A stretch of DNA of 44,360 bases from contig NZ_JAFLKV010000050.1 in NCBI RefSeq assembly GCF_019163035.1, forward strand, positions 1 to 44,360, in the 5' to 3' direction. The DNA comes from Sulfuricurvum sp. Its GTDB lineage: Bacteria > Campylobacterota > Campylobacteria > Campylobacterales > Sulfurimonadaceae. This document shows positions 1 to 44,360 of the stretch, one piece after another. The position numbers were made by a program, and so were the translations under genes. A model generated the notes under the pieces. The model saw nothing but the letters and a program-made list of their open reading frames with translations. It did no database searches and had not been told where the DNA came from. Each line of letters opens with the position of its first letter. Within the stretch, counting starts at the first letter, position 1.

Positions 1-78
1 TCTTTGATGAATAGCGCGGCTGTGAGTGTTAATTAAACCGCATTTGTTATAATATCCCTAAGAATAAAGGGAATCAGT

Positions 79-1311
79 ATGGAAAACTTTTTAGAAAAAG
101 CAAAATTCGCAAGCCGTGCGTTGGCAATACTCAGCGGAAGTGAACGTAACCGAATATTGCGAGAGATGGCCGAAGCGCTTCGCTCCAATATGATGAACAT
201 TATCGAAGCTAATGCGATCGATATGAAAAAAGCTGAGGAAGAGGACCTCTCCTCGTCACTCAAAGACCGCTTGATGCTTGATGAGAAGCGCCTCGACGCG
301 ATGGCAGTCGCGATCGAAGAGATAGCCGCTCTAAAAGATCCGATCGGTCGAGTGATCGAGGGGTGGGTCACCGAGGCAGGGCTTAAAATAGAGAAAGTGA
401 GTATCCCTATCGGGGTGGTCGGGATCATTTACGAATCGCGCCCGAATGTCACGTCCGATACAGCGGCACTGTGTTTCAAAAGTTCCAACGGCTGTGTCCT
501 CAAAGGGGGCAAAGAGGCTGAGCACTCCAACAAGATCATTGCTGATGTATTGCAGCAGGTACTGATCCGTAACAATCTTCCCCGTGAACTGATTGCGCTA
601 CTTCCTGATTCCTCACGCGAAGGGGTAGCTAAACTGATCAAGATGGACAAATACGTCGATTTGATCGTTCCGCGCGGCGGAGAAACGTTGATTCGATTTG
701 TGAGTCAAAACTCCAGTGTCCCTGTCGTCAAACACGATAAAGGGCAATGCCACCTCTATATTGATAAAGATGCAAATATAGAGGATGCACTAAAAATAGC
801 GGTCAACGCAAAAGTTCAACGTCCTTCCGCGTGTAATTCAATCGAGACACTCTTAGTAGATAGTACGATTGCGACAGAAGTATTGCCACTCTTTAAAGAG
901 GTATTTGATCGTGCTCATACTCAGCTCAAAGGGTGTGAACAGACTCGCGAAGTGATCGCCATCGAGCGAGCGAGTGAAGAGGATTTCGATACCGAGTATT
1001 TAGCGAATATCCTCAATATTCGGGTCGTGGATGGTGTGGATGGTGCGATTAGTCACATCGTCCGCTACGGGTCAGGGCACTCTGAGGCGATCATCACCGA
1101 AAATATTACGGCGGCGGAGCGTTTTATGAACGCTATCGATGCGGCGGCGGTTTATGTAAATGCCTCGACCCGTTTTACCGACGGTGGAGCTTTCGGATTT
1201 GGAGCCGAGGTTGGGATCAGTACCAATAAACTTCATGCTCGCGGTCCGATGGGAGTTGAGGGATTGACGACCTATAAATACAAAGTGTACGGTAAAGGTC
1301 AGATTCGTTGA
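79..1311 (+). CDS. proA: Glutamate-5-semialdehyde dehydrogenase (gamma-glutamyl phosphate reductase)
   Basis: Full-length 410 aa ORF with ProA motifs (IPIGVVGIIYESRPNVTSDTAALCFKSSNGCVLKGGKEA, HDKGQCHLYID, EVGISTNKLHARGPMGVEGLTTYKY). Confidence 0.97.
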   Translation: MENFLEKAKFASRALAILSGSERNRILREMAEALRSNMMNIIEANAIDMKKAEEEDLSSSLKDRLMLDEKRLDAMAVAIEEIAALKDPIGRVIEGWVTEAGLKIEKVSIPIGVVGIIYESRPNVTSDTAALCFKSSNGCVLKGGKEAEHSNKIIADVLQQVLIRNNLPRELIALLPDSSREGVAKLIKMDKYVDLIVPRGGETLIRFVSQNSSVPVVKHDKGQCHLYIDKDANIEDALKIAVNAKVQRPSACNSIETLLVDSTIATEVLPLFKEVFDRAHTQLKGCEQTREVIAIERASEEDFDTEYLANILNIRVVDGVDGAISHIVRYGSGHSEAIITENITAAERFMNAIDAAAVYVNASTRFTDGGAFGFGAEVGISTNKLHARGPMGVEGLTTYKYKVYGKGQIR

Positions 1312-1880
1312 GTCGCGTTTTAGATATCGAAAATATATCTTTTGGATATATAAAAGATACGCTATTGTTCGATAATTTCTCACTCACCCTCAAGGAGGGA
1401 GAGATCAAAGCGATAGTGGGATCCAGCGGTGTCGGGAAATCGACCCTGTTTGAACTCATTTTAGGGCATCGTAAGCCTCATCACGGTTCTATCCGATCAT
1501 TATCCCTCTCTCAAGTGTTTCAGGACCCCTACAGCTCTTTTCATCCTACTTACACAGTACGTGAACAGATTAGAGATGTGACATTGATGGAGGGACGTGA
1601 GATTTTAATAGAGCAGATGGGGTTGGAAGAGGCACTTTTGGATACACTTCCTCATAAACTCTCCGGCGGACAGTTGCAGAGGTGCTCTATATTACGAGCG
1701 CTGTTGATGAAGCCGAAACTTTTACTCCTGGATGAGCCGACGTCGGCACTCGATAATCTTAATCAACTCGATATTATGAAACTGATTGTAAATCACATCG
1801 AGGGGATGGGTGTCTTACTCATTACCCATGATGGAGATTTGGCACAGTGGTGTGCCGATGAGATTGTTACGTTAAAGTAG
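1308..1880 (+). CDS. ABC transporter ATP-binding protein (peptide/nickel DppF-like)
   Basis: Walker A GSSGVGKST, signature LSGGQLQRCSILRAL, Walker B LLLLDEPTSALD; overlaps the proA stop. Confidence 0.9.
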   Translation: MSRVLDIENISFGYIKDTLLFDNFSLTLKEGEIKAIVGSSGVGKSTLFELILGHRKPHHGSIRSLSLSQVFQDPYSSFHPTYTVREQIRDVTLMEGREILIEQMGLEEALLDTLPHKLSGGQLQRCSILRALLMKPKLLLLDEPTSALDNLNQLDIMKLIVNHIEGMGVLLITHDGDLAQWCADEIVTLK

Positions 1881-2576
1881 TTAGTGATAGCGAGGAAGCT
1901 CTAGGAGGGCAGAGTCATACATATGTTGCATTTTCTCACGGGTTTCATTGAGCCATTCAGGATTACTTTTATCGGCAACAAAAGAATCCAAATAAATGGC
2001 GGTCATAGTTCCTGAGTTGAAAATTTTTCGTTTGTTGCTGAAATGCCATGCAGTGGCGATTAAAACAACTGGTTGAACTTTGAGACTGAATTTATCGGCA
2101 ACCATTTTGGCTCCCGCTTTGAACGGTTTCATTTGACCCGTTTCAGTCCGAGTTCCCTCAGGGAAAATAGTGATGACACGTCCGTGATCGAGTCGATCTT
2201 TACAATCTTTAATCAGTTTAACCAAGGCGGTTTTAGATTCGCGTTCCAGTGCGATATCTTTGGGTAAACGGACAACCAGACCGAAAAATGGTACTTTGAA
2301 GAGCTCTTTTTTGGCAACCCATGCTAAATCTTTAGAGGTAATAGTCTCCATAATTCCGATATCGATATCACTTTGGTGATTGATGAGATACATTTGCGCA
2401 TCAGGATCAGGTGAGCCTTTGATCTGAACGGGGACAAAGACGAGCAGGCGGATAAACCATGCCGAAAATTTTACGGCATAGGGCTTAGGGAGAAGGTAGA
2501 ACGTAACGATCATCAGTGTCATCCCGCTAAAGATGACGATGACCGCATAGAGCCACTTAATTCGTGCAAATATCAC
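1881..2576 (-). CDS. plsC: 1-acyl-sn-glycerol-3-phosphate acyltransferase
   Basis: NHQSDIDI (HX4D-type variant, NHQSDID) and FPEGTR motifs, N-terminal TM segment. Confidence 0.9.
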   Translation of the reverse strand: MIFARIKWLYAVIVIFSGMTLMIVTFYLLPKPYAVKFSAWFIRLLVFVPVQIKGSPDPDAQMYLINHQSDIDIGIMETITSKDLAWVAKKELFKVPFFGLVVRLPKDIALERESKTALVKLIKDCKDRLDHGRVITIFPEGTRTETGQMKPFKAGAKMVADKFSLKVQPVVLIATAWHFSNKRKIFNSGTMTAIYLDSFVADKSNPEWLNETREKMQHMYDSALLELPRYH

Positions 2577-3702
2577 GTTTGTTTACCCATCCCACTTTAT
2601 CATTACTCAGATGTATTTTGACAAACTCACCCACTTCTTTTTCTGCTTCTAGATGCTCTTCTTGGAGAGTCATCTCAAATATGGTTCCGTTTTTGATCGG
2701 AAGTAGGTATACCGGTGCATCTTTTTTGATACAGAGATTCTGATTCGGGAGTAGCACATAGACGATGTAAAACATCGGTAATACAGAGATATAAATATAC
2801 CATTTATTTCGTCTCCAGTAAAACAATCCGAAAAGGATGGCAACAAAGACTCCCGCCGCACTAATTTTTAGCTCTGTATGGCGTGCATCGGTCGGAGAAA
2901 GATCACTTTGACCTGTCGATACGGTATCATCATCCACAACAATAGGGATATTCAACGCTTCATAACGTTGCTTTTTAAGGTTGAAATAAGAAAAACTGAG
3001 ACTTTTATCGGTATTCGGAATAATCGCATAATAGGTCATTTGCGATTCTCCTACATTGGAAAGTTTAGATTCAAAGCCTTGCTTGATTGCATTGGGGATC
3101 GAAAAGTCACTTAGATTACATCGTAAAGCTTTGACGGTGAAAATAACGACGTTACTCTCGTTATTATAAGGGGTTGTTTTATAATTAATCACTTCAAACT
3201 TATCAGCTAAAACATTAGCAAATCCGGTAGGAGGGCTTAGCGTGGTTGCACTAATAGCTGTTCCTGTAAGTGTTTCTGATGTTGCACCAGATGTGGTTAG
3301 CATTGCAGTGATATCAGGGAAACGAACTGATGCAGATTGAACGAGAAAATAGAAGGTGTCATAGATTCCGTCTTCTTTAACGCTCCGTTTAGGGGTATCA
3401 CTGAAGATACGAATCCCCTCTTCGTTTTGAAGGGTATATTCAATATTTCCCGATGCCACATCAACGGGAGTGAGTTTGATGTTAAGGGCTATAATCTCAC
3501 CAACATAAGGGTGCTCAGGAAGATTGGTAAATTCGAGTTTTAGCCCTGTGGAGGAAGAAACACCAGAGAATAGAGTATTGATCTCAGATGAGGGATTTTG
3601 ATCGGCAGTAGCTTCAACTGAGGGTGCTGGTTCGGTTAGAACGGAGGGCTCAGCGATAAGGATTTGTCCGATAAGACAAAAGAGAAGAGCTAAAGCTTTC
3701 AA
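2557..3702 (-). CDS. BatD-like secreted/membrane protein with C-terminal SH3-like domain
   Basis: Signal peptide, beta-rich ectodomain resembling BatD/oxygen-tolerance proteins, one TM segment, C-terminal SH3-like segment (APVYLLPIKNG...GEFVKIHLSNDKVGWVNKRDI). Confidence 0.6.
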   Translation of the reverse strand: MKALALLFCLIGQILIAEPSVLTEPAPSVEATADQNPSSEINTLFSGVSSSTGLKLEFTNLPEHPYVGEIIALNIKLTPVDVASGNIEYTLQNEEGIRIFSDTPKRSVKEDGIYDTFYFLVQSASVRFPDITAMLTTSGATSETLTGTAISATTLSPPTGFANVLADKFEVINYKTTPYNNESNVVIFTVKALRCNLSDFSIPNAIKQGFESKLSNVGESQMTYYAIIPNTDKSLSFSYFNLKKQRYEALNIPIVVDDDTVSTGQSDLSPTDARHTELKISAAGVFVAILFGLFYWRRNKWYIYISVLPMFYIVYVLLPNQNLCIKKDAPVYLLPIKNGTIFEMTLQEEHLEAEKEVGEFVKIHLSNDKVGWVNKRDICTN

Positions 3703-4373
3703 ATGTTTATAAACCCCTCTAACATCGCTCTGCCATCATCAGAACCTAACAGTGCCTCCATCGCCCGCTCAGGGTGTGGCATAAGACCGAAAACATTTTT
3801 AGCCTTATTGCAAATTCCGGCTATGCTATCGACCGATCCGTTCGGATTGTCAATTTTTCCTGAGGCATCGGTGTATTTTAGGAGAACTTGATTGTTGGCA
3901 TAAAGTTCTTTGAGACCTGCCTCATCAATGTAAAAATTACCGTCATGGTGAGCGATAGGTATATTAACCACTTGATCCACTTTGCAATGGCGGAGAAAAT
4001 CGTTATCGTTCTGGATCACTTTGAGATGATGGTGAGTGGAAATAAAGTGAAGTCCTTCGTTACGTTTCAATGCACCCGGAAGGAGACCGGTTTCGGTAAG
4101 AACTTGAAATCCATTACAAATTCCGAGTACTTTTCCACCGTTATCAGCATACGCATTGAGCGCTTTCATAATCGGAGACATTTTGGCGATAGCACCGCTA
4201 CGAAGATAATCGCCGTAGCTAAACCCACCTGCAACTACAAGGAGATCACACCCTTGTGGGATCGTATCTTCTTTGTGCCAAAGGATTTGTGTTTCACACC
4301 CTAATGCGGCAAACGCGTGTTGGGTATCGTACTCGCAGTTTGTCCCTGGAAACTGAACAATGCCGACTTTCAT
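3699..4373 (-). CDS. purQ: Phosphoribosylformylglycinamidine synthase subunit PurQ
   Basis: MKVGIVQFPGTNCEYD, GGFSYGDYLRSGAIA, GICNGFQVL, MPHPERA glutamine amidotransferase motifs. Confidence 0.97.
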   Translation of the reverse strand: MKVGIVQFPGTNCEYDTQHAFAALGCETQILWHKEDTIPQGCDLLVVAGGFSYGDYLRSGAIAKMSPIMKALNAYADNGGKVLGICNGFQVLTETGLLPGALKRNEGLHFISTHHHLKVIQNDNDFLRHCKVDQVVNIPIAHHDGNFYIDEAGLKELYANNQVLLKYTDASGKIDNPNGSVDSIAGICNKAKNVFGLMPHPERAMEALLGSDDGRAMLEGFINI

Positions 4374-4612
4374 GCTTGAATCTCGATCTCGTAATCTTCG
4401 ATAACGGTGTTTGCCAAAAGCTCTTCACACATATGGGCTACTTTTTCTTTAGCAGTCGCGGCATCGCTCTCATTCATCTCGATAATGATTTGTTTTCCGA
4501 CACGAACATCTTTAACACTTTCAAAACCATGACCGCTAAGGGCGTGTTGAACCGCTTTACCCTGAGAGTCCAAAACTCCGTTTTTCAAAAATACGTTTAC
4601 AATTGCTTTCAT
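4370..4612 (-). CDS. purS: Phosphoribosylformylglycinamidine synthase subunit PurS
   Basis: 80 aa, VNVFLKNGVLDSQGKAVQHALSGHGFESVKDVRVGK; overlaps purQ. Confidence 0.95.
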   Translation of the reverse strand: MKAIVNVFLKNGVLDSQGKAVQHALSGHGFESVKDVRVGKQIIIEMNESDAATAKEKVAHMCEELLANTVIEDYEIEIQA

Positions 4613-4616
4613 ATCA

Positions 4617-5327
4617 TTACCCCAATATTCTGTTTAATACTTCTTCGTAAGCGACTTTAAGTCCGCCAAGACCTTGACGAAAACGGTCTTTATCCATTTT
4701 TTCACCGGTTGCTAAATCCCAAAAACGGCAGTTGTCAGGACTGATCTCATCGGCAAGGATAATTTTGCCGTTTTCATCACGACCGAATTCAAGCTTGAAA
4801 TCGACCAAGTTAAGCCCTTTTTCGTGGAAGTAAGGGCGTAAAATAGAGTTAACTTCACGTGCCATTGCACGGAGTTGATCGAGCTCTGCTTCATTTTTAA
4901 CGAGTTCTAGTATAAGGCAGTGTTGATCGTTGAGTTTCGGATCACCGAGCGCATCGTTTTTGTAGTCGAATTCGACCAAGGTAAACGGCAAGATAGTTCC
5001 ATCGGCGATACCGAGATTTTTGCTAAGGCTTCCGGTTGCGATGTTACGGACGATCACTTCGATAAGGATAATGTCCACTTTTTTGCAGAGCATGTTGTTA
5101 TCATCGAGCATCTCTACGAAGTGGGACTCTACGCCGTTTTTAGCTAACATTTTGAACAGTTCGGTTGAAATTTTATTATTCAGCGCCCCTTTACCGGATT
5201 CACTATCTTTTTTAGCACCGTTAAATGCAGTCAGATCATCTTTAAACTCGGCAATCACTAAATTCGCATCGTCGGTGCTAAAGAGGCGTTTAGCCTTTCC
5301 TTCGTAGATGATATCGCGTTTTTCCAT
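4617..5327 (-). CDS. purC: SAICAR synthetase
   Basis: [52 protein letters not shown]. Confidence 0.97.
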
Positions 5328-5329
5328 GG

Positions 5330-6652
5330 TTATTTTCCTTTGACTATGATTAGAGCTTTGATAATATCGACACCCTCTTTAAGCTGAATATCTTTGGTCA
5401 GCTGTTCGGTGGTGATAACGGTTTTATTGGTAGCGTTGACTTCGGTAACATCGATCATTCCACCCTCTTTTTCGAGTTCGGATTCCAGATGTTTTTTGAG
5501 ATCAGATTCTTTGATATTGAACGATTTATCGTGATTTTTGACTTCTCCGGCTACGACTTCAATATCGGGTGCTACACCGACGGCTTGAATAGTTCGGCCG
5601 CTTGGGAGATAGTAGCGGGCAATGGTGAGTTTGACCGCTTCACTTTCAGTGATCGGCATAACGACTTGGACGGAACCTTTACCGAAGGTTTTCTCACCGA
5701 CGATTACGGCACGTTTGAGATCTTGGAGTGCTCCACTGACGATTTCAGAAGCGCTGGCTGAGCCTTCGTTGACTAAAACAACGAGCGGAAGATCGGTGAT
5801 AGTAGCACTTTTAGTTGCTTTATAGGTGACATCATCTGCTTTGTTGCGCCCTTTTTGGGAGACGATAATTCCCTCATTAACAAACAAGTCTGTTAGTTCA
5901 ACCGCCTGATCCAAAAGCCCGCCCGGATTGTTGCGAAGATCGAGGATGATCCCTTTGCTTTTTGTGGCATGTTTTTTGATCGCTTTTTTGACATCACTTG
6001 CTACTTTTTTGTCAAAGCTGGTAACACGGACATAGAGGATATCAGCTCCTATGGTGCGGGTATAGACAGATTCTACAGTGATGATGTCACGGATAATATG
6101 AACTTTGATCGGATCAGCAACCCCTTTTCGGACGATAGTGATATCAATTGGAGTTTTAGGGGCTCCGCGCATCAATCCGACTGCATCGTCAATGGTCATG
6201 CTGAGGGTTGACTTAGCGTTGATTTTCAGGATGATATCACCCGCTTTAATCCCTGCTTTATCGGCGGGTGTCCCCTCAATAGGGGCGATAACGGTGAGGG
6301 CATTGTCTCTCATACCGACCGTTATCCCTAATCCGCCGAATTCACCGTCGGTTTGGGTTTTAAGGTTATCGTAGCTTTTTTTATCCATGTAGGTGGAGTG
6401 GGCATCGAGGTTGGAGAGCATCCCCTGAAGTGATTTATCAATCAGTTGATCGACGCTCAGTCCGTCTACATTGTATTGCTCAACGATTCCCAATACTTTG
6501 GTGAATTTGGCTAAGGATTGAAGACGGGAGGCTTCTACAGAGGCTTCGGTAGCTTCGGGAACATTGTTTTTTGCTAACAACGACGTAGAGAGGGCGACGC
6601 TAATCGCTACTGCACTAACAAAACCGACTACCATCATTTTTGTGTTTTTCAT
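5330..6652 (-). CDS. ctpA: Carboxyl-terminal processing protease, S41 family with PDZ domain
   Basis: Signal peptide, PDZ region ([19 protein letters not shown]), catalytic region [29 protein letters not shown]. Confidence 0.95.
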
Positions 6653-6728
6653 ACGTTTTTTTAACCTTGTGTAGAGCCGTTAAATAAGATCACGAATTAT
6701 AGTGAAAACTCCATTAAATAACAATGGA

Positions 6729-6932
6729 TCAAATCACTTCGATAACGACATCTCCGATCACAATTTTTTCCCCCTTGATGATCTTGGCGCGCTTTCGGGT
6801 TTCGACTTCTCCGTTACGGTAAACATGGGAGTTTTCGATGAGCATTTTGGCCTGACCGCCGGTATCGACAAGGTCTAAAAGTTTAATCAGTTTATGGAGT
6901 TCGATATAAGGTTCGGTGAGTGTATAAGTCAT
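6729..6932 (-). CDS. S4-domain RNA-binding protein (YbcJ/RqcP-like)
   Basis: 67 aa S4 domain: YIELHKLIKLLDLVDTGGQAKMLIENSHVYRNGEVETRKRAKI. Confidence 0.85.
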   Translation of the reverse strand: MTYTLTEPYIELHKLIKLLDLVDTGGQAKMLIENSHVYRNGEVETRKRAKIIKGEKIVIGDVVIEVI

Positions 6933-6994
6933 GTTAGTATCTTTACAAGTTGAAAATTGATATTATTTAGAAAAAAGGGAAAAGCAAAAGGAGA

Positions 6995-7020
6995 CATGAG
7001 AGCCCGATAAGGGCTTCATG
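6995..7020 (-). terminator. Putative Rho-independent terminator of the RRM gene
   Basis: Stem CATGA-AGCCC/GGGCT-TCATG with GATAA loop and one bulge, 7 bp past the minus-strand RRM stop and followed on the minus strand by T/C-rich sequence ending in TTTTTT. Confidence 0.5.
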
Positions 7021-7026
7021 ATGTGA

Positions 7027-7299
7027 TTACCAGCGATCGCGTGGAGGGCGTGGAGCACGTGGGCGTGCTTCGTTAACACGAAGTGTACGTCCGCCGAAAT
7101 CGTTACCTTCAAGAGCAGTGATCGCTTTGTTAGCTTCATCTTGGTTCGCCATTTCTACGAAGCCAAAACCGCGAAAACGGCCTGTTTCTTTGTCATTTAC
7201 GAATTTAACTGAACTAACTTCACCGTATTGTCCAAAAAGATCTTTAAGATCGTTTTCGTCTTTGCCGTAGGGAATATTCCCGACATAAATTTGTGTCAC
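7027..7299 (-). CDS. RRM-domain RNA-binding protein
   Basis: RNP2 IYVGNIPY and RNP1 RFRGFGFVEM; Arg/Pro-rich tail. Confidence 0.95.
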   Translation of the reverse strand: MTQIYVGNIPYGKDENDLKDLFGQYGEVSSVKFVNDKETGRFRGFGFVEMANQDEANKAITALEGNDFGGRTLRVNEARPRAPRPPRDRW

Positions 7300-7474
7300 A
7301 TTGTACTCCGTGGAAAAATCGAACTATAACCAGCATAATCCTTGCGCACATTTTAGCTTTTACAATCTTATGGGAATGTTAAAACTAATTGTGTATTAAT
7401 AATTAGTCAAAACCCATGTTAAAAGTTTACAAAATCAGACATAAGAGCTTATCTGATAGTAATCTGAATTTAGC

Positions 7475-7480
7475 TATAAT
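7475..7480 (+). promoter_or_regulatory. Candidate -10 box of the ABC-F gene
   Basis: gcTATAATc about 31 nt upstream of the ATG at 7511. Confidence 0.35.
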
Positions 7481-7510
7481 CGCGTAATTTTTATGTAAAG
7501 AGTTTTAAGT

Positions 7511-9115
7511 ATGGTACAAGTCACAAGATTAACAATGCGCTTCGGCAGTCGAATTTTATTTGAGGGGATTAACCTCAAACTAGACCGTAACAAACGTTAT
7601 GGTCTTATCGGTGCAAACGGTGCGGGGAAAACAACATTCCTAAAAATTCTCAGCGGAGAGATCAAAGAGTACGAGGGGGATATCTCCATCGAACCGGGTC
7701 TCAAAGTAGGGATTTTAGGACAAAATCAGTTTGCGTTTGAAGATTTCACCATTGCCGATGCGGTATTATGGGGGAACAAACGTCTATATGACGCAATCAA
7801 AGAGAAAGAAGATCTCTACGCCAACGGTGATTTCGAAGATGAAAAAACCAATGACCGCCTCGCGGAGTTGGAGATGATTTCGGTTGAAGAAGATCCGACC
7901 TATGAGTACGACGTTCAAATCGCCAAGATTTTGGAAAACGTCGGAATTTCGGCAGAACATCATAATGATTTGATGTCAAGTCTCCCTTCCTCGGAAAAAT
8001 TCAAAGTTCTCCTCGCGCAAGTGCTTTATCCGAAACCGGACGTTTTGTTCCTCGATGAGCCTACGAATAACCTTGATATCGATACCATCGGATGGTTGGA
8101 GCGTGAGCTTCAACGCCATGAGGGGACATTGGTTATCATCTCGCATGACCGTCACTTTATCAACGCCGTTGTGACCAACATTCTCGACGTCGATTTCCAA
8201 AAAATCCGTGAATTTACGGGAACGTATGATGATTGGTATATGGCGTCTACTATCATGGCAAACCAAATGCAGCTTGATCGCGATAAAAAAGTAAAAGAGA
8301 AAGAGCAACTCGAAGCGTTTGTACGCCGATTCTCCGCGAATGCGTCGAAAGCAAAGCAAGCAACGTCTCGTCAGAAACAACTTGATAAATTGACCATCGA
8401 AGATATCAAACCTTCAAGCAGACGTGACCCAAGTATCGTCTTTAAACCGAAGCGTCCTATGGGAGATGAAGCGTTGCGTGTAGCGAATGTTTCTCACAGC
8501 TATGATGATTTGAATGTTTTACGTGATTTTGATATTCTCGTAGCTCCGGGTGAAAAAATCGCGATTATCGGTCCCAACGGTGCGGGTAAATCAACCTTGT
8601 GTAAAATCCTCATGGAAGAGATGAAGCCGACCAGCGGAAGTGTTACATGGGGAGCGACGATTGAATACAGTTATTTCCCGCAAGATACGACCGATAAAAT
8701 CAAAGGGGACGGAACCCTGTACGACTGGCTTCGCGGGTTTGATCCGAAACGTGAAATCTCCGAGATTCGTAACTGTTTAGGGCGTATGCTTTTCAATGGT
8801 GAACAGCAAGAGAAAAGTGTCGAGAAGATTTCAGGGGGAGAAAAACATCGTATGATGCTCTCTAAAATGATGTTAGAGGGGGGGAATTTCCTCGTTCTCG
8901 ATGAGCCTACCAATCACCTTGACCTCGAAGCGATTATTGCTCTTGGTGAGGCATTGCTTGATTTCGAAGGAAATGTTATTTGTGTGAGTCATGACCGTGA
9001 GTTGCTCGATGCGTTCGCCGATCGTATTATTGAATTGCACCTTGATGGTACTTATATCGATTTCAAAGGTTCGTACGAAGAGTTTGCTGAGGCAAAAGCA
9101 AGTGGAAGCTTATAA
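7511..9115 (+). CDS. ABC-F family ATPase (YbiT-like)
   Basis: Two ABC domains (GANGAGKTT, GPNGAGKST; ISGGEKHRMMLSKM; VLDEPTNHLDLEAI) with an ABC-F linker. Confidence 0.95.
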   Translation: MVQVTRLTMRFGSRILFEGINLKLDRNKRYGLIGANGAGKTTFLKILSGEIKEYEGDISIEPGLKVGILGQNQFAFEDFTIADAVLWGNKRLYDAIKEKEDLYANGDFEDEKTNDRLAELEMISVEEDPTYEYDVQIAKILENVGISAEHHNDLMSSLPSSEKFKVLLAQVLYPKPDVLFLDEPTNNLDIDTIGWLERELQRHEGTLVIISHDRHFINAVVTNILDVDFQKIREFTGTYDDWYMASTIMANQMQLDRDKKVKEKEQLEAFVRRFSANASKAKQATSRQKQLDKLTIEDIKPSSRRDPSIVFKPKRPMGDEALRVANVSHSYDDLNVLRDFDILVAPGEKIAIIGPNGAGKSTLCKILMEEMKPTSGSVTWGATIEYSYFPQDTTDKIKGDGTLYDWLRGFDPKREISEIRNCLGRMLFNGEQQEKSVEKISGGEKHRMMLSKMMLEGGNFLVLDEPTNHLDLEAIIALGEALLDFEGNVICVSHDRELLDAFADRIIELHLDGTYIDFKGSYEEFAEAKASGSL

Positions 9116-9935
9116 AAATTATGTCGGACTCGGTGTCGCGGGCAACTTCGCCCTCCACCTTGAACAAGCCGGCGAGAGTGTCGATTTCAAAGATATTTTA
9201 ACCGAAGATCCGAATGGGCCGAAAGGGATGTTCCCTTTTTATGTCCCCCATCGTGAGGGGCAACTCGGTATCTATCCGATCAGTTCCGATACGATCCTCC
9301 TCGCGAATGAAACGTGCAATGTCCAGCCTGAGCCTGAAGTGGCTTTGATTTGTGATTTCTTTTACGATGGAGAGGGAAATGTCATCGAAATTACCCCTAA
9401 ATTTTTCGGTGCTTATAATGATTGTTCCCTACGTAAAGAGGGAGCCGCAAAGATTAGCCACAAAAAAAACTGGGGTGAAGCCTCCAAGGGGCTATCTTCA
9501 ACTCTAATCCCTATCGATACCTTTGAAAAGGGTGGAATAATGGACAGTTATCGTATCGCTTCGTTTTTGCGACGCGAAGGGATGCTGATGCGCTACGGTG
9601 AAGATGTTGAACTTACCGGATACAGTTTCTTTTACGGTAAACTCATCGAGTGGATGAAAAAACAGATCAATACTCAAAGTGATTTCGGTCCACTGGAGTC
9701 AATCGGAAGCTATTTAAAAGAAGCCAGAAATCCTGCACATGCGATTATAAGCATCGGTGCTACCCGTTATACCCATTTTGGTGAGACCAATTTCCTAGAA
9801 GAGGGGGATGAGGTGATTGTCGTCGTGTATGATAACAACAAATACTGCATGAATCCGATTCTCTCGATGGCTAACAGCAATGCTTTTGAAGTCGAGGGTA
9901 TTAGCGCTCTCGTTCAGAAGGTTGTGCGTGGTTGA
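9102..9935 (+). CDS. DUF5718-like family protein
   Basis: ORF from GTG at 9102 (VEAYKNYVGLGVAGNFALHLEQAGE...). The ATG in the ORF track at 8991 lies inside the upstream gene. 14-bp overlap with the ABC-F stop. Confidence 0.7.
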   Translation: MEAYKNYVGLGVAGNFALHLEQAGESVDFKDILTEDPNGPKGMFPFYVPHREGQLGIYPISSDTILLANETCNVQPEPEVALICDFFYDGEGNVIEITPKFFGAYNDCSLRKEGAAKISHKKNWGEASKGLSSTLIPIDTFEKGGIMDSYRIASFLRREGMLMRYGEDVELTGYSFFYGKLIEWMKKQINTQSDFGPLESIGSYLKEARNPAHAIISIGATRYTHFGETNFLEEGDEVIVVVYDNNKYCMNPILSMANSNAFEVEGISALVQKVVRG

Positions 9936-10134
9936 GAAAGGGTTGTACCGTCACTACAAGGGTAAATATTACGAAGTGATCGGAGAAGCAAAACACTCTG
10001 AAACCGGTGAAATTCTTGTCATTTATCGACCACTGTACGGTGAACAGGGGCTATGGGTACGTCCAAGCACGATGTTTGAAGAGACCCTGCCAAACGGAGT
10101 AAAAAGGTTTACTTACAGCGGAGAAGCTAAATGA
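9928..10134 (+). CDS. DUF1653-like protein
   Basis: GTG start at 9928: VVEKGLYRHYKGKYYEVIGEAKHSETGEILVIYRPLYGEQGLWVRPSTMFEE, characteristic of DUF1653. Confidence 0.85.
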   Translation: MVEKGLYRHYKGKYYEVIGEAKHSETGEILVIYRPLYGEQGLWVRPSTMFEETLPNGVKRFTYSGEAK

Positions 10135-10463
10135 GTCGTGGAAGAAAACTTTCTTTCGATTTGGGAGCATCGTGGGGTGAGGGGTGGAGCATGGAAGAGG
10201 AGAAAACCGCAAAGGTTTTTACCATTCTTGAGCCCTCTGCGCACCGCCTTGTCTTCCAAAAGGAAAAACGTCGTGGGAAATTGGTGACACTTGTTGGACC
10301 TTTTAATCTTAGTGAAGAAGATGCCCAAAAAGTTCTCTCAGTTCTCAAAAAATCGTTAGCTTGCGGCGGAGCATACAAAGAATTTTGGATGGAGTTTCAA
10401 GGCGATATTGCCCCAAAAGCACGAGAAGCACTCGAAAAACTTTCTTTTAAATTCAAAAAATAA
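10131..10463 (+). CDS. SUI1/eIF1-like translation factor homolog (YciH family)
   Basis: C-terminal half KEKRRGKLVTLVGPFN...VLKKSLACGGAYKEFWMEFQGDIAPKAREALEKLSFKFK matches the YciH/SUI1 pattern (LKKxxxCGGxxKxxxIEIQGD). Confidence 0.8.
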   Translation: MSRGRKLSFDLGASWGEGWSMEEEKTAKVFTILEPSAHRLVFQKEKRRGKLVTLVGPFNLSEEDAQKVLSVLKKSLACGGAYKEFWMEFQGDIAPKAREALEKLSFKFKK

Positions 10464-11672
10464 TTACAGCTTATTACTAAATACCACCTGATTACGTCCA
10501 CGCTCTTTTGCCGCATAGAGGTTAGTATCAGCAGTATGTATAAGGGCATCTTCTCCCATATCTACGGTAGGAACAATACAAATTCCCCCGATAGAGACAC
10601 TGAGGGTAGGGAGAATTTTGGAGCCTTTGTGCTCTATTTTTAGGTGTTCAATACTCGTACGTACTTTTTCGCCCATAATACGAGCATTTTTACAATCGGT
10701 ATCACTCAGGATGATTCCGAACTCTTCGCCGCCTAAACGAAATGGGTAATCTCCTGGACGCTGAAGAACTGTTTTAAGTACTTTGGAAACAGCTTGGAGG
10801 GCAAGGTCACCTTGCAAATGTCCGTAAGTATCGTTGTATTGCTTGAAAAAATCGATATCGAGCATCATAAAGACAAATGGGGTGTTAGAGCGTAATGCAC
10901 GTTTAAATTCACGTTCATATATCACATTAAAATAACGTCGATTGAACAGTGCGGTAAGTGAGTCTGTATAAGAAGCCTGTTCGAGTTTGAGATTGAGATG
11001 TTTGAGGGTTTCACTCGATTCGATGAGCTGTTGCTGTTGTACTTCAATACGGGAAAAGATCATCCATGCGAGCCCCATTACTAATGTTAAAATAACACCC
11101 AAAAAGAAAATAAGCTGCATCACAGCATTTTCATACTGTGTTAATAGCATTGAGTGTTCATATTTGGCTTCAGCGTTTTCATAACTAATGAGTTGAGAAA
11201 TAGTACTTTGAATAGATTGAATATTCTCATCCATAGTAATAAGAGAGAGCGGATGAGAGCGATCAGGATCATTGATCAAAGAGCGTACCTGAGTAAAATA
11301 ATTGTTAATACTTTGAATTTGAGTTTCGGTATAAGTTATATATGTCATCTCTTCAGGGCGCTTATGATGGGAAGTGTATGAGCCCCACAGCTGATTAATT
11401 CGCTCTAAAGAGGTAACAATCTTATCGCTCACTTGATCATCACTCATGCGTTGGTTATCCCATCGATAGATCGAAGAAGCGAGATCGTTATGGTAGGTAG
11501 CATTGATGCTATTCAACTCACTTAGAGGAAGGAGAGAGCCGAAATAGAGAGTATCCATATTTCTTTTAATATTTTGAATATTGATATAACCGATTAGTCC
11601 TACTACAACGAGACCAAAGCCCACGAGCAGTAACAAATAAAGTAATTTAGTTTTGAGGTTAAGTGATTTCAC
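10464..11672 (-). CDS. Membrane diguanylate cyclase with periplasmic four-helix-bundle (4HB_MCP-like) sensor
   Basis: Two TM segments flanking a helical sensor; GGDEF domain with RLGGEEFGIIL. Confidence 0.9.
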   Translation of the reverse strand: MKSLNLKTKLLYLLLLVGFGLVVVGLIGYINIQNIKRNMDTLYFGSLLPLSELNSINATYHNDLASSIYRWDNQRMSDDQVSDKIVTSLERINQLWGSYTSHHKRPEEMTYITYTETQIQSINNYFTQVRSLINDPDRSHPLSLITMDENIQSIQSTISQLISYENAEAKYEHSMLLTQYENAVMQLIFFLGVILTLVMGLAWMIFSRIEVQQQQLIESSETLKHLNLKLEQASYTDSLTALFNRRYFNVIYEREFKRALRSNTPFVFMMLDIDFFKQYNDTYGHLQGDLALQAVSKVLKTVLQRPGDYPFRLGGEEFGIILSDTDCKNARIMGEKVRTSIEHLKIEHKGSKILPTLSVSIGGICIVPTVDMGEDALIHTADTNLYAAKERGRNQVVFSNKL

Positions 11673-11765
11673 GGATTTAATTAATCTTTATTATATGGTT
11701 GTGGTATCTAAGCAACTCCTATACCAACAGAGATTATAATTTGATATTTTCAGCAGGAGGAAAAT

Positions 11766-12080
11766 ATGGCAAAACGACTCATAAAAGATGAACGGATTAA
11801 GACGATCATCCACAACATTGCCGACGATTTTCGTTTTTCTCATGAAACAGGCGATTATGCACTATTGTTTTACAAGAGCGATACGGAAGGGGTGATCCGT
11901 GGAGCTGATATCGATACGATGATCGAGTACCTCTCAACAGGACTTTCAGAGTTGCAAGATAATATCCAATGGCGACGCGATTTTCTGAGCGAAAACCACG
12001 GGGTCGATGAGATGCGAATGCTCGAAAATCTCGGTGTGATCGAGAAAGAATATCTTGATCTACTGGAATTTTTGCGTTAA
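11766..12080 (+). CDS. Hypothetical protein
   Basis: 104 aa ORF with upstream AGGAGG Shine-Dalgarno. Confidence 0.75.
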   Translation: MAKRLIKDERIKTIIHNIADDFRFSHETGDYALLFYKSDTEGVIRGADIDTMIEYLSTGLSELQDNIQWRRDFLSENHGVDEMRMLENLGVIEKEYLDLLEFLR

Positions 12081-12103
12081 GGTATTGAAAAAAGGAGAAG
12101 ATA

Positions 12104-12490
12104 ATGAATATCAAAACATTATTGGTTAGCAGTTTGATAGTTACATCGCTTAACTCAGCAGAGGATTTTAACAGCGAATTTAGTCATTTTGTTGGGGGAG
12201 CTTTATTAGCAGGAGGGGCTACGGCTATTGTCGATCATTATTATCCAGAAGATCGATCCGATAGAGGTACGATAGGATTTGTTATTAGTACGGCAGCAGT
12301 CCTTGTGGATCAAAGTATTCAATATGCTGAGTATGGGAATATTAGAGGGCAGTTATTGGATACTGCTGCGCATATAGCCGGTTCAGCGTTAGGGGCATTT
12401 ATTACGGATGAATATTTTTTGAGTCCTGTAATCCAAAACTCAAAAAGTGAAGGAGAGTATATCGGAGTGAGTCTCCGGCACGCTTTTTAG
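12104..12490 (+). CDS. Hypothetical secreted/membrane protein (weakly YfiM-like)
   Basis: Signal peptide, FSHFVGGALLAGGATAIVDHYYPEDRSD, Gly/Ala-rich helices; GGAG RBS. Confidence 0.65.
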   Translation: MNIKTLLVSSLIVTSLNSAEDFNSEFSHFVGGALLAGGATAIVDHYYPEDRSDRGTIGFVISTAAVLVDQSIQYAEYGNIRGQLLDTAAHIAGSALGAFITDEYFLSPVIQNSKSEGEYIGVSLRHAF

Positions 12491-12882
12491 TGTTTGTAAG
12501 GCTCTAACGGGAGTTTTTTCGCTATAGCGTATTGGATCCCCCCTTGTAAATCGATGACGCTGTAGCCCAGCTGTTTATCTAAAAAATTACCAACCATTTG
12601 GGTGCGGTTTCCGCTGTTGCAGATGAGGGCAAATTTTTCATTCTTTTTGACTATTTTGTTCAATTTCCCCAAAAAAAGTTCGGCGTTGTAATTACCTTGT
12701 TCGTCAAAAAAGGTAATAGGGATGGAACCTTTGATGAGTCCGGTCGTTTTCCACTCAGAGGGAGTCCGGATATCGATAATTTTGATTTTACTATCAAGTA
12801 GTTTTTGATCGATTGGCTGGCGGACATATTCGGCACTGAGTGTCGTAATCGTGAGTAATAAAGTGATAAGTGCTAAGCGCAT
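12487..12882 (-). CDS. Rhodanese-domain periplasmic protein
   Basis: Signal peptide; IIDIRTPSEW, FALICNSGNRTQMVGNFL active-site loop. Confidence 0.92.
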   Translation of the reverse strand: MRLALITLLLTITTLSAEYVRQPIDQKLLDSKIKIIDIRTPSEWKTTGLIKGSIPITFFDEQGNYNAELFLGKLNKIVKKNEKFALICNSGNRTQMVGNFLDKQLGYSVIDLQGGIQYAIAKKLPLEPYKH

Positions 12883-12942
12883 ATTGGCTCCTAATAGGTA
12901 TAATGGCGGTATTGTATCTATGAATGATTAATATGAGGTTTT

Positions 12943-13305
12943 ATGGGTGAATCTAAAACAGAAAATGCAAAACGGCTCCGGTATATTCGGTTACTTGGAC
13001 GTTTTATTAATGGAATACTCTCTTACCTAGCAAAAAGTGATAACCCAACCAAAGAACAGTATGACCAAAAAGTAGATATGAATTTTCGCTTTTTAGAAAA
13101 AAATGAAGCAGTTAAACTCTATAAAGATGAATACCTCGTCCTTGAAGCGCTAGGACAGAAGATTCTTGATTTCCGCGCCAGTGACGAACAGATAGAGACG
13201 ATCAAAGAGGAACTTTTTTACGCTCAAAACCAGTTGGAAAAACGGGTAAATGCCAGCCGCTATAAAAAATCAAAACACGATAACCATGCAACAGATGGGT
13301 GGTGA
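12943..13305 (+). CDS. Hypothetical protein
   Basis: 120 aa charged ORF filling the gap between neighbouring genes. Confidence 0.7.
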   Translation: MGESKTENAKRLRYIRLLGRFINGILSYLAKSDNPTKEQYDQKVDMNFRFLEKNEAVKLYKDEYLVLEALGQKILDFRASDEQIETIKEELFYAQNQLEKRVNASRYKKSKHDNHATDGW

Positions 13306-13863
13306 TTAAATAACCCCTAAATGTTCTAAGAGGATCTTGGTTCCCAATCCGATTAGGATAACTCCTCCGAGCATCTCCGCTTTACTCTCCAACAATGACC
13401 CCAGTTTTTTCCCGACATACACTGCAATGACACACAATGCAAAGGTGACTAACGCAATCACACCTGCCGCCGTATAGATATCAGTTTGTAAAAAGGCAAA
13501 CGTTATCCCGATTGCCATTGCATCGATACTGGTAGCGATACCGAGGGTAATGAGGGTTTTAGCGGAGAGATCGGTTACTTCGTCATCAAACTCATTTTGA
13601 TACGCTTCATAGAGCATTTTCCCACCTAATCCTACGAGGAGTATAAAGGCTATCCAGTGATCAAAGGATTGCACATATTCAGCAAAGCTAATTCCGATGA
13701 AATATCCAGCGACGGGCATGGCACCTTGGAAAAATCCGAAAACTGCGGCGGTAAAGATAGCTTTTGAAACTAAAAGATTTTTGTATTTAGAGCCGATTGC
13801 AATGGACACGGCGACAGAGTCCATCGCTAAAGCGACGGCGAGGATAAGGAGGGTTTCATTCAC
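13306..13863 (-). CDS. mntP: Manganese efflux pump MntP
   Basis: ALAMDSVAVSIAIGSK and ATSIDAMAIGITFAF motifs, six TM segments. Confidence 0.92.
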   Translation of the reverse strand: MNETLLILAVALAMDSVAVSIAIGSKYKNLLVSKAIFTAAVFGFFQGAMPVAGYFIGISFAEYVQSFDHWIAFILLVGLGGKMLYEAYQNEFDDEVTDLSAKTLITLGIATSIDAMAIGITFAFLQTDIYTAAGVIALVTFALCVIAVYVGKKLGSLLESKAEMLGGVILIGLGTKILLEHLGVI

Positions 13864-13923
13864 GGGAAGTCCTAAGCAATAAGTGCGGAATTATAGCGGA
13901 CTACATCCCGAATCGTTAAGGTT

Positions 13924-14988
13924 TTAGGAACAACACGATCCTCCCTTGCAGGATTTATCCTTTTTTTGAAACCGTTCTTGTACTAAATGCCATCCCATAA
14001 GCCCCAGCAGGAGAACAGCGGCACCCTCTTGGAGGATTCCGTGATGCTCATATAAGTCTACACTCATATTAATGGAGAAAGATTTAAATAATAGGTCGAT
14101 GGATGCGCCAAATACAATACTTCCGATTGCAATCACTGAGAGATAAATCACTAAAGCGCGTACTCCCAACATCGATTTGACCGCTCCCATCGTTACGGTA
14201 TTGGTAGCAGGTCCTGCACTTAAGAAGATAAAGGCGGCACCTGGAGAAACTCCAGCAATGAGGAGAGAAGCGGCTATCGGAAGCGATTCGGTAGCGCATA
14301 CATACATGGGGACGGCGATCGCTACGGCTATCAGATAGCTTAAAATGAGATTGTCATTAAAAAGTTCTTGAAGATTAGAGGGGATAGCTGCTGTAATAAA
14401 GGCACCGATTAATAATCCCCAAAAGAGAGGTTTGCTAAAGCTTCCCAACAGTGTTACCAAGCCGTAGTGAAATACAGCCACTATTGAAAATGGCTTTTTA
14501 GCTTCTATTTGAGTCCCTTGGATAATCTTTGGAGTAGATTCCGGTGCTGTCGATGTGAAAACAACCCATTGTTTATTAACCTCTTTTGGCTCAAACATAT
14601 TCATGAGCATTCCAGCAACAATAGCAATAATGACAGAAGTGAAAACGCGGTAAAGGGTAAATATCCCTCCGAACATCCCAAAGGTCGCCAATATAGAATC
14701 TATCCCCGTGATCGGAGTGGAGATCAAAAATGACATCGTTGCCCCTTTAGAAGCTCCGTTACGGCGAAGTGATGCGGCAAAAGGGATAACACTGCAAGAA
14801 CATAGTGGAAGTGGTGTTCCAAATAGGGCTGCTTTGTAGATAGACCCGTGAGTATTGGAGCCTAAATGCTTTTGAACCCATTTTTCACTGATGATCTGGT
14901 GCAATACCCCTGCCGCCAAGAGACCAAATAGGATATAAATCCCCATATTAACACTTAAGTGCCAAAATGCTTCGAAAATCAAATACAT
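13924..14988 (-). CDS. SO_0444-like Cu/Zn efflux permease (DUF318/ArsP-like)
   Basis: GTPLPLCSCSVIPFAASLRRNGASKGATMSFLISTPITG motif, multiple TM segments, Cys-rich C-terminus CKGGSCCS. Confidence 0.85.
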   Translation of the reverse strand: MYLIFEAFWHLSVNMGIYILFGLLAAGVLHQIISEKWVQKHLGSNTHGSIYKAALFGTPLPLCSCSVIPFAASLRRNGASKGATMSFLISTPITGIDSILATFGMFGGIFTLYRVFTSVIIAIVAGMLMNMFEPKEVNKQWVVFTSTAPESTPKIIQGTQIEAKKPFSIVAVFHYGLVTLLGSFSKPLFWGLLIGAFITAAIPSNLQELFNDNLILSYLIAVAIAVPMYVCATESLPIAASLLIAGVSPGAAFIFLSAGPATNTVTMGAVKSMLGVRALVIYLSVIAIGSIVFGASIDLLFKSFSINMSVDLYEHHGILQEGAAVLLLGLMGWHLVQERFQKKDKSCKGGSCCS

Positions 14989-15075
14989 CTGATGCTCCTG
15001 AAAATAATAACTATTATCGAATTCTAAACATTTTGACTTAATTTGTTCTTATGAAATGAATGGGGCTAAGATAGG

Positions 15076-15996
15076 TTACTCTTGATTTATCTCAACCGTA
15101 ATGTGTACCAGCTCTTCATGAATCGATAAAGCTTCACGAAAATCATTTGGACACATTCCATTATTGCTTTGCAAAGAGAGGATAACGGAGTATTTCCCTT
15201 TTCCCACTCGCCATACATGTAAATCTTTGATGTGTGCTTCGGGATCAACTTGTACAATTACCTCACGGACTTCTTCAACAACAGGATCATCCATATGGGC
15301 ATCGAGAAGAATTCGTCCCGTATCCCGTAGCAGTCCAGCTGCCCACACACTCACTAATATTCCCCCTACAATCCCCATAGCCGGATCGAGCCATGAAGCG
15401 CCCCAAAGCTTTCCCGCCACCAAAGCGATTATCGCCAATACCGAAGTCGCAGCATCCGCTAATACGTGGAGATAAGCAGAACGTAGGTTGAGATCATGAT
15501 TATGTCCATGATGATCGTGATGGTGCCCATGGTCATGATGATTATCCCCCAGTAACCATGCTGTGATAAGATTGATAAATAACCCAATTAAAGCAACTAT
15601 GATGGCTTCGTTGTAGTGGATAGTAACCGGTTCTATTAGACGTTCCGCTGATTGATAAAACATGAATAGAGCAACTGCAATTAAGAAAAGGGCGCTGGTA
15701 TATCCCGCTAATACCTCGATCTTCCATGTGCCGAATGCAAATCGATTATCTCGTGCATATCGGCGTGCCAAAACATAGGCTCCTACCGAAAGTCCAAGGG
15801 CAAGGGCATGAGTGCTCATATGCCATCCATCGGCAAGAAGTGCCATTGACCCGTAATAATATCCACCGATAATTTCAGCGACCATCATTACCACTGTTAA
15901 GATAACGGCGTATCGAGTTTTACCCTCAGCTACAGGGTTCCCTTCATCAAACTGGTGGGAGTGATTCCAGCGTTCGGCAGAAGATGAAATGTCCAT
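15076..15996 (-). CDS. CDF cation efflux transporter (DmeF/CzcD-like)
   Basis: ALLADGWHMSTHALALG, His-rich linker DNHHDHGHHHDHHGHNHD, second metal site SAYLHVLADAATSVLAI. Confidence 0.92.
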   Translation of the reverse strand: MDISSSAERWNHSHQFDEGNPVAEGKTRYAVILTVVMMVAEIIGGYYYGSMALLADGWHMSTHALALGLSVGAYVLARRYARDNRFAFGTWKIEVLAGYTSALFLIAVALFMFYQSAERLIEPVTIHYNEAIIVALIGLFINLITAWLLGDNHHDHGHHHDHHGHNHDLNLRSAYLHVLADAATSVLAIIALVAGKLWGASWLDPAMGIVGGILVSVWAAGLLRDTGRILLDAHMDDPVVEEVREVIVQVDPEAHIKDLHVWRVGKGKYSVILSLQSNNGMCPNDFREALSIHEELVHITVEINQE

Positions 15997-16085
15997 AAAA
16001 TTTTGTCCTGTATTAAAAGTAGAGTTTTATATCCTAATAGACTTGAAAGAGACTAAAATATGAGTATTAGTTCAAGAATTACAAA

Positions 16086-16271
16086 TTATTTTCGAGTATT
16101 ACAATCGGTATCTTTACCAAAAATACATCGCCCATTAAAAATCAGTTTTCGGATAAAAAAGAAAAGGGAAACGGAGGCAAGAAGTCCGCTAATAATTGCA
16201 TGAGGAATAAGCCCCTGAGAGAAAAAAGAGAGGGTCGCTACGATAAAGGCAAAGGTTAAAATGAGACACAT
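16086..16271 (-). CDS. Small membrane protein of unknown function
   Basis: 61 aa, two hydrophobic segments, C-terminal Cys pair (GRCIFGKDTDCNTRK); no family recognised. Confidence 0.5.
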   Translation of the reverse strand: MCLILTFAFIVATLSFFSQGLIPHAIISGLLASVSLFFFIRKLIFNGRCIFGKDTDCNTRK

Positions 16272-16283
16272 GGATTAACTTCT

Positions 16284-17027
16284 TCAGGGGATACGGTTAA
16301 GATGCTCTTTGACATCACTAAGACGGATAAAACTGAAACTTTGTGCTTTGAGTTTGGTAATACCCTCCACTATACCCGCTCGAGTTCCACTTTCAGGGTG
16401 GTTCATGTGAAAAATAACGATATCACCGCTGTGCACACTTTCAAGCTGTTGCGCTACTTTGGCTGGACTAAAGGTTGCCCCTGCATCCCCTAACACACTG
16501 AACCCGGCTATTTCAACTCCATTTTTATGCGCTATGGAAACGGCTTGTTCATCGTAATAGGCAGTTCCTGATCGGAAAAATCGTGGCCGTTTTCCCGTGA
16601 GTTTTTCGATCAGATCTCCGTTCGCGTTGATCTCATGTTCCACCTCTTCGACGGATGCAGTACCGACTATGTTATAAATGCTTTTTCCATTCACGGAGAG
16701 GGGGCGGTGTGCGGTACCGTGATTGGCAATTTCAAATAGAGGATTAGTTGCTAATTGGATAAAAATTTCAGGGTTACTTTGTATCCATCGTGAGTTGATA
16801 AAGAGGGTCGCTGGGATACGGTTTTCATTGAGAAAGTTGATAAGTTCGGTATCGTATTGTGAACTTTTTACACTCCCTCCGCATGCATCGAAGGTGAGGG
16901 CAATCTGTTTTTTGGGAGAGTTAAAGCTAGTAACAACACCGGTTACATTTTCACCCCATTGTACAGGTTCATCTGCAAATAGATAAAAAGGGATCAAAAA
17001 GAGAAATAAAGTTATCAGTTTTGCCAT
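16284..17027 (-). CDS. Polysaccharide deacetylase family protein
   Basis: NodB-like motifs IALTFDACGG, NHGTAHRPL, FFRSGTAYYDE. Confidence 0.9.
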   Translation of the reverse strand: MAKLITLFLFLIPFYLFADEPVQWGENVTGVVTSFNSPKKQIALTFDACGGSVKSSQYDTELINFLNENRIPATLFINSRWIQSNPEIFIQLATNPLFEIANHGTAHRPLSVNGKSIYNIVGTASVEEVEHEINANGDLIEKLTGKRPRFFRSGTAYYDEQAVSIAHKNGVEIAGFSVLGDAGATFSPAKVAQQLESVHSGDIVIFHMNHPESGTRAGIVEGITKLKAQSFSFIRLSDVKEHLNRIP

Positions 17028-17159
17028 TTTGAATACCTTTGAAGCGATATATAAAATTGTAGCGCAGCTGTAGAAAAGAAGAGCTTTATCCCATTTTAAG
17101 AGACACTTTAAAGCTTATCAGATATTATGCTTTAAGATTTTCATAAAAAATATTTAATA

Positions 17160-17199
17160 TATAAACGTTATAAATATTATTATATTTATAACGTTTATA
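17160..17199. repeat. Inverted repeat: 17-bp perfect arms, 6-nt loop
   Basis: TATAAACGTTATAAATA-TTATTA-TATTTATAACGTTTATA, 16 nt upstream of the 17215 ATG. Confidence 0.85.
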
Positions 17200-17214
17200 A
17201 AAAAATGGAAAAAC

Positions 17215-19188
17215 ATGTCACACAAAACGACCTATACAAAGATCGCTGCAAAAATCATTTTTGTAACCATGTTTTTGACCCTAATTGTTGCCTATTTTTA
17301 TGGTGAGTATATGAAAAAGGATGCCATTTCCAATCTAGCCCATATTGATGCGAAAAAAACGAGTAAACTTGTTTTTGAAGCGCTCTATTCTGCGATGCAG
17401 AGAGGATGGAACAAAGATGATTTAGAAGAGATTATTAGTCGTCTTAATAGTGTTGATAAGAATATGAAAGTTAATGTATATCGAAGTGCAATCGTTGCAG
17501 AGCGTTTTGGAGAAATCGAAAAAGATAAGCTAGCACGTGAATCAAATGTTGATATTGTAAAAGCAATTAAAGGCACGGAAGTTCTAAATATTTCCAATTC
17601 AGAATTTATCAAATTCTATTATCCCGTCGTTGCGAAAGATGCTTGTTTAAAGTGTCACACAAATGCTAATATAGGAGATGTTCTAGGTGTGATCGATGTA
17701 TCGTATCCTATTGATGATTTGAAAGTTTCACTCAGTGAAATGATTAACTTTTTCATTATCTTCATCATTGTATTTTCACTTATTGTCTATTTGGCTATTT
17801 TTATTGAACTTAAACAGTATTTGATTAAACCGATTAAAAACTTTGCGAATGTCATAAAGAATATCACCGCATCACATGATATGAAAAAACGGGTAGAGGT
17901 GAATGATAATATCGAAGAGATTGACTCGATAAAAGACATTTTCAACAGTATGCTCGACTCAATAGAACACCAATTTTATTTTGATAGTTTAACAGGGCTA
18001 GAAAATCGGAGAATGTTGACCGAGAAACTCGAAGAGAAGCAGAATGTTTTTTTAATGATTATTAATATTGATGGGTTTCAAGAGTTCAATGATCTTTATG
18101 GAGATCCTGCCGGAGATTTGATTTTACAAGAGTTTGCCCTATTTTTACAAGAGATAATGCCTAAAAAAGAGGGACTTTATCGATTGCATTCGGATGAATT
18201 CGCCCATTTGTGCAACAGTGGTATGGATATCCATGAGTTTAAACTTTTTGCATCATTGGTAAGTGAAAAAATTTCCCAAAAAAGTTTTACGATCAGTGAG
18301 AAAGGGGAGATCAGTTTAAGTGCAACCATTGGTATATCTTATGGCTCTGAGTTATTGCTTATGAATGCGGATATCGCTCTTAAATTGGCGAAGAAAAATA
18401 AAAAGAATTTTTTGATTTATGATGAGACGATGGCGATGGCAAAAGAATATGAGAAAAATTTTGACTGGACAAAGCGTCTCAAAAAAGCGATTGAAGAGGA
18501 TAGAATCGTCCCTGTTTTTCAACCAATTGTTGATACTAAAACCGAAAAAATAGTGAAATATGAAGCGCTGATGAGAATAGTAGACGATCAAGGGTTATTT
18601 ATAGCACCGATCCATTTTCTGGAACTTGCAAAGAAAAATAAACTGTATCATCAGCTAACCAAGATAATCATAGAAAAAACATTCAATAAATTTGAGAACT
18701 TGCCCTATATAGTATCGATCAATATTTCGGTGGAAGATATTTTGAATAAAGAGATATACAACTTTATCATCAAAAAATTAGAAGAGAGTCAGATAGGGGA
18801 AAAAATTGTTTTTGAGATTATAGAATCGGAGGGGATCGAAAACTTTGATCAAGTGTTAGAGTTTATCAATGATGTCAAACGATTCGGTGTCAAAATCTCT
18901 ATCGATGATTTTGGTACAGGATACTCGAATTTTGAGTATCTTATGAAATTAAAAGTAGATTATATAAAAATAGACGGGTCGATGATCAAAAATATCGACA
19001 GCGATAAAAACTCGCAGATGATTACAAAATCGATCGTTAGTTTTGCAAAAAGTATGAATATCAAGACCGTTGCCGAGTTTGTCCACTCTAAAAATGTATG
19101 TGAAAAGGTCAAAGAAATGGATGTCGATTTTTCACAGGGGTATTATTTTGGAGAACCGACCGATTTGATTATTCCGTTTTCTCTTTGA
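17215..19188 (+). CDS. Membrane GGDEF-EAL protein with periplasmic DUF3365/Tll0287-like CxxCH domain
   Basis: KDACLKCHTNANIGDVLGVIDV (CxxCH), HAMP-like region, degenerate GGDEF (LHSDEF), conserved EAL (YEALMRI, IDDFGTGYSNFEYLMKLKVDYIKIDGSMI). Confidence 0.9.
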   Translation: MSHKTTYTKIAAKIIFVTMFLTLIVAYFYGEYMKKDAISNLAHIDAKKTSKLVFEALYSAMQRGWNKDDLEEIISRLNSVDKNMKVNVYRSAIVAERFGEIEKDKLARESNVDIVKAIKGTEVLNISNSEFIKFYYPVVAKDACLKCHTNANIGDVLGVIDVSYPIDDLKVSLSEMINFFIIFIIVFSLIVYLAIFIELKQYLIKPIKNFANVIKNITASHDMKKRVEVNDNIEEIDSIKDIFNSMLDSIEHQFYFDSLTGLENRRMLTEKLEEKQNVFLMIINIDGFQEFNDLYGDPAGDLILQEFALFLQEIMPKKEGLYRLHSDEFAHLCNSGMDIHEFKLFASLVSEKISQKSFTISEKGEISLSATIGISYGSELLLMNADIALKLAKKNKKNFLIYDETMAMAKEYEKNFDWTKRLKKAIEEDRIVPVFQPIVDTKTEKIVKYEALMRIVDDQGLFIAPIHFLELAKKNKLYHQLTKIIIEKTFNKFENLPYIVSINISVEDILNKEIYNFIIKKLEESQIGEKIVFEIIESEGIENFDQVLEFINDVKRFGVKISIDDFGTGYSNFEYLMKLKVDYIKIDGSMIKNIDSDKNSQMITKSIVSFAKSMNIKTVAEFVHSKNVCEKVKEMDVDFSQGYYFGEPTDLIIPFSL

Positions 19189-19324
19189 TATAATTTGCCC
19201 CTTGGTTCACTTTAGACTTTGTCCAATCGACTGAGTTGGTGGTATCTTCTTTAACGCCGTTCCATGTGGCGGCACAGCCTGATAAAAAAACTAAAGTTAG
19301 TAGAAGAGAGAGTATATATTTCAT
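19169..19324 (-). CDS. Small entericidin-like lipoprotein (51 aa)
   Basis: MKYILSLLLTLVFLSGCAATWNGVKEDTTNSVDWTKSKVNQGANYIKEKTE: lipobox LSGC, AGAGG Shine-Dalgarno; below the ORF-track length cut-off. Confidence 0.8.
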   Translation of the reverse strand: MKYILSLLLTLVFLSGCAATWNGVKEDTTNSVDWTKSKVNQGANYIKEKTE

Positions 19325-19409
19325 GAGATTACCTCTGAGCTTAAAATTATAAAATTTTATCTCAAGAATGTTAACGTAGAAAAAGGGATTTGATTCTGGG
19401 GTGAGAAAT

Positions 19410-20849
19410 CTACTCTGTTTCTATACGATTTTTCCCAAGCTCTTTTGCCCGATACATTGCCGAATCAGCCCGTGAGAGGATAGTCTCTATCGCATCAGCG
19501 GTACGAGCGGTGGCAATCCCGAAGCTTGCGGTTATATGAGAGGGTGTGAGATGAATGAGGTGTGCATCTTCTTCGAACGCTTTACGTAGGGTTTCAGCAA
19601 TCACCTCGGCACTCTCCTGATCGGTATCAATCAGCCCAATGATAAATTCTTCACCTCCCCAGCGACCTATGATATCAGTACGGCGTAGGCGGTTTTTAAG
19701 AAGCTCGGCAATTCGGATTAGGACATTGTCTCCTGCCTGATGGCCTAGTGTATCGTTGATCATTTTGAAATTATCGATGTCGAAAAAGATAAGGCTTAGC
19801 GGATTGCCGTTTCGTTTACTGAGGCGGAGAAAATCATTAAAGGAATCATTGAAGGCACTTCGGTTCATTAATCCGGTTAGGGTGTCGTTACTTGCCATAA
19901 ATTCGAGCTTTTTGTTGTACCCTCGGATTGTTAGGAGAATAATGAGGGTGATTATGACGGTCATTAGCAGTGATATGGCTAGATTCATATAAAAAGTTTG
20001 GCGTACGTTTTTGATAAAATCATCCAGTTTTGCTTCAACAATAAGGTATAAATTGAGTTCGGGAATGTACTTGGTTTTGAGAAGATAGTTTTCGCCATTT
20101 TTTTGATATTCGAGTATTTTGGACTCTTTGACGATGATTTGATCACTAATTCTATGCAGTTCTGGCGTATCGGAAAGATTTTTGATTTTGGAGTCACTCC
20201 GTTCGGATAAAATAATTTCCCCTTTTTCATTGACGAACATTACGGTGAAATTGTACTCCTGACGAAACCGCTTGAGCATATCGTTGATGTAGGATATTTT
20301 TAGTCCGATTCCCGTGGCTCCAACGAAATGGTACTCGTTGTCGTAGATTTTATGGTTGATAAACATGATGAGTGAGTTGTCCAGATTGTTATTGAAATCA
20401 AGATTGATTTCATTATCTCCTTGCACCTTTTTAAAATTAAAATACCATGCATTATCGGGTTTTGAACTGTTGAGATGTTCGAGAAAACCGCTTTGCGTGT
20501 AGTAGCTTTGGGTTTTTTCTGAAACTAAAAATGCGACGAACATGCCGTATTTATTATTGATCGCTTCGAGATAACGGATGATTTTTTCACTGTTTTGCTC
20601 ATCGTTTATGAGCCAGTCTTTTAAAAATGTGTCATGTGCCATCATCGAAGCGACGAGGTTGGGCTCTATGATGTGTTTTTGGATCTCGGTGTAGATATTA
20701 TCGACTGTCAGAGGGAGCGATCGGGTTTTGAGATCGGTTTCAGTGGCGTTGAGAGAAACCATAAAATTAATGAGTGAAATACTGATCGAGAGGGTGATCA
20801 TTAGCACCGATATGGTGATGACGATGTAAAAATTATTTTTGATTTTCAT
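19410..20849 (-). CDS. Membrane diguanylate cyclase with Cache-like sensor
   Basis: TM - ~250 aa periplasmic domain - TM - GGDEF with RWGGEEFIIGL. Confidence 0.92.
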   Translation of the reverse strand: MKIKNNFYIVITISVLMITLSISISLINFMVSLNATETDLKTRSLPLTVDNIYTEIQKHIIEPNLVASMMAHDTFLKDWLINDEQNSEKIIRYLEAINNKYGMFVAFLVSEKTQSYYTQSGFLEHLNSSKPDNAWYFNFKKVQGDNEINLDFNNNLDNSLIMFINHKIYDNEYHFVGATGIGLKISYINDMLKRFRQEYNFTVMFVNEKGEIILSERSDSKIKNLSDTPELHRISDQIIVKESKILEYQKNGENYLLKTKYIPELNLYLIVEAKLDDFIKNVRQTFYMNLAISLLMTVIITLIILLTIRGYNKKLEFMASNDTLTGLMNRSAFNDSFNDFLRLSKRNGNPLSLIFFDIDNFKMINDTLGHQAGDNVLIRIAELLKNRLRRTDIIGRWGGEEFIIGLIDTDQESAEVIAETLRKAFEEDAHLIHLTPSHITASFGIATARTADAIETILSRADSAMYRAKELGKNRIETE

Positions 20850-20929
20850 AAAGACTCTTTTAGTACGGTATAAAATAGTGATAAGTTTAGCATGATTTTA
20901 TAACGAATGCATTATGCAGAAGAAGAGTA

Positions 20930-21610
20930 TTACAAATCAATCTTATATCCTATGCCGTTTACATTGGAAATAATATTCGGGTAGCTTTTTTTCCTTATTC
21001 CACGAACCAATGTCCGAAGGGCATCCATACTCATTAAACCCTCTTGCCAGACAACAGATTCTATAGCACTGTAGGGGACGATTAGCCGTTTTTTATTTAA
21101 AAGAAATTCGAGAAGAAAATACTCTTTTTTGGATAATTGTATTAATCTGCCGTCGGTATGATTAATTGTTTTATTAATCGGATCGTAGCTAAATCCTTCT
21201 TCTAAAACGGTATAGGTTGAAGATCGGCAGTTAAGAATTGTTTTAACACCTATATGAAGCGCATCAAGTAAATCATTGTTTTTAAGGGGTTTGTGGAGAT
21301 AACGAGTAGTATTTAAGTTAATTGCATCGAACAGCATCTCTTGGTTACTGTACGCAGTTGTCATAATGACAGGGGTCAAAACATCTTTTTGGCGAAGGCA
21401 TCGGACGAAGTCTAATCCATTTTCGTTATTGAGTTGAAGATCGATTAAAATCATATCCACTTTTTGGGTTCTAAAAAGGTCACATCCTTTTATAGAATTA
21501 TTTGTTTCTAAAACTTTTAATCCATTTTCACGGATAAAGTGCGAGTTTTTTTCTCGGAGTTCAGAGTCGCTTTCGATATAAAGAAGGGTAAAATTATTTG
21601 ATCTGAACAT
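20930..21610 (-). CDS. OmpR/PhoB-type response regulator
   Basis: REC domain with phosphoacceptor MILIDLQLNNENG and K in LHKPL; winged-helix C-terminus (LSKKEYFLLEFLLNKK...VNGIGYKIDL). Confidence 0.88.
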   Translation of the reverse strand: MFRSNNFTLLYIESDSELREKNSHFIRENGLKVLETNNSIKGCDLFRTQKVDMILIDLQLNNENGLDFVRCLRQKDVLTPVIMTTAYSNQEMLFDAINLNTTRYLHKPLKNNDLLDALHIGVKTILNCRSSTYTVLEEGFSYDPINKTINHTDGRLIQLSKKEYFLLEFLLNKKRLIVPYSAIESVVWQEGLMSMDALRTLVRGIRKKSYPNIISNVNGIGYKIDL

Positions 21611-21622
21611 ATATACTTCCCA

Positions 21623-22489
21623 TTAGAATTCTCCCAAAACACTCTGGTTTCGACCTTGGATTTTTGCCTTATACATTGCAGTATCTGCCGCTTTTATCGT
21701 ATTTCCGATAGGGATATCTGGATTTGCTTGGCTGATTCCAATGCTAAGGGTAATAGGGCGATTCAGAGCAAAATCATATTCATAGGTACGGTTGCGAAGT
21801 TTTTCAGCGATTGGTAGGGCTGTGTTGAGGTCCGTTTGATCCAAAATTACCAGAAACTCTTCACCTCCCCATCGGCAAAAAATATCACTGGCACGAAGTG
21901 TATCCCGGATAAGAGCAGAAAATTCGATTAAAATTCGGTCTCCTTCTAAATGGCCGTATTGATCATTAACCGACTTAAAGTGATCTAAATCTATAAAGAG
22001 AATGGTAAATGTAGAGTTATCAAAAAAAGCTTGCTCAACTTTTTGAGTAAGTAAAATATGAAGTTTGGCTCGGTTGTAAATCCCAGTAAGAGGATCAATC
22101 TCAATTTTTCGACTGAGTTCTTTTTGTTCTGTAATATTGGTATATATTCCAATATAGCCAAGAATGCCATCATTACTTTGCAGTGGTTCAATGCAGACTT
22201 TGCTCCAATATTTCGTGCCGTTTTTCTTTTTATTTTTGATCTCTCCACACCAAGTGTTTCCTTGATTGATGGTATTCCATAAATCATCATACAATTCTTT
22301 CGGTGTATCTGGATGGCGGACAGGTTTATGTTTAACTCCGATCAATTCATCTCGGGCAAATCCGGAAAGCATTTCAAACCCCTTACTAACATCAACAATG
22401 ACACCGGTAATATCAGTCGTAATAGTGACCGAATTTCGATCCAGTATTTCTGATTTGAGTTGTTCGAAATGCGTTGAATTATTGATCAA
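21623..22489 (-). CDS. PAS-GGDEF diguanylate cyclase
   Basis: PAS (GFEMLSGFARDELIGVKHKPVRHPDTPKELYDDLW) plus GGDEF (RWGGEEFLVIL). Confidence 0.93.
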   Translation of the reverse strand: MINNSTHFEQLKSEILDRNSVTITTDITGVIVDVSKGFEMLSGFARDELIGVKHKPVRHPDTPKELYDDLWNTINQGNTWCGEIKNKKKNGTKYWSKVCIEPLQSNDGILGYIGIYTNITEQKELSRKIEIDPLTGIYNRAKLHILLTQKVEQAFFDNSTFTILFIDLDHFKSVNDQYGHLEGDRILIEFSALIRDTLRASDIFCRWGGEEFLVILDQTDLNTALPIAEKLRNRTYEYDFALNRPITLSIGISQANPDIPIGNTIKAADTAMYKAKIQGRNQSVLGEF

Positions 22490-22663
22490 ATTTATTCCCT
22501 TTTGAAAATAATTGTAACCATTGATTATGAGATTTTAATGACCTCGTATAGTATCGGTAAAAAGTCATAAAAAAATCTTAGAATAAAGAGAAGTGAAAGA
22601 AATATTAAAATCAGTGAAAAATTGGTAAAAAAGAGATTGAAAAAGTATTTTTGGAAGTTTTAT

Positions 22664-22682
22664 AGTGGTGACCCCAATGAGA
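22664..22682 (-). repeat. Displaced partial copy of the tRNA-Glu 3' end (candidate att site)
   Basis: agtggtgaccccaatgaga, 18/19 identical to 24018-24036 (agtggtgaccccaacgaga), which spans the tRNA-Glu 3' terminus. Confidence 0.75.
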
Positions 22683-22749
22683 GGGTATCACCTTCAGAAT
22701 CTAATAGTAAATCAAAGATACGATACATCCTTGCGTATCAAATCATATT

Positions 22750-23199
22750 TTATTCTGGAGTAGGTGCTAAATCAATACCTTCTATATTACTTTCAATCTT
22801 ATCACTACATTGAACTGTTGCGACTTGTTTTCTATTTATGAAAACGTTAATACCTGCTTCAATTGCATGACTTTCATTCATTCTATCAACGCCCCAAAAA
22901 ACATTATAAACAGTATTTGCATTTGGTATATCTATTGAATAGGACATGAATGATCCCATACCATTCCACTGCGTAGTCGTTACTTGTTGACGAGGAACAT
23001 TAATTACTAATTCAGGTTTTGTTTTAGGTTTTCCGAAAGAGTATTCAATAGTGGATTTATTATCGCAAACTTCAATTTGCTTTCCCTTCTTGGTCATACA
23101 ATAAAAAATAGTATTGCTATTATTAGAGCATGAACCATAAAGTGACATTCCTAAGAGTGATAAAAATGCAAATAAACGTATAATGCGGTTCATTTTCAT
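22750..23199 (-). CDS. Hypothetical secreted protein
   Basis: Start MKMNRIIRLFAFLSLLGMSLYGSCS with AAGGAT RBS; signal peptide; AT-rich. The ORF-track start at 23235 is probably too far upstream. Confidence 0.7.
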   Translation of the reverse strand: MKMNRIIRLFAFLSLLGMSLYGSCSNNSNTIFYCMTKKGKQIEVCDNKSTIEYSFGKPKTKPELVINVPRQQVTTTQWNGMGSFMSYSIDIPNANTVYNVFWGVDRMNESHAIEAGINVFINRKQVATVQCSDKIESNIEGIDLAPTPE

Positions 23200-23209
23200 A
23201 TCCTTATAA

Positions 23210-23788
23210 TTATTTGCATTCCCATTCTTCAGCATACGCGAATGACTTAGATTCTAATAGTTTATCATCAAAAAACAATTGACCAACTAATACATCTGTT
23301 TTATTAACTTTAATTGTTTTAGATGTTTTAAATATAAATGGTTCAAAATCTCTAACTGAAGAACCTTGTTTTGTCAACTTTTCATTTAAAAATGTTGTAA
23401 CTCCAGCTTGACCCTCGTTTACTTTACATGTTTTTTCAAGAATTTGCTTTTCTTTACAAGATTCATAAAAAATGTCGCCAACCTTAATACCATTAGGGAC
23501 TGATTGAAACTTAACCGTTTGCTTATAATCTTCACCTTCAGATGAACATATTAATAAAATGTTATATAGATTTTTACTTTCTGCTATGACTTGCAATATT
23601 TGACATCCTGCTTCTGTACCAAATTCAATATCTTTGCTTCGGATAGTGAGAGGTAAAATTGTGTACTGAAGCTGACAAGTTGCTTGTTCCCCTGGATTGG
23701 TGTATTTGCCAATTAAACTTTTAGGGATCTCAACAGCACTTAAATTTATGTTTATCAATAGGAATAGTGTAATCCATTTATATATCAT
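23210..23788 (-). CDS. Hypothetical secreted protein
   Basis: Signal peptide MIYKWITLFLLININLSAVE; Cys-containing; 10 bp from the next gene. Confidence 0.7.
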   Translation of the reverse strand: MIYKWITLFLLININLSAVEIPKSLIGKYTNPGEQATCQLQYTILPLTIRSKDIEFGTEAGCQILQVIAESKNLYNILLICSSEGEDYKQTVKFQSVPNGIKVGDIFYESCKEKQILEKTCKVNEGQAGVTTFLNEKLTKQGSSVRDFEPFIFKTSKTIKVNKTDVLVGQLFFDDKLLESKSFAYAEEWECK

Positions 23789-24017
23789 AGGATCCTCTTT
23801 TTTAGTTATATTAAAATATTATCGAAGGTGTGTTGCATCTATGTTGCAATTACCACTTGAATGGGCACTTGGATATAAAAAACCACATGAAATATTCTTT
23901 GCTAAAATAGTTCAATGGATTGATGACCTCGAAGCTACATTACAAAATTAATTATATTACATTTGAAGGCTGAATGGACGTTATGAAAATTTGTATTTTA
24001 AGGAGATTGTTTTAAAA

Positions 24018-24036
24018 AGTGGTGACCCCAACGAGA
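24018..24036 (-). repeat. tRNA-Glu 3'-end copy of the 19-nt direct repeat (candidate att site)
   Basis: Second member of the direct repeat pair with 22664-22682. Confidence 0.75.
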
Positions 24037-24094
24037 TTCGAACTCGTATGGCCAGAATGAAAATCTGGAATCCTAACCATTAGATGATGGGGCC
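24020..24094 (-). tRNA. tRNA-Glu (anticodon TTC)
   Basis: Reverse complement GGCCCCATCATCTAATGGTTAGGATTCCAGATTTTCATTCTGGCCATACGAGTTCGAATCTCGTTGGGGTCACCA folds as a tRNA with encoded CCA. Confidence 0.96.
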
Positions 24095-24115
24095 ACATAA
24101 ATGTGGTTGAAAAAG

Positions 24116-24191
24116 TGGTGTCCCGTGATGGATTCGAACCATCGACCCCTTCATTAAAAGTGAAATGCTCTACCAGCTGAGCTAACGGGAC
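24116..24191 (-). tRNA. tRNA-Lys (anticodon TTT)
   Basis: Reverse complement GTCCCGTTAGCTCAGCTGGTAGAGCATTTCACTTTTAATGAAGGGGTCGATGGTTCGAATCCATCACGGGACACCA. Confidence 0.96.
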
Positions 24192-24301
24192 GTAAATAAC
24201 AACAAACTGTTTCCAGATATGAGTTTGTGGACGGGAATTATAGCGGTTGTCACCTTTTTTGTCAATAGTAAGTGAGGAAATAGGATATTATATAGAACTT
24301 A

Positions 24302-24712
24302 ATGAATCTAGGAGTGACGATATTGAAAACACTATTTTTAAGTTGTTTGGTAGTTTTGAGTCTTTGGGGGGGAACCATCCAAAATGATGAGCAGTTCAAA
24401 ACGGCGGTTGCGTCTATGGGAAGTGCGGACAAATTGGTATTGATGATCTATACGACCGATGATTGTCCTGAATGTGCTTATATGAAGAGAAAAGTATTTC
24501 ATGAGAAGACGGTGGAACGGTATCTGAGTCAAAATTTCGTGGTCATCGAGAAAAACATTCATAAAAGCAAACTTCCCGACGGATACGATTATTTCGGCAT
24601 TCCAACGATGTTTTTTATCGATAAAGCGGGAAATAAAAAAGAGACGATCATCGGAAGTAAACGAGCGCAACCGTTTTTGAGTGAGTTACACCATATCCGA
24701 GGGATCAAATGA
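24302..24712 (+). CDS. Thioredoxin-fold periplasmic protein
   Basis: Signal peptide; YTTDDCPECAYMKRKVF (CPEC), YFGIPTMFFIDKAG. Confidence 0.85.
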   Translation: MNLGVTILKTLFLSCLVVLSLWGGTIQNDEQFKTAVASMGSADKLVLMIYTTDDCPECAYMKRKVFHEKTVERYLSQNFVVIEKNIHKSKLPDGYDYFGIPTMFFIDKAGNKKETIIGSKRAQPFLSELHHIRGIK

Positions 24713-25305
24713 GAGGGTTGATGTTAGTTCTTTTGGTGGGAGTTTCTTTGAGTGCCTACGATGCGGAGCATCTGAAAAAAGCGTTGGAAGAGAAAGAGTG
24801 TATCGAGTGTGACCTGCGGGGGGCGAATCTGAGCAAGATCGACTTTAGCGGATCCGATTTTCACGGCAGTGATCTAAGCTATGCCGATTTACGCGGTAGT
24901 GTGTTTGAGATGGGAGATTTCAATGATGCCAATCTCAGCGGTGCCAAAGCCGAGGGGACTGTGTTTTGGAAAGCTTCATTGGAACGAAGTGACTTGCGCG
25001 GAATTCATGCTAAGGGGGCAAACTTTAAAGGGACACATCTGAAGCAAAGCAATTTGAGTAAAGCAGATATTCGCAATGCTAAAATATGGAAAGCCGATTT
25101 TACCGATGCAATTTTGAAAAAAACTGATTTGCAAGGTTCGGAGATTGGAGGATCGAAATTTATTCGTAATGATCTGCGCTTTACAAAGATGAAAAACACA
25201 TTGTTGTGGGAAACTCATTTTAGTGATGTGATAATGAATCAAATACAATGTCAGCATGCAGTAAAAGAAGAGGCAATATTAGATGAAAATGTGACGTGCC
25301 GTTAG
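24709..25305 (+). CDS. Pentapeptide repeat protein (secreted)
   Basis: Repeated A(D/N)LxX units (LRGANLSKIDFSGSDFHGSDLSYADLRGS...); signal peptide; overlaps the previous stop. Confidence 0.9.
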   Translation: MRGLMLVLLVGVSLSAYDAEHLKKALEEKECIECDLRGANLSKIDFSGSDFHGSDLSYADLRGSVFEMGDFNDANLSGAKAEGTVFWKASLERSDLRGIHAKGANFKGTHLKQSNLSKADIRNAKIWKADFTDAILKKTDLQGSEIGGSKFIRNDLRFTKMKNTLLWETHFSDVIMNQIQCQHAVKEEAILDENVTCR

Positions 25306-25346
25306 TTGTTTTAAGCTATCATTACCTTCTAAAATAAAGGATAACA

Positions 25347-25751
25347 ATGTTTTTAGAGTATTTTTTCTCGTTTGGTCTTTTCTTTCTCACCGCATTGGCA
25401 GTTTTTGGTCTGTTTCTTTTTCTTTACGCAAAAGTTACTCCGTATGATGATTATCAAATGATATTCGGTGAAAACAATACCGCATCGGCTCTCGGTTTTG
25501 GGGGCGCGGTGTTAGGGCTTAGTATTCCGTTATACAGTGCATTGGTCCATTGTGTTTCGTATACCGATTTTGTGATGTGGGCAGGTGTTGCGATGTCTAT
25601 ACAGCTTATTTTCGCGTTTATTCTCACCCGTATGCGCGGTAAATTTTCGGTTGAGAAACATATCCGTAACGGTGATCTCTCCGTCGGTGCTTTTATGGCA
25701 TTTATGTCGATTGCTATCGGTTTGATCAATGCCGGTTCGATGAGTTACTAA
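25347..25751 (+). CDS. DUF350/UPF0719 membrane protein
   Basis: NTASALGFGGAVLGLSIPLYSALVHCVSYTDFVMWAGVAM, four TM segments. Confidence 0.8.
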   Translation: MFLEYFFSFGLFFLTALAVFGLFLFLYAKVTPYDDYQMIFGENNTASALGFGGAVLGLSIPLYSALVHCVSYTDFVMWAGVAMSIQLIFAFILTRMRGKFSVEKHIRNGDLSVGAFMAFMSIAIGLINAGSMSY

Positions 25752-25817
25752 AGTCATGGATAGGATACTTTTTCTCCCCCTTATTTCTACTCGCTTTCAA
25801 CCCAAAGGCTCTTACTA

Positions 25818-26705
25818 ATGTCAAAAAGTGTCAAAGCAGCTTTGGCTGCTAATGGTATTATCGCTATAGCTAAAGGTCTTGCCGCATTTTTTACTGGATC
25901 AGCCTCAATGTTGGCGGAAGCGATCCACAGCAGCGCCGATTGTGGTAATCAGGCTCTCGTTTTGCTCGGACAAAAGCAGGCAGCACGAGGGAAAACGGAA
26001 GCTCATTCGTTTGGACAAGGAAAAGCGAACTTTTTTTGGTCGTTTGTTGTTGCGGTTGTCCTTTTCTCCCTTGGCGGAGTGTTCTCGGTTTATGAGGGGA
26101 TTCACAAAATTATGGATCCCCAAGAGATTCAAAATCCATGGCTTATTGTGGGAATTATAATCCTTGCGGTAGTTCTTGAGGGTGGAGCACTAAAAGTTGC
26201 CCTCAAAGAGAGCGGAACAAAACTCAAAGATATTTTTAAAACGATTGAAAAAAGTTCCTCTTCCCATATTTTGGTTGTTTTGATCGAAGATTCGGGTGCA
26301 TTGGTCGGACTTTTTATTTTAGCACTTGGGCTCATTTTTTCGCTGTATGTTCATCCTATTTTTGATGGGATAGCGGCTTTGATGATCGGAATTTTACTGT
26401 TATCGCTTTCGACGCTGTTGTTCGTTGAACTCAAAAAATTACTCGTCGGTGAAAGTTTGGATCGTGAGACAATCAAACAAATCAAGAACTTGCTCAAAGA
26501 AGAATCCAATGTTCTTGTCCATATCAATTCGGTACGGAGTATGTTTATCGGTTCTGAGGAAGTTTTATTGGTGATTTCGATGAATGTCAAAGACGATAAA
26601 CTGGGATCTGAAATCGAGCAGGATATCAAAGAACTTAAACATAAAATCCAAAAGATGCTTCCTCACCATAGGCTTGATATTTATATTGATGTGTTTGAGT
26701 TTTGA
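25818..26705 (+). CDS. CDF family cation transporter (ZnT9-like)
   Basis: GSASMLAEAIHSSADCGNQALVLLG and EDSGALVGLFILALG motifs; GQGKANFFWSFVVAV. Confidence 0.88.
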   Translation: MSKSVKAALAANGIIAIAKGLAAFFTGSASMLAEAIHSSADCGNQALVLLGQKQAARGKTEAHSFGQGKANFFWSFVVAVVLFSLGGVFSVYEGIHKIMDPQEIQNPWLIVGIIILAVVLEGGALKVALKESGTKLKDIFKTIEKSSSSHILVVLIEDSGALVGLFILALGLIFSLYVHPIFDGIAALMIGILLLSLSTLLFVELKKLLVGESLDRETIKQIKNLLKEESNVLVHINSVRSMFIGSEEVLLVISMNVKDDKLGSEIEQDIKELKHKIQKMLPHHRLDIYIDVFEF

Positions 26706-26724
26706 TTTATAAAGAATACTACTA

Positions 26725-27477
26725 TTAAAAACGTGAAGCGATTCCAAAACCAATAAAATTAGATGAGTATCTTGTTAATCCGACACCAATATTAAAGTCC
26801 AGCTGAATATCGTTATTCAAAAGATAGGTCATTCCTCCATCTAGGACTCTAATATCATGTAAACTTCCTTCTGAAGGCATTACCGTATAGATTTCAATAA
26901 AACTTCCAATGATTTCGGTATGGTTAATAGAGGTACCGATAGCGAATTGGGTATCGTATACTCTGTTGTGATCGATTTGGGATGAACTTGCCAGCAGCGT
27001 ACCAAATAATGTGTTGTTATCAGATATGGCGTAGTCCCAAAGAATACCTACTAAAGGATCCGTACTATCAGATGTTGAGGGAGTGGTTCCGGTTGGAAGA
27101 GAGAGGATTCCAAGTGCTGTAAAATTGTATTGTGCACTTTCATAAAGTTTGTATTTTCCTCCGATAGATAAATCGGCTTTAGAGGTTACATTAGGTTGTT
27201 CTTCTTTATCAACATTTAAACCATCCCAAAGTAGATCTAATTCAGCTTTTTCTGAAAGACCCGTGCGTAACACCATTAGTGGAAATGTATGTGATGATAA
27301 TTTTGTATCATGGTTATTAAACGCATACTGATAACCAAGCTCTACATTAACAGTATTAGGCTTAAGTGTTTGGGTTCCTGTTGAAAAGCCGGGACGATCC
27401 GCAACAATAGGATGTTCGCTTCCAAAAGAGGTGATAGCGGGTATTAGCAAGAATACCAAACGGTATTGATTTTTCAT
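26725..27477 (-). CDS. Outer-membrane 'transporter' protein (MetA/phenol-degradation-like)
   Basis: IVADRPGFSTGTQTLKPNTVNVELGYQYAF and C-terminal aromatic beta strand (GIASRF). Confidence 0.7.
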   Translation of the reverse strand: MKNQYRLVFLLIPAITSFGSEHPIVADRPGFSTGTQTLKPNTVNVELGYQYAFNNHDTKLSSHTFPLMVLRTGLSEKAELDLLWDGLNVDKEEQPNVTSKADLSIGGKYKLYESAQYNFTALGILSLPTGTTPSTSDSTDPLVGILWDYAISDNNTLFGTLLASSSQIDHNRVYDTQFAIGTSINHTEIIGSFIEIYTVMPSEGSLHDIRVLDGGMTYLLNNDIQLDFNIGVGLTRYSSNFIGFGIASRF

Positions 27478-27634
27478 ATTTTTTTCTTTTTCATAATAAA
27501 ATTATTAATCCAATTGTAGTCTAGAGCAGATTAAAAAAGTCTCCCAATTTTTTCTCTTACCAAGTCTCTCATGATTTTCTCACGCTGAATTCATAGAATA
27601 CCATTTATAAATCTTTCTATTATGAGGCAAAATC

Positions 27635-27994
27635 ATGAAACTTACCCCATTTATATCTCTAGCATTTCTTTCCATATCGCTCTATGGAGCTATGGGCTCA
27701 TCAGTTAGTGTTCCAACACAAGAACATCTGAAATATACCTTTGGAAATCATAAAAATCATCCCGTCCAAAAAATGGAAGAACGTCAATGGTATCAATCGA
27801 TAGCTCCAATGAAAGAGGAAGAAATTCGTGATCATCTCTCTTCTCAGAAGTATATTGTTCGTGATATAAAACTGCGTGATATTGCTTCGGAATTAGTGTA
27901 TCAAATATACGTTACAGACACGAATGCAAAATTGTTATGCCTATATGTTGATCCTACTAATGGTTCGATTTTAAAAACGGAACCGCTCCAATGA
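27635..27994 (+). CDS. Small secreted PepSY-like protein, first gene of the RND efflux operon
   Basis: Signal peptide; IRDIKLRDIASELVYQIYVTDTNAKLLCLYVDPTNGSILKTE resembles a PepSY repeat. Confidence 0.6.
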   Translation: MKLTPFISLAFLSISLYGAMGSSVSVPTQEHLKYTFGNHKNHPVQKMEERQWYQSIAPMKEEEIRDHLSSQKYIVRDIKLRDIASELVYQIYVTDTNAKLLCLYVDPTNGSILKTEPLQ

Positions 27995-29175
27995 AATATG
28001 GATGGGGATACATTTCCATTCTGATACCGTTTTTGGGATACGGGGTCAGTTTTAACGACCTCTCAGAACGTGCTTATTCTGTTTCAGAGAAAATGATTCA
28101 GTCCAATGGCCGCATTAATACTATAAGTTTTGAAAAAGCTTCCATTATGGCTTCTGAACCTATGAGTATCGAAACATCGTCGCGGAGAATCAAGGGGGAT
28201 GATCCTATTAACAGTGGTACGGAATATGCGGTTATGGTGGATTATTCGCTTAAAAATCCATCACTTCGTTCGGCGCAGGAACATGAATTTGAATTGTTGA
28301 AAAAAGGGACAAAGGAAGAAATCGCCGCCCAAAAGGGACATATTCAAATCGGTTTAAAGCGAGATTGGCTTCAGTACGGGTTGGAACAAGAACGCAGTTC
28401 GATTCTTGTTCAAAAACGTGATTTTTCCTATAAAGCCTACCTTGCCGGAGAGAAAAAATTCAAAGCCGGACGGTTGTCGCAGATAGAATTGTTGCGTTTA
28501 GATAGTGAGTATCGCGCTACACTTCAAGAAGTATCATCTGCGCTAATGGAAGCTGAACACGCTCAATTCCGCCTGAGAGAAACGGTAATGATGAAGGATG
28601 AAGTCATTATCGACGATATGGAGTTCAGATTTATAGAATCTAGCGCTTTAGAGGATCGTCTCAAAGAGACTCCATTGTTGAAATCACTGGATAATCGCAT
28701 TGAAGCATTGGATGGAGCAATCGCAATCGTGAGACATTCAACTGTTGAATCAGTATCTATCGGGGTCGGAATAACGCAAGAACCTACGCAGAATAGTGTC
28801 GATTTTCGTCTCACGATTCCCTTGGCGTTTAGCAGCAAAAATGAGAACAAAATCGCTGCATTGATGAGTGAACGGAGCGCTATAGTTCATTTACGGGAAG
28901 TAAGTAAGCAAAAGCTTCAACTCAGTGTCGCTGGATTGGTAGAGCACTTGGGCGAGCGTGAAGAGAGAATTAACGTATTGCGTGAAAATGAAAAACATTA
29001 TGAGACTCTTTTTGCAATGGCACAAAAAGGGTATGACGGGGGCGTTATGGGGCAATTTGAATATCTTGCTTCCAAAAATGCTTACTATGATGCACGATTG
29101 CGCACACTCGAACTGAAACAAAGCTACATTCAAGAGATGGCTGAAATAGAAGAGAAAATAGGGAGAGTTTGGTAA
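27991..29175 (+). CDS. TolC-family outer-membrane efflux protein
   Basis: Long helical hairpins, operon position before adaptor and RND genes. Confidence 0.85.
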   Translation: MKYGWGYISILIPFLGYGVSFNDLSERAYSVSEKMIQSNGRINTISFEKASIMASEPMSIETSSRRIKGDDPINSGTEYAVMVDYSLKNPSLRSAQEHEFELLKKGTKEEIAAQKGHIQIGLKRDWLQYGLEQERSSILVQKRDFSYKAYLAGEKKFKAGRLSQIELLRLDSEYRATLQEVSSALMEAEHAQFRLRETVMMKDEVIIDDMEFRFIESSALEDRLKETPLLKSLDNRIEALDGAIAIVRHSTVESVSIGVGITQEPTQNSVDFRLTIPLAFSSKNENKIAALMSERSAIVHLREVSKQKLQLSVAGLVEHLGEREERINVLRENEKHYETLFAMAQKGYDGGVMGQFEYLASKNAYYDARLRTLELKQSYIQEMAEIEEKIGRVW

Positions 29176-30224
29176 TGAAAAAAAGTTTATTGTTACTCAT
29201 GATAGCAACGGCAGCAATGGCGCAGATCACGATCAGTGAAGCACAGATGAAAAAAATGGGTATTACGGTCGAACAAGTACGAATGATACAGTCGGAAGCG
29301 ATGGGACCTTTTATTGGAACATTCGATTACAGTGATAAAGGGGCAAAAAATTATAGTTTAAGTTCTGAAGCTACTGTGTCTGAATTAATGAAACAAATGG
29401 GGGATAATGTCAAAAAAGGGGAAGTGATTTGTACGATAGCCTCATCTGAGTTACTTGCGAGCAGTTATGAGCTCAATGACCTTCGAAATCGTCTTAGATT
29501 AGCCCAAGAATATGCGCAAAAAGATCATACTCTCTACAAAGATGGAGTGATTTCATTACGAGAATCACAAAAGAGTAGTTTAGACGTGATGAGTTTAAAA
29601 TCTAAAGTAGCTGAAATTGAGAATCGTTTTATCTTTTCAGGTGCAGATATTCGCCCAAAAAATGGAATGATGTTTACCATACGGGCACGTCAAAGTGGCA
29701 TTTTGGCACACGCACCGCTCAAAGCGGGAGAAAAGGTTGAACCATTTGTCCCTTATCTGAAGATTGTCAGCGGCAATGCACTGAGTGCATATATTAAAAT
29801 CCCCCCTAAAATGATTGGTAGTATCTATAAAGGGGCATTGGTAAGTGATAAGACAGGAGTAGAAGCAGGACGGATCACGGCGATATCCTCTTCTGTTGAT
29901 GTCATGAATAATTCAGCTACTGCAATAGCTGTTTTAAATTCAAACAATCATTATCGGGCAGGAACATCAGGGGAATTTTATATCGCTTCTGTTCAAATGG
30001 ATAAATGGATGTTATTGCCTCGATCTTCCGTTACAAAATACAAGAAAAATGATATCTGTTTCATTAAGACAGCAGGTGGTTTCAAGGCTCAACCAATTCA
30101 AATTCAAAAAATTTACAAAGAACACATAGCTGTCAAATCTGAGGGCTTAAATGCGACATCAATGGTTGCAAGCGACGGGATCATTACCCTCAAAGGTGCG
30201 TTAAGCGGATTGGGATTTGAATAA
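29169..30224 (+). CDS. RND efflux periplasmic adaptor (CusB/CzcB-like)
   Basis: Lipoyl-like and barrel-sandwich segments (VSELMKQMGDNVKKGEVICTIASSELLAS; ARQSGILAHAPLKAGEKVEP). Confidence 0.88.
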   Translation: MVMKKSLLLLMIATAAMAQITISEAQMKKMGITVEQVRMIQSEAMGPFIGTFDYSDKGAKNYSLSSEATVSELMKQMGDNVKKGEVICTIASSELLASSYELNDLRNRLRLAQEYAQKDHTLYKDGVISLRESQKSSLDVMSLKSKVAEIENRFIFSGADIRPKNGMMFTIRARQSGILAHAPLKAGEKVEPFVPYLKIVSGNALSAYIKIPPKMIGSIYKGALVSDKTGVEAGRITAISSSVDVMNNSATAIAVLNSNNHYRAGTSGEFYIASVQMDKWMLLPRSSVTKYKKNDICFIKTAGGFKAQPIQIQKIYKEHIAVKSEGLNATSMVASDGIITLKGALSGLGFE

Positions 30225-33200
30225 TGCTTAATTCTATTATTGAATTTTCACTCAAACAACGTCTTATTGTTATTCTCCTCTCTTTAGCGTTATTTGGGTA
30301 TGGCGTTTACTCTTTTTATAAAATACCGATTGATGCTTTTCCTGACATTTCATCGACACAGGTTAAAATTATTTTGAAAGCACCGGGAATGACACCGGAA
30401 GAGGTTGAAAACCGTGTGGTTAAGCCGCTGGAAGCAGAGCTTTTGGGACTTGAAAATCAAAAACTTCTCAAAAGTACTTCAAAATATGCTATTGCGGATA
30501 TTACGATTGACTTTGTTGATGGTAGCGATATTTATCGTGCCCGAGCACAGGTCTCTGAAAAACTTGCATCACTTTTGCCGACACTACCTAAAGGAGTTAA
30601 TGGGGGTATGGCACCTATTACTACCCCATTAGGCGAAGCTTTTATGTTTACAATTGAAGGGAATTTGAGTCAAAAAGAGAAACGTGAACTTCTTGATTTT
30701 GTTATTCGTCCGGTATTGCGAGGGGCAAAGGGTGTTGCCGATGTTAATGCGCTGGGCGGTGAAGCACGTGCTATCGTAGTGCAACCTGATTATACGGCAA
30801 TGCGAAATTTGGGAATACCTCTGAGTATGTTGCAGGAGACATTGGAAAAAAATCTTAAAAATGACGGGGCGGGACGGGTAGATACAAATGAAGAGAGCTA
30901 TTTGGTTAAAGTTCAAAGTGGTGTCAAAGATGCGAGTGAAATTGCCAATATCACGATCCATTCGCATAATGGACCGATTCGAGTAGGTGATTTTTGTGAA
31001 GTAAGAGATGATTCGAGAACACGCTTGGGATTTGTGACGAAAAATGGTGTGGGTGAAGCAACTGAAGGGCTTGTGCTAACACTTAAAGGGGCGAATGCTC
31101 AAGAGACTATTGCACAAATCAAAGAGAGACTTGATCAACTGAAACCAATGCTTCCAGCAGGTGTAAGTATTGTCCCTTTCTATGACCGAAGCAATTTGAT
31201 TGAGAAGGCTGTCGGTACAGTTTCCAAAGCCTTGATTGAAGCTATTGTATTAGTCATTATTCTTTTAATGGTTTTTTTAGGCGATGTACGTGCGGCGATT
31301 GCAGTGAGTGTAATTTTACCGTTTTCAATTGCAATTGCTTTTTTACTAATGAAATATTTTGGATTAAGTGCCAACTTAATGAGTTTGGGAGGATTGGCTA
31401 TAGCCATCGGTATGTTAGTCGATTCTGCTGTTGTCGTTGTTGAAAATTCCTTTGCAAAACTCAGCGAGAACGATACATCACTTCCGAAATTGCATCAGGT
31501 GTATCGTGCCACAAAAGAGGTAAGTACAGCAGTTTTCAGTGGTATTTTGATTATAGCGGTTGTATTTTTGCCGCTATTGACACTGGAAGGGCTAGAAGGA
31601 AAATTGTTTGCCCCGGTAGCAATGACTATCGTTTTTGCACTGTTTGGTTCACTTTTTCTATCTTTAACACTCATTCCGGTTGTTTGCTCTCTGATATTAA
31701 AAAATACTCCGCATAAAGAGACGTTTATAGGAAACTTTTTTACCCGTCTTTATGCACCAATGTTAGATTTTGCAATGAAACGTACAAAAGTGCTTTTTAG
31801 TGGAGCTATCGTATTTTTAATTGTGAGCTTTTCGTTGTTTGCTTTTGTGGGGAAAAGTTTTATGCCGACTTTGGATGAAGGTGATATTATTTTAGGAATT
31901 GAAACTCCTCCTTCCATTTCACTTGAAAAATCTAAAGAACTCAATCTTGCAATACAACGCACAATATTAGAAGATGTACCGGAGATTCAAACGATTGTTG
32001 CACGGACCGGATCCGATGAACTCGGACTTGACCCTATGGGGCTAAATCAAACGGACACGTTCATTACCTTAAAACCCGAAGAAGAGTGGGAAGCTAAAAA
32101 TAAAGAGGAAATCAAAAGTAAAATTCAAGAATCACTTAAAAATTTTCCGGGGATCAGTTTCAGTTTTACTCAACCGATTGAAATGCGAATCTCTGAGATG
32201 TTAACAGGTTCACGAGGTGATTTGGCGGTCAAGATTTATGGAAGTGATATTGATAAGCTGAATGAGCTCAGTCAAAATATCGCTGATACTCTTAATGGAA
32301 TCAATGGCTCATCCGAAGTATTTACGACACTTAATGAAGGGGTGAATTATCTTAGTGTAAAGCCGAATCGAACGGAATCTGCGAAAACAGGTGTTGATAC
32401 TGCTGAGCTCGAACTCTTTTTGAAAACAGCCTTGGAAGGAGTTACGATTGATGAACTTTCGATCGAAAACACTCGAATCCCGGTATTGATGCGATTTGAG
32501 AGTGAAATTTCACAGGATATGGAACTTTTTAAATCTCTTGAAATTCCGCTGATTGAAGGTTTCTCAGTTCCTATTTCCAGTGTTGCCCAAATTGAAACCA
32601 ATGAGGGAGCTTTGAAAGTAGATCGTGAAAACGGACAAAGATACAGTACGGTACGTGCTAATGTTGAGGGACGTGATTTGGTCGGATTTGTAGAAGAAGC
32701 CAAACAAAAAATCGATTCCAATGTCAAACTTCCTAAAGGATATAATATTGTGTATGGGGGACAGTTCGAAAATCAGCAGCGTGCAGCTGCTAAGCTAATG
32801 ACGGTTGTCCCGATCAGCATAGGGGTTATTTTTCTAATTCTTTTCTTTACGTTCCGTTCAGTGAGTTCTACAGCTCTTATTTTGCTCAATATTCCGTTTG
32901 CAGTAACTGGAGGTATCATCTCATTGTACTTCAGCGGAGAGTATCTCTCTGTTCCGGCATCTGTCGGATTTATTGCACTCTTTGGAATTGCAGTACTCAA
33001 CGGGGTTGTAATGGTCAGCTATTTCAATACCCTTTTGGGTAATGGTTATTCGATTGATGATGCAGTACAGGAGGGGGCACGTAGACGGCTTCGACCGGTT
33101 CTTATGACAGCCTTTATTGCTGCTTTAGGTCTTTTGCCGTTGCTGTTTGCCTCAGGAGTCGGGAGTGAAATACAAAAACCGCTGGCGATTGTTGTATTAG

Positions 33201-33280
33201 GAGGATTAGTGACATCTACTATTTTAACGCTTCTTATTTTGCCGCCTGCCTTTAAAATGATTTATAAAAGGGGAAAATAA
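30224..33280 (+). CDS. CusA/CzcA-family heavy-metal RND transporter
   Basis: 1018 aa; YSFYKIPIDAFPDISSTQVKI, GGLAIAIGMLVDSAVVVVENSF, GFIALFGIAVLNGVVMV. Confidence 0.96.
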   Translation: MLNSIIEFSLKQRLIVILLSLALFGYGVYSFYKIPIDAFPDISSTQVKIILKAPGMTPEEVENRVVKPLEAELLGLENQKLLKSTSKYAIADITIDFVDGSDIYRARAQVSEKLASLLPTLPKGVNGGMAPITTPLGEAFMFTIEGNLSQKEKRELLDFVIRPVLRGAKGVADVNALGGEARAIVVQPDYTAMRNLGIPLSMLQETLEKNLKNDGAGRVDTNEESYLVKVQSGVKDASEIANITIHSHNGPIRVGDFCEVRDDSRTRLGFVTKNGVGEATEGLVLTLKGANAQETIAQIKERLDQLKPMLPAGVSIVPFYDRSNLIEKAVGTVSKALIEAIVLVIILLMVFLGDVRAAIAVSVILPFSIAIAFLLMKYFGLSANLMSLGGLAIAIGMLVDSAVVVVENSFAKLSENDTSLPKLHQVYRATKEVSTAVFSGILIIAVVFLPLLTLEGLEGKLFAPVAMTIVFALFGSLFLSLTLIPVVCSLILKNTPHKETFIGNFFTRLYAPMLDFAMKRTKVLFSGAIVFLIVSFSLFAFVGKSFMPTLDEGDIILGIETPPSISLEKSKELNLAIQRTILEDVPEIQTIVARTGSDELGLDPMGLNQTDTFITLKPEEEWEAKNKEEIKSKIQESLKNFPGISFSFTQPIEMRISEMLTGSRGDLAVKIYGSDIDKLNELSQNIADTLNGINGSSEVFTTLNEGVNYLSVKPNRTESAKTGVDTAELELFLKTALEGVTIDELSIENTRIPVLMRFESEISQDMELFKSLEIPLIEGFSVPISSVAQIETNEGALKVDRENGQRYSTVRANVEGRDLVGFVEEAKQKIDSNVKLPKGYNIVYGGQFENQQRAAAKLMTVVPISIGVIFLILFFTFRSVSSTALILLNIPFAVTGGIISLYFSGEYLSVPASVGFIALFGIAVLNGVVMVSYFNTLLGNGYSIDDAVQEGARRRLRPVLMTAFIAALGLLPLLFASGVGSEIQKPLAIVVLGGLVTSTILTLLILPPAFKMIYKRGK

Positions 33281-33567
33281 TGTATTTAAACGGAATGGAT
33301 ATTTACTTTGAAATCACGAATAAAGACACATTAGTTGATTTGTTATTAGAAGAAGGATATGATGATTTTTATTTTTTCCCTTGTAAACGCTACAGTGCCG
33401 GAGCCTTTTTAGTAAGTGCCGAAGAGCAAGTCAGTGCAAGACGAGATTTTGGGCTGTTTCGTCTTTTTTTACATGAAGCAGAAGCTGTAGTCCTTTCTGC
33501 CGCTATAAAAAGAGAATTAAAAGATAAAACTATCAAAATATTTATGAATGGGTTAAAAGAGCTATAA
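33280..33567 (+). CDS. DUF3240-like protein
   Basis: 95 aa, typically follows CzcA/CusA genes; ...DFYFFPCKRYSAGAFLVSAEEQVSARRDFGLFRLFL. Confidence 0.75.
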   Translation: MYLNGMDIYFEITNKDTLVDLLLEEGYDDFYFFPCKRYSAGAFLVSAEEQVSARRDFGLFRLFLHEAEAVVLSAAIKRELKDKTIKIFMNGLKEL

Positions 33568-34215
33568 ATGCGAATATTGATTGCAGACGATGAAAAAGAG
33601 CTCTTGGAGTTGTTAAGGTACTCTTTGCAAAACGAGGGGTGGCTTGTTGATGCTGTGAGTGAACTAAATGAGGTAAAGAGTCACCTTGACGCATTCACTT
33701 ATGGGGTGATCATTTTGGATCGAACATTTCATGGTAAAGATAGTGTGAAAGAATTGATTCACTATGCCAAACAACAAAATCCATCACAGCCTATTCTGAT
33801 TCTAAGTGCACTGGGAAGCGTCGATGATAAGGTGCAAGGATTAGAATTCGGGGCAGACGATTATCTCGAAAAACCGTTTGATGTCAAAGAACTAAGAGCG
33901 CGCATCATTGCTCTTTCACGTCGCTTTTCACCAAAAATTTTACATCTTCAGGGTTTTGACTTTGATCTTGTTCGTCAAAGTATTCAAAAAGAGGGAACCG
34001 AGATTGTTCTTTCCAAAAACGAGCATACCTTACTGTTTTATCTTCTAAACCATAATTCTGTCGCTTCGCGTGACGAAATCATGGATGCACTTTACGATAA
34101 TCCTCAAAATGTTACTCCAAATGCTATTGATGAATTAGTAGGTCGTTTGCGTCGTAAGCTGCATCCATCGATAATTAAAACGATAAAAACGCGAGGTTAT
34201 CTCATTGAAATTTAA
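33568..34215 (+). CDS. OmpR-family response regulator
   Basis: MRILIADDEKELLELL, VIILDRTFHGKD, LEFGADDYLEKPFDVKELRARI, wHTH ending TIKTRGYLIEI. Confidence 0.95.
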   Translation: MRILIADDEKELLELLRYSLQNEGWLVDAVSELNEVKSHLDAFTYGVIILDRTFHGKDSVKELIHYAKQQNPSQPILILSALGSVDDKVQGLEFGADDYLEKPFDVKELRARIIALSRRFSPKILHLQGFDFDLVRQSIQKEGTEIVLSKNEHTLLFYLLNHNSVASRDEIMDALYDNPQNVTPNAIDELVGRLRRKLHPSIIKTIKTRGYLIEI

Positions 34216-35410
34216 GTGGGCAGAATCACTAAAGATCAAAATATCATTTGTCTTTTCAATGCTTATTGCTATCGCTTTCAGCCTCAATTGGATGGTAGCA
34301 TCGGAGACAATTAGGGGAGAGAAGGTTGCTGATTTAGAAAAAGTACTTAAACACGTTTTGGTTGAGAGTACAGAGGAATATATTCACTTTCCTTTGACAC
34401 CAAAAAGTGATTTGGCTTTTTTATATTCTATTCCACATACTGAGATGGTTTTAAAAGAATCAGAAGCAAGTCATCTTCAGTTTGTGATCACGAAAACCCC
34501 TTATTTTCGTCAGCAAACACAAATTGCAGTAGCACATCTTCTTTCTAATGGATATTACATTAATGCTATTAGTGATAGTGAAAAAGTTAATGTGTCTGTT
34601 CATAAATATGCCCACAAACTTCTCATACGCTATCTGTTTTCATTATTGGTTATTTTGCTGATCAGTATTTTTTTACTTGATTATTATATGAAGCCCTTAT
34701 CAATTTTAGCGCAAAAAACACGAGAGTGGAACAGCAAAGAACCGTTTGATTTTTCCCTTGATAATCCGGGCACGGAAATTGCCGAAGTATCGAAAGGATT
34801 TAGCATGCTCATTCACCGTTTGGAGGTTTTTCGTAGTAAAGAGGCAGAATTATTTAAAGAAGCAGCGCATGAGTTAAAAACCCCGTTGGCTTTGATGCGT
34901 TCACGTCTTGATGTATATCAGAACAATGTGAAGTATGAAAAACAAAAATTTACGGATGATTTAGGACATGATCTACAACGGTTAACAGCTGAACTTAAAA
35001 ATATACTATTTTTGGAAGGTTCTGATTTTGAAGAAGAAAGTATCGTTGATGTCGTTCAAACGGTCAAAAATCTGAAGACTAAAATGGGCATTTTGATTCA
35101 GCGTAAACAGTTAGTGTTGAAATTACCTAGGGAGAGCTTTTCGATTGTAGTCTCTGAAAAATTACTTTTAAAAGTCCTTAGTGCACTGCTTGAAAATGCG
35201 ATTACCTATGCCAACGAGAATACCATTGTAGAGATTGGATCCGATCCAACCATGAAAAAAATATGGATAGGTAATAGTATTGGTGCTGAAAAATACTTAT
35301 TCAGTTCCAAGATAGGGGAAAAAATTTTAAAAAGGTTGAGTCGAGAAATAGGATTTACGTATACTATTACACAGGACGAAGAGTATTTTCGAATCGAATT
35401 AGTATTTTAA
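34205..35410 (+). CDS. Sensor histidine kinase
   Basis: Two TM segments, HAMP, H-box FKEAAHELKTPLALMRSRLDV, N-box ENAITYANENT. Confidence 0.92.
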   Translation: MKFKWAESLKIKISFVFSMLIAIAFSLNWMVASETIRGEKVADLEKVLKHVLVESTEEYIHFPLTPKSDLAFLYSIPHTEMVLKESEASHLQFVITKTPYFRQQTQIAVAHLLSNGYYINAISDSEKVNVSVHKYAHKLLIRYLFSLLVILLISIFLLDYYMKPLSILAQKTREWNSKEPFDFSLDNPGTEIAEVSKGFSMLIHRLEVFRSKEAELFKEAAHELKTPLALMRSRLDVYQNNVKYEKQKFTDDLGHDLQRLTAELKNILFLEGSDFEEESIVDVVQTVKNLKTKMGILIQRKQLVLKLPRESFSIVVSEKLLLKVLSALLENAITYANENTIVEIGSDPTMKKIWIGNSIGAEKYLFSSKIGEKILKRLSREIGFTYTITQDEEYFRIELVF

Positions 35411-35928
35411 AATAGATAATCGGCAATAATCCTCACATTGGTCTCATCATACGCTTTGTTTTTATACAGCGATGTACTCTCACTGTCATAGTTGATGGTG
35501 GCTAAACGAGTTCGTAAACGAAATTCTTTGTACAGCTGATAGGTCGCATCGATGTTGCACTCGTTCGAATCGGGTCGATAGGTGAGGACTCCGCCGTAGG
35601 CTTCCGCGCGAGCATTTTCACGCTCTCCGTCGATTTGCAGATCGGTGTAGGTGATAAAGGCTCCCCATCCCATCTTTCTCATACCGTCCCCCCGTACCTA
35701 GTAAGCTTTGATCGCCGATACGGGTGTATAGAGCGATCAGGCTCCACTCACCCTTCGTTCTAGAGTGAGGGCAGTTCGGTCGATCCGAAGTTCGCGGTCT
35801 CCATCGTACCAAAAAGCACTGAGTTGGCTGCTCACTTTGCCGTCTTTGAAGATATCCTCCAACTCTTGTGCGGAGGATGAGGTGCTTAGAGCAATGCATC
35901 CAATAAGTAGAATGATTTTAGTTACCAT
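35407..35928 (-). pseudogene. Degraded outer-membrane porin-like gene (Campylobacterota/OprD-like beta barrel)
   Basis: N-terminal frame MVTKIILLIGCIALSTSSSAQELEDIFKDGKVSSQLSAFWYDGDRELRIDRTALTL; middle frame GEWSLIALYTRIGDQSLLGTGG; C-terminal frame GDGMRKMGWGAFITYTDLQ...YDETNVRIIADYLF. Three frames together resemble the ends of one porin with most of the barrel missing. Confidence 0.75.
35688..35693 (-). repeat. G6 homopolymer (C6 on + strand) at a frameshift
   Basis: Removing one G rejoins the middle and C-terminal frames: CTA GGT ACG GGG GAC GGT ATG AGA AAG ATG GGA TGG GGA. Confidence 0.7.
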
Positions 35929-35929
35929 T

Positions 35930-36391
35930 TTAATGAATCGGCACGTACGCAAAGTGTTCATTTTGTTTATCGATGAGACCGATCGTAGAACTTGGGGTTA
36001 GTTTCACAAAATCGTAGAGGGTGTTCTTATCGATTTTTTTGCTCTTCATTCCTGATTCACACATGATGAACTCCACTTCGTAATTTTTTGTCATTGCGGT
36101 GAGCCGTTTGCCGAGTTGATCGTGGGCTTTGATGAGGATTGTATCATTTTTATAAGGAGAATTTTTCAGATCGTTGATAAAAAATTTATAGGCATCACCA
36201 TGTATGACAACGGCGACATCGAGTTTTTCGAGGTTGTTCTCGTAATGGGTTTTGTTAAACGCGATACCGCTTAAAACTTTTTTTTCAATAGCTTCAATTT
36301 TTCCACTGGTGAGATCAAAAACCACTTTTTTAACCCCTTCTTCGGCAAATAGCATCCCACATAGTGCGAGCGTAAGGAATAATTTTTTCAT
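35930..36391 (-). CDS. DsrE-like periplasmic protein
   Basis: Signal peptide; VAVVIHGDAYKFFINDL...LIKAHDQLGKRLTAMTKNYEVEFIMCESGMKSKKI, DsrE/DsrF-like pattern. Confidence 0.75.
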   Translation of the reverse strand: MKKLFLTLALCGMLFAEEGVKKVVFDLTSGKIEAIEKKVLSGIAFNKTHYENNLEKLDVAVVIHGDAYKFFINDLKNSPYKNDTILIKAHDQLGKRLTAMTKNYEVEFIMCESGMKSKKIDKNTLYDFVKLTPSSTIGLIDKQNEHFAYVPIH

Positions 36392-36493
36392 TGATGAGCC
36401 TTTTCGTGAAATTAAAAAGGATTATAGATGAAGAGTGTAAAAATAACGAAAAAATCTCAATAAACTTAATCTTCAAATCGGTATAATCGACTC

Positions 36494-37405
36494 ATGAATA
36501 TCTGGTCATTTGATTTTGCGTGGGCATTTTTAGCGCTCCCTCCCATCCTCTATTGCCTGTACGCGTGCAAAATCATCCCCCAAAAGCGCTATTTTCCCCA
36601 TCTGCAATTTTTCGGCAATCCTAGTAAATGGCGAAATCTTGAGTGGTTGCTCAAAGCGCTTGCCGTGACATTGATGGTGGGGGCGTTGGCGACTCCCGTC
36701 GTGGTCGATTTTTCCGATCCGCGCAATCGTAACGGGATCGACATCGTCCTAAGCCTCGATGCCAGCGGGTCGATGAATGCCTCGGGATTTGGTAGTGATG
36801 AGAGCCGTGCTACACGATTTGAGATCGTCCAAAAAATTGCAAGCGATTTCGTCATGAAACGGCGTGAAGATAACGTCGGGGTGGTGGTGTTTGGGGATTT
36901 TGCCTTTATCGCGACCCCCGTGACCTATGAGAAAGAGATTATAGCCGAGATGATTGGCTACCTCAGTCACGGTATGGCGGGGCAAAATACCGCTATCGGC
37001 GAGGGGGTAGCGCAGGCGGTGAGAGCGCTCAAAGATTCCAAAGCCAAATCCAAAGTGATTATCCTCCTCACCGACGGAGAGCATAACAGCGGTGCGATCT
37101 CCCCCAAAGAGGCGGTAGCGATGGCGCAAAAAGCTAAGATAAAACTCTACACCATCGGGATCGGTGAAAAGGGGGAGTTTGATAGCAAACTTTTAGCCCA
37201 AATGGCGCGTGATGGCGGGGGGGAGTATTTTAGCGCGACCAATGAAAAGGAACTCAAAGCGGTGTATGATCAGATCGATACGCTGGAGCGCTCCCGCATT
37301 AAAAGTGCCGAGCACACCTTTTTTGAACACTATTTTCAGTACGCGGTGGCAGGGGCATTGCTCATTGTCCTGTGGTTAGGTTGGAGAAGGAGGGTCAAAG
37401 GATGA
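36494..37405 (+). CDS. BatA-like VWA-domain membrane protein
   Basis: MIDAS DIVLSLDASGSMNASG; LLTDGEHNSGAISP; flanking TM segments. Confidence 0.9.
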   Translation: MNIWSFDFAWAFLALPPILYCLYACKIIPQKRYFPHLQFFGNPSKWRNLEWLLKALAVTLMVGALATPVVVDFSDPRNRNGIDIVLSLDASGSMNASGFGSDESRATRFEIVQKIASDFVMKRREDNVGVVVFGDFAFIATPVTYEKEIIAEMIGYLSHGMAGQNTAIGEGVAQAVRALKDSKAKSKVIILLTDGEHNSGAISPKEAVAMAQKAKIKLYTIGIGEKGEFDSKLLAQMARDGGGEYFSATNEKELKAVYDQIDTLERSRIKSAEHTFFEHYFQYAVAGALLIVLWLGWRRRVKG

Positions 37406-38928
37406 GTTTGTTATCTCCGATGTGGCTATATGCTCTTATCCTCCTCCCCCTTTATCTCTGGGGGGCACGTTGCTATGGCTGGCATAAGCAATTTTGGCTT
37501 ACGCTGAGTGTCTTCTTTTTGATCCTCTCCCTCACCCGTCCCGTAATACCAGAAAAACCGATCAGCGTCGAAGAATCGGGAAGCGATGTGATCTTAGCCG
37601 TCGATGTGTCGTATTCGATGAGGGCGACCGACGTTGCACCCACACGTCTGGATGCGGCGAAGCAGGTTTTGAAACAAATCGTTGCACGTGATCGAAAAGA
37701 TCGCTTCGGGGTACTTGCCCATACGACGAGTGCGATTATCCTCTCCCCTCTGACTAAAGACACCGAACTTCTCGAACACCTCTTCGGCTCGCTCGATGAG
37801 TCGCAGATTATCACCAAAGGGACAGAGGTGATGAGTGCGTTGGAATTGGCGCGTAAAATGTCCCATGCACAGCACCCGTTGCTCGTCCTTTTTACCGACG
37901 GAGGAGATCAACTCTCGTATGAAAAAGAGTCTGCGTATGCCGAGGAAAAGGGTCTGAGGGTGTGTATCGTGATGCTTGCCACATCAGGTGGCAGCACTCT
38001 GCCTAGCGAAAACGGCTCGCTCAAAGATGAAGAGGGGCATATCGTCGTAAGTTCACGCAACGATGCGATTAATGCCGTCGCTGAACAAAGCGGGGGGAAA
38101 GTGATCGATGGCGCCGATGCGGACGCAGTGATCGAGTGGATCGAACGTGAACGGAGTGAAGATTTTGCAGGCGAATCTACAGTGACACGCTATGAAGAAC
38201 TTTTTTATTTTCCTCTGGTGCTGGCGTTGATCGCATTTGTACTGGCGTATACGAGTGTAGGGGAGAGGGTGAGTAAAGTTCTTATCCCTTTGCTCGCACT
38301 GGTAGGTATGAGTGCCCATGCGGGAGTACTCGATTATCCCTATCAAACCTTAGGAAAATATGAGTATTCTCATGGAAATTATGAACGTTCGGCTCAGTGG
38401 TATTATCATATCGATTCCCCACAGGGGAAGTTTAATCGTGCGGCTTCTCTTTACAAAGGGGGAAAATATGCCGAAGCACTGGCGGTGTATCGCCAGGTCC
38501 GATCCAATGATCCGATCTTCAAATCCAAAATCTTTTACAATATGGGTAACGCTCATATCCGCCTCAGCGAGTTTGAAAACGCTCGTCAAGCACTGCTCAA
38601 ATCGCTAACACTGCGCTATAGCCGCCAAGCCGATCAGAATCTAAAAGCGATTGCCATAGCGCAAGAGCAAAAATCGCTCAATGTCCGTAAAGAGAAAAAA
38701 GATCAATTCACCTCGGATGAGAACAAACCCACGGGTGAGGGGAAAAAAACCAAAGAGGGGGGAGCATCGAATATGCAAAGCGATATAGCCTCCTCCGGTG
38801 CGGGAGATGCAGGGAAAAAGGCGCAAGCAGATCCCCGTTTTTCTACGTCGCAGGGCAAAGCCGCTCTTAGTTCCAAACAGTATGAATTGATCAATCAAAG
38901 GAGTGTCCATGAAACGAAGCCTTGGTAG
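37402..38928 (+). CDS. BatB-like VWA protein fused to BatC-like TPR domain
   Basis: ATG at 37402 (MSLLSPMWLYALILLPLYL); DVILAVDVSYSMRATDVAPTRLDAAK; C-terminal TPR (ALAVYRQVRSNDPIFKSKIFYNMGNAHIRLSEFENARQALLKSL). Confidence 0.9.
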   Translation: MSLLSPMWLYALILLPLYLWGARCYGWHKQFWLTLSVFFLILSLTRPVIPEKPISVEESGSDVILAVDVSYSMRATDVAPTRLDAAKQVLKQIVARDRKDRFGVLAHTTSAIILSPLTKDTELLEHLFGSLDESQIITKGTEVMSALELARKMSHAQHPLLVLFTDGGDQLSYEKESAYAEEKGLRVCIVMLATSGGSTLPSENGSLKDEEGHIVVSSRNDAINAVAEQSGGKVIDGADADAVIEWIERERSEDFAGESTVTRYEELFYFPLVLALIAFVLAYTSVGERVSKVLIPLLALVGMSAHAGVLDYPYQTLGKYEYSHGNYERSAQWYYHIDSPQGKFNRAASLYKGGKYAEALAVYRQVRSNDPIFKSKIFYNMGNAHIRLSEFENARQALLKSLTLRYSRQADQNLKAIAIAQEQKSLNVRKEKKDQFTSDENKPTGEGKKTKEGGASNMQSDIASSGAGDAGKKAQADPRFSTSQGKAALSSKQYELINQRSVHETKPW

Positions 38929-40015
38929 GCTAGTCGCGCTGATGATTCTCAGTGTGTCCGGATGGGGGGCAACCTATCAGTGGAAGGTGCTCGAAGCGCC
39001 GCAAAGTCTCTACGTCCAGCAAAGCGGTGTGGTGCGGTATGAGTGTACCTTTTCAACCAATGCGGCGGACTATACGATTGCGTTTCAACCGAGCGGAAAT
39101 GAACGCTATAAAGCCTCTATCTTAACCCAGCGTGATCGGATCGTGGAGGGGAAACGGGTACAGACCTTTGATGTACTGATCACCCCGACCCAAGAGGGGA
39201 GCGTTGAGGTTGCATTGGATGCGCTGATGCGTCATACGACGTTTGCATCGATCGAGAATGCCTCCATCGGTCGCGATAACGTCAAAAAATACGATTTCGA
39301 TGATGAGAGTGCCCATCTGCCCAAAGTTCTGATTGCCGCACAAGCCAACGCAGCGGCACTCAGCGGAGAGCTATCTTTGGAAGTGAGAGTCGATAAACGA
39401 AGTGTGGTGGCTCACGAACCGGTTCATCTGAGCCTCTATATCCGTGGACGCGGGAATCTCGATCAATACATCCCGTATGAGCTAAACATCAGCGGCGTCA
39501 ATGTGTTCGCCGAAGAGCCGACACGTGACATTACCCTCGATACGGCTGGATTTTCGGGGGAGATACGTCAGGAATTCGCCCTCGTGAGTGAACAAAGTTT
39601 TGTGATTCCGAAAATCTCTATCGAGGTGTTTGATACCCAAAGCCAAAAGATCAAACGGCTCTATAGTGAGGCGGTAGCGATCGAAGTGGCACAAGGATTC
39701 GAGCGCACCAACCTCCTCGATCCTCCCGCTTTGCGTGATTGGAGTTCTTTGGCTCGTTTTGCTCTCTATGGATCACTGGTGCTTGCAGGGGTCGTGTTGG
39801 GTGAAGTTGCACGAAGAGTGTGGAAGATGCGACCTCGCAGAAAACGAAAGCAGTTTTACGATGATGCCAAAACCTCCAAAGAACTTGTGATGCTTCTCGC
39901 TCTCTCAGGGGAGAGGGTGTACGAGCCGATTATCGCCGAACTCGAAGCGGGAACACTGGATTTGCGTGAAGCGAAGAAAAGGTTAGACGCTTATCCCGCG
40001 CGCTCAAGCGTGTAA
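38909..40015 (+). CDS. BatD-like (oxygen tolerance) membrane protein
   Basis: Signal peptide MKRSLGRLVALMILSVSGWGAT; beta-rich ectodomain; TM; follows batA/batB. Confidence 0.85.
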   Translation: MKRSLGRLVALMILSVSGWGATYQWKVLEAPQSLYVQQSGVVRYECTFSTNAADYTIAFQPSGNERYKASILTQRDRIVEGKRVQTFDVLITPTQEGSVEVALDALMRHTTFASIENASIGRDNVKKYDFDDESAHLPKVLIAAQANAAALSGELSLEVRVDKRSVVAHEPVHLSLYIRGRGNLDQYIPYELNISGVNVFAEEPTRDITLDTAGFSGEIRQEFALVSEQSFVIPKISIEVFDTQSQKIKRLYSEAVAIEVAQGFERTNLLDPPALRDWSSLARFALYGSLVLAGVVLGEVARRVWKMRPRRKRKQFYDDAKTSKELVMLLALSGERVYEPIIAELEAGTLDLREAKKRLDAYPARSSV

Positions 40016-40302
40016 AGAGATCGGACACTCTCTTCTATCTCTTTTTCATGATCGGTAGGAGCGGTACTGTTGCTTTTGGAGATAAAATAGAGATATTCAG
40101 GGGCAATATCAGCTCCGTTACTCCAACTGATCGTACCGCAATCAATAAAAAAAGATTGAAAAAACTCTAAATTATGCAACGGTTCAAATATCTCTCCCTC
40201 TAATTCACTACTCAAATCCACCAATCGCTCAATGGTTTGATTAAATACGAGTTTGATTCTGTAATCACCTGCATAGTGTGCGTCAGTCACTTCTAAAATC
40301 AT
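39991..40302 (-). CDS. DUF2442-family protein
   Basis: YRIKLVFNQTIERLVDLSSELEGEIFEPLHNLEFFQSFFIDCGTISWSNGADIAPEYLY matches the DUF2442 pattern. Confidence 0.85.
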   Translation of the reverse strand: MILEVTDAHYAGDYRIKLVFNQTIERLVDLSSELEGEIFEPLHNLEFFQSFFIDCGTISWSNGADIAPEYLYFISKSNSTAPTDHEKEIEESVRSLYTLERAG

Positions 40303-40311
40303 TTTTGTCTC

Positions 40312-40392
40312 CTATTTTAGAGGTTCGATTGTTTTGGGTAGTTTTTTAAACCCTTTTTTAAACGATGCCGTCCGAAAAATATCGTATTTCAC
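40312..40392 (-). pseudogene. Truncated RelE/YafQ-like toxin N-terminus (26 codons)
   Basis: GTG start overlapping the antitoxin stop (TCGTGA): VKYDIFRTASFKKGFKKLPKTIEPLK-stop, typical of RelE/YafQ N-termini. Confidence 0.7.
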
Positions 40393-40640
40393 GAGAGTAA
40401 ATCTCGTTTTAACGCTTCCATAGAGGTGAATTTTTCACCCTTGCGCTCTTCGAGTTCTTGGAGGGCTATTTTCATCCGCTCGCTTGGAACTTTGAGTTCA
40501 AAAGGGATGGAGTGGGTGAGGGCAACTTGTTTACAAAAGAGGTTGATACCGTCGCTCAGACTCATGCCGTATTGTTTCAACACAGCGGTAGCAATCTCTT
40601 TTGCATCGTTGTCGATTCGGATGCTGGTACTGGTACGCAT
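40389..40640 (-). CDS. RelB/DinJ-family antitoxin
   Basis: MRTSTSIRIDNDAKEIATAVLKQYGMSLSDGINLFCKQVALTHSIPFELKVPSE. Start at 40640, not the ORF-track start at 40817, which runs through an intergenic repeat. Confidence 0.9.
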   Translation of the reverse strand: MRTSTSIRIDNDAKEIATAVLKQYGMSLSDGINLFCKQVALTHSIPFELKVPSERMKIALQELEERKGEKFTSMEALKRDLLS

Positions 40641-40742
40641 GGCAAACTCCTTTTTTATTATTGTACCACAAATGGGGTGCAAAATAGAATTTCGATGAAT
40701 TAAGGGCATAAAAGATACCATTAAAACACATATAAATTTTGC

Positions 40743-40815
40743 CGTTCGCCCTGAGCTAGTCGAAGGGTAAAACGGACGGTTTGTCATCCTCGGGCTTGAC
40801 CAGGGGATCCATCCC
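40743..40815. repeat. Intergenic repeat elements: TTCGCCCTGAGC..GTCGAAGGG followed by GTCATCCTCGGGCTTGACCAGGGGATCCAT
   Basis: Both resemble widespread dispersed bacterial intergenic repeats; the second recurs inverted at 44289-44314. Confidence 0.6.
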
Positions 40816-40897
40816 AAAAAAAGAAAAACAAAATTAGGAATTTGGATGAAATTAGTCTATTTATGGGTTGAAGTTGTGCAAAAATCATTAAGGAAAA

Positions 40898-43057
40898 ATG
40901 ATGAATAGAGAAGAAGCAGAATTAAAATTAAAACAAATTTTTGGATTCGATCATTTTTTTGATGATCAATGGAAAACTATTGATAGAATATTACAAAAAA
41001 AGAGAGTGTTACTAATAGAAAAAACGGGATTTGGAAAGTCTTTAACTTTTCAATTTCCAGCCACTCAATTTGATGGTTTAACAATAATTTTCTCCCCTTT
41101 AATCGCTTTGATGAGAGACCAAATAAAATCTCTCAATGAAAAAGGTATTAAAGTCGGGTTAATTAATAGTGGCGAAACTGATGATGAAAACAACCTTACA
41201 ATTCAAAAAGCCATTAATAATGAACTGAAAATTTTATATATTGCTCCTGAACGACAAGAAAATAGTATATGGCAAGAATCGGTATCAAAAATGAATGTAT
41301 CGTTTGTTGTAGTTGATGAAGCTCACTGTATATCCTCTTGGGGACATGATTTTAGACCAGCGTTCAGAAGAATTATTAACTTAATGCAGATACTACCCGC
41401 AAATATACCAGTCCTTGCTACTACTGCTACCGCAACAATAACTGTAGCACAAGATATAAAAAATCAAATTGGTGGAGATATTGAACTCATTCGTGGTGAT
41501 TTACTTCGTGAAAATTTAAAACTTAATGTCATTCATGTAAATAGTGAGGAAGAGAAGATGGCTTGGATTTCAAACTATCTTGAAAGAATTGATGGTAATG
41601 GTATTGTTTATACAGGAACGAGAAGTAATGCAGAAATTTTTTCGAAATGGTGTGAAAGTGAAAATTTAAATACAATTTACTATCATGGAGGATTAGATAG
41701 TAATAGTAGAAAATCGGTTGAAAAAGAGTGGATGAATAATAAGTTTAAAGCTGTCATATCTACAAATGCTTTAGGCATGGGCATAGACAAATCAGATATA
41801 CGGTTTATTATTCATACGCAAATAACACAATCACCAATCCATTATTATCAAGAGATTGGAAGAGCAGGACGAGATGGAAAAACTGCTGAAATATTTTTAC
41901 TTTTTAACCCTAATGATACAGAGCTACCATTAAGTTTTATTAATGGGGCAAGACCATCTTTTGAAAAATATGGAAAAGTTATAAATGCTTTAAAACAAGA
42001 GTCATTAGGCGAAAAAAATGTTGAAAAGAAAACTAATTTAACAAAGAAGCAAGTAACAACTATTTTAGCAGATTTAATCGATCAAAAAATTATTATAAAA
42101 AATAAAAATAAAAAATATGAATATCTATATAATGCACCACAGCTTGATTTTAGCTCATTTGAAGTTTTAAGAAATCATAGATTGGAAGAATTTAATAAAA
42201 TGCTTGAATATATTGATACTGATCAATGCAAAATGCTTTATTTGTGCAACTACTTAGGAGATACTAACTTCGATAATTGTGAAATTTGTGATAGTTGTTT
42301 ACATAATAAAAATCAATTTTCAATGAGCGAAAATGATAATGAAAAAATTAAACGATTTCAAGAAAATTATTTTCCAGTTTTAGATGTTTCAATTAAAAAA
42401 ACAAAATTAAAAGAGAAATATATTATTAAATATGTTAAAGATAAAGAATATGATGTATCTTTAAATAATCAATTGTTATCAGACAGTGAATATGTTAGAT
42501 TGAGTTTAGTTGATAAAAAAATATTTGATGAATTAATGCTAGAAGCTTATAGTGAACTAAGGCTTATTAATGGTGTAGCTTCATCATATTATGGTTTCTC
42601 AAATGTTGGAGTAATAATCCATAAATGTAAATATGAGAATGGTGGTGATTACCCTATAATATTATTACAACAAACTTTAAGAGCCTTTGGAAAAACTTTT
42701 AAAGAGCAAAAATTTGATTTAATTATGTTTGTTCCTCCCACAAAATCAGGAAAACTTGTAGAAAATTTTGCAAATAAAATAGCTTCTACTTTAAAACTTC
42801 CTATTGCATCACTTATAAAAATTAAAGAGACTAAAGAGCAAAAAATATTTCAAAATGGAGCATTAAAAACGGAAAATATAAAAGATGCTTTTTGGACAGA
42901 TACTGATGTCAATGGATTATCGATTTTACTTATAGATGATATTTTTGATAGTGGTGCGACAATGAAAGAAATTGGTAAAATGCTTACAAAAAAAGGTGCA
43001 AGGGTTATTGCACCTCTAGTTATAGCAAAAACTGTAGGAGGAGATATTGAAAACTGA
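40898..43057 (+). CDS. RecQ-family helicase with C-terminal ComF-type phosphoribosyltransferase domain
   Basis: Helicase motifs: EKTGFGKSLTFQFPA, VVVDEAHCISSWGHDFRPAF, ATTATAT, STNALGMGIDKSDIRFIIH, YYQEIGRAGRDG. Zn cluster CKMLYLCNYLGDTNFDNCEICDSC. PRTase: GVIIHKCKYENGGDYP, DLIMFVPPTKSG, KETKEQKIFQNGALKTENIKDAFWTD, PRPP loop ILLIDDIFDSGATM. Confidence 0.92.
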   Translation: MMNREEAELKLKQIFGFDHFFDDQWKTIDRILQKKRVLLIEKTGFGKSLTFQFPATQFDGLTIIFSPLIALMRDQIKSLNEKGIKVGLINSGETDDENNLTIQKAINNELKILYIAPERQENSIWQESVSKMNVSFVVVDEAHCISSWGHDFRPAFRRIINLMQILPANIPVLATTATATITVAQDIKNQIGGDIELIRGDLLRENLKLNVIHVNSEEEKMAWISNYLERIDGNGIVYTGTRSNAEIFSKWCESENLNTIYYHGGLDSNSRKSVEKEWMNNKFKAVISTNALGMGIDKSDIRFIIHTQITQSPIHYYQEIGRAGRDGKTAEIFLLFNPNDTELPLSFINGARPSFEKYGKVINALKQESLGEKNVEKKTNLTKKQVTTILADLIDQKIIIKNKNKKYEYLYNAPQLDFSSFEVLRNHRLEEFNKMLEYIDTDQCKMLYLCNYLGDTNFDNCEICDSCLHNKNQFSMSENDNEKIKRFQENYFPVLDVSIKKTKLKEKYIIKYVKDKEYDVSLNNQLLSDSEYVRLSLVDKKIFDELMLEAYSELRLINGVASSYYGFSNVGVIIHKCKYENGGDYPIILLQQTLRAFGKTFKEQKFDLIMFVPPTKSGKLVENFANKIASTLKLPIASLIKIKETKEQKIFQNGALKTENIKDAFWTDTDVNGLSILLIDDIFDSGATMKEIGKMLTKKGARVIAPLVIAKTVGGDIEN

Positions 43058-44147
43058 TTTAGTTTACTGGATATTATTTGCCCACTTGCCGAGATGGACA
43101 ACATTAAAAATAAATAAGTTACTTGTTGATATTTTACATCATCAAAAAATGACATTTGAAATGTTTTTTGACCTTTCATATGATGAATGGAGTAAAACAT
43201 TCAATCTTGATGCTAAAGAGATAGGTGATTTACAACAAGCACGTAAAGAGTTAGCTAATTATGCTTTTTTACTCGAAGATATGTTAAGTCAAGGATATGA
43301 ACTTATTCCGTTTAATTCAAGTGAATATCCAAAGATTTTAAAAGATAATCTGAAATTAAAATTTTCTCCTCCACTCCTTTACATCAAAGGGAATAAAAAC
43401 CTTTTTAATGAGGATACAATCGCAATTGTTGGTTCAAGAAGTGCTGATAATATCTCTTTAGAGTTTACAAAAAATATTGCAATCAATGCTACTAAAAAAT
43501 ATCAATGTGTTGTGAGTGGTGGAGCAAAAGGGGTTGATGAGGCAGCACTGGAAAAGAGTGTAAATGCAAATGGTCATAGTATATTGGTTTTACCTCAAGG
43601 CATTTTAACAGCATCCTCGTTTATGAAGAAATATTATAAAAGTATTGTGGATGGAAATTTATTGATAGTAAGTGCTTTTTTCCCAAAAGCTGGATGGAGT
43701 ACCGGTCTTGCTATGGGAAGAAATAAATATATATATGGATTATCAAAAGAGATATATGTTGCTCAATCTGATACTAAGGGTGGTACTTGGTCTGGTGTTT
43801 TGGAAGGATTAAAAGCAGAGAGAACGATATATATTAGAAAGCCTCAAGAAAGTGAAAATAATGCAAATGATTTATTGATTTTAAAAGGTGGGAAAGCCGT
43901 TGACATCAAGGGCAATCCAATAGAAATAGATCAAAGTAATGAAATATCACTTGATGATAAAATAAAAAAAGCCATTAAAGATGTAGCTCTGACAGCGGCA
44001 GAAATTAAGGAAAAAATAAATTATGATATTGATAGCAGAAAATTTTCATTATATTTAAGTAATTTGCCTTTTATAAAAAAAGAGAAAAAAGGAAATCTTA
44101 ATGTATTTTTTTACAAACATGAAACAAAACAATTGAGTCTATTTTAA
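43047..44147 (+). CDS. DprA/SMF-family Rossmann protein
   Basis: TTG start with GGAGGAG Shine-Dalgarno, 11-bp overlap with the helicase gene. DprA motifs TIAIVGSRSAD, VVSGGAKGVDEAALEKSV, LPQGI, GLAMGRNKYIYGLSKEIYVAQSDTKGGTW; N-terminal helical and C-terminal winged-helix-like regions. Confidence 0.92.
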   Translation: MKTDLVYWILFAHLPRWTTLKINKLLVDILHHQKMTFEMFFDLSYDEWSKTFNLDAKEIGDLQQARKELANYAFLLEDMLSQGYELIPFNSSEYPKILKDNLKLKFSPPLLYIKGNKNLFNEDTIAIVGSRSADNISLEFTKNIAINATKKYQCVVSGGAKGVDEAALEKSVNANGHSILVLPQGILTASSFMKKYYKSIVDGNLLIVSAFFPKAGWSTGLAMGRNKYIYGLSKEIYVAQSDTKGGTWSGVLEGLKAERTIYIRKPQESENNANDLLILKGGKAVDIKGNPIEIDQSNEISLDDKIKKAIKDVALTAAEIKEKINYDIDSRKFSLYLSNLPFIKKEKKGNLNVFFYKHETKQLSLF

Positions 44148-44288
44148 AAACATTAAGCGTGAGGCATTTTACGTAAAAGCTTTAATATGATCAACTAAAT
44201 TATCTAATGATTAGCAAGCTTTTTTATACAAACTCATCAGCGAAGAGTTGGGTTTGATATAGGAGAGGAAGATATAAAATGCCGAAGA

Positions 44289-44314
44289 TGGATCCCGTAT
44301 CCAGTACGGGATGA
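44289..44314. repeat. Palindromic intergenic repeat (stem-loop), inverted copy of the 40783-40812 element
   Basis: ATCCCGTA-TCCAG-TACGGGAT stem. Reverse complement GTCATCCCGTACTGGATACGGGATCCAT aligns with GTCATCCTCGGGCTTGACCAGGGGATCCAT at 40783. Confidence 0.65.
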
Positions 44315-44360
44315 CGAGATAAGTCGCTACACAAATAGAAACCTAAAAAGAAACAAGGTA

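Follow-up and report, generated by a model that had tools for sequence, protein, structure and literature searches.

The 44,360-nt window analyzed here, contig C6 of a Sulfuricurvum sp. genome assembly (G000), carries two overlapping genes, psyrT and psyrA, which by sequence are a member of the PsyrTA (RqlHI) toxin-antitoxin family. The locus as a whole is probably best explained as an acquired PsyrTA module, with a mechanism read from its homologues. The pair was apparently obtained by recent horizontal transfer, and it appears to have replaced the inside of the M62 operon, a two-gene candidate defence system, at the junction between batD and moxR.

Gene organization

Both open reading frames described in an earlier note on this DNA were confirmed with the same coordinates (Table 1). 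The psyrT product (719 aa) consists of a RecQ-like SF2 helicase (residues 1-340, approximately), a Zn cluster (444-467), a linker and a phosphoribosyltransferase (PRTase) domain (approximately 610-705). The RecQ motif set and the RecQ-type Zn cluster were located as previously described: Walker A GFGKS from residue 44, DEAH at 140, WGHDFRP at 148, GRAGR at 321, and the cysteines C444-x16-C461-x2-C464-x2-C467. The Pfam models DEAD (95 bits), Helicase_C (78 bits) and RecQ_Zn_bind (32 bits) all exceed their cut-offs. When checked against PRTases, the C-terminal domain matched PF00156 at residues 610-705 with 35.9 bits (cut-off 26.3). The PRPP loop DDIFDSGAT lies at residue 680, and its aspartates align with those of the E. 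coli and Acinetobacter homologues, to which the protein can be aligned with its catalytic motifs intact. The earlier description of this domain as ComF-like is thus right for a PRTase with a PRPP loop, but the likeness to ComF is only weak, as the ComF-type model TIGR00201 scores 33 bits, far under its 233-bit cut-off. The predicted structure of the PRTase domain has a mean pLDDT of 45 (4-sequence alignment), which is too low for use. Because the relatives open with MNRxEA, psyrT probably starts at the second ATG, 40901.

The psyrA product (366 aa) is a DprA/SMF protein, as had been proposed, with about 130 bits to PF02481 and with intact motifs GSR at residue 129 and SGGAKGVD at 157 (DprA-fold signatures) and GRNK at 224. 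Its TTG start overlaps psyrT by 11 bp and follows a strong Shine-Dalgarno sequence; a TTG-type start overlapping psyrT is common to the four closest relatives. The protein matches the solved ShosA chain 9vzo (E 7.8e-8), and its predicted structure has a mean pLDDT of 41 (4-sequence alignment), likewise too low for use. A promoter scan was uninformative, with 25 hits vs 20.4 expected.

The G+C content is 28.3% for psyrT and 30.0% for psyrA vs a mean of 41.3% (sd 5.2, minimum 30.2) for the 31 other genes of the window, which makes the pair the most AT-rich of the window's larger genes. AT-richness relative to the neighboring bat genes had been pointed out before; the pair is clearly AT-rich, but the contrast was overstated, as the bat genes (~51% G+C) stand at the window's GC-rich end. 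Small genes that are likewise AT-rich (30-32% G+C) occur at 22750-23788, adjoining tRNA-Glu and tRNA-Lys at 24020-24191; this may be a second acquired segment.

Table 1. Features of the psyrTA locus and its surroundings, in window positions
Feature	Position	Strand	Description and evidence
batD	38903..40015	+	Left flank of the hotspot
DUF2442 gene	39991..40302	-	Between batD and the relB-like gene; PF10387, 38 bits
RelB/DinJ-type antitoxin gene	40389..40655	-	In the same cargo region; PF04221, 61 bits
Palindromic dispersed repeat	40783..40812	+	GTCATCC...GGATCCAT, left of the cassette; pattern scan of own genome
5' remnant of PDC-M62A-type ATPase gene	40846..40873	+	First 9 codons, M-K-L-V-Y-L-W-V-E; match to G011 and G006
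psyrT	40898..43057	+	RecQ-like SF2 helicase-PRTase fusion, predicted toxin; PADLOC, Pfam and motifs
PRTase domain of psyrT	42725..43012	+	Predicted toxic centre; PF00156, PRPP loop DDIFDSGAT
Shine-Dalgarno sequence of psyrA	43036..43041	+	AGGAGG, inside psyrT, 5 nt upstream of the TTG start; sequence
psyrA	43047..44147	+	DprA/SMF-fold protein with C-terminal extension, predicted antitoxin; PADLOC, PF02481 and motifs
Decayed 3' remnant of PDC-M62B gene	44170..44315	+	Runs into the palindromic repeat; match to G011
Second palindromic repeat copy	44288..44315	-	Inverted, right of the cassette; pattern scan of own genome

Family assignment and comparison with known systems

PsyrTA of Pseudomonas syringae was reportedly described by Sberro et al. 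in 2013. Membership in this family is assigned because the PADLOC models for PsyrTA (PDLC03928/PDLC03927) score far above the next models: 827 bits for PsyrT over residues 3-716 of 719 (next family 358 bits) and 272 bits for PsyrA (next ShosA, 104 bits). The pair also has the composition of the family, namely a RecQ helicase with SF2 motifs and Zn cluster, a PRTase at the C-terminus of the same polypeptide, and an overlapping downstream gene for a DprA-like protein that is distinct from canonical DprA (27-32% identity to genus relatives). Gene order, overlap, the RecQ-PRTase fusion followed by a DprA-like protein, and the best full-length model match all agree with the P. syringae system. The window copy differs in belonging to a divergent clade, its PsyrA scoring 272 bits where seven further PsyrA homologues from the phylum reach 406-467 bits. 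Its PRPP loop has DSGAT in place of DSGWT, and the PsyrT linker carries an insert that only locus L093 shares.

With RqlH-RqlI of E. coli F11 the pair shares architecture, operon order and the conserved PRPP pocket, the one mutated to abolish toxicity, whereas the identity, measured on an E. coli plasmid homologue and not on F11, is ~30% for PsyrT and 37% over the DprA core for PsyrA. ShosTA of E. coli P2-like phages (Rousset et al. 2022) likewise combines a PRTase toxin with a DprA-like antitoxin, and the window PsyrA matches both the ShosA model and chain 9vzo; ShosT, however, lacks a helicase, and its match to the window protein is weak. Identity with ShosTA was therefore rejected on the helicase fused to the PRTase and on the scores (PsyrT 827 vs ShosT 21 bits). 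The ComFA/ComFC/DprA set offers the same helicase, PRTase and DprA functions, but from separate genes, with another helicase type and with a canonical DprA that is a shorter, different protein; a RecQ helicase with a fused PRTase and no separate ComFC does not belong to it.

In E. coli, RqlH alone causes SOS induction, filamentation and growth inhibition (Russell and Mulvey 2015; PMC4670107). According to the same study, toxicity requires the PRTase domain and the PRPP pocket, with D663A giving no notable growth or SOS effect, and mutants with a dead helicase lose viability, with SOS and filamentation increased. RqlH is neutralised by RqlI, and the two co-precipitate only when the PRTase domain is present. 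The parallel with ComFA/ComFC/DprA was also published earlier, in PMC4670107 (2015) and then in PMC5512222 (2017), and psyrTA, rqlHI and shosTA were grouped by their DprA-like antitoxin in PMC9122126, where DprA was suggested to sense phage DNA. Because these three papers came before, the helicase, PRTase and DprA idea of the earlier note is a rediscovery. Nor is the gene combination new, as each gene of PsyrTA/RqlHI has its own PADLOC model and the system is treated in papers from 2013-2022.

Distribution and horizontal transfer

PsyrA of the window type was found in one of 41 genus genomes, all other genus matches being canonical DprA at 27-32% identity; this contradicts vertical inheritance as a core gene of the genus. 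Across the phylum, PsyrA matches above 190 bits occur in 12 of 397 genomes scattered over several families. Most of these 12 also have a canonical DprA match, and in one, G409, no PsyrT-like gene adjoins psyrA. The closest relatives are found in G401 (same family), in two Arcobacteraceae MAGs (L091 and L092) and in a gammaproteobacterial MAG (L093), with identities of 74-78% for PsyrT and 69-77% for PsyrA. In L093 the neighbors of psyrTA are a GmrSD-type gene and a DUF4160/DUF2442 pair, a DUF2442 gene thus lying upstream of psyrTA there too; the genes on either side we take to be ppsA and ppsR. The transfer is considered recent because the identity is alike across phyla and the neighbors differ each time. 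The earlier view that the pair was acquired as one unit agrees with the patchy distribution, the cross-phylum identity and the hotspot position.

A scan of IMG/VR found no relative. Among phage proteins, the best matches are remote, DprA/ShosA-like and <60% identical, none covering 80% of the query, and plasmid relatives are ~30% identical; a prophage or plasmid origin of the window copy was rejected on these grounds. In two distant relatives (L081:7607-9623 and L083:333-2416) a single frame change near helicase motif VI disrupts psyrT, and psyrA is open. A toxin and its antitoxin would be expected to show such asymmetry, although the frameshifts may also be assembly errors.

Three loci of the phylum (L085-L087) have a homologue within a type I restriction-modification (RM) operon, as does an E. 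coli IncF plasmid (L094), where it is nested between hsdS and hsdR. On an Acinetobacter plasmid (L095:1-14037) a BREX cluster holds a homologue between its pglX and pglZ genes. Others adjoin PD-Lambda-4, AbiE, Druantia-like or type IIG genes (L084, L088) or stand among apparent housekeeping genes (L079, L080, L091, L089). These contexts are those of the inspected loci and carry no enrichment statistic against background. The family thus shows the genomic features of an anti-phage defence system, namely patchy occurrence, horizontal transfer and a place in defence islands or hotspots.

The batD-moxR junction

In 9 of the 12 relatives having both genes, a gap of only 20-32 bp separates batD from moxR, counted between their aligned ends. 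The other three hold cargo between them: 0.7 kb in G012 (L121), 3.7 kb in G011 (L125) and 5.2 kb in G006 (L124). In the assembly studied here, moxR starts at base 84 of contig C67, the first 55 bases of which are identical to the last 55 of the window; from this exact overlap, moxR lies ~29 bp past the window end and psyrTA is in the same batD-moxR junction. The cargo of G011 comprises the relB-like region and PDC-M62A/B, that of G006 a relB-like gene, a ParE-type TA, Bro-N/PDC-S13, ParA and a RelA/SpoT domain. The junction (40016-44360 in the window) thus holds different TA or defence-like cargo in different species of the genus. The DNA of the relB-like region is ~94% identical to the same site in G006 and G011 and the batD protein there only ~49%, which indicates that cargo moves separately from the bat operon. 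No toxin partner was seen adjoining the RelB/DinJ-type gene.

Remnants of both ends of the M62 pair flank psyrTA, and the pair is intact at the same place in G011 (L125:6750-9688, minus strand), where it encodes an AAA ATPase and its partner and is listed by PADLOC as candidate defence; it is for these reasons that the insertion is read as a replacement. On the left, 29 nt agree, but for 1 mismatch, with the beginning of the M62A gene that occupies this site in G011 (E 1.8e-7). In G006, where the M62A start precedes other cargo, 31 nt match (93.5%). On the right, 127 bp match the M62B 3' end and moxR leader of G011 (74%, E 1.6e-20), and tblastn recovers the M62B C-terminus on the remnant (E 3e-5); the palindrome and the moxR leader follow as in G011. 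On this reading, psyrTA would probably use the M62 upstream region.

No direct or tandem repeats flanking the cassette were found around psyrTA. The two palindromes were considered as a transposon sign and rejected, being a dispersed genomic repeat, one copy of which G011 already has in its M62B region; there the repeat is found at the M62B end, and it also occurs in G006. In G011 the palindrome supplies the last codons of M62B (MDPVSSTG). The form GTCATCCYGWACTNGATWCRGGAT is also present on contigs C2, C3, C4, C9, C17, C55 and C68 of G000, sometimes near contig ends.

Proposed function and alternatives

Toxin-antitoxin behavior is most likely for the window pair by analogy with the E. coli-type proteins, to which its PsyrT is only ~30% identical. 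Going by the experiments on E. coli RqlHI, PsyrT would travel along DNA by its RecQ motor, and PsyrA would bind the PRTase domain and hold PsyrT inactive. Helicase activity and PsyrA would both restrain the PRTase, which without PsyrA binding would harm DNA or nucleotide metabolism and pools. The trigger may be invading or damaged DNA that frees the PRTase, sensed either as ssDNA by the DprA fold of PsyrA or as a structure met by the helicase; an infected cell with freed PRTase might then stop growing or die, i.e., abortive infection. We infer an anti-phage defence role of the window copy. Of the two roles suggested in the earlier note, defence or ssDNA uptake, the first is in keeping with the defence-type context, and the second is contradicted by the toxin-antitoxin behavior of homologues in experiments.

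That the pair is instead a DNA-maintenance module, acting on damaged or stalled host DNA and toxic only when unbalanced, is unlikely. It was put forward as a model in PMC4670107, which also reports that M. smegmatis RqlH is a DNA helicase without RqlI and that most Gram-positive RqlH genes lack RqlI, so that a helicase-PRTase is not always half of a TA pair. PsyrTA of E. coli NILS69, tested in its native host and under expression, moreover gave no detected phage protection upon deletion or expression, and its expression slowed growth (PMC12409345). Both this result and the RqlH genes lacking RqlI also speak against the favored toxin-antitoxin and defence reading. Against maintenance stand the strongly patchy distribution with recent cross-phylum transfer, the swapping in a cargo hotspot, the nesting inside RM and BREX operons, and a separate housekeeping-type RecQ gene on contig C35 of the same genome. 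A selfish addiction module, persisting by post-segregational killing with no defence benefit, is distinctly unlikely: homologues do behave as toxin-antitoxin, and the hotspot contains a RelB antitoxin without a partner here and, in G006, a ParE-type TA pair, but the window copy is chromosomal and homologues are repeatedly embedded in complete defence operons. Quite improbable is a more specific proposal, a distinct inter-phylum-mobile PsyrTA subtype in which the RecQ-delivered PRTase would phosphoribosylate DNA, or consume PRPP or bases at DNA, once foreign ssDNA draws PsyrA off; if true, DNA phosphoribosylation would be an abortive-infection chemistry.

A competence or ssDNA-uptake module, with RecQ in place of ComFA, the PRTase as ComFC, and DprA, is highly improbable and was ruled out on the distribution of canonical DprA and the homologue data, although the domain analogy speaks for it and was raised too in PMC4670107 and PMC5512222. 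Canonical DprA (~250-280 aa, 168-187 bits to PF02481) is already present in nearly all genus relatives, and homologues of the pair show PRTase toxicity and antitoxin action. The family also occurs in E. coli, which is generally considered not naturally competent. PsyrA (131 bits) is the only DprA match in the present assembly, which is 88% complete in 155 contigs, so that the pair could have been read as merely supplying housekeeping transformation. The surroundings of dprA in relative L097, however, map to the last base of contig C31 (22203) and the last base of contig C5 (45407), and the gene itself falls in the unassembled stretch between them. Because these flanks map to exact contig ends, the absence of canonical dprA is very probably an assembly gap artefact, and PsyrA was rejected as the sole DprA of the genome.

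Significance

As a system PsyrTA was known already; what is new is the local history of psyrTA as a member of a divergent mobile clade. For studies of PRTase action and its trigger, the locus offers a compact PsyrTA clade that was freshly transferred and has its motifs intact. It also keeps, inside a conserved operon junction, what appears to be the scar of one candidate defence system replaced by another, and the batD-moxR junction is a place to seek more defence cargo in this group.
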